This document shows positions 1-64,000 of a DNA stretch of 64,000 bases, piece by piece; positions within the stretch are counted from its first letter, which is position 1; each line of letters opens with the position of its first letter. The translations under genes were made by a program, and so were the position numbers. This DNA comes from Dromiciops gliroides. Lineage: Eukaryota; Chordata; Mammalia; Microbiotheria; Microbiotheriidae. Under the pieces are notes generated by a model. That model was not told the DNA's origin. It did not search any database and worked only from the letters and a program-made list of their open reading frames with translations. The DNA lies in NCBI RefSeq assembly GCF_019393635.1, contig NC_057862.1, positions 242,964,941-243,028,940 of the forward strand, given 5' to 3'.

Positions 1-228
1 GGAATCAGGAAGATTTATCTTCATGAATTCAAATTCGGCCTTGGACACTTACTAGCTATGTGACTCTGGGCAAGTCATTTAGACCCGTTTGCCTCAGTTC
101 CTCATCTGTAAAATGAGCTGGAGAAGGAAATGACAAGTCATTCCAGTATCTTTGCCAAGATAATCCCAAATGGAGTCATGACCAGTCAGACACGACTTAA
201 AAACCATTGAACAGTAACAACAAAACAT
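1..228 (+). repeat. Mar1-type SINE, 5' truncated by window edge
   Basis: The copy begins within the SINE head (ggaatcaggaag) and carries the core, the tail with cctcagttcctcatctgtaaaatgag, and the RTE-like end agtcagacacgact, then an A/C-rich tail. The end resembles BovB/RTE 3' ends, which this SINE class uses for retrotransposition. Confidence 0.85.
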
Positions 229-232
229 GACA

Positions 233-1790
233 GTCAATCAATAAACATTAAGTCCCTACTATGCGCCAGGCACTGTGCTAAGTATGGGGATATTAAGAAA
301 GGCAAAAGACAGTTTCTGGTTTCAAGGAGCTAGTGGTCTAATTAAAGAGATATCAAGCAAACAACTATATCCAACAAGATACGGACAGGATAAATTGGTG
401 AAAAACAGAGGGAAAGGACTAGAATTAAGAAGAATTGCAAAAGCCTTCCTATAGAAGGTGGGATTTTAGCTGGGACTTGAAGGAAGACAGGGAAGCAAAG
501 AGGTGGAGATGAGGAAGGAAAGAATTCTAGACATGGGGGTACAGATAGTAAAAATGCACAGAGATGGTAAACGGAGTATCTTCTGGGAGGAACAGAAAGG
601 AATCACTGGGTCAAAGTAAGAAAGGAGGAAGATATAAGAAGACTGGAAAGATAAGAAAAGAGCCAAATTACAAAAGGTTTTTACAAAGCTAAACAGGATT
701 TTATATTTGACCATGGAGGTAAAAGGAAGCAACTAGAGTTTACTGAACAAGGGAAAGAATATGGTCAGACTTGGACTCCAAGAAGATCAATTTGATAGCT
801 GAGTGGAGAATGGACTGGAAAGAGGGGTGAGAACAATCAGCAGACTATTGCAATAGTCGGGGCTTGAGGTGATGTAGGTCTGCACCAAGATGGTGTCAGT
901 GTCAGAGGAGAGAAGAGGGCATATGTGAGTGATGTTAAGAAGGTAACTGGATATGGGGGTGGGGGGTGGAGTGAGAGAGTAAGGACTTGAAGATGACACT
1001 TAGGCTGCAAGCCTGTGACACAGAATAGTGCTACCTTCAATAGTAATAGGGAAGTTAGGGAAGATGGAGAGTTTTAAGGGAAACATCATGAATTTAGTTT
1101 TTAACATTGAATTTAAGATGCCCATGGACCAACCAGTTCAAGATGTCTAACAGGAAGTTGGAGATAATAGAGTTCAGCAGGGAGGATAGGACTGGAGAAG
1201 TAAAGATGAGAGTCATCAGCTTAGAGATGTTAACTAAATGCATAGGAGCTAATGAGATCACCAAATAAGATAATATAGAAATAGAAGAGAGCTCAAGACA
1301 GAGTCCTGTGGAACACCCACCATTAGTGGGCATGCTCTCAGCAAAAAACCAGCAAAAGAGACTGAGGAATGATCAGATATGTAGGAGGAGAACCAGAAGA
1401 GAGTACTGTCAAGAAAACCTAAAGAAAAGGGAATATCAAGGAGAAGAGGGTGATTGACAGTGTCAAAGGTTGCAGGGAGATCAAGAAGGATGAGGTTTGA
1501 GAAGAAGTCCTTAGATTTGGCAAATAAGAGCCTGCTGGTAACTTTGGGGAAAGTAGTTTCAGTTGAATGATGAAGCCAGAAGACAGCCTACAGAGTTAAG
1601 AAGAGAGTGAGAAGAAAGGAGGTGAAGACACTTATTACAGACAGCATTTTCAAGTTCAGCCACAAATGAGAGAAGAAATATGGGATCACAGCTAGCAAGG
1701 ATGGATGAACCAAGTGAGAATTTTTTAATCATGGGAGAGACACAAATATGTTTGCAGGTAGTAGGGAAGTATCCAGTAGACATGTGTAGC
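233..1790 (-). repeat. L2 LINE, antisense, decayed RT
   Basis: From 233 the plus strand shows the reverse of an L2 3' end (tcaataaacatt, gcgccaggcactgtgc), followed by reversed L2 coding sequence to about 1790. Stop-riddled minus-strand frames at 1094-1333 retain traces of the reverse transcriptase region. It is an old, non-functional CR1-clade copy. The 5' limit is approximate. Confidence 0.75.
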
Positions 1791-2132
1791 CTGTGTCCAT
1801 AAGACAAAACCAAATCATGAAGTGATCAAACCCATGAACTTGTCCACATTAGAGTCATACTACTGAGTTAACTGCTCATAGTCATGTAAGATCATGCAAT
1901 GCTTCTTTGTGCTTCAGTTTCCCTCCCTAAAAATATAACTAAAAGTTTTCACTACCAACTCTACATACAATTTTTATTTAATGTTTTAAAGAAGAACTTA
2001 AAAACCCTAACTTCATCAGGATACAGTATCACATAACAGACGTTTGAATCTCTAGTAATTGTGAAGGTCAGAGGATGCACTAATGCATAAAGAAACTTCT
2101 GAAGAGCTGTTAAATCCATGTACATCAGAGGC
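1791..2132. other. Unassigned sequence
   Basis: AT-rich sequence between L2 and a MIR. I see no gene or clear repeat. Confidence 0.4.
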
Positions 2133-2288
2133 AAAATGGCATAGAGAGCATTGGATTGGGACCCAGCCAGGGGACCTAATTCAAAACTCAGCTTCATCAC
2201 TAGCTGTATGACCTTGAGCAAACTTCCTTAACTCATTGGGCCTACAAAACATCTTAAGTTCCATCTGGATCTTTATCCCATGATCACA
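2133..2288 (+). repeat. MIR-like SINE
   Basis: Contains a degenerate MIR/THER pattern: a head with cattggattggga, then actagctgtatgaccttgagcaa. It is old and diverged. Confidence 0.6.
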
Positions 2289-2303
2289 GAATTATGTAGC
2301 CTA

Positions 2304-2455
2304 GGGGGCAAGCTAGGTGGCATAGTGGATAAAGCACCAGCCCTGGATTCAGGAGGACCTGAGTTCAAATCTGACCTCAGACACTTGACACTTACTAGCT
2401 GTGTGACCCTGGGCCAGTCACTTAACCCTCATTGCCCTGAAAAAAGGGAAAAAAT
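2304..2455 (+). repeat. WSINE1-type CORE-SINE
   Basis: Nearly complete SINE with an A-rich tail, flanked by the 13-bp target duplication gaattatgtagcc (2289-2301 and 2456-2468). Confidence 0.93.
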
Positions 2456-2469
2456 GAATTATGTAGCCC

Positions 2470-3021
2470 AGGCTTACATTGTCAATAATCAAGTCAGTTC
2501 TAAAACATATGGCATCTAAGTTTTCTCATGAACTTGGGAGGGAATTAAAGCTGCACTGAACAGATATTAGATGTGCAGTCTCTTTCCCACCTGCCAACTA
2601 AAAAGAGTTCCTTCATCAATTTAAAAGAGTACTCAATGATGAGATTAAAGGGCATGGCCCTTGGTTTACCAGTATCTATGAGTCACTTTCCCATGAAGGT
2701 AGACATGATCACTGAGGATATAAATGACTCCTGTGACCGGAGCCAAGATTTAGTCATTTCCACATTTCTTTTGTACTATCTTCCCTTCTATTGCTTCCCT
2801 TAAGAAAGGGATATACAGCCTCTAAAATAATTGACTAATTGGGACTCAGAGGAATGAGTTCTATGTGGACTATGTAAGCAAGCTAACAGATCAGATCTCT
2901 TTCTCTTGCTTTCTTTGAGAAAACAGTCCAGCACATAGTGGAATGGACTTGTGTTCAAGGGTAATTTGGAAGGAGGGAAGGAAGGAGGGGGAAAATAGTA
3001 TACTTTGGTGTGTGTTCAGAT
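2470..3021. other. Unassigned sequence
   Basis: Mixed-composition sequence without an identifiable repeat or exon. Short GGAAGG runs occur near 2970. Confidence 0.4.
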
Positions 3022-3440
3022 GACATCAGTTCTTTCTTTGGAGGCAGACAGCATTTTTTATCATGAGTCTTTTGGGACTGTCTTGGATCCTTGTATTGCT
3101 GAGAATAGCCAAGTCATTCACAGTTCTTCAGTGTACAATATTGCTGTTACTATATACAAAGTTCTTCTAGTTCTGCTCACTTCACTTTGTATCAGTTCAT
3201 GTAAATTTTCCCAGTTTTTTCTGAAGTCATCCTGCTTGTCATTTCTTATAACACAATAATATTCCATTATAATCATGTACCACAAGTGATTCCCAATTGA
3301 TGGTCATCTCCTCAAATTCCGATTCTTAGCCACCACAAAAAGAGCTGTTATAAATATTATTGTACAAATAGGTTCTTTTGAGAAGGAAGCCTTTTTGAAT
3401 AGCACCAGCTTTGGAATTTGTCTCATTGGTAATACCCATG
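3022..3440 (-). repeat. L1 3' end, antisense
   Basis: The plus strand is the reverse of the marsupial L1 end: tattgctgagaatagccaagt, ttctgctcacttcac, caattgatggtcatctcctc, accacaaaaagagctgtta. It corresponds to the ORF2 C-terminal region and 3' UTR. It is 5' truncated. Confidence 0.8.
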
Positions 3441-4221
3441 AGAGTTTCCAAATACGAGAGTTTCTAAATTTAAACTTTTTATACAGATAAGGGGATTTCC
3501 TGATTCCGTATGCTTCCTGGAAGAATAGGTTCATTTACATAATTCTGAGCAGCATCTTCCTTAGACTGTACAAGTGTGATTGAGGAAGGGAATTTCTTAT
3601 TATGCAGCTTACAAGGTTGCATTATAAGTTCAGAAAGAACTGACTGTAGCAGAGAATTTGCTGAAATGTCAAGGTATTGTTTAATAGTAACTTCAAATTC
3701 TCTTCCCAGGTTGGAGGTCAGTGTTTTATTTCAGTGCTTTATGTATTTTCTGCAGCTATTCATGGGCAAATTTTATGAGTACTTTGTATTTTATATATAT
3801 TCTGTGGAGTGAAATAATGGCTGTCCTAGACCTAATTTGTATCTGCTACCTTGAGTGCTTATTCAGAAGCTGGAGACCCCTTTCCCCCTACATTTTCTCC
3901 ACATTTGGAGAGATTTAGATTGAGAAATACCATCCATATACCAGGAGATTTTCCTGGAGAAACTCCAGGGAGAGGTGATAAGCCAAAAAGAGAAAATGAC
4001 CCTTTTAGAGTACCTCCTCAGGAATAGATTTAATCACTGACAGACCAGAGCTTCATACTGTAAGTAGGGAATGAGGAAGACAGTCTCAGATCCAAGGCAA
4101 ACCACAATATATAAGCCTCCCAGCCCTTAACATTTTTCATTCATTTAAAGTAAATGTCAAGGGTGGCCTTGAAGGGAAAAAGGGAAGATAGTACAAAAGA
4201 ACTGATATAAAGACTGAAAAG

Positions 4222-4222
<1 letters not shown>
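3441..4222. other. Unassigned sequence
   Basis: Sequence with no recognised exon or repeat. Short frames present are chance-length. Confidence 0.4.
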
Positions 4223-4310
<88 letters not shown>

Positions 4311-4311
4311 G
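4223..4311. repeat. Compound (TG)n(AG)n microsatellite
   Basis: About 13 TG units run directly into about 30 AG units. The purine-rich strand could form triplex or H-DNA. Confidence 0.97.
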
Positions 4312-4702
4312 TGTTAAAGTCTGGCCCTTCACTGTACCAACCCTTTATAAGGGGATCATAAATAAAGGCATACCCCCACATATCTTATTCCAAGAAAACA
4401 TCTTAGTGAAAAGACATGATAGAAGAAATTATTTATAAATGCTATAAATGGGTCACTGGTCAAAGGATGCAATGGTAACACTTTACAACTTCATGGTAGT
4501 GTTTGGTGATAATGTATTACTGTATTATTTTGAAATCACATCAGTCAGGACAACACTATATGAAACAAGCCTGTGTGGGTTTAGTCTTTTTTTTCTTTTG
4601 GTAGTACCAACCGCTAAGTACTTCCTTATCCTTACCCCTCTACATGCGGCCCCTTCATCATAGTTTCAGTCAGCTCATTCCATGAGCTGTATATCCCTTT
4701 CT

Positions 4703-5108
4703 TAAGGGAAGCAATAGAATACAGTGCAGTGAAAAAAGTGTTACATTTGGTGTCAGAGGCCCCAAGTTTGCACCTTGCTTCTGCTACTTAACCACCTGTG
4801 AGATTTTGGACAAGTCCACTCAATCTCTTTGGATCTCAGATGCCTAGTTGTAAACTGAAGGGATTGGACTGGATCCTAGCTTCTTAAACTGTGGGTCGCA
4901 ATCCCATGTGGAGTTACATAATTCAATGTGGGCTTATGAAAAATTTGGCAACAGGAAAAGGTTATGTGTACCTATTTTATATACGTATATACCTAGGGTC
5001 ACATAAAAATTTCTCAGGCAAAAAGGGGTCATGAGTGGAAAAAATTTAAGAAGCCCTGGACTAAATGACCACTTAGGTCCCTTCTACTATGACCTACGTG
5101 ATTCTTCT
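4703..5108 (+). repeat. MIR-like SINE split by a hAT MITE
   Basis: The head and core at 4703-4873 (gtgtcagaggcccc, ctgctacttaaccacctgtga) continue after the MITE at 5058-5108 (ggactaaatgaccacttagg), restoring the typical MIR tail. The MITE is therefore younger than this SINE. Confidence 0.75.
4874..5057 (+). mobile_element. hAT-like MITE, 184 bp, copy A
   Basis: Ends carry inverted repeats (tagcttcttaaact and aatttaagaagccct). The flanks repeat an 8-bp target, ggactgga/ggactaaa (6 of 8), the length hAT transposons make. The interior (gtgggtcgcaa, tttggcaacagg, aaggggtcatgagtgg) matches, in reverse, the copy at 44578-44761, which is also 184 bp. There is no coding sequence. Confidence 0.82.
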
Positions 5109-5827
5109 TTTTCCTCCCCTTCACAAAGCAAAGATCCCTGGACAATCACCCCAATTTACCAGACCCTAGGGAGAATTCTGACCAAAAGATAGATATACAT
5201 ATAAAATAAATACCTCTGTCACTATAGCAAAAAAGGAATGGAGAAAATAGGTCTTCAAAGTTTCCTGGAAACGATCTTTCTCCTAATTTTATATGAATAT
5301 TAACAGTGCTAAAAGGCTGATAGTCTTTTTTTGTATAACCTCTCTATCCCCATAAAAACCTATCAGAAGAAGATAATCCTGTTAAACAATACATCTCATA
5401 CCAATAATATGGATGCAAAATCCTTTTAGTGGGCAACCTCTCACAAAAAAAGCAATAGGAAGAGAATTAAGTTTGCCCTAAAGTTCCTGCAATCACAATA
5501 GGGTGACCTCCACATCCCCTAAGGCACTAGATTTTGACTATGGCAGACTTTGCCAATTTCACAACAGCACAGTAGTTAGAACTGCGCCAATATAACCACA
5601 TAATTGTGGAGTATTCCAAGCTAGGACAGAAATAGATGTTAAATATTATTTATCATTACAGCCTACAATCACCCTCTTCCACCCAGATAAGGCTAGGAAA
5701 AGTCCCATGTCAGGCAAAGGGACCTAAGTTTTATCAACAAAACTCAAGTCTAAATTGCTGGGTATAGAAAAACTGGTACCCTCCCGAGGTAATACTGTCT
5801 TCTAACCCCCTTCTCTACTGACAGAGA
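5109..5827. other. Unassigned sequence
   Basis: Repeat-poor stretch in COX16 intron 2. No exon was found. I searched it for COX16 exon 3/4-like sequence without success. Confidence 0.4.
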
Positions 5828-6063
5828 AGCAGTGGATTTACTCTTCTACAGGAAGCCTTCTCCAATCCCTCTTAATTCCAGTGCTTCCTCTCTCTTATTT
5901 ATTACCTATTTATCCAGTATTTAGCTTGTTTTGCATATATTTGTTTGCATGTCGTACCCCCCATTAAATTGTAAATTCCTTGAGGGCAGGGACTATTTTT
6001 TGCCTCTTAGCACAGTGCCTGGCACATAGGAGGAGCTTCATAAATGGTGACTGATTGATTAAA
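5828..6063 (+). repeat. L2 3' end
   Basis: Contains aggaagccttctccaatccc, ttgagggcagggact and cacagtgcctggcacatagg, ending in a gattgatt tail: the classic L2 3' end. Confidence 0.85.
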
Positions 6064-7190
6064 TGATGTTATAGTCTTCACCTTTCCAATAATTTGCTGA
6101 GCATATCCTATTAATTTGGTTTACCTTTCCAATTCTAATTGTCCTTATCTGCAAAATAAGGGAGTTGGACTGGAATTCTATGAATTCTATGTAAATGCTA
6201 TCTCTTCCACATAAAGCTTAGAATCAGGGGGTTTATAGCTGGAAAAATCCTTAGAGATTATCTCCAACCCCCTCATTTTATTTTTTAAAGTGTATTTTAT
6301 TGAGGACTTTTGTTTTTATCTTGTTTAAATTTCTCCCTGCCTTCCTTTCTGAATTGATAATTTATGGGAATTATGAAATGGGGCTGGGTACTTGCCAGGA
6401 AAGACCACAAAGGCAGTAGGAAATGGGACTGTAATCACACTTTCATAAGGCACAGAGGGAGTAGGGGCAAATGGTACAAAAAGTACAAAGACAAACAGTG
6501 AAAAAGAGTACAGAAGCTATGGGGAAGCTGGTGGGGTGGTGAAGGAAGACAGGCAGGGTGAGGAAGAGGAGGAGGAGGAGGAGGGAGAGAGAGAGAGTAT
6601 CACTCACATATTAGCACCAGGAGCCTCAGCAGCATGGACCTGTTAGAGATGGGGGAGTGCTCCAGGGACAAGAGTTTGAGGTCTCATTTTATCTGGTTTT
6701 GACAGTGAACAGACTGGCTCTTATCCGTACCATCTTGGGGTTAGCTCATTAACATATCCAAACCATTTCAAAATTGTCGGTTAAACTTTAAAGTTATATG
6801 TAATCTATCCAAATCACCTCAAAATTCTCAGCCCCTTTTGGTGTTCCGTAGGTTTTCTGCAACTTGTCTGAGATTTACATAGCATAGAAGCAGAAAGCCC
6901 TGAAGGCAAAGCCTGGATGGCTTCCCCAGATTCAGCACATATCACCATTTTGTGATTTGGGGCTAATACAGACTGTTCTCACTTTACATAAATTAGCATT
7001 ATGCAAATTTGGCTTTATGTAAAGAACTCTGAAAAAGATCCACATTCCCAAACAAAAATCAAAAACCTGTGTTAATTTTACTGCACAGTAGTACCATGCT
7101 CTCTCTCTGCTCCTGCCCCTGGGCTCAGCACTCTAGGGCCTCCTACCCTCCACCCCCATCACAAAAAAACTATTTAAAAAAAAACCTCCA
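6064..7190. other. Mostly unassigned; MIR traces and (GAG)n
   Basis: 6120-6190 and 6224-6275 hold short MIR-like traces (ttatctgcaaaataaggg). A (GAG)n(GA)n run lies at 6560-6597. The remainder shows no exon. Confidence 0.4.
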
Positions 7191-7359
7191 GGGGCAGGTA
7201 GGTGGCGCAGTGGATAAAGCACCAGCCCTGGAGTCAGGAGTGCCTGAGTTCAAATCTGGCCTCAGACACTTGACATGTACTAGCTGTGTGACCCTGGACA
7301 AGTCACTTAACCCCCATTGCCCCGCAAAAACAAAACAAAACAAAATAAAAAAACAAACC
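7191..7359 (+). repeat. WSINE1-type CORE-SINE
   Basis: Complete SINE with an (A)nC-rich tail, flanked by acctcca (7184-7190 and 7360-7366). Confidence 0.92.
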
Positions 7360-7512
7360 ACCTCCAAGTGAAAGCAGAAGAATGGAGGGGTGGAAAGGTG
7401 ACCACAGCTGTGGCCACCTGATGGGTTTGATGGTTTGAACCCTCCTAAGAGGACACCTCTGCCCAGCCCTGCCCACTTGCCTACTTGCCCACACGTCCCC
7501 CTCCCAGCATGC

Positions 7513-7662
7513 CTTTTGTTTTTTTTAGTGAGGCAATTGGGGTTAAGTGACTTGCCCAGGGTCACACAGTTAGTAAGTGTTAAGTGTCTGAGGCCAGATT
7601 TGAACTCAGGTACTCCTGACTCCAGGGCCGGTGCTCTATCCACTGCGCCACCTAGCTGCCCC
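7513..7662 (-). repeat. WSINE1-type CORE-SINE
   Basis: T-rich start, then aggcaattggggttaagtga through ccacctagctgcccc: a complete antisense copy of the subfamily ending in attgcctcac. Reading through the SINE makes a long but meaningless frame. Confidence 0.93.
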
Positions 7663-7707
7663 TGTACATATTCTTTAACCCAGTAATATCACTACAAGAC
7701 CAAAGGA

Positions 7708-8335
7708 ATCAATCAACAAATAAATAAATATTTATTGGATACCTATTATGTGCTAGGCATTGTGCTATGCACTAGGTATATTCAAAAAGAGGCAAAAGAC
7801 AAATCCTGCTTTGAAGGAGCTTATGATATAATGGGGGGAGACAACAAGCAAATATATACAAACAGGATAATAGGAAATAATTAACAGAGGGAATAAGAGG
7901 GGTTAGAAAAGGCTTCCAGTAAAAGAAGGGATTTTAGTTAGGACTTAAAGGAAGCCAGGAAAATCCTTAGACAGAGTTGAGAAGTGAGAATGTTCCAGGT
8001 ATGAGGAAGAGTCAGAGAAAATGCTCAGAGCCAAGAGATGGAGTATCTCTTTGGAGCAGAGACCATCTCTGTGCCAGATAGCAGTGGATTGAAAAGTATG
8101 TGTCAAGGAGTAAGGTATAAGAAGACTAGAAAGGTATGATGGGGCTAGGTTATAAAGTCCAAACAGAAGATTTCTGTATATGATACTGGAAGTGATAGGG
8201 AGTCACGGAGGGTGACATGGTCAGACCTTCACTTTAGAAAAATCATTTTGGTGGCTGAATGAAGAATGCTTTGGAGTAAGAAGGGACTCAAGAGAGGCAC
8301 ACCCATCAGTAGACTATTACAACCACACAACTGTT
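7708..8335 (-). repeat. L2 LINE, antisense
   Basis: Begins with the reversed L2 3' end (aatatttattggatacctat, gtgctaggcattgtgc, aaggagcttatgat) and continues into reversed L2 coding sequence (cattttggtggctgaatga, agactattac). Confidence 0.8.
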
Positions 8336-8383
8336 CTTACTGGGTTCACCTTGAATTTGTGCTACGTAATTCAACTAGGCCCT

Positions 8384-8746
8384 TGTAAAGGGGCTAAAAT
8401 TCTAGCTAGTCTGTCTAAAATACCTAACAAGTGGTTGCCAATAATTATAAGCTTTAGCAAGAGTTAGGACTTTAAGCATTTATTAAGGAGAATTAAGAAT
8501 TTGGTGAAGAGAGAGAGAAAGGCCTAGATTCATCTATCAAAGGGAGAGCGCATCTTTAGCTCCACTCTCCACCAGAGTCCTCACAAAAGCAAGCGAGAGC
8601 TAGCCTTACCCCCTCTCCTCCAGAAGCAAACATCACTTCCTGATGCCAAAGAAAAGCCACAAGTCTTGCCCTCAGACAACCTTCTCCTCATGGCAGGGCT
8701 TTCCTACAGTAAGTCTCCAGCAGGAGGCATCATTCCAATCATTACA
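8384..8746 (-). mobile_element. Solo ERV LTR, copy 1
   Basis: 363-bp LTR in antisense, beginning TG and ending CA on its own strand. Its flanks are ccct/gcct (one mismatch in a 4-bp duplication). It shares sequence throughout with 14178-14548 and 33284-33655. No retroviral genes are adjacent, so it is solo. A 4-bp duplication suits gamma-type (class I) elements. Confidence 0.8.
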
Positions 8747-8870
8747 GCCTTCACTGCTGCTAGACAATCCTACTGTATCTCCCTTATCAAGGCACCATCC
8801 CCCTCTTCACAAACCTTCCCATTCTTTCCTCAAACCTCCCATGGTCCCCCCTCTCCCCTACTTCTCTCTC

Positions 8871-9021
8871 TTTTGGGGGGGGGGGAATGAGGCAATAGGG
8901 GTTAAGTGACTGCCCAGGGTCACCACAGCTAGTAAGTGTTATGTGTCTGAGGTCAGATTTGAACTCAGGTCCTCCTGAATACAGGGTTGGTGCTTTATCC
9001 ACTGTGCCACCTAGCTGCCCC
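8871..9021 (-). repeat. WSINE1-type CORE-SINE
   Basis: Antisense copy that follows a run of about 11 G, with ccacctagctgccccc at the end. The flanks repeat cccctact. Confidence 0.9.
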
Positions 9022-9024
9022 CAC

Positions 9025-10400
9025 CCCTACTCTCTTAACTGAGAAATTGCCTCATATTTTACAGAAAAAAAAAACGGAGGCCTATTACCATGAACTCTCT
9101 CTTTATTCTCGTCTTTCTTATCTCCTTCACTCAAGTGCTTTCTGCCACTATCTCCTCCTTTACCCTGTCTCATATGATGAAGTGGCCTTACCCCTTAACC
9201 CTACTACTTGTTTAATTGATCCCACTCCATCCTGTATCCTCCAACAGATTGCTGCTTCTACCTTCCCCACTCTCACTTATTTTTTGATCTCTTGCGCTTA
9301 TTTTCAGTCTGCTGGTCCATTCCCTTCTGCCCTAACTAGAAAAAAAAAATCCCTAACTTGAGCCTTCTATCACTATTAATTATCATCCTATTTATCTTCT
9401 GTCCTTTAAAGCTAAACTCCTCAAAAAGGCTGTCTTCACTTTAGCTTTCTTTACCTATTCCCTTCTTAACTCCTTACAAGCCAGCTTCCAGCCTTATCAT
9501 TCCACCAAAATCACTCTCTCCAAAGTTACCAATGATCTCTCAGTTGCCAAATCCAGTAGCCTTTTCTCCATCTTCATTCTCCTTGACCTGTCAGCTGCCT
9601 CTGACATGGCTGATCACATGCTCCTCCTTGAAACCCTGACTTGCCTTCTACCAATCTGACCGCTCCTTCCTGTCTCCTTGCCGGATCCTCTTCAGATCAT
9701 ACCACTAACCATAGGTGTTCCTCAGGTTTCTGTCCTAGACCCTCTTCTCTTTTCCCTCTATACTACTTCACTTGATGATCTCATCAGCTCTCATGGATTT
9801 TTTAATTACCATCTCTATGTTCATGATTCTCAAATCTACGTGTCCTGCCCCAAATTCTCTGCTGATCTCCAACTACATTCAGACATCACAAACTGACATG
9901 TCTAAAATGGAATTCATTATCTTTCCTCCCTAAACTCTGCCCTCCCAAATAGAAGTCATCCTTGACTCCTTACTATCTCTCACCCCCCCATACCCAATCT
10001 GTTACCAGGCTGTCAATTTTACCTTTGCAATAAGTCTCCAATACACACCAGTCTCTTCTCTGACACTGCCAGTTCTCTGATACACACCCTCATCACCTCA
10101 CGCCTTGATTATTCCATTAGCCTGATGGTAGGTATGCCTACTTTAAGTCTCTCCCCACGCCCAATCCATCTTCCATTCAGCCACTATAAGAGATTTTCCT
10201 GAAGCACAAGTGTGATCATATCAACCCCCCCCCACACTCAATAAATTCCAATTCTGCCCTTTTAAACCAATAGGATCCAATACAAAATGCTCTGTTTGTC
10301 TTTCAATGACCTTAGTAACTCAGCCCCGTCCTTACATCTCATTCCCTGATACATTCTCTTCAATCCAGTGACATTGGCCTTCTGATCATTCCATAAACAA
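9025..10400 (+). repeat. L2 LINE with decayed RT
   Basis: Sense copy of the L2 reverse transcriptase region. A frame at 9678-9896 retains [16 protein letters not shown] and [13 protein letters not shown], so the catalytic YADD box is YVHD and the enzyme is dead. Upstream gatctctcagttgccaaatc and downstream ctgacatgtctaaaatggaa are typical L2 coding landmarks. Stops and frameshifts are frequent. Confidence 0.85.
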
Positions 10401-10641
10401 TTCCAATTACAGAGGACTGATAACGAAATGTGTTACTTCATGATAGAAAGGAGATGGACCTAAGAGTAGAACATAGAATAAGACATTCATTTTCAAACAT
10501 CCCCAATGTTGGAGTTTGTTTTGCTTGACCACATAAAGGCTTTGCTTTGGTTTTCTTTTCATCACACGTATAAAAGAAAGGAAGAACAGGCATGCAATAG
10601 CAAAAAGAAAAAAAAAAAAGTTTAAGATTAATGGGGGGCAT

Positions 10642-10793
10642 GGGGGCAGGCTAGGTGGCACAGTGGATAAAGCACCGGCCCTGGATTCAGGAGTACCTGA
10701 GTTCAAATCTGTCCTCGGACACTTGACACTTCCTATCTGTGTGACCCTGGGCAAGTCACTTAACCTCCATTACCCCGCAAAAAAAAAAAAAAA
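10642..10793 (+). repeat. WSINE1-type CORE-SINE, first of a tandem pair
   Basis: Full SINE with a long A tail ending in attaatgg, which is also the sequence before it (gattaatgggg). Confidence 0.9.
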
Positions 10794-10798
10794 TTAAT

Positions 10799-10948
10799 GG
10801 GGGGCAGCTAGGTGGTGCAGTGGATAAAGCACCAGCCTGGATTCAGGAGGACCGAGTTCAAATCCAGCCTCAGACGACTGGACCCTTACTAGCTGTGTGA
10901 CCCTGGCAAGTCACTTAACTCTCATTGCCCCACCAAAAAAAAAAAAAT
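10799..10948 (+). repeat. WSINE1-type CORE-SINE, second of a tandem pair
   Basis: Starts at once after the attaatgg site that ends the first copy and is followed by a third attaatg. It has several one-base dropouts relative to other copies (cagcctgg, accgag, ctggcaag). Confidence 0.9.
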
Positions 10949-11164
10949 TAATGAAGCTTTTTTTTATCAATGAACCAGAAAGGAACAGAAGGAAGGTGAG
11001 AAAGAATTATAAACAAGAAAGTTTTTAAGGTTATATACTGAATTTATTATATGTTAATAGCAAAGACAACGATACATAATAGAAATCCACAATGCCATGT
11101 ACAAAACTCTTCTGTTATATTATATGTCAAAGGTAAGCATTTATATATGTTTTAAAGTTTACAA

Positions 11165-11500
11165 AAGCACATTACATGTTATCTCATTTGATACTCCAAC
11201 AACAACAACCTTTTTGGGGGGGGCGGGGCAATGGGGGGTAGTGACTTGCCCAGGTCACACAGCTAGTAAGTGTCAAGTGTCTGAGTCAGATTTGAACTCA
11301 GGTACTCCTTGAATCCAGGGCTGGTGCTTTATCCACTGCGCCACCTAGCTGCCCCAACAACAACCTTTTAAAGTAGATTTATTATTATCACCATTTACTA
11401 AAGATTAAGTGACAAAATGAGGGCCACTTAGCTAGGGAAGTGTCTGGGACAGGATTTGAACTCATTCTTTCTGACTCCAAGTCCAACATTCTTTAGATGC
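11165..11500 (-). repeat. MIR-like SINE, antisense, split by a SINE
   Basis: Left part 11165-11214 (tgttatctcatttgata) and right part 11356-11500 (ttattattatcaccattta, ggatttgaactcattctttc) form one reversed MIR-type element. Confidence 0.65.
11215..11355 (-). repeat. WSINE1-type CORE-SINE in a MIR
   Basis: Antisense copy with aacaacaacctttt on both sides. It carries dropouts such as ccaggtcacac and ctgagtcag. Confidence 0.9.
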
Positions 11501-12837
11501 TTATGTAAATGCCCCTTTTTATCTTATATTGTTTAAGTTCAGAATAAAAATAAAATAAATTTCTTTAAAAAGTGATTAGATAACATAATTGCATAGTGTA
11601 CCCAGTTAGCTCAATTGCATGACTTCCTTCAGGTCAGCAACAGCTGCACTACAGACCCTCAATCTTTTTTCTGGCTATCAACACTTCATGTTTTGTGCTT
11701 TCCATCCCAGAAACCTTGATAACAAATGTCACTAGCTATTCTCAACAAGGTCAAATCCCATCACATTCTCAAAGCTAAAATTATTTCAGGCTGTTGCGGT
11801 TTTAAATTGGCTTTTTAAACTAATCATTTCTCATGCTATTACAGCAATAAATGGGATAAATAAAGCTAGGGCTTTAAGGTTTACCTTCCATAACACTTTC
11901 CTACTATATACATGCATTAGAACTAAGAGACTCTGATGACACTAATCACTGAGTCCTCTCCAGCCCTAAATCCTATGATCTGAAGTCACACGGTAAGAAG
12001 CAAATATTCTCCTATACTAGTGGCACAATGGGAAGCCTTTATACTTTCACAGGGGACATTTTCAATTTCATCTCAGTTTTTCAGAGGACAAGTTGCACCC
12101 AAATTATTTTTAGATGTTATCTTAGGCTACTTCAGAGAAGTGATAGAATTTTGGATAGGCTATATAACACATCCCCTTACTTACTCTCTTGGCTCCTTAT
12201 CCATTACAATCAGTTTTTAGGATATAAGCTCCCTAAAGGGGAGGGGGAAGAAGAGAGGGGAAGTTCTAGTCTAGATGCTGTTCTATCCTCTCAGCCTTCT
12301 CCCTTTTCACCGTTTTTCATTCGGATTCTATTCTATGAACGCTCTTCAACTCCTACTCCAGGGACACTCTCAAGATTCACCCTGAAGAGAATGAAGTGTC
12401 TAGGGAGGCAGATATACAGGCTGAAGAGTATTTTCAGATCTAGGAAAGAATCTTCAGCGTCACTCTTAACCTCAACCCTAAATAAAGCTGATATCTCTAA
12501 AGGTACTGTGTATTGTTTCTGGCAGCTTTGATCCTGGATCCACTTGTCTATTATAAGTCTTTAGAAAATTGTTTAGGTCAAATCACAAGACCAGCTAATG
12601 GCCTTCAAGTTACATTAAAGATGCTTTAAGTACATTCCAATCCCAGCTGAAAACCAATAAGGAAATAGAACGTTAAAGGAAACTTGGTAGGTCTCATTAT
12701 TGGTGAGGAGGGAAGAGATCCTGTAACTGCAGAAACAATAGGTTTTGCTTTCCTTGATTAAAAAAAGTTAAATTCTCCTAAGAATAAAGGACTGTCCCCC
12801 ACAATGATCGTATTAGTTATGGGATTTGGGAGCTAGA
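11501..12837. other. Unassigned; longest non-repeat ORF
   Basis: No repeat is recognised over most of this stretch. A 167-codon plus-strand frame at 12028-12531 has no domain, signal or family I recognise, and its composition resembles its flanks. I do not call it a gene. Confidence 0.4.
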
Positions 12838-13190
12838 TGGGGTCCCAAAAGATGAGAAAACTGAGACATTGACAGGGTGAGATGATTTCCTTAAGAGCAC
12901 ACAATAAATAGAGGATTTGAATCCAGAGTCCTTTATTCTAAATTCAGTCCTCTTTCTAGTGTGCTATAGAATGTTAAAGTTCAAAAGCAATATGGGATCA
13001 AAGATTCAGGAGAGGGGGAACTTTATTATCTAACACCCTCATTTTACCAGTTGATGAAGGAAGACACAGAAAGCGTTTATTGTTATTGTTTGGCCAGTCT
13101 CAAAGAGGACATATGAAATCGGGGTGATCACCTATGGCACAGAGAGTTAAGGTGATGGAGCCAAGGTCACAAAGCTAGTAAATAGTTAAC
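12838..13190 (-). repeat. MIR-like fragments, antisense
   Basis: Two degenerate copies, 12838-12975 (gatgagaaaactgagac, ggatttgaatccagagtcc) and 13020-13190 (aacaccctcattttacc, aaggtcacaaagctagtaaa). Confidence 0.55.
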
Positions 13191-13504
13191 CAGTCAAGAA
13201 TTTATTTTACGAATATATTATTTCCTCTTTTGTTAATAGCCAGGTCCTGACTAGTGCAAATAATAAATTTGTGAAGTTGTTGCATGTATTCATATTCATA
13301 CTGCTAGAAGCTATCATTATTGGTTCAATCCATTCAAAATATGCAATATAAATCTGAATTAATGTTACACTTCACATTATTTGTATTAATTATCAGGCAT
13401 GGGCCATGGCATTATTGTACCAGGAGGTACAAAGTTAGGGGACGGGAGGGGAGGGGAGGGAGAACACAAGATAAGACAAGACAAGACAGAAAAAGAAAAG
13501 AAAA

Positions 13505-13675
13505 AAGGAGTTAGAAGAGACCTCAGTGGCTATTTAGTCCAACACCCTCATTTCACAGACCAAAAAAGGTTCAGTGATTTACCCAAGGTCACACAAATCA
13601 TAAGCTTCAGAAAAAAAATTTGAACCCAGATCCTCTGATTCTAGAACCAGCATTCTTTCTGCTATACCACACTTG
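13505..13675 (-). repeat. MIR-like SINE, antisense
   Basis: Shows tagtccaacaccctcatttc, aaggtcacacaaatcat and tgaacccagatcctctgatt in the usual order. Confidence 0.65.
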
Positions 13676-13835
13676 TTCTGTTGGGTTTCCTTACTTTGGT
13701 TAAGTAGGAAGTGAAATCCTAAGGCCATACCTTGGATAACTGGCCCATGGAGTCAGGAGGATCCAGTGAAGAAAAACAGTAAGGCCATGAATGTTTTATA
13801 TAAGCCAAGCATGTTTTACATAAATTTTCTAGTTC

Positions 13836-13895
13836 ACCCTAGTGCCTAAAAGAGCATTCTATACATACTAGATATATAATAAAAACTTGTTGAAG
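13836..13895 (+). repeat. L2 3' end fragment
   Basis: tagtgcctaaaagagc through aataaaaacttgttga is a short, diverged L2 end. Confidence 0.45.
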
Positions 13896-13989
13896 TATCT
13901 AGGTTTTTGGTGAGGATTCTGTGGTCTGGTTTCTCAATTGTAAAAGGGTATATGTCATGGATAAGCTAGCAAATATTTAACAACTGGCT

Positions 13990-14177
13990 CTCCAAAAATA
14001 ATAATAATAATAACAAAACACACACACACAAGACACTTTAAAGTTTATATACATATATATATACACAGATATATACACACACATGCATACAACATACTTT
14101 TAAGTTTGTATGTGTGTGTATATATATATACACCACACTTTAAGTTGATATATAATATATATTTTATACCACACTTT
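13990..14177. repeat. AT/AC-rich imperfect tandem repeat
   Basis: Runs of (AAT)n, (CA)n and (TA)n, with the motif ctttaagtt recurring at about 14035, 14096 and 14139. The motif also resumes after the LTR at 14549. Confidence 0.75.
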
Positions 14178-14548
14178 TGTCAAGGGGCTAAAATTCTAGC
14201 TAGTCTGTCTAAAATATCTAATGAGTGGTCCGCCAATAAATTATAAGCTTAGCAAGAGTTAGACTTTAAGCATTTATTAAGGAGAATAAGAATTTGGTAA
14301 AGAGAGAGAGAAAGGTCTAGATTCCTATCTATTAAAGGGAGAGCACACTTCTAGCTCCCTTCTCCGCCAGCGTCCTCAGGAAAGAGAGCGAGACTGAGCG
14401 CCAGTCTCTTCCTTCCTCCTCCCACTAGTCGCGTCACTTCCTGATACCAAAGACAAGACTCCTGGTCTTGCCCTCAAAGACCTTCGCTTCATGGGCAGAA
14501 CTCTTCTACAGTTAGTATCCAGCAGGTGGCGTTATTCCAATCGTTACA
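14178..14548 (-). mobile_element. Solo ERV LTR, copy 2
   Basis: 371-bp antisense LTR, bounded by TG and CA on its own strand and by a perfect 4-bp duplication CTTT (14174-14177 and 14549-14552). It contains a poly(A) signal (tttattaagg reads as an AATAAA-type site on the LTR strand) and a CTCF-like core near its 5' edge. Confidence 0.88.
14519..14530 (+). promoter_or_regulatory. CTCF-like core inside an LTR
   Basis: CCAGCAGGTGGC matches the CTCF core CCASYAGRKGGC. It lies near the LTR 5' edge (LTR is antisense here), at the same place as the motif at 33302 in a sister copy. Confidence 0.45.
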
Positions 14549-14552
14549 CTTT

Positions 14553-16732
14553 TAAGTATACATACACCCCCACACACCTAAGTTTTACTCTACATTACCA
14601 TTTTCTCCATTGTTTTCTTAAATCTAGACAATACAAAACAAATTAAATACTGAAGCCCTAATTTGTAGATGTGCTCATTCCTGAAGTATGAATGTTCACA
14701 CTGAAAATTTAACAATCAAGCTCTCCTGACACATCGCAAGCTGTCTCCAGCACACCAATGGTATATATCAAAGTAGCCGCTATGTTTTCTGCGGGGGATG
14801 AAAAGTATGGAAACTGACTGCCTAATTGGCGTGTCCAATGAGTCATTCCTGGTTATAAACAGAACCCTGTTGTATAGTTATAATTGACCCTATATGAGGA
14901 AGGCTATTATGCTGTCACCATCAGGTTGAAATAAGGTAGACTAGCTGCCAGAAACCAACTTCTTTCTATACAGGAAATGTTAAAAGGCAAATAGCATTGC
15001 TTTTAAGCTTGAAAGTGGACCATGGCTCCAGCCTGTTAAGGAAGTCAGGAAGGGAGACTATATGGCTGCCCCGACAATTCCTCTGGGGAGAACAAAACAC
15101 AGATGGATGGTAAAGGAGGTGAGAGATGGGCATCTCCTTTATTGCTTCATAAACCTTTGCATTTTGGCACAGTAAAGGCTGGTTGGAAGGAGAAGATGAA
15201 AAAGTAGAGGCTCTATTAGAACTGGAAAAGGGAACATAGGCAATTCCTCATGTCCTGTTGATTCCTTTTGGTAGCTAAAAGCCTTTTAAAGACTCTTAAG
15301 CAGCAAACAATGGGGATCGATCACCTAACATAACAACTGAAGAATAACACTTCCATCCTAGGAGAAATAACTTGCTTGTCTGTGTCCATTTTGAACTTTC
15401 CTCTGTTCCCCTTTGTGTATTTTTTAATGTTTCATAGCTGTTTCATTTTCTTTTTCTAGCCTCATTATCACTAACCATCAACTTTCTTCCTCCTCCTCCT
15501 CTCCAATATAGAAGTTTTCTCTTCTAAAAAGTCAGTTTTGTCAAGCAAAACAAACCGACCCATTGGCCAACTCAGAAAACATATGTCTTCCTCTGTACCT
15601 CTAATCTATCACCTCCCCCTCAGAGGTGGGAAGTATGATTAACACCAGTCTTTGGCATCATGGTTGGTTACTGCATGGATTGGAGTTCTTAAATCTTCCA
15701 AAGTTGTTTTTCTTTACAATATTTTATCATTATATAAATTATTCTAATTGCCCATTTTACTCTCTAGCAATTCATACAAAAGTCTCACCCCCTGGCTTCT
15801 GGCTTTGTCCTCCTGGAGGCTCCATACAAAGCCCCACCTCAGTCCCATCTCTCTGTCTCCTTGTGCCAGCACCTACCAGAAGCTGCCTTTGTCCCCTGGT
15901 GCTGCCCTGACAAGCCCCACCTGAATACAAATGAGCACGCCAGTTTCATACTTCCTGAGGTACCCTTTGCCCTATCTCATCCTCCTAGAATAAGCACCTA
16001 CTTAGAACTGGTTTTGTATCTGCTATGGCTCAGACAGGCTGGGACCGAGATCCTACTGGCTCAGGCTCCATTTATCAAAAATCATTCTGGCTGCAGCCCC
16101 CTATCATGGTTTCCAACCAGAATCCCCACAGGCTTTGTGCTATCTCACTATGTAGAGCTGGACTGGATGGAGGAGATTACTGGTATTCCTCTTGGGTTTT
16201 ATTGATCAATTCATCTGTGCCAGGTATATCTCAGTGAAGGTGAACTGAAACATTTCTTTCACATAGCCATTTCCCCCCCCAAATCCCCAAGCAACTTCCT
16301 CAGACTACAAGTTGCCAAAGAGCTGCCAATCAGGATTGGTATTAGGAGCTTATCCTAAGCCAATAGAATGACCAAGATGGACTAAAAGAAATCCTCCTAC
16401 TGATCAATAGAATATGATTCATTTCCCTCAAAATAATTAAGGACATGGAGTCCTCACACACAAAATGGCTTAATTATTCTCCGACATCCAGAGGGAGGCA
16501 TTTTTAAGGATGAAGTCTTCCCTTGCTAATAAGATGGAAACCAACAGTCATTATTTAAGGCCCTAAGCATTTAAAAGTCATCAAGGTCATATGAGATAAC
16601 ATGTTCATTTAGACCCCAGTTTCATTGGGATCCTATTTTAAAAGCAGAATCTTATGCAGAAGTTTGGATACACTGGGGATATATAATGTTCTCCTTCTGG
16701 AAATAAATTTGATCTCTTAAAATAAAGTAGAG
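14553..16732. other. Repeat-poor, unassigned
   Basis: About 2.2 kb in COX16 intron 2 with few recognisable repeats. The 15.6-16.2 kb part is pyrimidine-rich and has overlapping short frames without recognisable domains. No COX16 exon was seen. Confidence 0.45.
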
Positions 16733-16903
16733 AGGGTAGCTAGGTGGCACAGTAGATAAAGCACCGGCCCTGGATTCAGGAGGTCCTGAGTTCAAATGTG
16801 GCCTCAGACACTTGACACTTACTAGCTATGTGACCCTGGGCAAGTCACTTAACCCTCATTGCCCTGCCTCCTCTCCCCACCACACACACACACACACACA
16901 CAA
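16733..16903 (+). repeat. WSINE1-type CORE-SINE with (CA)n tail
   Basis: Complete copy flanked by aaaataaagtagagag and aaaaataaagtggaaag. Its tail contains about ten CA units before the A run. Confidence 0.92.
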
Positions 16904-17147
16904 AAAAATAAAGTGGAAAGCATCCTTTTTACTTGTATTGTTCATTAGTAAGGGCTCCCAAAATTAATATGCTACTCAACTTTCCAAATGTATTCTAGGA
17001 AGTGACTTATCTTACCAAAAAATTAATCCCCACTTTTGGAAAGTGGGTACTTTCAAATCACATCTTATAAACAAGAAAACTCAAGTTAAATTATTCTAAA
17101 AAGAAAGCCTATGTAGCCCAAACCCTAATGACATTATCTATATATTT

Positions 17148-17445
17148 CAACAAATCAATAAACATTTATTAAACATATATTTGTGTGTAGAGCATTAGCC
17201 TAAGCAATGACTAAGATAAACTACTTAGCTAAGACATGATCATTGCCCACATAGAGCACACAGCGTAATGGGATATTGGATTTGAGGAACTACACAAAGC
17301 ACAAATAACGATAGTCAAAAATAAGATGGGATAATGACGTCTGAGTGGTTCAAATCAAAGTGCTACATGGAATCTGACAGAGGTATGGTCATAACTGACT
17401 CAAGAAAAACTTCCCGAAAGTGGTTGCCCTTGAATATGAGTGCAA
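17148..17445 (-). repeat. L2 3' end, antisense
   Basis: Reversed L2 end (aacaaatcaataaacattta, then diverged gagcattagcc, cccacatagagcaca). Confidence 0.65.
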
Positions 17446-17735
17446 AACAAGGACAGGGATTCAACAAGCAGATATTGCAAGCCTAGGGAAAAACAAAAGC
17501 AAAAGCATGATGAAAAAGTGGGAAGCATATGAAATGTTGGTGAGTATCTCACAGGGTTTATTGGGAGAAAACTATTTTGTAAACTTTAAATCGCTATATA
17601 AATGTGTATCACCATCACCACATCATTGCTCCTGTTACTACAGTTTGAAGCACAAAGTACACAGAAGAGAGTACTATGAGATAAAAGTACTACTATAAGT
17701 AGTATGAGCTTTGGCAATAAATCTCACTTGGAATA

Positions 17736-17935
17736 TGATGCCTTTCAGATTATAAACATTTTCACACAAATTAGCTCATTTGAGTATTGTAGCAAGTCAA
17801 GCTTTTTAATTAGTATTTTACAGATAAAGAAACTGGCTCAGGGAGATAGGTTAAGTGTCTTCTTGCCAACTGTAATACAGCTAATAAGAGGTGGATCCTA
17901 TTTGAGAATCTAGGTCTTCTGTCACTTACTCCACA
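17736..17935 (-). repeat. MIR-like SINE, antisense
   Basis: Shows ttagctcatttgagtattgt, attttacagataaagaaact and aatacagctaataagag in MIR order. Confidence 0.6.
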
Positions 17936-19061
17936 TCCTTTCTTTCTTTTCTTTTTCTCTTGATAAATGAGACTTTTCACCCTTAATTTTTTTATTGGTT
18001 CATTTTATTTTGATACATCAATCACTTCCAATTAACCCCCAGAGTACTTTTCAACAACAACAAAAAAAGCAAAAATCTGATTAGTGACCAATGTTATTTT
18101 ACTATACATGATATGCTAACAGAATCCCTCCCAATACTATTACTAATTCCCTGCAATAATTCTATATTTTCTGATCACAGAAAAGGCATCGCTATTCCTC
18201 ATTAAGGCTACTCCTTCTGCCTGTGCCCCTGGCCCATTCCCTTCTGCCTCTGCCAAGACCTTGCTCTCGCAATCATGCCGCTTTAATTTCTATAAAGGCT
18301 CCTTCTTATCTACCTAAAAACATTCAAGTCCCCACAATACTTTAAATAAGTATATGCATATTTTTCTTGATCTTTCTAGCCTCCCACCATCCATCTCCTT
18401 CCTCTCTTCCAACTTCTTGTGTTGTTTACACCCAATGCCTCCAACTCCTCAGTATCCAGTCTCTATACCATCACCACTACCTCCAACTAAGCTTCTGTCT
18501 CATCCATTCTACTTTAAGCTGCTTCTTCATGATCATAAATTGACCACCTAATCAACAAATCCAACAAGCTTTACTGGGGGTGGGGGGTGTCTCATTCTTT
18601 GTGACCCTTTTTCCCCCCAACATCTGACCACCCCCCTTCTACTGGAATATTCCCTCTTGCCCTTGGCTTTAGAGTCCGTATACTCTCCCGGCTCTTCACT
18701 CATCCCTCTTAACACACCTCTGTCTCCTTTGATGGATCCTCCTCCTCTCTCCAACCCTTTTGTGTGGATGTGGCCCAAAAGCCTACTCTTTGGCTCTCTC
18801 CTCTGGCGATCTCATTCACTCTCCCAGTCTGAACTAACCACTTCTATGTAACTCAGGCCCAAATCAGTATTTGCAGTTCTGATTTCTATTCTGGGCTTCA
18901 GACCAGCCGCTCAACCTGGACATTCCAGCAGTGACTCAAACTGGACACGTCCAAAACACAATTTATTGCCTCTCCCCTAAACTTGCTCCTCTCTCTCACT
19001 TCACTATTTTGGTCAGTGGAAACACCACTTACTCTGCTTCCCACATTCCAAACCCTGAGGT

Positions 19062-19330
19062 TATACAGGGCTGTCCCAAAAGACTTGGTGAGGGTTTTGT
19101 TTTGTTTTGTTTTTTTATTTTATTTTATTTTTTGCGGGGAAGTGAGGGTTAAGTGACTAGCCCAGGGTCACACAGCTAGTAAGTATCAAGTGTCTGAGGT
19201 TGGATTTGAACTCAGGTCCTCCTAAATCCAGGGCCAGTGCTTTAGCCACTGTGCTACCTAGCTGCCCTCTTTGGTGAGTTTTAAGCTTAAAACTACACTA
19301 AACTTTATATATACCAAGGCAGATCAGCAA
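19062..19330 (+). mobile_element. Mariner-like remnant, split by a SINE
   Basis: tacagggctgtcccaaaagac is a mariner-type terminal sequence. After the SINE it continues with gttttaagcttaaaactaca. The same interior recurs, reversed, at 23655-23724. The distal end is unclear. Confidence 0.5.
19093..19270 (-). repeat. WSINE1-type CORE-SINE
   Basis: Antisense copy with a T/G-rich tail. ttggtgag lies on both sides. Confidence 0.9.
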
Positions 19331-19450
19331 CTGGGCACTGAGGTTTATCTTTGACTGTTCCCTCTCCTTCATCTCTTATAGCCAATCAGTTACTAAGTCT
19401 TACTGATTCTGACTTTACAACATTTCTTCTATCTTCCCTTCGCTATTCTT

Positions 19451-19504
19451 TTTTTTTTTTTTTTTGCGGGGCAATGGGGGTTCAGTGACTTGCCCAGAGT
19501 CACT
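19451..19504 (-). repeat. 54-bp truncated SINE with target duplication
   Basis: Only a poly(T) run and the SINE 3' end (gcggggcaatgggggtt, gtgacttgcccagagtcac) are present, flanked on both sides by cccttcgctattctt (15 bp). It is a severely 5'-truncated retroposition. Confidence 0.92.
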
Positions 19505-20175
19505 CCCTTCGCTATTCTTAATGCCACCACCCCAGTCCAGGTCTCCATTACTAACTACCCACCCAGTACAAGTAGTCTCCCAATAGATCTTTTGCCTCTC
19601 ATTCTCTCCCTCACCTCCAACATAGCCTTCATATATCTGTCAACATAATTTTTGTTATCTAATGGTTATATCACTCTTTCAACGAGAAATCTTCAGTGGC
19701 TCCCTAAAGCCTCAAACTCCTTAAGCTGGCAAATAAGGCCTTCGACTGGCATTATCAGCCATTCCTATTCCATTCCACTCATTCTTAATGTCCTAGTTAA
19801 ACCAAATCCTCCTCGCTAATATACTCTATGTTTTCTCACTTCTGTACCATTACTCACACTGCACCTTTTACCTGGGATGTCCTCCCAATCCTTTAAAGCC
19901 TAACCCAAATGCCACTTTCACCAAGATATCCTCCCCAAAACCCTGTATTAATAACAAATTTCCTCCACTGACCTCACATAGCACTTTATTTGAATTCTAA
20001 TCATATATCAAGTAATAGTGTGTATTATACTTATTCTGGCTCAATTTCTTAAACAATACTAGACTATCAGCTCCACGAGGACAGGAATAATCTCTTCTAA
20101 CCTCTGTCTCTCTCAGTACCTAGCATACATCATCACTGGAGCTTAATAAATACTGGCCAAATGAATGAGCCCACA

Positions 20176-20934
20176 GTTTTTTTGTCTTTAAGAACAAATT
20201 GATTCTATTCTCAAACCCAAACTTTACTTTCCCACCGACAATAATTGAAGTTTGCTAAGAAAGCTTCCCCAAGGGAAAAACTCAGAAACTTCTCCCTGTC
20301 TATGTTATGGACATCAAATGTTCACCTCTGGATAAAGGTACATAGCAATCTTGTGTAAAATTTGGTCTGAATTTACAATAATTGAATTAAATACTCATGT
20401 AGCAAGTTATAGAATGTACAAATCTGTGATTACTTAAATAATCCATTGCTATTGTCTTTAATTAGCTATATTCTTAGGAACTAAAATAAATGTCTCTACA
20501 TTCTTTGGTCTTCACTCAAATCTAACACCAACTCTGCTGAAGCTTGTTTGTAGCAAAATACCTTCATACGTAGATTCTTTCAATAATAGAGTCCAGAATT
20601 GCTGAATACCTTAAAACACATCATAAATCTTTACAATTGACCTTGTGTGTGATAACTATTGTCATTTTAAAAGATTAGGAATAGACCCAGGCTACCCAGT
20701 GACTCAGAAGTGGCAGGAATAGAAACCATAAGCAACAGACAGATGCTGCTTGGAAAGGAGTTAGCAATGGCCACTAAGTCCTTGATAAAAGAAGCTGTCC
20801 ATTATAAAAGCAGAATTTCCACTATTAAACAATTATTCTTCCTGTAAAACACTCATCAAATACAACCACACGCACACACACACACATTTGTCACCTCCAA
20901 TTAGAATAGCTGTTTTCCAACAGACCACTCCTAC
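20176..20934. other. Unassigned, 3' of COX16 exon 2
   Basis: Mostly unique intronic sequence next to exon 2. 20575-20730 has weak MIR-like character, and a (CA)n run lies near 20870-20885. Confidence 0.4.
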
Positions 20935-21006
20935 CTTAGGCCTTCACTGCATCATAACGAATTTGAGAAAACTCCCGGAGACCAAAAGAACCTCCAACAT
21001 GAGTAC
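20935..21006 (-). CDS. COX16: COX16 exon 2, two offsetting indels
   Basis: On the minus strand an acceptor ATATTTTAG (ending at 21007) precedes 72 nt, followed by a donor GTAGGAG (20934 downward). The middle reads VGGSFGLREFSQIRYDAVK, which matches the human COX16 segment from memory. The exon finishes the membrane helix and starts the intermembrane-space part. Human exon 2 encodes about 24 codons (72 nt), the same length as here. Taken literally, however, the conserved frame is off: aligned to human, one base (T) is missing after the first eight bases, and one base (C) is extra near the end, giving GCCTAAG where GCTAAG would keep Lys-Ala-Lys. Read strictly from exon 1, the frame shifts and hits TGA about 20 codons in. 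Both changes are single-base homopolymer differences, so assembly error is more likely than a dead gene. Pseudogenisation is the alternative. Confidence 0.88.
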
Positions 21007-21269
21007 CTAAAATATGTAAATAAAGGGAAAACACAGTCAGAAAAGTAGAATAAGAATCTCTCTTTGCATTCTTATCCTAATGGCAATAGAATCAGAGCCA
21101 CTGTACGGGCCAGGAATGGATAAAATGATAAGTTTAAAAGATAATAAGTAATAATAATAAGATGAGAACAAATAGGCTACTGCTACTCCAATTAAACTTT
21201 ATCCATCTTTCCAGCTTGAGGTTTTACCTTCAGATCTTTATGCTGTAAGATCTTTAGGAATTGCTCTCA

Positions 21270-21890
21270 GACTACTATGTGTACACCCCAAGGACATCAA
21301 AGAAAGAGGAAAAAGGGATCATACATGCAAAAATATTTATGGAAACTTTTTTGTTGGGCAAAAAACTGGAAACTAAGGGGGTACCCATTAATTAGGGAAT
21401 GACTGTACAAATCATGGCATATGAATGTAATGTAATACATTTTTAAATGATAAAATGTATGAGTTCAGAAAAACCTTGGAAGATTTGAATGAATTGATGC
21501 AGAGTAAAGTAAGGAGAACCAGAGGAACAATTTATATTATAACAACATTTTTAAAACCAACAACTTTAAAATATTTAAGAACACTGACCAATGCAATGAC
21601 CAACCAAAAATCTGAAGGACCAATGATGAAACCTGGTACCCACCTTCTATGTGATGGATCATGATTTAGAATAAAACATACACACACATAGAATAAGACA
21701 TATATGTGTCTTATAATATATAGACATATGTATGTATTATATATGCATGTGTGCATATGCATGTACATGTGTATGTTTATGATTGAACATGGACAGTAAG
21801 GGTTTTCTTTTCTTTTTTTCCAATGAGGGTGGGAGGGAGAGAAAAGAAATGCTTTTTAAATGGAATTTATAAAAATGTTTTAATGATGCT
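21270..21890 (+). repeat. L1 3' end
   Basis: Sense L1 end: aaaaatatttatggaaac, aatgactgtacaaatcatgg, ttcagaaaaaccttgg. A TA/TG-rich stretch (21680-21780) and a gagggtgggagggagagaaa tail follow. It is 5' truncated. Confidence 0.75.
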
Positions 21891-23316
21891 CTTAGAATGT
21901 GGCTTCTTTACATACAAATCTCCTAAGCAGAAATAATCTTATTACTTATGAGACTCTCATGGAGCAGGCCACAGTTCTCTTCAGCATTATGTCTTAAACA
22001 ACCCCTCTCTCCACATAACTAATGCTGCTTGTGAAAATACTTGCATTTTCTTGTCCTTCAGTAACTTAGCTGGAAGTCTATATTCTGGACTTCAGTTTTG
22101 TGTACTTTCTATTGCCAGAGAAGTAAATAAAAAAATCCTTAATAGAATCTATCAAAGCATGAATACATAAAGCTCATATTCTTGTCTTGTGAGCTCCTCA
22201 GAACAGGACTTTTGTTTGATTATTTCTCTTATTATATAACTATTTACATGAAAAACACTCTGCAAATATTAATTAACAGTAAATTTCTGGTGAAGCTTTT
22301 ATTGTCAGTTCAATAAAAAATGAGCATTCAACCATCTGAGGTTTTTACCTTGCTAAATAAAAACAAGAAATAAAACACTATAACCAACCCAACCAGCATG
22401 CATATCCACATAATTAGCATAGTTTCAAACACCTCTCTACAACTTCTACTTTGTAGATAGTAGATATAACAGAGAATTATGAAATGAAAGGCCAGAAGCT
22501 TGAGGTCTTTTCTAACTAACTCATTATATAATAAAAGGTCCAGGTAATTCTCAAACTCTACTTATTCTTGAAGACTTACTCAGTTAATTCCACAAGCCTA
22601 TGGTCACTCTCTTACTCAGGCACCCTTTCCACACCTATGTGCAGTTTGTACTTTATTAAATCAGTTCAACAAACACCATTAATGTGAGATATTTAAAGTT
22701 TATATAAGATACCTTGGAGCTTACAGTCTGGTGATAACATGGAAACAACTATAGTTAAGATGCATTTATAATTGGTTACTTCATCAATGTAGGGATACCC
22801 TTTGTTGACAGAATCCTTCCACAAATTAGACGCTTTTGTTGTGAATTACTAGGGCCAAAGAAAGGTGCCATCTGGTGGAGAAGCTGGTGATAAGCCTCTC
22901 TGCACTTAGCCTGTTGCTTGGACACAGAAACTATCCATTGCTACAACACTGTATCTCTAAAGTCATTCACAAGGCCTTATGCTTTTGGCATAACTGTCCA
23001 CGAATTCCATTTTAAGATGTGGCATCAAGACAGAACTGTAGCGGAGAAATCAACATCTCTTAATGGCAATTACCACATGAGAGGTACCAAAAGAAAAATG
23101 GTTGATATTTATAGATACCAACTCCTGAACATATCTCATTAATCGAACACAAAATGTTATATGAGGTCTAAGGTAGGAAGGAGGAGAAAGGTATTTAGCA
23201 ACAAGTGGACTTGATTCACGAAGGAAATTTCAAGCAACTGACAAATAAAGGAAATTTCAAGGGAACAGATGGAGCAAAATGTGGAGTATATAAGGGGATA
23301 TCAAGAATATCAGACT
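21891..23316. other. Repeat-poor intron, unassigned
   Basis: No clear repeats apart from vague L2-like text near 22560. It contains the CTCF-like site at 22867. Confidence 0.4.
22867..22878 (-). promoter_or_regulatory. CTCF-like core motif
   Basis: The minus strand reads CCACCAGATGGC, matching the CTCF core CCASYAGRKGGC at every position. It lies in repeat-poor DNA inside COX16 intron 1. This is a motif match without occupancy data. Confidence 0.4.
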
Positions 23317-23469
23317 CGGGGCAGCTAGATGGCACAGTGGATAGAGCACTGGCCCTGGAGTCAGGAGTACCTGAGTTCAAATCCGGCCTCAGACACTTAA
23401 AACTTAACTAGCTGTGTGACCTTGGGCAAGTCACTTAACCCCAATTGCCTCACTTAAAAAAAAAAAAAA
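23317..23469 (+). repeat. WSINE1-type CORE-SINE
   Basis: Full copy with an A tail and a perfect 14-bp target duplication aagaatatcagact (23303-23316 and 23470-23483). Confidence 0.95.
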
Positions 23470-23499
23470 AAGAATATCAGACTGTCTGGATGTTAGCAC

Positions 23500-23600
23500 A
23501 CAGGGAGGGGTGGCAGTATGAGATAAGGCTAGAAAAGTAGGATGGCACCAAATTATAGACAATCATGAATGCCAGTCAAAGGAGTATCAAGTAACTTGAT
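23500..23600 (-). repeat. L2 fragment, antisense
   Basis: gctagaaaagtaggatgg, aatcatgaatgccagtc resemble reversed L2 coding sequence. Confidence 0.45.
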
Positions 23601-23654
23601 AAGCCGTAGGCTTGAGGGGTTCTGACAAAGTAACAGGACTAGGTATCCGTAAGG

Positions 23655-23724
23655 AAGAGAAGCTGATCTGCCTTGGTATATATTCAAAGTCTTAGTGCAG
23701 TTTTAAGTTTAAAAACTCACCAAA
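23655..23724 (-). mobile_element. Mariner-like remnant
   Basis: gatctgccttggtatata, aagtcttagtgcagttttaa, aactcacc is the reverse of the remnant near 19270-19330. Two SINEs sit at its end. Confidence 0.45.
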
Positions 23725-23864
23725 GGGGGCAGCTAGGTGGCGAAGTAGATAGTGCACCGGCCCTGGAGTCAGGAGTACCTGAGTTCAAATCCAGCCTCAG
23801 ACACTTAACACTTACTAGCTGTGTGACCCTGGGCAAGTCACTTAACCCCAACTGCCTCACCAAA

Positions 23865-23895
<31 letters not shown>

Positions 23896-23896
23896 C
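23725..23896 (+). repeat. WSINE1-type CORE-SINE, tandem pair first
   Basis: Full copy with a (CAAAA)n tail, flanked by aaactcaccaaagg and the similar aaactcactgaagg. Confidence 0.9.
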
Positions 23897-23909
23897 AAAA
23901 CTCACTGAA

Positions 23910-24063
23910 GGGAGCAGCTAGGTGGCGCAGTGGATAAAGCACCAGCCCTGGATTCAGGAGGACCTGAGTTCAAATTTGACCTCAGACACTTGACACTTAC
24001 CAGCTGTGTGACCCTGGGTAAGTCACTTAACCCCCATTGCCCAGCGCCCCCCCCCAAAAAAAA
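23910..24063 (+). repeat. WSINE1-type CORE-SINE, tandem pair second
   Basis: Different subfamily from its neighbour (ttgacacttac; ends ccccattgccc), so this is a separate insertion at the same spot and not a duplication of the first. Confidence 0.9.
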
Positions 24064-24101
24064 GGGGGAAGAGAAGCTTGACAATAGAAAGGAGAGAGTA
24101 A

Positions 24102-24261
24102 TTTTTTTTTTTAGATTTTTTTTTAAGTGAGGCAATTGGGGTTAAGTGACTTGCCCAGGGTCACACAGCTAGTAAGTGTTAAGTGTCTGGGGCCGAATTT
24201 GAACTCAGGTACTCCTGACTCCAGGGCTGGTGCTCTATCCACTGCACCATCTAGCTGCCCC
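24102..24261 (-). repeat. WSINE1-type CORE-SINE
   Basis: Antisense copy with gagagtaat/gagagaata flanks. It lies head-to-tail opposite the preceding pair. Confidence 0.9.
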
Positions 24262-25754
24262 TGAGAGAATAAAGTTAGGAAGACCTATAAGAGCCCAGCA
24301 GTATAAGCAGGTAGTAATGAAAGCCTATATAATGGTAGCAGTATTGAAAATATACCTTGGGTTGGATGGTAGAGAGCTGGTAAAGGCAGAACTGATAGTA
24401 CTTGATAAATGATCTGATCTTAGTAAGGCAGAAGGAGGTATGAAAGTTACTCTACTGGTCTCAACCACTGGGTCAAATGATAGAAGGGGAGTTTTGGAGA
24501 AAACCAATAAGCATAGTTTTAAACACAGTGAATCGAAGGCATTAGCAGAAGATCTATGAATAGCTATCTTACAGGTAGCTGGAAAGGAACTCTGAAAGGT
24601 GAGCCATCTCCTACCTCCTGACTGAGCCCTGTTACTCCATGTACCATATTGTCCACTGCATACATTTGCAATAAGGTGGAGCTCCTGAGATCTCACAAAA
24701 CAGAGCAATGACACCTGCCGAAAGAGACCCTGAATTTAATAATCACCTACCCTCCCTAAATGGACCTGTCCCCATTTAATACACGCACCCCTTTTTTACT
24801 CTCCTGCTGATTCCACTGATACTGAACCTCAGACTACTGAAGAATAAACTCTCCTCTTTGATTCCAGATTTCTGCTCCTTTCCTTTACAAACCATCTCAA
24901 TTCTACCCTATGGATCTGTCTACTCTTTTCACTATTCCCTCTGCAATTCCTGCTCCATAATAACTTCTCATCTTAACACTAGAAGGATGAGGCAGGTCAA
25001 TTGATACCAAAAAATTATAGTTTTACTTTTAAATTTAAATTTCCTCCTACTATCTCTATTTTCTTTGTCTAATAAATATTTTTAAAGCATATTGGGTTCA
25101 TTAAAGCATCTTGGTCCTTTGAGGCATTCTTTTTTTTTTTTTTGGAATGATAATAAACATTTTTATTTAAAGTTTTGACTATCTTTCCTTCCCTCCTTTC
25201 CCTCCTCCCCTCTCTGAGGCAGTAAGCAATCAGATAGAGGTTATACATATGCAATTATGTAAAACATTATTTTGAGGTATTCTTAATTTCTGGTCCTTTT
25301 AAGGTTAAACCTCTCCAATTTGAAACATGGCCTTTACCATCATTACCATGTAAAGCTTAAAAGGGCACTAAGACTTTTGACATACCCTGTATATTAACAT
25401 TTTCTCAAATACTATAACTTTTCCTCAATCTAATCAACTCCCATAACTCCACCCCCACCTCCCCATATCTATACACAGAGCTGGTCATACCCTTGCTCTA
25501 ATCAAATATCCACAAGTGTTCCATTTCCATGTGCCAAATTCCTTGATTCAACCATTATCTTTTATCATTCTATCTCTCCCTTTGCCTACTATTCCCTAAA
25601 CCTATTCTTTGTTGTCACCTTCAGCTCCAATCCCTACATTCCTTTCCCAGGCTGTCACCTGTAAACAATCTATAATCCTCCTTCTAAATCTGGATGCCAC
25701 AGTGAACCTGTTTCAGCTCAATACTGTCCTTTTCCTCTCAAATCCCTAAGTCCC
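24262..25754. other. L2-like traces and unassigned sequence
   Basis: 24300-24420 resembles reversed L2 coding sequence. 25345-25390 (gggcactaagacttttgaca) resembles a mariner end. The rest is pyrimidine-rich and may be L2 5' sequence. Confidence 0.4.
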
Positions 25755-25904
25755 AGGGGCAGCTAGGTGGCACAGTGGATAGAGCCCCAACCCTGGAGTC
25801 AGGAGGACCTGAGTTCAAAATCCAGCTCAGACACATAACACTTACTAGCTGTGGACCCTGGGCAAGTCACATAACCCCAATTGCCTCACCAAAAAAAAAA
25901 AATA
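25755..25904 (+). repeat. WSINE1-type CORE-SINE
   Basis: Full copy with target duplication aaatccctaagtccc (before 25755 and at 25905-25919). One-base dropouts occur in the core (gctgtggaccctg). Confidence 0.93.
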
Positions 25905-25971
25905 AAATCCCTAAGTCCCCTTATCCTATCACTGATTAGACCTGCAAGCCTCAGCCTTAGATTACTACGGG

Positions 25972-26112
25972 GGGATCACCAGCACCAGCCCTGGATTCAG
26001 GAGGTCCTGAGTTCAATCCAGCTCAAACACTTGACACTTACTTAGCAATGTGACCCTGGGCAAGTCACTTAACCCTCAAAAAAAGAAAAGAAAGAAAAAG
26101 AAAAGAAAAAAA
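25972..26112 (+). repeat. CORE-SINE, 5' truncated
   Basis: Lacks most of the head but keeps caccagccctggattcagg onward, with an (AAAAG)n tail. gattact flanks both sides. Confidence 0.85.
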
Positions 26113-26791
26113 GATTACTCTCACCATTTGCTGCCTCCACTCCTACTCATTTGCTGCTGAAAGAAGCAATAATGAAAAATGAAAGAAATAAATGAAACCA
26201 AATACATGGGTTCACTACAAATTTATGTGAAAGAAATCTCAAGTGGTCTTTCTTTGTGGGTAGGCAATCCTTTCACACCTCCTTAATTAGCCCACTCTCT
26301 CACTCACCACAGCAGCTTTCTAAAACCTATTCCTCCTTCCTTAAACTCCAATTGTTTCCTTTCCCTACCCTTTCCCCCTCTCAGCTAAGAACTTTCCCTC
26401 CTAGTTTACTAAAAAAAACTGAGGGCATTTGCTGAGAGCTCTTCTCACTTTACCATGATGCCTTCTGTCCCTATTTCCTACTTCACCTTTCTCACACGAA
26501 GAGGTGGCTCTTCTCTTTGCCAAGGCAAACTCCTCTACCTGCATAAGTGATCCCATTCTATCCCATCTTCTCCAGAAGATTGTCCCCTCTATCATCTCTC
26601 CCCCACTCTCTCACTTATCTTTAATCTTCCTTGTTTACTCACTACTTCCTTACTGCCTACAAAATGTCTCTTCCATCCTCAAAAACCCTCATTTGATCCA
26701 TCCATCCCCACTAGCTCTCATTCCATATCCCTCCTCCCTTTTGTGGAGGAGGCCTTCTTCAATAGGTGCCTCCACTTCCTTTTCTCTTCTT

Positions 26792-26950
26792 TGTTTTGTT
26801 TTTGTTTTGTTTTTGCAAGGCAGTAAGGGTTAAGTGACTTGCCCAGGGTCACACAGCTAGTTAAGTGTCAAGTGTCTGAGGCTGGATTGGAACTCAGGTC
26901 CTCCTGAATCCAAGGCCAGTGCTTTATCCACTGCGCCACCTAGCTGCCCC
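26792..26950 (-). repeat. WSINE1-type CORE-SINE in L2
   Basis: Antisense copy with target duplication tttctcttctt (26781-26791 and 26952-26962). Confidence 0.92.
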
Positions 26951-27277
26951 ATTTCTCTTCTTAACTCTCTACACTGGGCTTCCGACCTCATCATTCAACT
27001 GAAACTACTCTCTCCAAAGTTACCATGATCTCTCAGTTTCCAAATCTAATGGCAATTTTTTTTTAGTCACCCTTCTTGACCTCTCTGCAGCCTCTGACAC
27101 TGTGAATCACTCTCTTCTTAATGTTCTCTTCCTTCTAGGCTCCCATGTAAGTACTCTATCCTGATTCTCCTCCTACCTATCTGATCACTCCTTCTCAGTC
27201 TCTTGCTCGATCTTGGTGCAGGTCAGGCCTGCTAACTGTGGGCTCTGCCCTAGGTCCTCTTTTATTTCTCTGTACCA

Positions 27278-27465
27278 CAGGTCAGCAAACTACTGCTCAC
27301 TGACCAAATCCAGCCCACCTGTTTTTGTAGGCCAGTGAGCTAAGAATTATTTTTACATTTTAAAAGTTTTACTGCATTTTACAATGTAAAAACCATTCTT
27401 ACCTTACAGGCATACAAAAACAGGCAAGATGGATTTGGGCCCTCTCCCTTGGTTTGCTGACCCTG
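27278..27465 (+). mobile_element. hAT-Charlie-like MITE in L2
   Basis: Inverted ends caggtcagcaaac and gtttgctgaccctg, with cagcccacctgtttttgta mirrored by tacaaaaacaggca. L2 sequence resumes after it. Ends of this type mark hAT-Charlie elements. The 8-bp target match is weak. Confidence 0.75.
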
Positions 27466-28227
27466 CTCTATGCTATTTCACATGCTAATCTCATAAGCTC
27501 CCACAGATTCAATGATCATCTCTATGTTGATGATAGTCAGACCAACATATCCAGCCCTAACCTCTCTCTTGATCTCTAGTTAGTCTTGCATCTCTAACTG
27601 CCTGCTGGATATCTCAAACTTGGCTGAACTCATCATCTTTCCCTCCCCAAACACTCTGTAAGGGCACTACCATCCTCCCAGTCACCCAGGCTTACAGCCT
27701 CCCTCTCTCTTTACCATTTCCATGCCCCTTTCTCTTCTCTGACACTGCTGCCACCTTGGTGCAGGTCATCATCACCTTACACCTGGACTAGGGTAACAGC
27801 CTGCTGGCTGGTCTCCCTGACACAAAATGCTTCTCACTCCAGTCCATTCTCCACTCAGCCATCAAAGTGATCTTCCTTAATGCAGAGGTCTGACCTTGTC
27901 ACTGCTCCTATTCAATAAAGTTTAGTGGTTCCCTATCACCTCCAGAAGCAAATATAAAACCTTGGTTGGCATTCAAAGCCCTTCACAAACTCATCCACTT
28001 CTACTACCTTTCCAATCATCTCTTCTTCTCCTCCCTTCCCCTGCCCTCTACCACAGAGTCTGCAAATCAAGGATATGGGCCTCCTTGCTCTTGTTCAAAC
28101 AAGACATTCGATCCCCTGAGCGCAGGCATTTTCAGGGGCTGTCTCTTCCTGGAATTCCTCCTTCCTCATCTCTAACCTCCTAACTTTCCTGGCTTTCTTC
28201 AAGTCCGAGCTAAAATCCTACCTCAAG

Positions 28228-28390
28228 GGGGCAGCTAGGTGGCGCAGTGGTTAAAGCGCTGGCCCTGGATTCAGGAGTACCAGAGTTCAAATCCAGCCTC
28301 AGACACTTAACACTTACTAGCTGTGTGACCCTGGGCAAGTCACTTAACCCCCATTGCCCCGCAAACAAACAAAAATAAAATAAAATAAAA
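28228..28390 (+). repeat. WSINE1-type CORE-SINE in L2
   Basis: Full copy with (AAAAT)n tail and a perfect 17-bp target duplication taaaatcctacctcaag (28211-28227 and 28391-28407). Confidence 0.95.
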
Positions 28391-28689
28391 TAAAATCCTA
28401 CCTCAAGAAACCTTTCTTGATTTCCCCTCCCTTCCTTCTAGTGATGACCTCCATTTACCTTGCATAGATCTTATTTGTACAGAGTTGTCTGCATGTTGTC
28501 ACCATCCATTAGATTGAGTCCCCAAGAGCAGCATACTGTCCTTTGCCTTTATTTGTATCTCCAGTGCTTAGGCACCATGTGTAGCCCTGTAGTAGGTACT
28601 TAATAAATGCTAACTGGCCAACTGACTTCATTCCAGTTTGATTGATTGATTGATTGATTGATTAAACAAATAAATAAATGGGGCCTTTC

Positions 28690-29800
28690 TTCTAGCCCAG
28701 GCAACCCCACCCCACATGCACAATTGAAGCCATTCACTGAGAGCTCCCTCTTCTGTTTCATTTCCTACCCCACTTACATTATCCTCATTACCTTTCTGCA
28801 CTCAGCTGTGCTGAAGATGTAGCCCTTCTTCTTGCCAAGGACAACCCCCCTATATGGAATAGGGATTCCATCCCTTTCCATCTTCTCAATAAACTGCCCC
28901 CATTCTCATCTCCACTTTCTCTCTAATCTTCCATCTCTTTCTATTTACTGGTTCCTTTCCTTCTGCCTACAAATATACCCATGTCCCCCCCCTATCCTTA
29001 AAAAAAAAAACCCTCACTAGATCCTGCATCCTATCATCCCTAATCATCATCCTACATCATCCTACATCTTTCCTTCCTTTCTCTGCTAAACTCCTTGGAA
29101 AAAAAAAAACATTTCTACATCTTTCTTCCACTCCTTTTTTTCACTGCTTTCTCCATCCAACCTGGTTTCTGACCTTATCTTTCCAATGAAACTACTCTCT
29201 CCAAAGTTATCAATGACCCCATATATGATGGCAATTTTCTCAATCCTCTTGAGCTCCATGCAGCATTTAACACAGTGAAACCATCTTCTCCACCTGAATA
29301 CTTTTTCCTCTCTGGGATTTTGTTATACTGCTCTCTCTTGATTTTCTCCCTACGTTCCTGACTGCTCCATTCCAGCCTCCTGTGATATATCTTTATACAT
29401 GTTAGTTATCCATAACTAGGTATCTCCAAGTTTCAGTCTCAGTCTTGGACCTTTTTTCTCCATATATTACCTCATTTGGCAACCTCATCAGCTTCCATCA
29501 GTTCAATGATCGTCTCCATAGGAATGATTCCCAGATCTTTATTTGCATCCATATTCTCTACTCTGAGCTTTAGCCCTGCATCACCAATTGCCTATTAGAT
29601 ATTTCAAATTAGATGTCCTGGAAATATCTATTCTGCATGCATCTTGTCTGTACCTATTTATATACATGTTGTTTCTCCCTTTTTAGCATATAAGCTCCTT
29701 GAAGACAGGGATTACTTTTGCCTCTCTTTATATCCCCACTGATTAGTGTAGTACCTGGCCAGCAGTAAGCACTTAATGAATGCTTGTTGATTGATTGAGA
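28690..29800 (+). repeat. L2 LINE
   Basis: Second sense L2 directly after the first: RT region traces (ctctccaaagttatcaatgac, cagttcaatgatcgtctcc) and a 3' end (cttgaagacagggatt, agcacttaatgaatgc, tgattgattga). Confidence 0.8.
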
Positions 29801-29809
29801 ATTGCCTAT

Positions 29810-30347
29810 ATAGAAATGATTACTGAAGCTGTAAGAAAGAAACACGATTGCTAAGGGAAAGAGTGCAGAGAGAGAAAAAAAGAAAGCCCAGGCTTGGGAA
29901 GAAGTGGTTAAAGCTGGAAAGTGTGGCACCTTTGAAATCTTCAGGTCAAAAGGTCAGAAAGTTAATAATACCATAATAATTATTATTCATAATTCATATG
30001 GAACTTTAAGGTTAACAAAGCATATCCCCTATAAATAGCTCTGCAAATTGGCAGTATGAATCGGATTCCCACTCTCCGGAGATTAAGGCTATCATGGCAT
30101 GAGGGGATAGTTTCTACTCAAAACAAACTTAGCCAAGGAAGAGAAGGTGCTTGGGCTCCAACGACCAACATTGTCAGGCTTCCAACTATATCCAAAGTCA
30201 CCTATACAATGACCTGTGCTATTATGTGTAATTTCCTTCCTCTTTAGGGAAAAAAAGGTTGATAAATGATAAGTTTCGTATTTACCCTGTTTTTGATGTA
30301 CTACATCTCAGATTCTTCCATTTAATTGTATGTCAAAGCCAAGGTGT
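29810..30347. other. Unassigned sequence
   Basis: No recognised repeat or exon. Confidence 0.4.
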
Positions 30348-30500
30348 TTTTTGGGGGGTTTTTTGGTGAGGCAATTGGGGTTAAGTGACTTGCTCAGGGT
30401 TATACAGCTAGTAAGGGTCAAGTGTCTGAGGCCGGATTTGAACTCAGGTCCTCCTGACTCCAGGGCAGGTGCTCTATCCACTGTGCCACCTAACTGCCCC
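30348..30500 (-). repeat. WSINE1-type CORE-SINE
   Basis: Antisense copy beginning with a T/G run and ending ccacctaactgcccc. Confidence 0.9.
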
Positions 30501-30629
30501 AAGATATTCTTTTTTTTTTTAAATAAAAGTTTAAATTTGAAAGTATGATTATCCAAAATGTTGCAAACAAGGAGTTTGAACATAATAAGAAAGAAAAGCT
30601 TGGATTTTCACTTAAAAAATATTACTGCT

Positions 30630-30779
30630 GGGGGCAGCTAGGTGGTGCAGTGGATAAAGCACTGACCTTGGATTCAGGAGGACCTGAGTTCAAATCCAGC
30701 CTCAGACACTTGACACTTAACTAGCTGTGTGACCCTGGGCAAGTCACTTAACCCTCACTGCCCTGCAAAAAAAAAAACT
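30630..30779 (+). repeat. WSINE1-type CORE-SINE
   Basis: Full copy with perfect 11-bp target duplication atattactgct (30619-30629 and 30780-30790). Confidence 0.95.
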
Positions 30780-30879
30780 ATATTACTGCTAAAAGAGATT
30801 AAATAACTTCAAAGAGTCACCCGATCTCTGCCCACTACATGCCAGGTCTTATTGCTAAGTACTTGGGCATACAAAGTGG

Positions 30880-31420
30880 TCCCAGACATCACCTAGTAAA
30901 ACCCACACCTAAGTCTCTTTGAAGAAGTTCAGAAATAGGAAACCTACAGTCTCCCAACGCAGCCCATTCCAACTGTGGACAGCTTGAATTACTAGAGAGC
31001 TAAGCCTAAAGCCGCCCATCTGCAAATTCTACTAATTGATCCTTTTTCTCTATCTGGAGATGAATAAAACAAGTGTAATTTCTTTCCCACATGAAAGCCC
31101 TTCAAATACTTGAATGCATCTATCACATCTCCTGTAAGTCTTCTCTTCTTCAACGTAAATATCCCCATTCCTTTCAAATAATTGTTAAGTGGACAGTTTT
31201 CAGACCCCTTCCCACCTTGGCTGCCCTCACCTTGAAACGCTGCCCTCTGTCAATGTCCCTCCTGAAATGTAGCAACTAAAACTAAGCGCAATAAATAGAG
31301 GAGGGCAGATGGTATAATGGAATTATCAGTTCCCTAATTCCGGACTCTATGCCTGGCTCCCATCCCACAATGTTGAATCATACTGAGCATGCCTCCCACT
31401 GAATCTCTGACATCTTTTTT
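30880..31420 (+). repeat. Ancient CR1/L3-like repeat
   Basis: Contains cccttcaaatacttgaatgc, agtcttctcttcttcaac and tgtcaatgtccctcctgaaa, the order of a widespread amniote CR1-type repeat. Highly diverged. Confidence 0.5.
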
Positions 31421-31429
31421 TCAGCTGAA

Positions 31430-31560
31430 CTTCTATGTAGCCCTTGCCCCGCTCTCAAGGACTTTACTAGGTGCTGAGAGAGATAAAAGAGAAGCAAGTA
31501 AAGTACCTGCTCTTAAGGAGCTTGCAATTGAGTAGAAAAGATGAAACATATATACATAAA
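31430..31560 (-). repeat. L2 3' end, antisense
   Basis: taggtgctgagagagataaa, ctgctcttaaggagcttgca. An AT-rich stretch (31561-31680) follows. Confidence 0.55.
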
Positions 31561-31975
31561 TGAAATACAAAGTAATAATAATTATTATAAAATTAACTTG
31601 TAAATGTTATAATTATAAATACAGTATAATTCTAGATAAGAATTATATAAAAAAGATAAATTATAAATAAAGAGATGTGATCAGAACATAAGAAAGGTTG
31701 CAGTTCGCCTGAGAGAAAAATTGGTTTTAGTGAGAGAGACAAGAAGGGCAAATGGGGTAAGTTTCATGGAGGAGGTGGAGGAAGGCTTGGCCTTCAAGGA
31801 TGGTCACCCACAGGCACACCTTTAATAAGTGGTAGGATCCAGCTGTTCTGATTCCAAAGTCAATGTTATTTATACAATATTACTGCCTTTCCAGTACTAT
31901 GGACAAAGTCAAAATGATGCAGAAAAGTCAAGAATGCTGAGCAGTGAAAAAAAAAAATGGTATTGAATTTGATGT

Positions 31976-32530
31976 TACATCAATGGACATTTATTAAGTG
32001 TCTATTGTTTGCCAACACCGTATATAGAAAACATAACCGTTCATAAATATAAATTGCATATATGTATATATGTGTGTGTGTGTGTGAACATATACAAAGT
32101 AGTTAAATACAAGGCAGTTTGGAAATAAAGGCACTAGTATTAGGGGATAGGAAAAGCCTTCATAAAGAAAATGGTGCCTGAGCTGTAACTAAAAGGAACA
32201 GAGGGGCTCTGTATGGCAGTCAATCAACTAGCATTTATTAAGTGCCTACTACATGCCAGGCCTTATCCTAGTATTTCTGGAGCTACAAAGAAGGGTAAAA
32301 AAAGAGATAAACAAGAGGTATATTCCAGGCATGGGGGCCAGCCAGTGCAAAGGCATGGAGAGGAGATGGCTAGATCACAGAGGACAAGAGGGAGAATAAT
32401 GAAAAAAGGGCAGGAAAGGTAGAGTGGGGTTAAGTTATGTAGGGCTTTAAAAGCTTAACAAGAGAGTTGATATTTCATCCTAGAGGTAGTAGGAAACCAC
32501 TAGAGTTGGCTGAGTAGAGAAGTCAGATCT
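31976..32530 (-). repeat. L2 ends, antisense, two pieces
   Basis: One begins at about 31976 (catcaatggacatttattaa), with a (TG)n run near 32070. A second begins at 32218 (agtcaatcaactagcattta) and runs into reversed L2 coding sequence. Confidence 0.65.
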
Positions 32531-32544
32531 GTACATCATCATTA

Positions 32545-32780
32545 TAACAATAACAATAATAATAACTAGCATTTACGTAACATCTCAAGGTCTGAAAAGC
32601 ATCTAACAAATATATTTCATTTTATCCTGACAACAAATGAGAGAAAAAGTGCTATTATTATTATTATCTCCATTTTAAAACTGGGGAAACTGAGGCAGAG
32701 GGAGGTTAAATGGCTTGCTCAGGCTCACAAAGCTAATATATGCCCAAGTCCAGCACTCTATTCTCACACCACCTAGCTGC
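32545..32780 (-). repeat. MIR-like SINE, antisense
   Basis: tcattttatcctgacaac, ggggaaactgaggcagag, gctcaggctcacaaagcta, then caccacctagctgcc. Confidence 0.7.
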
Positions 32781-33026
32781 CTTAAGGAAAGGTAAGAGAA
32801 TTAAAGTAGAGAGACAGGTTAGAAGACTGTTGCAATTTTCAGTGACTTTTGTGACAGCCATTTCAGGAAAGTAAAAAAGCCAGATTGCAAAAGATTAAGG
32901 AAAAGTATGATTGGTGAGGAAGCTGAGGCACTTGGCATAAACAACTATGTACAGTTATGAGGGGGAGGAAGGATACCAATGATAGCTGGATGGGATTTTT
33001 CAAAGGTCAAGGAAAGGCTTTTATTT

Positions 33027-33176
33027 ATTTATTTATTTTTGGCGGGGCAATTGGGGTTAAGTGACTTGCCCAGGGTCACACAGCTAGTAAGGGTTAAGTG
33101 TCTGAGGCCAGATTTGAACTCAGGTACTCCTGAATCCAGGGCCGTTGCTCTATCCACTGTGCCACCTAGCTGCCCC
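33027..33176 (-). repeat. WSINE1-type CORE-SINE
   Basis: Antisense copy with a (TTTA)n tail, flanked by aaaggcttttattt and agaggcttttattt. Confidence 0.93.
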
Positions 33177-33283
33177 TAGAGGCTTTTATTTTTTTAAATT
33201 GGAATGACCTCAGCACACTGAGCCTGGAGTCAGGAAAACCTGAGTTGAAATATGGCCTTAGACACTTACTAGCTGTGTGACCC

Positions 33284-33655
33284 TGTAATGATTGGAATGA
33301 CGCCACCTGCTGGAGACTTACTATAGAAAAGCTGCGTCATGAGGCGAACATCTCTGAGGGCAAGACCATGGGGTCTTTTCTTTGGTGTCAGGAAGTGACG
33401 TTTGCTGGTGGGAGGAGGAAGGGGGAGTCAGGCACTCTGCCTCTCTCTCTTTTCCTGGGGACGCTGGTGGAGAAGGGAGCTAGAAATGTGTTCTCCCTTT
33501 AATAAATAGGAATCTAGGCCTTTTCTTCTCTCTTTACCAAATTCTTATTCTCCTTAATAAATGCTTAAAAGTCTAACTCTTGCTAAAGCTTATAATTTAT
33601 TGGCGACCACTCATTAGATATTTTAGACAGACTAGCTAGAATTTTAGCCTTAACA
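33284..33655 (+). mobile_element. Solo ERV LTR, copy 3
   Basis: 372-bp sense LTR, TGTAATGATTGG to CCTTAACA, with a perfect 4-bp duplication ACCC (33280-33283 and 33656-33659) splitting a MIR core. It holds AATAAA at about 33503 and 33554 as candidate poly(A) signals, and a CTCF-like core near the 5' edge. No viral genes flank it. Confidence 0.92.
33302..33313 (-). promoter_or_regulatory. CTCF-like core inside an LTR
   Basis: The plus strand is GCCACCTGCTGG, so the minus strand reads CCAGCAGGTGGC, 19 bases into the LTR. The third LTR copy (8384-8746) has CCAGCAGGAGGC at this place, one base off the core. Confidence 0.45.
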
Positions 33656-33919
33656 ACCCTGAGCAAGTCACTTACCCTCTGTCTGCCTCAGTTACCTCAC
33701 CAGTAAAATGGTGATAACAAAACCTACCTCCCATGGTCATTGTGAGGATCAAATGAGATGATATTTGTAAAGCACTCAGCACAGTGCCTGACACAGAGTA
33801 AGCGCTATGTAAATGTTAGTTATTATTATTATATTTGTGGAAAGATAGCAAAAAAGCCAGGGAATATTCAAAAATGAGAGCAAGAGGATGATTACAATAT
33901 CCTGAAAAAAGTAGAAGGA

Positions 33920-34165
33920 ACTAGGACCTAGGTGGCATTATGAATAAGTGACAGGACTTGAAGTCATAAAGACCTGAGTTTGAATCCTGATTCAGACACT
34001 TCTCATTAAGTCTCTGTTCCTCAGATTCCTCACCTGCAAAATGAGGGTTATAACAGCACCTACCTCAAGGGATCGTTGTGAGAATCAAATAAGTTAACAT
34101 ATGGAAACTGCTTTGCAAACCTTAAAGTGCTATATAAATGCTAGCTATTATTGTTATGATTCGTT
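33920..34165 (+). repeat. MIR-like SINE
   Basis: Complete diverged MIR-type copy: acctgagtttgaatcctga, cctcacctgcaaaatgaggg, gtgctatataaatgctagc. Confidence 0.75.
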
Positions 34166-34479
34166 ATCAAGGGTACAGCTACAAGGATCAGCATTAACAA
34201 GAAAGTCTATCTTTTCTGGGACAAGAGAGAAAGAACTGAGAATGATAATGCTCAAAGACTGACACAAGAAGAAAGGGGAATTATGGGAATTTCCATAGAA
34301 TAGCCTCAATCTTCTCAACCAAATAGATTATTAAGCTACCTGTGCTTATTTATATATTGGCTTGATAAACATTCTCCATCCCTCCCCCCATATACATCTA
34401 TTGCACACTGGAGGAAACCATCTCTCTCTCACCCTTGGATCCCAGCACCTACTTTCATTTTTAGCTGGTTCTATAGTCT

Positions 34480-34590
34480 ACCCAACTAGACTTTAGATCT
34501 CTACAGGTGGGACCACCTTTCTCTGCTTTTTTCCATTTGTTGAAAGCATCCAGTGTAGTGATCTCTGCATTGAGAATATGGTTAACAAAT
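34480..34590 (+). repeat. L2 3' end fragment
   Basis: actttagatctctacaggtg through gttaacaaatgctactgac is a diverged L2 end. Confidence 0.45.
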
Positions 34591-34599
34591 GCTACTGAC

Positions 34600-35430
34600 T
34601 AAATTCTTTAAGAAAACTGAAGGTACTCACAGACACAAAAAAAAATCCTGAAACAATTTTTCCATCTCCCTTCATCTTGTTATAGTTTACCTGCTAGAAG
34701 CATGGATTGTTCTGTTCCATATTTCTGCTCTAGGGTCACAATGATTTCAATCTCTTTGCCCAACTATCTACTCTAGTTTATAAGGGTAAAAAGTACCTTA
34801 GGAATGTAGCGACTTAGACAGAAGTCTAAGTTGTTGTTTTTTTAAATTCTGAAACTTCTCAAAAAAAAAAAAAAAGAAGAGGAAAGAAAGAAAAAAAATT
34901 CCCTGGAAGAAGTCAAAAGCTGTATTTTGCTATATTCAGGGTGTGGTGAGGGGTCTTTATTAGAAACAAAGTTTCTAAGTATATTTATTTAAGTGGCTGG
35001 CAAGTAGGCATACTTGTCATTATTACCCACAATGATTTCACATGGATCATTACAAAGCCACTAGAAACCAAATAGAAACATGTTCATGTTGAAAGCTGTA
35101 TTTCATTCATTTAGGTAACAAGACACCCACATGTATACAATGGGCACAATTTTTATAAGTTAAAAAGGAAAAAATGAGTAGAGAAAGAGGATAAATCAAG
35201 TGAAACAAATGTAAAGCAAGCATCCAATAAAAAACAGCTGAAGCCATGTGTATAATATCCTGATAATACCCTCTAATATTGTATGTGAGCTACATCTCAT
35301 TGCTCATCTGTATATTTCTTCTTGACTGTCAAGTTTTGCAATTTATTTAAATATTACTGTTTGATCAGAGCTCTACAATGAATTAATCACAGTGGTATCA
35401 TTACAATTAACCAAAGACAGAAGGAAGCCC
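34600..35430. other. Unassigned sequence
   Basis: AT-rich and repeat-poor, with an A run near 34861. Confidence 0.4.
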
Positions 35431-35715
35431 TAAGACCATATAAAGCAACTCCTTCATTTTACAGATAAGAAAACTGAAGTTAAGGCAAGTGAAATGATTT
35501 TCCCAAGGTCATAGAAATAGGGATTCAGAGTTGGGAACTCAAACTGAAACCACTCCTGCTGATCCTTCAGATAGCCAATGACAATTGGCTACCCTATTAT
35601 TCAACCAGTTAATAATAATTTACTGTACAAGTTCTGGAAATACAAATATAGGCAAAAACACATAGACCCAGCCCTAAAGGAGCTTACATTCTAATATGGA
35701 AAGACACACATTAAA
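35431..35715 (-). repeat. MIR-like and L2 3' fragments, antisense
   Basis: 35431-35550 is MIR-like (cattttacagataagaaaac). 35595-35715 is a reversed L2 end (ggagcttacattctaatat). Confidence 0.6.
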
Positions 35716-36059
35716 ACAAGCTGAAAAGGGGGAGAGGGATGTGCCAAGGATCTCAGCTATGGTGAAGTCTAGAGTGGAGCCTGGTGAGAAAGGAAGACCT
35801 GTCTGGCCTGGGTTCCCTCATTAAATGGAGCTTCTGGGAGGAGCATCCATTCAGAGAGGGGGCCACACCTAGAGTGCTTCCTTGGCTTTTATAATTTAAG
35901 AGGCTGGCTTTTGGGAGTTTATATCTGCTTCTCAGTTTCACTTGGGACTTTCTAGTATTTTAATTAGTGAAGAGACAAGGTGTTGTCTGTTTCCTCTTTT
36001 CTATTTTGGGGTTTTGGAGCATTACCATTGGTTGAGGGGGTCAAGAAAAAAAAGAAATA

Positions 36060-36208
36060 GGGGCAACTAAGTGGCACAGTGGAAAAAGCACTGGCCCTGG
36101 ATTCAGGAGGACCTAAGTTTAAATCCGGCCTGACACTTGACACTTACTAGCTGTGTGACCCTGGGCAAGTCACTTAACCCTCACTGCCCTGTGAGAAAGA
36201 AAAGAAAA
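36060..36208 (+). repeat. WSINE1-type CORE-SINE
   Basis: Full diverged copy (gggcaactaagtggcac), with a short deletion before gacacttgacac and a G/A-rich tail. Confidence 0.9.
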
Positions 36209-36440
36209 GAAAGGGTATAGTGTCTGATTTATCCCGTCAATATGGCAGACTGAAGAGACATTGTGGGGCTGTTCTTAGGGCCTCAAGCTAGAGACAGGTG
36301 GGCCATCATGTGAGCTGCTAGCATTTCATAATCTGTGGAATTTTCATGGTCATCAATGGGTAAGTGGCAGGTTTCAGAGCCAGATAGGAATGTCTTTTAG
36401 CTCTTATCCTTAAGCAAAGACCTAGTCAGTTGTGTCAGAG

Positions 36441-36620
36441 TGGTAAGCTACTGGCTATAGAATCAGCAATACTGAGTTCAAATCCTAGTCTGACACTTAT
36501 ACCTAGGTCACCTGGGGAGAGTCGCTAAACTTTTTTGGGTCCCAGTTTCCTTATTTTATAAAATGGGGGTGTTGGACTTGATAACTTCTAACATCTCTTC
36601 CCTAGCTCAGAATCTATGAT
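36441..36620 (+). repeat. MIR-like SINE
   Basis: ctgagttcaaatcctagtctg, cagtttccttattttataaa, cctagctcagaatctatgat. Confidence 0.7.
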
Positions 36621-38452
36621 CTTGCCAGAATACCTGAGTTCGCAGGACAAACATCTTTTCACTTCGATGGAGTGCTGACAGATATCACATAACCGTCCAA
36701 TCAAGGTAGCATTTGCTACTAAATGGTGGGAATTGGATAAGAGAGACTAAATACCTCTCCAAGTTCCAAAAAATAGCCCCTTGATCCCAGAACAACTACC
36801 TCACAGATTCATTATAAAGAAAATACTTTGTAAAAAATTTTATAAAGAGCTATATGAAAAAAATAAAAGTGCTATATGAATGATTACTATTACTCAAAGA
36901 ACATTTTATTTAGACAGGCATTTGTTTAGTCCAGTCCCATATTTAATAGTAGTAGATCAAGTTTTGAAATCTCATTTGGTAATTTTGCAATATATATCAT
37001 TATCATGCCATAAAGTTTCCAGAGAAATAGATGGCTAAAGAAATCAGATCCAAAACTTCTATAACCTGCTGCTAAGGACAATTCTCGTGCCATATTATCT
37101 ATTGTTGCCTGTGATGATGGCATGCCACCATAACTAATCAAAACACTAATTATTTGGTATCTTTCTGAAACCAACTAATGGCATACATATGTTTATATAT
37201 ACCATCTGGGCTTAGTATTTTACTTTCAGCCTTGAGTTATGCCAAGAATAAGAGGAGCTGAGAAGGTTCAATAAGAATCTTATGCAATAACCTGGAAAGC
37301 CAAAAACAACACAAGGGTACCAAATGACCATGCTGCCTTACAATTACCTGGTATAATTTCCATTCCATAGTAATTTGTCTATAAAGACTTCTAAGTTTCT
37401 CATTTACACTGAAAGATCTGAAACAGATCTGAGCTTTTGTCTAGGCCTCCATTCTTGTTTCTATTTTTACCCAATATTTCTCTCCCTTTGCCTTTTTAAA
37501 TTTACTAGCATTGGGGGAGCTGTAATTTCCTAGATGTAGGATTTATTTTCCCCATTTTCAAAATTCTTATTGGGAAACTAACAACACCCTGTTGGCTAAT
37601 TCTAACATCACTATATAAAGAACCTAATTAAAGTCTTACAATAATCCAGCAGAAAGGGGGCTTGCCAGGCTTCAGAAATCAAACTTTTGGCACCTGGGTC
37701 TTCATTATTGCTCCATTAGTTTTGCTACAGGTCCTACTTTGTAAGTGAAGCTTATGAAAATAATAATAAACTGCAAGGCAGACACTAGCTTGTGATTCAC
37801 ATGTCAGCAGGAACTAAAATATGAAATCATTCTTATCTCAACAAACAATGTTATAAAACCCAAGAGTCCCTGATTGTTGCCACCTCTCATTTGCATCTGA
37901 GAAAGTTTCGGCATTTAAATCAGGAGAGTGTCAAAGGACCCCTTCCTTTAAAAGAGGCAGTGTTGCCATTCAAAGCCATTCAAACAAAGAAGACAGCATC
38001 TATGATGTAGCTATGGCCACATATTTGGTGTCTGACAGATTATATTAGAATGAGGAAAAACAGCCTTTTCTAATAGTGTGGTGATGTTGCAAACCAACAC
38101 TTACCAACCTAAACACAGATGTGTATATTTTATGCATCTTAGAGGAACTGTCAAACATTTCAAAAAGCAATACTACCTGATGAATTCTAGGGAGTCAAAT
38201 GAAATACAATGAGCTAATTTTAAACATAAATGTTTATTAATTGATTGACTGAAATGGGTAAACAAGAAATTATATTTTCAAACTGAGAAATCTTACCTTG
38301 CTGAGAATAAGACCTAACATATTTTAAAACCATTAGATGGCAACTCATTTATCAGAAGGATGAAGTTTTAAATTATTTTCCCAAGTGGTGATGATAATAT
38401 CATCAAGCAACAACTAGCATTCATATAAGCACCTTAAAATTTTTAAAGTGCA
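36621..38452. other. Longest repeat-poor block of COX16 intron 1
   Basis: About 1.8 kb without recognisable young repeats. It contains an octamer ATTTGCAT (37889-37896) in a stretch that looks unique. A 82-codon minus-strand frame (36926-37174) is not recognised as any protein. Confidence 0.45.
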
Positions 38453-38570
38453 GGAGCAGCTAGGTGGCACAGTGGATAAAGAACAGGCACTGGATTCAGG
38501 AGGACCTGAGTTCAAATCCGATGACCCTGGGCAAGTCACTTAACCCTCACTGCCCTGCTCCCCCCCCCCC
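38453..38570 (+). repeat. CORE-SINE with core deletion
   Basis: Head is joined directly to the 3' part: after gagttcaaatccg it jumps to atgaccctgggcaag, missing roughly 35 bases of core. Similar aattt(t)aaa flanks suggest one insertion. Confidence 0.88.
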
Positions 38571-38589
38571 AAATTTAAAAGTACTCTAC

Positions 38590-38790
38590 ATACATAATCT
38601 TATTGGAGTTTCACAACAACTCTGTGTGGTAGGTCCTATAGGAATGATTATTCCCATTTTATAGATGGGGAAACTGAGGTTCAGAGACTTGACCACAGTC
38701 ACACTGCTAATAAATATAAGATAGAGGATTTGAGCTTAGCTCCTCAACTCTAAGACCAATAGTCCATCCACTGTGCTACTTCTTTAAAAC
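38590..38790 (-). repeat. MIR-like SINE, antisense
   Basis: gagtttcacaacaactctgtg, cattttatagatggggaaac, ccaatagtccatccactgtg. Confidence 0.7.
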
Positions 38791-38829
38791 AGATCATTCA
38801 TATTCTCATACTGATGACTACAGGCACAG

Positions 38830-39015
38830 ATAGGTAGGTAGGTAGATAGACAGACAGACATGTGCATGTGCATGTACATATATACATATGTATATGTGCA
38901 TATATGCATGTACATGTATACAAATGCAAGCCCCAAATGCATATACTCATGTACGGGTATATGAATGTGTGCCTATGTACATATGCATGCATACACATAC
39001 ATACACACACTCTTA
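38830..39015. repeat. Mixed tetranucleotide and TA/CA/TG tract
   Basis: (GGTA)n, (GACA)n, then alternating purine-pyrimidine runs of the form atgtacatatatacatatg. Frames in both directions here are simple-repeat frames. Confidence 0.85.
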
Positions 39016-39194
39016 CACATCTCCCCTGGCTACAAGGGTTAGGAGCACAATCCATGATTATAAAAGGAGTTTTCCTATGAGGCTGATCATGCCCTCTAGC
39101 GTCACACACTGAATAGGTGAATTAATGCCCCAGTGCAGTTTCATTATCAAGAATGACAATTCTGGCCTGTCATCTGGAAATAGAGAAGGCAAGC

Positions 39195-40345
39195 GATCAA
39201 ATAAATTAATAAGCATTTATTAAGTTCCTGTCATATGCTAGGCACTGTACTATGTGCTGGAAATACAAGAACTGAAAATGAAAAAATCACCACTCACAAG
39301 GAACTTACATTCTAATAGCAGAAACAACAAAGACATACGTAAATATAGAACATAAATACAAATGTCTGCTGCAAAGATACAAATACACAAAGCAGATTGG
39401 GAGAGGGCATTAGCATTTGTGGGAGCCAGTAAAGGCTCTGTGCAGAAGATAGTGATCGAGTTGCATCTTTGAACACTTTTTTTGTTTGTTTTTTGTTTAT
39501 TTATTTGTTTGTTTGTTTTTGTGGGGCAATGAGGATTAAGTGACTTGCCCAGGGTCACACAGCTAGTGTCTGAGGTCAGATTTGAACTCAGGTCCTCCTG
39601 AATCCAGAGCTGGTGCTTTATCCACTGCGCCACCTAGCTGCCTCAAGTTGCATCTTAAAGGAAGAGAGGGGCTCTATTAGGTAAGGAGGGAGTGGATTCC
39701 AGGACTAAGAGATGCCCAGTGCAAGCACCCAGAGACAGAAGCTAGAGTGTGAAGTGTGAGGGACAGAGAGGAGGCCGGATTAGTTGGACTGCAAAGTGCA
39801 GATGGAGGAGTAACGTAGGATGAGGCTGGGAAGGCAGGCTAGGGCCAGGCTGTATTGGGCTTTAAAAGCTAAACAAAGAAGGTTATTATTTTTATCCTAG
39901 AGGCAACAGGAAGCCACTAGAGATGACTGAATAGAGGAGTCACATGGTCAGTTCTGTGCTTAAGGAAAATTACTTTGGCAGCAATGTGTAGGATAGACCA
40001 GAATGGTAAGAGACCTGAGGTAAGGGACCAATTAGGAATCTGAGGCAGTAATCTAGGAGAGGAGATGAGGGCCTGTACTAAAGTGGTAGCTGTATGAGAG
40101 GCCAGAAGGGCTCAGATGCAAGAGATGTTATGAAGGACTGGATATGTGGGGTAAAGAAGAATGAAGAGTCCAAGATAATTCCAAGATTAGAAACTGGGAA
40201 AATGGAAGATGGTTGTGCCTTCAACAGAAATAAGGAGGATGGAAGAAGAGAGGATTTGGGGGAAAAAATGAGTTCAGTTTTGGACATCTAGAATTTAAGA
40301 TTTCTCTAGGACATCCAGTTTGAAATGTACAACAAGTAAGTGGTT
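39195..40345 (-). repeat. L2 LINE, antisense
   Basis: Reversed L2 3' end (aataagcatttattaagtt, ggcactgtactatgtgc) through coding sequence. A minus-strand frame at 40078-40287 keeps the L2 MSKTELIF landmark after the RT. It is split by a SINE. Confidence 0.85.
39470..39645 (-). repeat. WSINE1-type CORE-SINE in L2
   Basis: Antisense copy with a (GTTT)n tail and target duplication agttgcatctt (39459-39469 and 39646-39656). Confidence 0.93.
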
Positions 40346-40444
40346 ATACAGGGCTGAAGCTTAAGGACAACCACATATTTGTGTATATGCATGTGTATAT
40401 TATTACATATATTATTTATTGTATACACATATATGTATATATTC

Positions 40445-40715
40445 AGGGCAGCCAGGTGGCAGAGTGGATTGAATGCCAGGCCTGGAGTAAGGAAGATTCA
40501 TTTTCCCGATTTCAAATCTTATCTCAGACACTTACTACCTATGTGACCCTGGGCAAATCACTTAATCCTGTTTGCCTCAGTTTCCTCACCTGTGAAATGA
40601 GCTGGAGAAGGAAATGGCAAACCACTCCAGTATCTTTGCCAAGAAAACCCCAAATGGGGTCACAAAGAGTCAGATGTGACTGAAAAACAACTAAATAAAC
40701 AATAATAACAAACAA
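40445..40715 (+). repeat. Mar1-type SINE, full length
   Basis: gggcagccaggtggcagag head, CORE, tgtttgcctcagtttcctc tail and the RTE-like end tcacaaagagtcagatgtga, then an AAC/AAT-rich run. Confidence 0.92.
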
Positions 40716-40717
40716 TA

Positions 40718-40756
<39 letters not shown>

Positions 40757-40781
40757 TTATATACACACACACACACACATA
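40716..40781. repeat. (TG)n(TA)n(CA)n palindromic microsatellite
   Basis: TG, TA and CA blocks arranged so that the two arms are self-complementary. It could form a hairpin or cruciform. Confidence 0.93.
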
Positions 40782-41046
40782 TTACATATGCAGGCATACC
40801 TTGGAGTTATTGCAGGTTCAGTTCCAGACCACTGTAATAAATCAAGTAACAAATTTTTCTGGCTTCCCAATACATATAAAAGTTAAGTTTATAAAGTTTA
40901 TGTTTATGTGGTATATTAAGTGTGCAATAGCATTATGTCTTAAAGAATGTGCATACCTTAATTAAATATACTTTATTGCTAAAAAATGCCATCCTCGGAG
41001 CCCCCAGTGAGTGGCAGCTGAAGGATGAGGTGGCTGTGGCAATTTC

Positions 41047-41192
41047 TTTTTTTGTGTGTGAGGCAATTGGGGTTAACTGACTTGCCCAGGGTCACACAGC
41101 TGGTAAGTGTCAAGTGTCTGAGGCCGGATTTGAACTCAGGTCCTCCTGAATTCAGGGCCGGTGCCCTATCTACTGCGCCACCTAGCTGCCCC
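41047..41192 (-). repeat. WSINE1-type CORE-SINE in Tigger
   Basis: Antisense copy with target duplication gcaatttc (41039-41046 and 41193-41200). Confidence 0.95.
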
Positions 41193-41463
41193 GCAATTTC
41201 TCGAAATAAGACAACAATGAAATTTGCCTCATTGATAGACTCTTCCTTTCACTTGAACACTTAGAGGCCATCATAGTTCCCTGGCCTAATTTCAGTATTG
41301 TTGTGTTTCAGGGAATAAGGAGGCCCAAGGAGAGGGATAGAGGGAAAGGCTGGTTAGTGGAGCAGTCAGAACATACACAACATTTATCATTTAAGTTTAC
41401 CATATTACATGGGCACAGTTCATGGTACACCCAAACAGTTATAGTATCAAAGATCACTGATCA

Positions 41464-41630
41464 GGCAGCTAGGTGGTGCAGTGGATAAAGCACCAGCCCT
41501 GGATTCAGGAGGATCTGAGTTTAAATCCAACCTCAGACACTTGACACTTACTAGCTGTGTAACCCTGGGCAAGTCACTTAACCCTCATTGCCCCAAAAAC
41601 AAAAACTAAATAAATTAATAAATAAATAAA
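41464..41630 (+). repeat. WSINE1-type CORE-SINE in Tigger
   Basis: Sense copy with a perfect 13-bp target duplication agatcactgatca (41451-41463 and 41631-41643). Confidence 0.96.
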
Positions 41631-41791
41631 AGATCACTGATCAAAGATCAACATAACAGATATAATATAAAAAGTTTGAATTACTGCTAAAATTATCAAA
41701 ATATGACATCTGCAGTTGGAAAAATGACACTAATAGACTTAATTGATTACAGGGTTGCCACCAACCTTCAGTTTGTAAACAATGTACTATC

Positions 41792-41957
41792 CTGGCTAAT
41801 GGAGATATTTTGCATGACTACTCATATATAACTTCTATTGAATTGCTTGAGTTCTTGGGAGGGAGGGAGGGAGGAAGAGAAGTTGGAACACAAAGTTCTA
41901 AAACTCTGATGTCAAAATTTGTTTTTACATGTAATTTGGAAAAATAAAATAAAAAAC
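41792..41957 (+). repeat. L1 3' end in Tigger
   Basis: 166 bp of L1 3' UTR (gggagggagggagg, tttttacatgtaatttgg, AATAAA) with perfect 12-bp target duplication caatgtactatc (41780-41791 and 41958-41969). Confidence 0.93.
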
Positions 41958-42014
41958 CAATGTACTATCTGTGGAGTACAGTAAAATGAAGCACAATAAA
42001 ACAAGCCATGCCTG

Positions 42015-43447
42015 CATGTATACAAATGTATTGCATATATAATACATATATGTTTTGTAACACAGCACCTCTTTCTGACATGGAGAAAAGCATATAAGGA
42101 ACAAAGTTCTGATGGCCAGAATAAAATTCTTTAGCTTGTCAGGATCAATTTAGCTTTTCAGACTAAAGTGGAACTGAGTGAATTCTAAAGGAACAAGTAT
42201 TGCTTTCCCCACCTCCAACCTAAAGAAGAAATATTGCAGGAGCAGAGAACAGGGACCCCAGAGTATGATTAGCATTGAGTTCAAGCTGGCAATTCAAAAG
42301 AGAAGAGAGATTGGAAGCAGCAGCCAGGATGGCTGAGGTTGAACTGCAGATAGGGCTACAGTGCTGAAACCCTGATTTTTAGCTGCCCAATGGAACAGCC
42401 GAAGTTTGTGGACTGATGGTTGCAGAATTTTCCCCCAGAAAGATATGACACAATGTGGTGACCTGCCTATCTCTCCTCGACCCACTTCTTCCTGGTGAGT
42501 GTGGGGGAAAGCAGGAAGAAGGAAAGGGGAGACATGTTAAATCCAAAGTTCTTCTGTTCTTTAAAATGCCTTTGTATTTTCTATTTAATTAATTTTACCT
42601 CCAGCTTGCATAAAACTTTGATCTATCTGCTTCTGGTTTCAATGATTTATTAATTGTGAATGGGATAGTAAGGCCTGTAAATGCACATAGGAAGAGAGAG
42701 TCAGAGAAGACTGAACTGTGGTGGGACAGTTCTTCTCAACTGGGAGCTCCCAATCTATATATAAAACGGAGATTCTTACTGATTATATAAGAGTAACAAA
42801 GCAGAGTAACTAAACCACTTTAATCTGGACCTCATGATTCCCTCCCCTCCCCCACCCCCACAAATACACACACACAAAGGAGCTAAAATAGTGGCCTGGG
42901 AAAACGAGGTTGGGTAAGCAGGAGGAAACCTTTCTAAGGGGCAGTTAGCCTCTAACAATTTTACTATAGTTGTTCTCTTTTCAGGTCAGGCCAAAGGAGG
43001 AAGGCTAAATAGTTGGTAAAGAGTGGCAGTGACCACTAAGGTTAGATTAATTAATAGGGATTAGATAGTTTTTCTGCCAACAAACACCTCCAGCCCAGAC
43101 TAGGCAACTCCAGCAGTAATGGGAATAGAGATAGAGAAGGAAGGTATTTTCTTAGTAGTTAATGCTGGTTGTTAATAACCCTAGCATTTGCCTCACTAGT
43201 TAAAGTGCTAATGAGCTGGAATTCAATTAAGTTAGTTTTCGAAGATGTAATTGCTATTATACATTACAGCCCACTGCTTAGAGCCAGTCCTAAACCAAAT
43301 GAAGTATGAGAAATGCTGCAGGAGTCTCACCGGGGAGGTATTTTGTACCTGGTCAACAAACAGTCCAGAAAGCTATACTTAATCCATATTAACACACAAA
43401 AAGTCAAACAATTTTCTATAACTACACCAAATAGAAAGTAATCAAGG
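42015..43447. other. Unassigned sequence
   Basis: Repeat-poor with purine-rich stretches. The short minus-strand frames at 42294-42485 and 42776-42958 have no recognisable domains. Confidence 0.4.
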
Positions 43448-43592
43448 AGGGCAGCTAGGTGGCGCAGTGGATAGAGCACCGGCCCTGGAGTCAGGAGTAC
43501 CTGAGTTCAAATCCAGCCTCAGATACTTAACACTTACTAGCTGTGTGACCCTGGACAAGTCACTTAACCCCAATTGCCTCACTAAAAAAAAA
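43448..43592 (+). repeat. WSINE1-type CORE-SINE
   Basis: Full copy with perfect 12-bp target duplication aagtaatcaagg (43436-43447 and 43593-43604). Confidence 0.96.
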
Positions 43593-43861
43593 AAGTAATC
43601 AAGGGGTATCATGAATTCAACATTCAACAACATAATAACATCTTTTTATGGGAACATATGCTCTAGATGCATGAGTAAGATGAAACGAGAAATTGAAGTC
43701 ACATTTTGAAAGCATACACCCAGATAAAATTAAGTGTTCATAAGTGAAATAAACCCTTTTTTATAAAAAACCATATCCAAAAGAACAAAAGGATTATTTG
43801 CATCCCTGAGATTGTTTACAGAATTGCCTAGTATAAAAAAAGCATCAACAAATTTGAGAAC

Positions 43862-44447
43862 TGTTGGTGCTACCTACAACTAGTGATAATGATTAAAATA
43901 ATGTTCGATGAATCATATGCAAAGCAACTCCAAATGGTTCCACTTTGTAAACTGGCCTGGGGCTCCGCAAACTGCATGGTGCTCCACCCACTGGTTGTAG
44001 CTGTTGCCAGGGCTCTGGCACCTCAAGTCATCACCACTCACCAATGCCTACATGGGCCTGGCAAAATTATGATTGGAAGCCTAGTGAGGGCAGTCATGTG
44101 ACTGTCAGAGCGGCCATCCCATTGGCTGGGGCTGTGTAGGGTGTTTCTAGGTTTGGGGGAGGAGAATTGGGTATTCTAGGTGGAAGCTGTTCTGCTGCAT
44201 ATTTTCAGCTGATTCCTGGGCTGTGGTATTTTCAGGTATTATAATTTCCCTTTCTCCATTTTATTTCCTTTCTCTTGATCCTAGTGATCCTGTTTGTGGT
44301 TTGTTTTTTTTTTTAAGTTCGTTCTTGTTAAAATAAATCTTATTCTGTTTTGAGGGAGGCTGCCAGTCTCCTTCCTTGCCCCAATATTGTGGCGAGCTGC
44401 TTAGCTAGCACTCCCCAATTAAAAATTGGTCCCCACAACTTGAAGAA
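43862..44447 (+). mobile_element. Putative second-type solo LTR
   Basis: Order typical of an LTR: a promoter-like part with ccattggctgggg, then AATAAA (about 44333), then a C-rich end ccccaatattgtggcg through ggtccccaca. No clear target duplication was found and the 5' edge is a guess. It could be other repeat DNA. Confidence 0.45.
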
Positions 44448-44577
44448 AATATAGTGGGAAGGAGCATTGCCTGTATATATGAAGAATTTTGTTGTCAATT
44501 AATTGAGGAATTGAAATCTTCCAGTTTTGCACTGAAAAGGAAATGGAATAGATGTAGTTAAAGATGGTCATTTATAT

Positions 44578-44761
44578 GAGAGCTTCTTAAACCTTTTCCA
44601 TTCGCAACCCCCTTTCACCCAAGAAATTTTTACAAAACCTCAGGTATATAGGTATATAAATTAGGTATACATAACCTTTTACTGTTGCCAAATTTTTTGC
44701 AACCCCCCATTCAGTTAGGTAACCTCATATGGGGTCGCAACCCACAGTTCAAAAAGCTTTG
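44578..44761 (-). mobile_element. hAT-like MITE, 184 bp, copy B
   Basis: Reverse orientation of the element at 4874-5057 and the same length. Its perfect 8-bp target duplication is atttatat (44570-44577 and 44762-44769). Ends agcttcttaaacc and caaaaagcttt are inverted repeats. Confidence 0.92.
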
Positions 44762-45159
44762 ATTTATATATACACAAATAAATAATATGTTGAAAATTAT
44801 GTTCAGGAAGTTGTGTCACTTTACATATCTATTGATAACAATGCTACCTCATAATAACATTTCAACATAATTGACAGGATTTTGATTTTCATGAAATAGT
44901 ATAGAAAATAATATAACATACCCGCCCAGCATGGATGGAGTTCAATTTGTGTCAGGATGAAATGCTGGTCAAGAGGCACAGATCTGACAATATCACTCTC
45001 CTATATGTATGCATATACGTAGTATGTAATTATCTTTTGTTTTATTATTTCCTAGATTTCTCCCAGGGTCTCTACACTGCCTGGTCACAGAAAGCAACTC
45101 ATTATAACAATTTTTTTTTTTTTTAAGAAAAAAGAGGAGGAAGCTACTCAAAATTTTTC

Positions 45160-45695
45160 AGTGGCTTCCTTTTGCCACTAGGATAAAATATAAAATTCTC
45201 AGCCTGGCATTTAAAGCCTTCTGTAATTTGGCTCTAACCTACTTTTCCAGTCTTATTTCATGTTATTCCCCTTCCTGTACTCTCTGTTCTAATCAAACCT
45301 GTCTGCCAGATGTTCCCCATACATTACATTCCACATCTTCTAAGCTCATGCCTTTACACAAGTAGTGCGAGGTGTGACTAGAATACAATCCTTTCTCATT
45401 TCCACCACTTAGAATACCAAGTTCCCTTCAATGCACAGTTCAGATGCCACCTGAAAGATGACTTTCCACATCTCCCAGCTGTTGTCCTTCATTCTTTAAA
45501 TTTTTTGCAATACTTTACATTTATTTTTTCTTGCCTACTGATATACATGCATGCACACTTCAAACACACAACCCCAGAAGAATTCAAGCTCCCTGAAGGC
45601 AGGATCAGTTTCATTTTTTTTTCTATAGATCCCCAGCAACTAGTACAGTGTCTTGCATATAACAGGTACTTAATCAATGTTTCTTGACTTGAAAA
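45160..45695 (+). repeat. L2 3' half
   Basis: cagtggcttccttttgccac, gcctggcatttaaagcctt, caagctccctgaaggcagg, acaggtacttaatcaatg: the canonical order of an L2 3' region. Confidence 0.9.
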
Positions 45696-46072
45696 TGAGT
45701 ATGGCATCAGGAACATATAACTGAGAAAAAATGAAAACAAATTCAAGAGAAGCACAGTCTTATAACAATAGTGTCAGAAAATCCCAGCATGAAAAGAGTT
45801 TTATGAGAAATGCTAAAGACAGTTTTCACAGCTGGGAAAAGATGACAGGTGGACAGCTAAAGTGATCCACTGGTATCCTCAAAATGTCAGGAAAAAGCAA
45901 AGAAGGCCTCCAGCACTAGACAGAGTTGGATGCACCTCCTGTGACAAACTTAGAGAAGGAAATGGACAAGAGTTGCAAAGGTTGGGCTGACATAAATAGG
46001 CTGTGATCTGCATCACTAGAGGGAACTCTCTAATTGAAGAGAACGTAGATCCATTTGGATTCCACACGGGAG
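45696..46072. other. Unassigned sequence
   Basis: No recognised feature. ctagagggaac near 46017 is a weak CTCF-like string. Confidence 0.35.
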
Positions 46073-46098
46073 TGGGGGGGCGGGGGGGGGGGGGGGGA
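46073..46098 (+). repeat. Long G run
   Basis: Two adjoining runs (7 then about 16 G) separated by one C. Potential G-quadruplex; also a place where read errors are likely. Confidence 0.9.
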
Positions 46099-46109
46099 GA
46101 ACATGTGGG

Positions 46110-46400
46110 AGGGATTGTCAAAAGATAGGCAAACTAAAACACGGATGGTGAAGCTGTGAATTGGTTCAACCATTTCGGAAAGCAATTTTGCACCACGAAA
46201 AGAAAGTAAAATAGCCATACCCTTTGACCTAGTGATTCCACTGCTAGGCATATGCCCCAAGGAGGTCGATGACAAAAAGAAAAGCTCCATATCAACCAAG
46301 TAGAGCAACACTTTTCAAGGCAGGAAAGGACTGAGAACAAAGTAGATGTCCGTTAATTAGAGAATACAAATGTGACACAAGTGCCCAATCTGTCACACGT
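46110..46400 (+). repeat. L1 3' fragment
   Basis: gtgaattggttcaaccattt, taccctttgacctagtgatt, cccaaggaggtcgatgac match the L1 ORF2 C-terminal region. Confidence 0.8.
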
Positions 46401-46409
46401 TTTCTCAGC

Positions 46410-46515
46410 TTCATTAAATACATATATATCTATACATGTATGTGCATACACCTATCTACATATACACATGCGTGTGCATATATGTAGATATACACATGTG
46501 TGTGGGTTCATGTGC
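46410..46515. repeat. TA/CA/TG-rich tract
   Basis: Alternating atatatctatacatgtatg and tgtgtgtgggttcatgtg. Confidence 0.8.
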
Positions 46516-46589
46516 ATGTTGTGATCTATGAAAGTAACAGGATATTAGTGTGCTGTAAGAAACAATAAGGTAGAGTTTGAAATTGGTTT

Positions 46590-47480
46590 TAACTGGCTTT
46601 TTAAATCTAATAATGTTTTTTCGAGTTTGCTGATTCTTAAATTACCTCCCTTATTCTATTTCCTAGGTAGGCTGTTCTTGATAGTAGATAGCTCATATGT
46701 TTTTCTAATATTTCAACCTTTTCACTTTGTTCTAGAACTTCTTGTCTTATTAAATCAGTGAATCGTTTGCTCTATTCTATTTTTCGAGGAGTTCACTATT
46801 TGAATCATGTTTTTCACCTTCATTTCTATTCTCCTTTAGCTTTTTCCTCAAATGCTCTAATTCCATTTTTTAAATCTCTTGTTCCATTTCTTCCATCTCC
46901 TTATAGTCTTTGGGGCCAAACCTTATTTCTGAAGCTCTACTTAGACTTATTTTGGAGCTGTACTCTTCTTCTGGATTTTCCCCTTAGGCTTCTCTTAACC
47001 CATGGTATTTCTTCTTTGTGTTAGGATTCTAGTTTTCCTTTTTCCTCCTATCTCCAGCCTCCATTCCCAAGTTAGGACTTTGTGTCTGAAATAGGGTCTT
47101 TTCCTCCCAAACTCTCAGACAGGGTACATGTTCCCTCTGCAATCTATATATCACCACCCTGACAAAATTCTCAACAGGGTGGCTGGGACCTAGCATCCAA
47201 CCCAGTCTTCTTCCTTGGCCTTGGCCTGGGAGAGGAAGCTATATTTTGAGCTTGAACCTGTCCTCTTTTTGCCTCCATTCCTGTTTTCTGCTTAGTAATC
47301 TGCTAGCACAACCCAGGTATAGCTTCAGTCCTGTCTCCATCACAATCAGCCAGGAATTTACTTTGTTCCCTACCGTAGCTCCAAAAAGTCAAGAGTAGGT
47401 TCCCAACAGCTTTACCCACCTCCCATCCCCTCCTCTCAGATCAGGCACACCCCTGGGTTTCCAGTCATCTTTATTATGTT
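46590..47480 (-). repeat. Probable L1/HAL1 5' region, antisense
   Basis: The minus strand of 46600-46920 is A-rich and reads as a degenerate coiled coil of the L1 ORF1 type. 47040-47480 then resembles an L1 5' UTR. Assignment is tentative. Confidence 0.5.
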
Positions 47481-48024
47481 TACATTAGATGAAAGAATAT
47501 ACTGGTATCTCTTTTTTGTTTTATTGGACCATTGTTTCAAATGGTTCCCTTTCAAATCTTTGCTAGGGTATTTCTAACAGGACCTGGACTCATTTGGAAC
47601 CTTTTATATCACTATCTTTGCTGAAAGCCTAACTTGGGTCTCATACTTTACAGTACATGAAGATTTTGAGCACAGAGTAGTCACAGATTGGAACCTGTAA
47701 TTTCAATTACAGAACTGAGTCCTTTCAAATTATAGGTCTCCAAAATGACAGGAGTGATTAGACAAAATACAAGTGTTCTGTCACTTAATTGGTGAAATCT
47801 AGTCACTGTAACATCTCATCATAAGAGCTCTGTACCATGTTGTTTCCTCTATGAATAGCAGAATGTTTGAAACTTGTTCTAATGGCTTTATTTACAGAAT
47901 ATCTTTCCTTTTAAGGAAATAATGCTCCAGACTTGTGATGTCTTTAGTCTTCACAATTTCCCCACAGGGCAAGCATTAGGGAAAGGAAGGAATGGTGCAA
48001 TGAAATTACTCATTTTATCTTTTT
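47481..48024. other. Unassigned sequence
   Basis: No recognised repeat or exon. Confidence 0.35.
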
Positions 48025-48180
48025 TTTATTTATTTTTTTTTTTAGTGAGGCAATTGGGGTTAAGTGACTTGCCCAGGGTCACACAGCTAGTAAGTGTTAA
48101 GTGTCTGAGGCCAGATTTGAACTCAGGTACTCCTGATTCCAGGGCCGGTGCTCTATCCACTGCGCCACCTAGCTGCCCCA
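48025..48180 (-). repeat. WSINE1-type CORE-SINE
   Basis: Antisense copy with perfect 13-bp target duplication attttatcttttt (48012-48024 and 48181-48193). Confidence 0.95.
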
Positions 48181-48193
48181 ATTTTATCTTTTT

Positions 48194-49200
48194 ATAAAAA
48201 AAAAAATGTCCTTCTTATTATCATGAACTTAACAAACATCAACAAACACGAACAATTCTCTATACAAAGAACAGAAAAAAAGAAACAGTATATGAAGCTG
48301 TGAATCTCCACTAAATAGATACAGCTTGGATTTTTGTTTTGTTTTGTTTTGCTTTATATGTAGCACAGGGTCTGGTGACAACCTTTACTCTTCTGTCTCT
48401 GAGCTGGTTCTTTAACCCACTCTCCATTCATGCCAAAAGGCTAAGGGTTTCCAGAGGATCTGCTATACTGCGAAAACTTACTCTCTCATGCTTCTATGGC
48501 CAACCCAGGTCAGGGGTGGGGAGGAGGAACACGTTCCTATTACTTCCAACTGTAGCTCCAGAACCCCCACTGGTATACTTCCCATTTTACCAATCAGCCA
48601 AGATGAACCCATTGATGCTTAATCAGAAGCATTAACTGAACAGAGGGCAAAGCTGAAGCAGTGTGAACCTCTTCCAGCAAAAAAAGGTACCCTAAGCCTG
48701 AGATCTACAGAGCTTTCCCAAGCTGACTCCTTTGACAGGGCTCAGAAGATTCTATCTACTTCTCTGGGTGGCAGTGCAATGCTAGCTCTAAGGCCTGTAC
48801 CCAAAGCCAAATGGAAGTATTCTGAGACCTAAGCTTATCGAAGCAGCAGTTAGCAAATCTTCTTCTTCCCCCAGTTAGCTCTAGCCTTTGTTTCTCCAGT
48901 CAGCTCTTCCATGAAGCAAATGGCCGGGCAGGCATTGAGGTCTTCCTGTTAACCAACTCTGAGATCACCTCTTGGTCCTAGCTCTGAGGTCCCTTCAGAC
49001 CCACTCAGACCACTGTTCTTGACTAAATCTCCTTCTCCAAATCAGTCTTCTGTGTGAAATGACACTTCGATCTCAATATGAGAAACCACAATTCACATTT
49101 CTGCCAGTCAAGTCCCTAAGTATCTCAGTTATCAAAAGGTTCTAGGTATTAGGATTTATCAGCTATCTACCTCACAGTCCTCATATAAATCATATACAGA
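48194..49200. other. Unassigned, pyrimidine-rich
   Basis: Could be L1 5' UTR in antisense, like 47.0-47.5 kb, but no motif decides it. A 98-codon frame (48339-48635) is not recognised. Confidence 0.35.
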
Positions 49201-49366
49201 GGGCAGCTAGGTGGCACAGTGGATAAAACACCGGCCCTGCATTCAGGAGGACCTGAGTTTGAATCTGGCCTCAGACACTTGACACTTACTAGCTGTGTAA
49301 CCCTGGGCAAGTCACTTAACCTCAATTGCCCCCCCCCCCCACACACACACACACACGAACAAGAAA
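49201..49366 (+). repeat. WSINE1-type CORE-SINE with C and (AC)n tail
   Basis: Full copy whose tail is a run of about 12 C followed by (AC)n and GAAAA repeats. Confidence 0.92.
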
Positions 49367-49920
49367 AGAAAAGAAATGGGGCATTCCAGTGGTTTTTTTT
49401 GGGGGGGGGGGAGGTTAATTTATTTATTTTGATATGTTTTGTTTTCGTTTGATGTCTTTTCTGTTTCTTTCTGTCTCTTTATCTGTGTTCTTTCTTAATG
49501 TTTCCCTCACAACTATGCTTTCTTCCTCTATTAATAAAGCTTTCCAAATCAGAAAGGAGCACCAACTTTCATTTTATTTTAAATTTAACATAGTTTCAGC
49601 ATCACCTTTCTGTAAGCTCTATTATGCTTGAAAATTAAAGTAAACTGAGGCACAAAGTTCCAAACACATTCAATTTACTGATAAGTCTAGCAATTACCAA
49701 TTAAAAGGGTCTCTTGACTCCTTAGTCAGTCAAAAGTCAACAAGGTATTTTATAACGTTAGGGATGATACAGAATAGAATCAATTTTAAAAGATAATTAG
49801 AATAAATTTTATTTTCTCAGCTCTCTTCTGGAATTAACTTCTTTTAGGACACACAGAAAGTCTTTAGTTTAAACTCATATTCCAATTTAATTAATTCCAA
49901 AATTATATCAAATTCCAATT
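49367..49920. other. Unassigned sequence
   Basis: AT-rich, with a G run near 49400. Confidence 0.35.
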
Positions 49921-50077
49921 TTTTTTAAATTTTTTTTGGGGGGAGGGCAATGAGGGTTAAGTGACTTGCCCAAGATCACACAGCTAGTAAGTATCAAGTG
50001 TCTGAGGCCCATATTTGAACTCAGGTCCTCCTGAATCCAGGGCCGGTGCTTTATCCACTGCAACCCATAGCTGCCCC
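49921..50077 (-). repeat. WSINE1-type CORE-SINE
   Basis: Antisense copy flanked by atcaaattccaatt and atcatattccaaatt. The end is diverged (caacccatagctgcccc). Confidence 0.9.
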
Positions 50078-51190
50078 ATCATATTCCAAATTAATCTTTT
50101 CCATATTTGCTTAAAGTTACATGTTCCCAGAACAGAGAGTAGTAACTACAGGCCCAGACAATGTTGAAATTGATTCATTTTTAGAGAATTCAGTATTTCA
50201 TGGTCTAGGTGTTTTTTCTTTCTCTAACTGTAAGAAGAAGCTTTCATTTACCAGTTATTTTCATTGAGTAAAAGAAAGAAAACAACCTAGATCAATGAAC
50301 CAGAATTTACCTTCCTATTCCCAAACAACCTCAAATTCACAAACAATCATTAGTTTTCTATCTTAAAGACCCTCCTGACTACATCATTAACCAAGAGTTT
50401 GTCATCCAGACACAGGACACATATTTTCAAAATTCTGAAGAAACTGGAAAAGGGAGAAAAGTCAATTGTATCATGTGTAATACTGGCAGAAAATGTTCAT
50501 TTGACTTCCTAATACATCATTTGTCCAAAAAATTTTGAAGTCTAACGTACTTTTCCTTACTGTTTTTCATTCCCAGCACCTTCAAGGTGCAGGTTAGAGT
50601 TGGGACACATGCACAATCACATGTGGCATGACCAAAATTACCTGACTTTCAAGGGAGCCAGAGAGATGTCTTACAGAAACCTGAACACCACTACAATTCC
50701 ATCCCCTTCTGAGGTCACTATAAAATTGTAACAGTGCCAGCTGTGTGTATTTCCTTCAGCAGAATTCTTTTACCCATGGTGCCTTTACTTAAAAACAGCT
50801 GATGATATCTAGGGCTGAATCACTCATTTTTTTTGTTTGTTTGTTTCAGTGGATATGCAGATAAGCAGAACAGAGCTAATGTAATTAATTAGACATGCAG
50901 AGAAGGCTAAGGGTTGCAAAGCAAAATGAAAAATCAAATGTGACATAAGTGCCCAATCTGTCACACATTTTCTCAGCTTCATTAAACAATTTTGTGTAAA
51001 AAATGACATGAAATGCTCCCTGACAACCACCTTTTTTTCCTTGTTTGAAAATCTAGAGGGGGGGGGGGGAAGCATTTCTCTACTGAGATACAGGTAACAG
51101 AAACGACTGGTTTGATACATGGCAGGAGTAGGTGGAGTAATTAGAATATGTTCCAGACACAAGAACAGAGACACTCACTAATTATATCTT
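50078..51190. other. Repeat-poor intron
   Basis: No gene or clear repeat was seen; a short G run lies at 51058-51069. Confidence 0.4.
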
Positions 51191-51300
51191 TTCAGCAAGC
51201 ATTTCAGTGTTTGGTATGTGCAAAGAACAGTGCCGGGTACTGAGAGGGACAACAAAGATAAATAAGAAATGGTACCTGTCCTCAAGGAGCACCGATTTAT
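51191..51300 (-). repeat. L2 3' end, antisense
   Basis: caagcatttcagtgtttgg, agtgccgggtactgagagg, tgtcctcaaggagcacc. Confidence 0.65.
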
Positions 51301-51499
51301 TCCTTAACAGCCTGGGGAAAGAACAGTTCTCTTTAACCTATCAGTTTACCCAATGGGAGTAGTCTGAAACAAAAAATGCTGTATTTTTCCTTGGTGCTTA
51401 GGCTTAATAAGAAATTAAAAGTAATTTATCTTACTTTATTAGATTAGATTTACTATTTTACTGCAAAAACCAAGGTGCTTTTCTTTCATAATTATTAAT

Positions 51500-51751
51500 G
51501 GCAGCTAGGTGGCTCACTGGATAGTGTCCGGCCAGAAGTCAAGAAGACTCAGCTTCCTGAGTTCAAGTCTGGCCTCAGAAACTGACTAGCTTTGTGACCT
51601 CGGACAAGTCACTGAACCCTGTTTGCCTCAGTTTCCTCATGTGTAAAATGGGCTGGAGAAGGACATCAAGCTATCCCAGTATCTTTGCCAAGAAAACCCC
51701 AAATGGGATCACAAAGAGTCAGATACAACTGAAATATGAGTGGACACCAAA
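51500..51751 (+). repeat. Mar1-type SINE
   Basis: ggcagctaggtggctcactgg head; tgtttgcctcagtttcctc; ends near atcacaaagagtcagatac. The head has a short insertion. Confidence 0.88.
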
Positions 51752-51830
51752 ATGTCAGATAGTTATTCAACAAATTTATTATAAAGCTACTATATGTAAG
51801 AAACAGTGAGGGCCAAAGTTATGAATAAAA

Positions 51831-52009
51831 CAAGGGTTCTTAGCCTAGGGTCCATGGGTTTATTAATTTAATAATCTGATAACTGTATTTCAATCTAAGT
51901 CAATGTATTTTATTTTATGTATTTAAAAGCATTACTTTGAGAAGAATCCACAAGTTTCACCAGACTGCCAAAGGAGTTCACAACACACCAAAAAGGTTAA
52001 GAATCCCTG
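51831..52009 (+). mobile_element. hAT MITE, third family
   Basis: Ends caagggttcttagcctagg and aaggttaagaatccctg are inverted, with ttactttgagaagaatcca and ttcaccagactgccaaagga inside. Flanks gaataaaa/gaatgaga (6 of 8) fit an 8-bp hAT target. It resembles MER-type hAT elements of mammals. Confidence 0.78.
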
Positions 52010-52114
52010 GAATGAGATATGAAGATTGCTCCCAGAATTTTCAATATTTCAATAAGGATGCAGAGCATTGGCATCATGGATCAAAAATATAGATTAGAAA
52101 ATAATTTGCTTTTG

Positions 52115-52185
52115 TTTCCCCAGCTCTTAGCATAGTGACTGACACATAATGAGTACTTAATAAAAGCTTGCGGATTGTCTCACTA
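52115..52185 (+). repeat. L2 3' end fragment
   Basis: cccagctcttagcatagtg, gagtacttaataaaagcttg. Confidence 0.6.
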
Positions 52186-52327
52186 AAGAGTTGAGACCCC
52201 TAGAATTGCTCAATTTCTGATTCCACCAGCTTCCATGGCTTCAATTACGATCTCTATACAGGTAAGAAACAAGCATTTTAAAAAGCACCTATGTGCACTT
52301 TGTGCTATGTCACTTAGCATTTTATAA

Positions 52328-52611
52328 ATTCGATTCAATAAACATTATTAAGCACCTAGTATATGCAGGGCACTGATTTTACAAATATTTCTTTTGATCC
52401 CCACAACCTCCCTTAGAGGTATGTACTATTATTACCATTCCCAATTTATAGCTGAGGAAATTGAGGCAAGAACAGTGTCATGAGGAGAATGCTACCCCAT
52501 TTTGCCCCATGACAAGAGGTTACGTAGTTTGTCCAGGGTCAGGTGGCTACGTGTCTAAAACTGGATTTGAACTCGCGTCTTCCTGACTCCACTGCACCAC
52601 TAGCTTCCTCT
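52328..52611 (-). repeat. L2 end and MIR-like SINE, antisense
   Basis: 52328-52380 is a reversed L2 end (caataaacattattaagc). 52385-52611 is MIR-like (tagctgaggaaattgaggc, ggatttgaactcgcgtc). They abut the CpG island. Confidence 0.65.
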
Positions 52612-52835
52612 AAGGGAGAGAAGGTAGCAACAGACAAGGTAGCCATGAAAGGAAGCTTCAGGAGTCTCCGCCCCGCAGCTCCCTTCGCTGGCTCCCTCCC
52701 CTTCTAGCAGGGTGACCCCGGTATCCTCCCAATCTCGGAAATCCTCAACAAACGGCACCACCTCCTCTTTCAGGAATTCCTGCTTCATCCCCTCCCCCAT
52801 CTCCGCCCCACCCCAGCCAACCAGCTCCCGCATCC

Positions 52836-52842
52836 CCGGAAG
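52836..52842 (+). promoter_or_regulatory. ETS/GABP-like motif
   Basis: CCGGAAG in the first 110 bases of COX16 intron 1. GABP (NRF-2) sites of this form are common in promoters of nuclear genes for oxidative phosphorylation. It is a sequence match only. Confidence 0.45.
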
Positions 52843-52865
52843 CCCCGCCCCATCCATCTCCCTCT

Positions 52866-52873
52866 CCGGAAGT
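52866..52873 (+). promoter_or_regulatory. ETS/GABP-like motif
   Basis: CCGGAAGT, the full ETS core, 30 bp from the similar motif at 52836 and on the same strand. Paired ETS sites are typical of GABP tetramer binding; that use here is inferred. Confidence 0.5.
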
Positions 52874-52940
52874 CCCGCCTTTCTCAACCCGGGCTCCTGT
52901 GTTCTCCGGTTCTAGTTACCCTAGTCACGTTTGCACTCAC

Positions 52941-53009
52941 TATCATGGGCACACCGTAGCGCAGCGTCTTGCTCTTCTTCAGAGCGCGCCTCACTGCAGG
53001 CGCGAACAT
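52941..53009 (-). CDS. COX16: COX16 exon 1, coding part
   Basis: COX16 is a single-pass mitochondrial inner-membrane protein that helps assemble complex IV, acting with SCO1 in copper delivery to COX2. Reading the minus strand, an ATG at 53009 opens 23 codons beginning MFAPAV and ending YGVPMI. They are followed directly by a consensus donor GTGAGT (52940-52935). From memory of human COX16 (106 residues), 17 of the first 22 residues agree, including the MFAPAV start, the KTL and the YGVPM that leads into the membrane segment. The start has A at -3. The exon sits in a CpG island with ETS motifs, as expected for a constitutive mitochondrial gene. The junction falls inside the predicted membrane helix. 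Exon 2 is at 20935-21006; later exons were not found. Identity is near certain; the transcription start is not determined. Confidence 0.93.
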
Positions 53010-53022
53010 GATTTCTTTTCCT

Positions 53023-53029
53023 CTTCCGG
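53023..53029 (-). promoter_or_regulatory. ETS-like motif in COX16 leader
   Basis: CTTCCGG on the plus strand (CCGGAAG on the gene strand), 14-20 bases upstream of the COX16 ATG, so probably inside or at the edge of the 5' UTR. A further ACTTCCGG occurs at about 53110. Confidence 0.45.
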
Positions 53030-53372
53030 CAAGCGGCTCCCCGCCCGATCAAGCCGTTCAAATTCTGGACATAAAACAAAGGAGTCCTTGCACGCTCGCA
53101 TTACCTCGGAACTTCCGGGTGGGGGACTAGATACTCCCGAAAGCCTTTCCGACCGGAAAAGTCGGCGAGCAACTTTTACGTTCCGAGGGACCTCTATAGT
53201 CTGGTTACTGTGACCCCGGGGAGGGGCTGCGTCTGTCCGAAATCAGCGTCCGAAGAAGCACTGAGGCTCAGTACTTTGGTTCCTACCTAACTTTGTATAA
53301 AGGCTGCGTAGTGTCACGGGGAATAGGGGCTGAACCTAGGATTTACTTTTAAATTATTGATCCTATTTCTTC

Positions 53373-53640
53373 AAGAAACATTTATTAAGGTGCAGCTAGG
53401 TGGCGCAGTGGATAGAGCACCGGCCCTGGAGTCAGGAGGACCTGAGTTCAAATTCGGCCTCAGACACTTAACACTTACTAGCTGTGTGACTCTGGGCACG
53501 TCACTTAACCCCAATTGCCTCACTAAAAAAAAAAAAAGAAAAAAGAAAAAAAGAAACATTTATTAAGCACCCAGTAATATGTTGTGGGCAACACAAATAA
53601 CATATCCCAGTGCTCGTGAAGCTTATGGTCTAGCATAACT
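53373..53640 (-). repeat. L2 3' end, antisense, split by a SINE
   Basis: aagaaacatttattaag is duplicated around the SINE, then cacccagtaatatgttg, gctcgtgaagcttatggt. Confidence 0.75.
53390..53550 (+). repeat. WSINE1-type CORE-SINE, upstream of COX16
   Basis: Full copy with perfect 17-bp target duplication aagaaacatttattaag (53373-53389 and 53551-53567). It is the nearest SINE to the COX16 promoter, about 380 bp from the start codon. Confidence 0.97.
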
Positions 53641-53759
53641 CTGCTGTAGAGCCTTTTTTAATTAGAGGGATAGGAACTAGACCTGTGATTTCACCGGGAA
53701 TTCCCTGGTGAGGAACATCACTCCACTGATGCAGGGCAGCACTTTCTTTGTAATTTATG

Positions 53760-54020
53760 GTGTTCTGAGGATTGCTAAGTGCATAGAGAGATAAAATTGA
53801 TTTGTCCAGAGACATCACAGCCAATATGTGTCAGAGGCTGAAACTGAACCAAGGATGGCTTTCTATCCACTTTGCCATGCAGCATCTCTGTATGATTATG
53901 TGAATAATAAATAGGAGTAGCTGAAATTTATATAGCATTTCCTGCAGAAAAGTTAGGTTATTTGCCCTTGACCACACAGATAATAAGTATGAGGTGGATT
54001 TCAACTTAGATAGATCTTCC
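53760..54020 (-). repeat. MIR-like fragments, antisense
   Basis: 53790-53880 (gatttgtccagagacatcac, tctatccactttgccatg) and 53940-54020 (aggttatttgcccttgacc). Confidence 0.55.
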
Positions 54021-54584
54021 TACTTCTAAGCACATTGCTTCTGTAAGGTGGGAAAAAAACCTATTGACTACCTATATGTGTGTATATAAGTACATATATA
54101 AGGTTACTTAATTTCCCATTTATTACTTTTATACAGAAGAAATTTCTGAGTAGAACTATTGTAATACAGACGCTATCACACGATGGTGATGGTGATAATG
54201 ACAATACTGATAATGAATCATGCCTTATCATAGACTCACCATGTAACTACAGACAAGTTTTCTTTGTATAGTGGATAATTTCATCTGTCAAAAGATGGTG
54301 GAAGCAATATGGGAAAATTCTAGGCTGCTTCTGCTTCTTGCCAACCGGGAAAAATTGGCTGGTGAAGTGGAAATGATCGTTCCCTCTTTTAGTGTGTAAT
54401 CAGGAAGGAAAATTCCAGATATAGTCTGACATACATACTAGATTTGGGAAGAATAGATTTAAACCGTTCAAAGGTGTTGGGGGTGGGGGGGGAAATCTTC
54501 TAAAATTCTACAAGAGAAGTCAGACCAGGAAGGATGAGTAACCTCTCAAGAATACAATATTTCCTGTTCTCCAGGAATCTGGTG
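54021..54584. other. Unassigned sequence
   Basis: No recognised gene; a G run lies at 54478-54490. Confidence 0.35.
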
Positions 54585-54760
54585 CCTACATAATGAATGA
54601 ATCAAGCAAGCGAGCACTTTTTAGGTGGAAAGTGTTCTGCTTAAGAACTAGGATACAAATTGAAAAATAAAATAGTCTCTGGTCTCAAAGAGCTCATATT
54701 CTTTTTTTTTTCTATCCTTTTTTTTTTAAGAGCTCATATTCTAATTTTGACCTCTAGCTG
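54585..54760 (-). repeat. L2 end fragment, antisense
   Basis: ctggtctcaaagagctcatattc; the words agagctcatattct occur twice (54690 and 54730) around a T-rich run, which suggests a small insertion or duplication. Confidence 0.5.
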
Positions 54761-54851
54761 TCCAAGGCACCCCACTGCCATGTCCAACTGAGGATCAATT
54801 TCTGAGTAAAGCCTCATGCACTGGACCTTTAATCTGGTCTGTCTCCAATTA

Positions 54852-54854
<3 letters not shown>

Positions 54855-54922
<68 letters not shown>

Positions 54923-55050
54923 CAACTGGGGCTAAGTGACTTGCCCAGCGTCACACAGCTGGAAATGTTAAGTGTCTCAGGCCGGAATCAAACTCAGGTC
55001 CTCCTGAATCCAGGGCTGGTGCTCTAGCGGCTGTGCCACCTAGCTGCCCT
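54855..55050 (-). repeat. CORE-SINE with (TG)n tail of about 64 bp
   Basis: Antisense copy whose tail is about 32 TG units. Target duplication ccaattatct (54845-54854 and 55055-55064) lies outside the TG run, so the microsatellite belongs to the SINE. Confidence 0.93.
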
Positions 55051-55064
55051 GTCCCCAATTATCT

Positions 55065-55640
55065 TAAAGCCCAGCTCTCTATTAATACCATTTAATAAGT
55101 CCAATCTGTGATAAAGGAACAAATTCCTATGCTCATCATACTTCTTGAAGCAGTGCTGAGTTTTGGACTGATCCTACACATGCAAAAAGCTTATCAAGCC
55201 AGAAGCAGGATAATATAGTCAATCTCCTGCTTTTAAGCAAGGATCTTATGTCTCTCAAGTAACCACTAGAGGGAGCGTTCTTTATGCTAAATGAACCCAA
55301 GTGTCCCAATTGAAGAAAATATCTAGATTTTGACAAGGGCGGTGAAACTTAGAATACAGAGATGAACAGCTAGTCCTGAAAATGCTTATTCCTTACCCCC
55401 AAAGGAAAACATTTTTGAGATCCCAACAAAATTCTTCATTCCCCATAAATATATCTTCATTGTTTTGTCTGGATCTGTTGTTTTGTTTTATTTTGTTTTA
55501 ATAAAACAAATTCCTCCAAATTGCCCGTGTAGAGGTTGATTCTTTCTCTACCTGGCTTTTGTCTTCACTTCCCTATTCTATCTCCTGACAACTTTGCATA
55601 CTCTTCTGATCTCTCCACCCACTCCCCAAACCCATGGAGA
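55065..55640. other. Unassigned; weak CTCF-like string
   Basis: ccactagagggagc at 55263 is one base from the CTCF core. Otherwise nothing recognised. Confidence 0.35.
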
Positions 55641-55855
55641 AGCAGGATGTTGTAGTAAATGGTGTATAGAACCTAGAGTCAGGAAGATCTGGCTTCAAAT
55701 CTTATCTCTGATACTTTCTTGCTAAGTGATCACAGACAAGTCACTTAACCCTTCTAAGTCTCAGTTTCCTCATCTATAAAATGAGGGAGAAAGACTTGAT
55801 AACCTCTAAAGTCTCTTCAGACTCATCTATGGTCCTATAATCTATACCTCTTCCA
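55641..55855 (+). repeat. MIR-like SINE
   Basis: tagagtcaggaagatctgg, cagacaagtcacttaaccc, cagtttcctcatctataaaa, ggtcctataatctata. Confidence 0.8.
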
Positions 55856-55869
55856 ATTTTCTCGTTTCT

Positions 55870-56880
55870 AATGAAGATAGCATTATTTTTCACTTGCCCA
55901 GGTACACAACCATATCTCATACTTGACTCTTCCCTCACCACAATGTCCAATTCTATATCTAATCAGTTGCCAAGTCTTGTCAATTCTATTTCTATGACAA
56001 CTCTTGAATTTATCCCTTTCCTTCTATTCATATAGCTTCTACTGTAGTTCAGACCTTCACTGTCTCTCACTCAGACTATTATAATTGATCTAGCTGCTTA
56101 AAAAAAATCTCTCTTTTTTTAAACCATCCTCAACACAGATATCAGATTAATGTTCCTAAAACACAGATTTAGCCAACCCCCTACTAAAAAATCTTCAGTG
56201 GTTCCCTATTGTCTTAAGGCAAAAATAAATCTTCAACTTGGCATTTAAGCCACCACAATCTGGCTCCCACATAACTTTCCAGTTTTACTACATATTAGGA
56301 CCTCTTTATTCCATTCAAATTGGCCTTCTAGCTATTCCCCACACAGAACATTCCACCCCCCACACACATTCGTGCCTTTGCATAATCTGTCCCCTAAGCC
56401 AAAACTGCTCTCCCTCCTTACACCCACCTCTTGGAATCCTTAGTTTTCTCCAAGACACAGCCCATGTGTCACCTCCTTCACAAGGCTTTTCCTGAAGGCT
56501 TCAGTTGCTACTGCTCTCTCCCTCTTCAAATTTATTTTATTTTGTGCATATTTATATTTTTGTTGTTGTTCAGTAATTTCAGTCATGTCCAACTCTTTGT
56601 GACCCCATTTGGAGTTTTCTTGGCAAAGATACTAGAGTGGTTTGCCTTTTCTTTCTCCAGTTCATTTTACAGATTAGGAAACTGAGGCAAACAGTTACTT
56701 ACTAGCTAGTAAGTGTCTGAGGTTAGATTTGAATTCAGGACTTTCTGACTCCAGGACAAGCACTTTAAGCACTGAGCCACCTACCTGCCCATGTTTATAG
56801 TTACTTAGTGTATATGTTATATTCTCCCAGCAAAATGTAAACTCTTTGAGGGTAGAGACTTGTGAAGTGGACTATAAGTC
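55870..56880 (+). repeat. L2 3' half, split by a Mar1 SINE
   Basis: ttcagtggttccctattgtc, gcatttaagccaccacaatc, gtcacctccttcacaaggct, then after the SINE ctctttgaggg. Confidence 0.85.
56560..56791 (-). repeat. Mar1-type SINE in L2
   Basis: Antisense: gttgttgttcagtaatttc, tttggagttttcttggcaaa, gagccacctacctgccc. Confidence 0.9.
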
Positions 56881-57003
56881 AACAGTGTGGTATGGCAGCC
56901 AAAAACTTACCACAGAATCAGGCTACATTAAAAAAAGAGGTAGTTTCCAGAATATTTAAAGCACTTTAAAAAACTGCTCTAAACTACCTTTCCAGCCTCA
57001 TTA

Positions 57004-57045
57004 ATATATATATATTAACTTCTTATATATATATATAAACTTCTT
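57004..57045. repeat. (TA)n tract
   Basis: Two TA runs separated by acttctt, with the acttctt motif duplicated. Confidence 0.85.
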
Positions 57046-57130
57046 TTAACACACTCTTTGATCCAGCCAAAGTGAATTTCTTGGGGTTTTCCTTACATGA
57101 CTCTTCATCTTTTGTTTCTAGGACTTCACC

Positions 57131-57367
57131 TAGGCAGCTAGGTGGTGCAGTAGATAGAGCACTGGACTTGGAATCAGGAAGGCAGTTCAAATCCAGTCTC
57201 AGACACTCACTTAGCTGTGTGACACTGTGTGAACCTGTCTGCCTCAGTTTCCTCAACTGTAAAATAGGATAATAAGAGCAGCTACCTCTCAGGATTGTTG
57301 TGAGGATCAAATAATATTTCTAAAGCACTTAGCATAGTGCCTGGCACATAGTAACTGCTATGCAAAT
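57131..57367 (+). repeat. MIR/CORE-SINE hybrid-type copy
   Basis: A WSINE-like head (aggcagctaggtggtgcag) leads into a MIR-type tail (gattgttgtgaggatcaaat, tagtgcctggcacatagtaa). Confidence 0.85.
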
Positions 57368-57370
57368 ACT

Positions 57371-57955
57371 CGTTTCCTTCCTTTACACCAGCAGTCTGCC
57401 ATGTCTGAAATGTTCATCTCTGCCTCTTAGGATCCCTAGATTGCTTCAGAACTCGACTCATATGCCACCTTCTATCTGAAACCTTTTCTAATCTATCCCT
57501 TTTCCCATGACTGCTAGTGCCTCCTCACCCCACTATGTTGTTGTTCAAGCATTTCAATCCCATCTGACTCTTCATGACCCTGTTTGGGGTTTTCTTAGAG
57601 TATACTAAAGTGGTTTCTCATTACCTTCTCCATCTCATTTGACAGATTGAGAAATTGAGGTAAACAGAGTTAAGTGATTTGCCCAGGGTCACACAGCTAG
57701 TAAGTGTCTGAGGCCAGACATGAACTCAGAAAGGTGAGACTTCCTGACTTAAGGCCCAGCACTCTATCTACTCCACTACCTAGCTGCTCTACCCTACCAT
57801 AGCTACTTTGCATTAGCTTGTGTATATTTTCATATACTTATATATGTAGATTCATCAACTCCTTGAGGGGTGGGACAGTTACATTCCTTAGCACCTAGCA
57901 CAGTGCTTGCCCTATGATGAATACTTTATAAATGCTTATTGGTTGACTAATAGTC
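57371..57955 (+). repeat. L2 3' end, split by a Mar1 SINE
   Basis: gcctcttaggatccctagat, catatgccaccttctatctg; after the SINE caactccttgagggg and aaatgcttattggttgac. Confidence 0.82.
57538..57789 (-). repeat. Mar1-type SINE in L2
   Basis: Antisense: gttgttcaagcatttcaat, tgtttggggttttcttag, gcccagggtcacacagcta, ctacctagctgctc. Confidence 0.92.
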
Positions 57956-58306
57956 CCACTATATGATCAACCCTAGTCAAACCACATCTCAAATTTTTAA
58001 TCTATTTTTAGATGTCAGGTTTTTCAGAACTTTAATAAAACAAAGTACATCTAGAGAAATATAATGTTGGTAGTAAAGGAACTGGCTGTCATGGTATATA
58101 AGGTTCAGATGAAGAAACAAAGGCTGCATGACCTGGAAAAGATAAAACATGGTGGGATGGACATGATAGCTATGTTCCAATAGCTGAAAGGTTATCATGT
58201 AAAGGGGAATAGCCCCAGAGAGGCAAATTCATCAAAGTAGGAGAGACATTCTAACAAAATTATCTAATATCAGACCATAGCAGATTCCTCTTCAATAGGA
58301 GTTGTT
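57956..58306. other. Unassigned sequence
   Basis: No recognised gene; it is the target region of the L1 insertion. Confidence 0.35.
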
Positions 58307-59044
58307 GAAACAGAGGCTGGAAGGTGGAGCCAAGATGGCAGAGAAAAGGCAGGCACTTGCCTAAGCTCTCCCAAATTCCCCTCCAAACAACTTTAAATAA
58401 TGCTTCAAAACAAATTCTAAAGCAGCAGAACCCACAAAAGATGGGGTGAAGTTTTCCAGCCTAAGACTACTTACAAGGTCAGCAGGAATGGTCTATTGCA
58501 CCAGGGTGAGTATGGAGTGCAGGATGCACCTGTATAGGCCACACCACAGGAGCAGGACTTAGGGATGACTGAATCAGTACTGGCAGCAGCTGCTTTTGGA
58601 GCTCTCAGTCCACAGACCATAAGGAGGTCTGACAACTGATAAGAAGACTATAGGGGTCCCTCTGTCAATACTGGATATAGGACTCTGTTGCATTACCCAC
58701 ACTCAGATCTTAGTCACAGCCCAGGGTAGCAGTCTTAGGGTGAGAAGGATCATTAACACACCAGCGCTTGTGGCCACGGGGGAGCAGAGACAGTGGTTAC
58801 AGTTCCAGGGCAAAAAAGATTGTTTGAGGTTGCTCACAGATCAAAACACAGGCCAAGAAAGTAGTAAGCACACCTCTCCTTAGATCATACCACCTTGGAA
58901 GAACTAAAAGCTCACAGACCCCCCCCAGAACTAGCTCTGAAAACAGCTGACCAAAAAACCTGAAGCTTGGGACAGTGCCTCCTCCTCCCCAGAAGCAGAG
59001 CCCAACTTTAATATAAAGTTAAAAGTCAAGAAACAAGCTGGAAG

Positions 59045-60163
59045 GTGAGCAAACAAAAAAAGATCCTTACCATAGAAAGTTACCATGGTGACAGGGAAGA
59101 TCAAAACACAAACTCAGAAGACAACAAAATCAAAATTGCTGCATCCAAAACCTCAAAGAAACATGTGAATTTGTCTCAGACCCAAAAAAGAATTCCTGAA
59201 AGAGTTCAAAAAGAATTTTTAAAATCAAATAAGAAAGGTAGAGGAAAATTGGGAAAAGAAATAACAGTGATGCAAGAAAAGCATGGAAAAAAGGAGTCAA
59301 TACCTTGGGAAAGGTGACACAAAAATGAAGAAAATAACACCTTAAAAAATAATAGACCAAATGGCAAAAGATGCACAAAAATTCCTTGAAGAGAAGAATG
59401 CCTTAAAAAGCAGAATTGGCCAAATGGAAAAAGATGTACAAAATATGGTAATGTTTTACATAATTGCACATGTATAACCTATGTCTGATTGCTTACCTCT
59501 TCTAGGAGGGGAGAGGGGAAGGAGAGAAGGGTGGGAGGAATTGGAATTTAAAACTTTAAAGAAAAATGTTTTTTATTTTTTAAAAAGAAAATGACAGACA
59601 AAAATCCACTGAAGAAAAGAACTCCTTAAAAATAGAATTGGCCAAATGGAAAAGGAAGTACAAAAGCTCGAAGAAGAAAATAATTCCTTAAAACTTAGAA
59701 TTGACTGACTTGAAGCTTATGACTCCCAGAAGCAATAAACCAAAATCAAAAGAATTTTTTAAAATTGAAAAAATGTGAAATATCTCATTGGAAAAACAAC
59801 TGATATGGAAAACAAATAGAAGAGAGAAAATTTAAGAATTATTAGATTACCTGATAGGCATGATCCCAAAAAGAGCCTAGACATCATCTTTCAAGAAATC
59901 AAGGAAAACTGCCATGATGTTCTAGAACCAGAGGGTAAAATTGGCATTGAAAGAATCCACCAATCACCTCCTGAAAGAGATGCCAAAATGAAAAATCCTA
60001 GAAATATTATAGCCAAATTCCAGAGTGTCCATGTCGAGGATAAAATATTGCAAGCAGCCAGAAAGAAACAATTAAAATATCATGGAGCCACAGTTAGGAT
60101 AACACAAGATTTAACAACCTCTACGTTAAAGGATAGGAAGGCTTGTAATATGATATTCTAGAG
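59045..60163 (+). pseudogene. L1/HAL1 ORF1 remnant
   Basis: An open part at 59045-59317 (MSKQKKILTIES start, Lys/Glu-rich coiled coil) is broken by an inserted L1 3' end (about 59450-59590). The C-terminal RNA-binding part (about 59872-60163) keeps IERIHQSPPERDAK, NIIAKFQSV and TVRITQDLTTSTLKDRKAC, matching the L1 ORF1p RRM/CTD. ORF1p coats L1 RNA as a trimer and acts as a chaperone. Frameshifts and stops make it non-functional. Confidence 0.8.
59450..59590 (+). repeat. L1 3' end inside ORF1 remnant
   Basis: attgcacatgtataacctat, ctgattgcttacctc, ggaggggagaggggaagg then T/A-rich: a short 3' UTR copy placed in the coiled-coil region. No clear target duplication. Confidence 0.7.
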
Positions 60164-61489
60164 AGCAAAAGAGCAAGTACTAAACCAAAAATTACCTGCC
60201 AATAACACTGAGTTTAATTCTTCACAAGGAAAATAGACATTCAAAGGAGTAGAGAACTTTCAAGCAATACTGATGAAAAGACCAGGCCTGAATAGAAAAT
60301 TTAACTTTCAAATATAAAATTCAACAGGAGCATAAAAAGGCAAACAGGATAAAGTGTTTGCATTCCTACATGAAAAAATGATGCTTGTAACTCTTAAAAA
60401 ATGTTTCATTATTAGGGAAGTTAGAAAGAATATACATAAAAAGGGGAGATGGGTGTGAGTTGCATAATTATGGGATAATATATAAGAAAATAAAATTAAG
60501 GGGTGAGAAAGATGAATGCACTGGGAGAAGAGGAAAGGAAGAAGTGTAATGGGGTAAATTATCTCACATAAAAGAGGCACAAAAGAGCTTTTAGAGTGAA
60601 AGAGAATACTGGGGGCAGGAGGAAGTGTTTGAATCTTCTTTTTCTCAAAAAGAGGATAACATACACACTCAGTTGGGCATAGAAAAATATCCTATCCTAC
60701 AGGAAAGGAGGGGAAGTGGATATGGTGGGAGAAGCTAAGAGAAGAAAGGGCATATTTGGGGAGGTAATGGAAGCAAAACACTTGAGGATGGACAGGGAGA
60801 AAGGAGAGAAAGACTAGGATAAACAGAGGAAAATAGGATAAAAGGAAATATAGTTAATAAACATAATAGTGAAAAAATTATACGTCCAATTTCTCTGATA
60901 AAAGCCTCATTTCTCAAATACATAGAAAACTGAATCAAATTTATTTTTTTTTAAAGTAATAGCCATTCCTCAATTGATAAATTGGGTCAAAGGATGCAAA
61001 CAGGCAGTTTTCAGAAAAATAAATCAAAGCTATCTATGGTCATAAAAAATGCTCTAAATCACTATTGATTAGAGAAATGCAAAGCAAAAGAATTCTGAGG
61101 TACTGCCCATGCCTATCAGATGAAATAATATGATAGGAAAGGGAAATGACAAATGTTGGAGGGACATGGGAAAATCAAATACATTGTTGGTGGAATTGTG
61201 AACTAGTTTACTCATTTTAGAGAGCAATTTGGAACTATGCCCAAAAAGCAATAAATCTGTTTGTACCCTTTGACCCAGCAATACTACTCCTAGGTCTGTA
61301 TCCCAAAGAGATCAAAAACAAAAAGGAAAAGGGACTATATGTGGAAAAATATTTATAACAGCTCTTTTTGTGGTGGCAAAGAATTAGAAATTGAGGGGAA
61401 GCCCATCAATTGAGAAATGGCTAAACAAGCTATAATATGTGAATGTAATGGAATACTATTGTGCCATAAAAAATTATAAGCAGGCAGAT

Positions 61490-62719
61490 TTCAGAAAAAC
61501 CTGGAAAGACTTAATGAACTGATACTGAGTGAAGTGAGCAGAACCAGGTGAACATTGTACACAATAACATCAAGATTGTGAAATGATCAACTATTAAAGA
61601 CTCAGCTCTTCTCGGCAATACAATGATCCAAGACAACTCCAAAAGAAAGACTCACGATGGAAAATGCTATCCACATCCAAAGAAAGAACTATGGAATCTG
61701 AATGTAGATCAAAGCATACTACTTTCACCTCTTTTTTTGGTTTTTTTTTCTTTTTCATGGTTTTTTCCTTTTGTTCTGATTCTTCTTTTACAACATGACT
61801 AATGTGGAACTATGTTTAACATGATTGTACATGCATAACTTGTATCAGATTGCTTGCTGTCATGGGGAGGGAAGAAGAGAAAAAAACTTGGAACTAAAAA
61901 TCTTACAAAAATGAATGTTGAGAACTATCTTTATGTGTAATTAGAAAAAATAAAACACTTTTAAGTGTGAAAAGTGTTTTCAAACTAAATTATAACCACC
62001 CAACAATAATTTAAAAAGAAAGAAATGGCAAGCAGGATGCTCTCAGAAAAACCTTGAAAGACTTACACAAACTGATGTGAAATGAAGTGAGGAGAATATT
62101 GTATACAATATTAGTAATATTGTATGATGATCAGTTGTGAATCACTTAGCTATTCTTAGCAATCCAAGATAATTTCAAGTGGGTTATAATGAAAAATGCT
62201 ATCCACCTCCAGAAAAAGAACTAATGGAATCTGAATGCAGATCAAAGTATCCTTTTTTATTTTATTTTTCTTGTTTTTTTAGGTTGTGTTTTCTTTCACA
62301 ACATGACTAAGATGGAAATATGTTTTGCATAACTGCACATGTATAGCCTATATCAAATTGTTTGCCTTCTCAAGGAAGGGGAGGAAAGAGAGGGAGAGAA
62401 TTTAAAACTCAAAAATTTAAAGAATTAATTTTAAACTAATGCAGAAATATGTTTAATGTGATTGTACATATATAACCTATATCAGATTGCTTTCTGTCTT
62501 GGGGAGGGGGGAGGGGAGAGGGAAGAGGGAAGGGAGGGAGGAAGAAAAATTTGGAACTAAAAATCTTATGAAAACAAACATTGAAAACTATCTTTACATG
62601 TAATTGGAAAATAAAAATAATAATAAAATGATTGAAAAGAGAATGAATTTTAAGAATTGTTTTTACATGTAGTTGGGGAAAAATAAAATATTAAATAAAA
62701 ATATATTTAAGAAAAAAAA
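61490..62719 (+). repeat. Repeated L1 3' tails
   Basis: The 3' UTR module recurs: to about 61980; again 62020-62440 (tcagaaaaaccttgaaagac to ggaggaaagagagggaga); again 62445-62635; and a stub at 62640-62719 (ttttacatgtagttgggg). Each ends in an A-rich stretch. Confidence 0.8.
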
Positions 62720-62775
62720 GAAACAGAGGATGGATTACCACTTGTTAGGGATGTTATAGAAAGATATTTAGATTC

Positions 62776-63027
62776 TTTGTTGTTCCTTCATTTCATTCCT
62801 GCCTGACACTTTGTGATCTATTTGGGGTTTTCTTGGCAAGGATACTGGAATAGTTTGCCATTTCCTTCTCCCAGCTCACTTTTTAAATGAGAAAACTGAG
62901 GCAAATAGGGTGAAGTGATTTGCCCAGAGTCACATAGGTAATAAGTATCTGAGGCTAGATTTGAACTCAGGAAGATGAGTCTTCCTGACTTTTTGCCTGG
63001 AACTCTACTGTGCCATTTAACTGCCCC
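62776..63027 (-). repeat. Mar1-type SINE
   Basis: Antisense copy with perfect 11-bp target duplication tatttagattc (62765-62775 and 63028-63038). Confidence 0.95.
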
Positions 63028-63099
63028 TATTTAGATTCCATTTGGACTAAATTACCTCTTTAGTACCTCTCAACTCTGTGATTCTGTGACTATGTGCTC

Positions 63100-63365
63100 T
63101 CCAATGTTCATTCAAGCTGTAATTACTTGTGATTCTGTCATTTCTTGAGGATCAAAGCTTTTTTGGTCTTTATTTAGGCCCATTTCTCATTATTTGCTCA
63201 TCCACAGATACAGAATAATTGTTGATATCTTCCTCATAAATCTTTCATAAATTTGACTACAGTGACTGTCACCTCTCAGCCTTCTCTTCCCCAAATTATA
63301 TAATCCTAATTCCTTCAGCCCTTCTTCACTGAATGTGTTTTCTAGGCACCTTAACAGGCAAAAAC
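63100..63365 (+). repeat. Possible CR1/L3-like repeat
   Basis: tcagccttctcttccccaaa, aattccttcagcccttctt resembles the element at 30880-31420. Weak. Confidence 0.35.
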
Positions 63366-64000
63366 AATGTGTCCAAACCAGAGAAGTGAACTTTAATAGG
63401 AACAGATAGAAAGCTCTGCATTTAGTTTAGAAAAGTATAGGTATAGGATGGGAGTGGGGCAGTAGACAAAATTTCATGTGAAAAATATGTGGAGGTTGAG
63501 TTATCCATAAAAATGCCCAGATTGATCAAATGTTTTGATCTGATTCTGTGGGTGGATCTGATTCATGTCAGTACAATGTACCAGTTCTTTTAGAAACCAG
63601 CTGCCTGATGTGTGAATGCTACCTCTGGCTAGCAGAGGGATTAGATAGGAAATTGAGAAGAGCACAAAAAATGCAATATAGTGGTGCTACATGATGTATA
63701 CAATCCCATTGCAAATGATGGTGAGCCACAGAAACTGTCTTTCCAATTCATTTTTGGTTTGTTTTTAATTTATTTTAAGAATGTCTGAATTATGTTTGGG
63801 TTAACTCCCATTTCTAGAGAAAACAATAAAAAGCCTGGCTCAGCCATGGCATTTTTCCTCATTTGTGGCAATTCAACTTTTCTTGGAACAGAAACCCATG
63901 ACTTCCATCAGGAAAACGAAGCAGTCTGGCAGAGTCCCAGAAAGAGCCACCCAGATACCATACCAGTCTATTTGTCTTGTCAAGAGTAAGAAAGGTGAAT
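63366..64000. other. Unassigned, upstream of COX16
   Basis: No exon is recognised. From the human order one would look for the SYNJ2BP 3' end here or beyond, but nothing in this stretch shows it. Confidence 0.35.

What the first reader, a model, noticed from the sequence alone, without database searches (positions are those of the whole stretch)
20935..21006. COX16 exon 2 carries two offsetting 1-bp indels
Seen: a 72-nt exon with good splice sites encodes VGGSFGLREFSQIRYDAVK, but that frame is one base off from exon 1, and a stop (TAA) closes it at the 3' end unless one extra C is dropped. Known: human exon 2 gives about 24 codons, also 72 nt. Inference: one T lost near the 5' edge and one C gained near the 3' edge cancel in length. 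Both are homopolymer changes, so consensus error is likely. If real, the membrane helix and the rest of the protein are lost and the locus is dead.
Basis: partly seen in the sequence, partly recalled or inferred. Interest (0 to 1): 0.75.

Follow-up and report, generated by a model that had tools for sequence, protein, structure and literature searches.

The report
Likely sequencing errors in COX16 exon

Summary
Window 20935-21006 (minus strand) is exon 2 of COX16: 72 nt, good splice sites, one -1 and one +1 indel. Read from exon 1 it reaches TGA at 20946-20944; the conserved VGGSFGLREFSQIRYDAVKA frame ends in TAA. The yardstick is the only other COX16 copy found, an intronless retrocopy 60 Mb away whose exon 2 part is 72 nt without the indels. 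Best explanation: consensus indel errors in the assembly. The genome matches Dromiciops gliroides (17 scaffolds; one of 670,775,900 bp, the published N50), assembly mDroGli1. Three of 63 protocadherin exons in it carry six 1-nt run-length indels, four of them in one exon that otherwise evolves like its intact paralogue. The rest of COX16 is intact: at the 9 residues where parent and retrocopy differ, the parent has the human residue at 6, the retrocopy at 0. In a dead gene, two coding indels before any amino-acid change has a probability of about 0.03. The retrocopy holds the only intact COX16 frame found, but its changes look neutral (8 replacements, 9.7 expected). A real recent loss covered by this retrocopy is not excluded (about 4%). 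Existing short reads would settle it. Low interest.

The parts
20935..21006 (-). COX16 exon 2, 72 nt, with two 1-nt indels as printed
20998..21000 (-). site of the -1 indel (one base fewer than the retrocopy)
   Evidence: alignment parent/retrocopy
20938..20940 (-). site of the +1 indel (one base more than the retrocopy)
   Evidence: alignment parent/retrocopy
20944..20946 (-). TGA reached in the frame coming from exon 1
   Evidence: translation; position counted by hand
20936..20938 (-). TAA that closes the conserved VGGSFGLREF frame
   Evidence: position counted by hand
52941..53009 (-). COX16 exon 1 coding part, intact, donor GTGAGT
53010..53150 (-). COX16 5' UTR region, matched by the retrocopy (match reaches 53150)

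Best explanation
Exon 2 of an ordinary, functional four-exon COX16 gene is misprinted: two 1-nt indel errors remain in the consensus of the assembly mDroGli1 of Dromiciops gliroides. Shown: the two indels, the intact remainder, and the same class of indel in other constrained exons of this assembly. Inferred: that these two are errors, since no reads could be seen.
For: (1) Assembly control: one search scored 107 of 107 candidates and listed 78 Cadherin_2 matches; I kept the 63 of at least 85 bits (cut chosen after seeing the table) and dropped 15 weaker rows (7 with long, 8 with short frames). Of the 63, 56 have open frames of 772-935 aa and 7 are short. All 7 were fetched. Three of them (L057, L058, L059) carry 4+1+1 single-base indels against an intact paralogue, all six changing the length of a base run. 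L057 has four, two of them offsetting and about 190 columns apart, yet its own branch has codon-position changes 11/7/24 against 12/7/22 for its intact paralogue (outgroup L070), or 7/5/22 against 20/12/30 (outgroup L067): a constrained gene with printed frameshifts. (2) COX16 shows no decay outside the two indels: exons 1, 3 and 4 open with good splice sites; at the 9 residues where parent and retrocopy differ the parent has the human residue at 6, the retrocopy at 0 (human sequence recalled); Pfam PF14138 parent (X at one residue) 82.8, human 81.5, retrocopy 78.8 bits. (3) If the gene were dead, two coding indels before any amino-acid change has P of about 0.034 with the UTR indel rate (0.009-0.023 with other assumed rates), and 0.002-0.008 with both in exon 2. 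(4) COX16 loss is severe: knockout cells had cytochrome c oxidase cut to about 50% (PMC5809144 section 6), and a homozygous nonsense variant was found in two patients with fatal lactic acidosis (PMC7898715 passages). [quoted passage not shown]
Against: No reads were seen. Two errors in one 72-nt exon is rare at random (2.6e-5 per exon at Q40, 3.9e-6 at the protocadherin rate; roughly 1-5 exons genome-wide if 200,000 exons are assumed). The protocadherin cluster is rich in paralogues and so harder to polish than COX16, and its three exons could themselves be recent real pseudogenes. Neighbouring SLC8A3 (open frame 598 aa) and three SYNJ2BP exons, read by eye, show no such error, nor do the high-scoring forkhead rows, judged from the table only. 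The 3' indel is not clearly a homopolymer change. That mDroGli1 was built from CLR reads is recalled and inferred from its citation of Rhie 2021, not shown.
Confidence: 0.87

Rival explanations
1. Real, very recent loss of the parental COX16, with the intronless retrocopy at C2:303584721-303585471 supplying the protein.
For: The retrocopy holds the only intact COX16 frame found in the genome and matches the whole Pfam model at 78.8 bits. It carries at least 120 nt of 5' UTR with a CCGGAAGT element (its likely role as an ETS site is recalled). Neutral survival of its frame is only about 0.05-0.16 likely.
Against: Its substitutions look neutral: 14 CDS changes give 8 replacements against 9.7 expected, P of 8 or fewer 0.24, plus a ninth residue difference at the codon with the parent's missing base. 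CDS divergence (4.4%) is about half that of the UTRs (10.6% and 7.7%), as expected if the parent is constrained and the copy is not. dN/dS of 0.37 over both branches is not significantly below 1 (P 0.095). The parent shows no sign of relaxed selection.
Confidence: 0.04
2. Real null allele on the assembled haplotype of one animal, the other allele intact.
For: The primary assembly shows one haplotype only; the locus is otherwise pristine.
Against: It needs two independent indels in 72 nt on one haplotype with no other change.
Confidence: 0.06
3. Unusual splicing makes a working protein from the printed sequence.
For: Among the joins tried around exons 1 and 2, 70 give an open frame to the end of exon 4 and 18 of these keep VGGSFGLREF; the closest uses a donor +4 in exon 1 and GCA|GTGAAG in exon 2.
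Against: The alternative donors look weak by eye (TGA|GTGCAA, GCA|GTGAAG) beside the normal ones, residues VKAK would be lost, and both changes would be needed at once.
Confidence: 0.02

Closest known systems
Consensus indel errors causing false frameshifts in long-read assemblies (Rhie 2021, PMC8081667, passages)
   Same: 1-nt indels in an otherwise constrained exon; same class seen in protocadherin exons of this assembly
   Different: two in one short exon; one not clearly in a homopolymer
COX16 (Pfam PF14138), cytochrome c oxidase assembly factor
   Same: four exons in order, conserved residues, SYNJ2BP upstream on the same strand
   Different: printed exon 2 is frameshifted
Processed retrocopy
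   Same: the second copy lacks introns, spans 5' UTR to 3' UTR, has a short A tract and a flanking repeat AAAAATCAATT
   Different: reading frame still open

Membership tests
COX16 gene | full-length protein matches PF14138 | tested here: met
   82.8 bits with X at the missing residue; the printed 43-aa product matches no family there
COX16 gene | exons in order with canonical splice sites | tested here: met
COX16 gene | uninterrupted frame | tested here: not met
   as printed, TGA in exon 2
Pseudogene by real mutation | relaxed selection outside the lesion | tested here: not met
   of 9 residues differing from the retrocopy the parent has the human one at 6, 2 are undecided and 1 is at the missing base (human sequence recalled)
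Pseudogene by real mutation | lesion present in independent reads | not testable with these tools
   no reads available
Assembly consensus error | same error class elsewhere in the assembly in constrained exons | tested here: met
   3 of 63 protocadherin exons
Assembly consensus error | reads contradict the consensus | not testable with these tools
   no reads available
Functional retrogene | purifying selection on the copy | tested here: inconclusive
   replacements as expected under neutrality, but the frame survives (P 0.05-0.16)

The most novel reading that the evidence does not exclude
The monito del monte has truly and recently lost its intron-bearing COX16 gene, and an intronless retrocopy on the same chromosome now makes this complex IV assembly factor: a gene replaced by its own retrogene.
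Probability: 0.04. Interest if true: 0.65.

Novelty: not a real feature. Interest (0 to 1): 0.14.

Why it matters
Mostly as a warning: automatic gene-loss screens on this assembly could call COX16 lost, and could count its retrocopy as the functional gene. If the indels were real, it would be a case of retrogene replacement in an essential respiratory gene, in a species studied for hibernation.

Tried and rejected
Alternative exon 2 in the introns: none found (searches give one exon 2 locus plus the retrocopy). Splice rescue: see the rival. GPCR control: only 147 of 2234 candidates were scored, so broken genes could be missed; not used. Forkhead control (86 of 86 candidates scored, 66 matches): judged from the table only, no clean frameshift in the high-scoring rows; one broken pair at C5:135714213-135714424 with stops looks like a pseudogene and was not examined. 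COX1 search for an mtDNA contig (32 of 32 candidates scored, 21 matches): all matches are partial and lie on large scaffolds C1-C3, so they look like nuclear insertions. SLC8A2 as a further control: its match is in three pieces with non-matching stretches between, read as introns, and it was dropped. Protocadherin rows L060, L062 and L063 show several frames or stops in tblastn and were taken as pseudogene-like without base-level study; L061 has one 2-nt frameshift in a divergent alignment and was not counted. The 15 Cadherin_2 rows under 85 bits were dropped. Solved-structure search with COX16: no relative (best E 0.26). Literature: COX16+retrocopy 0 papers; COX16+marsupial 1, on a protist (listing only); COX16+pseudogene+gene loss 0; the Dromiciops paper PMC13429303 has no occurrence of COX16 in its main text.

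Full report
What is there. The finding lies in exon 2 of COX16 on the minus strand. The gene spans about 106 kb of scaffold C2: exon 1 at window 52941-53009 (coding part), exon 2 at 20935-21006, exons 3 and 4 outside the window within C2:242946463-242946527 and C2:242911745-242912112. SYNJ2BP exons lie upstream on the same strand, and a Calx-beta exon that I take as SLC8A3 lies downstream (that name and the human gene order are recalled).

The two indels. A DNA search of the whole genome found one other copy, an intronless retrocopy at C2:303584721-303585471 (5 of 5 candidates scored); in the Pfam COX16 search it was the only match above the cut-off (9 of 9 candidates scored). Aligned with it, printed exon 2 lacks one base near its 5' edge and has one more near its 3' edge; both are 72 nt. 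Read from exon 1, the frame ends at TGA after 43 codons. The +1 lies after that stop, so exons 3 and 4 come back into the original frame but would not be reached. The gained base could be T or C; a single relative does not decide.

Whose genome. G000 has 17 sequences, and C3 is 670,775,900 bases long. A survey of marsupial genomes gives 17 scaffolds and an N50 of 670.776 Mb for Dromiciops gliroides (PMC11305139, passages). The assembly is then mDroGli1.pri, GCF_019393635.1 (PMC13429303, passages), credited there to Rhie 2021. [quoted passage not shown] That this assembly is of the CLR kind is recalled and inferred.

Does this assembly carry such errors? I used protocadherin exons, single exons of about 2.4 kb. 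One search (107 of 107 candidates scored) listed 78 matches; I kept the 63 with at least 85 bits. Of these, 56 had open frames of 772-935 aa and 7 were short. All 7 were fetched with 7 of the 56 intact ones. Three of the 7 (L057, L058, L059) carry in all six 1-nt indels, each a change in the length of a base run. L057 has four, and its branch has codon-position changes 11/7/24 against 12/7/22 in its intact paralogue (7/5/22 against 20/12/30 with another outgroup), so it evolves like a working gene although the print breaks it. L058 gives 10/5/33 against 10/10/18 (15/11/35 against 5/5/14 with another outgroup) and L059, on a long branch, 81/53/142 against 16/16/40. Of the other four, L061 has one 2-nt break in a divergent alignment, and L060, L062 and L063 look like pseudogenes. 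Recent real pseudogenes among the three cannot be excluded.

Is COX16 decaying? I see no sign of it. Between parent and retrocopy, the 5' UTR differs at 13 of 123 sites, the CDS at 14 of 320 and the 3' UTR at 19 of 247. There are 9 residue differences, one of them at the missing base. At 6 of the 9 the parent has the human residue and the retrocopy does not, at 2 neither has, and at 1 the parent's base is missing (human sequence recalled). So the replacements that can be placed fell on the retrocopy. With UTR rates, two coding indels before any replacement in a dead gene has a probability of about 0.03.

The retrocopy. The 14 CDS changes outside the missing base give 8 replacements where neutrality predicts 9.7, with P of 8 or fewer 0.24, so nothing shows selection on the protein. 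Still, its frame is intact with homology to the whole PF14138 model, which neutrality allows with a probability of about 0.05-0.16. Whether it is expressed cannot be told here. It is what keeps the replacement reading alive.

Function at stake. SCO1 recruitment to the COX2 module depends on COX16 (PMC5809144, abstract). Its knockout in HEK-293T cells cut cytochrome c oxidase to about half (section 6). A homozygous nonsense variant was found in two unrelated patients with fatal lactic acidosis (PMC7898715, passages). A real loss without a substitute would be surprising.

Conclusion. It is ordinary. Worth keeping are the open-framed retrocopy and the existing reads that can settle the question.

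Noticed in passing
G000:C2:303584721-303585471 (L003, L008), outside the window: Intronless COX16 retrocopy with an open 106-aa frame, lying beside a SINE; the string AAAAATCAATT occurs on both sides of the SINE and after the retrocopy, suggesting repeated insertion at one target.
   Followed up: partly
G000:C2:242920695-242920916 (L039), COX16 intron 3, outside the window: Forkhead-domain sequence inside the COX16 intron (102 bits); by eye the frame ends in TAG where a conserved W would be expected (recalled), so probably a pseudogene.
   Followed up: no
L057, L058, L059 (protocadherin cluster, C2:310.00-310.03 Mb): 1-nt run-length indels in otherwise constrained protocadherin exons: probable consensus errors in this public assembly.
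   Followed up: partly
whole genome G000: A COX1 family search gave only partial matches on large scaffolds (21 matches), so no mitochondrial contig seems to be in this file.
   Followed up: no
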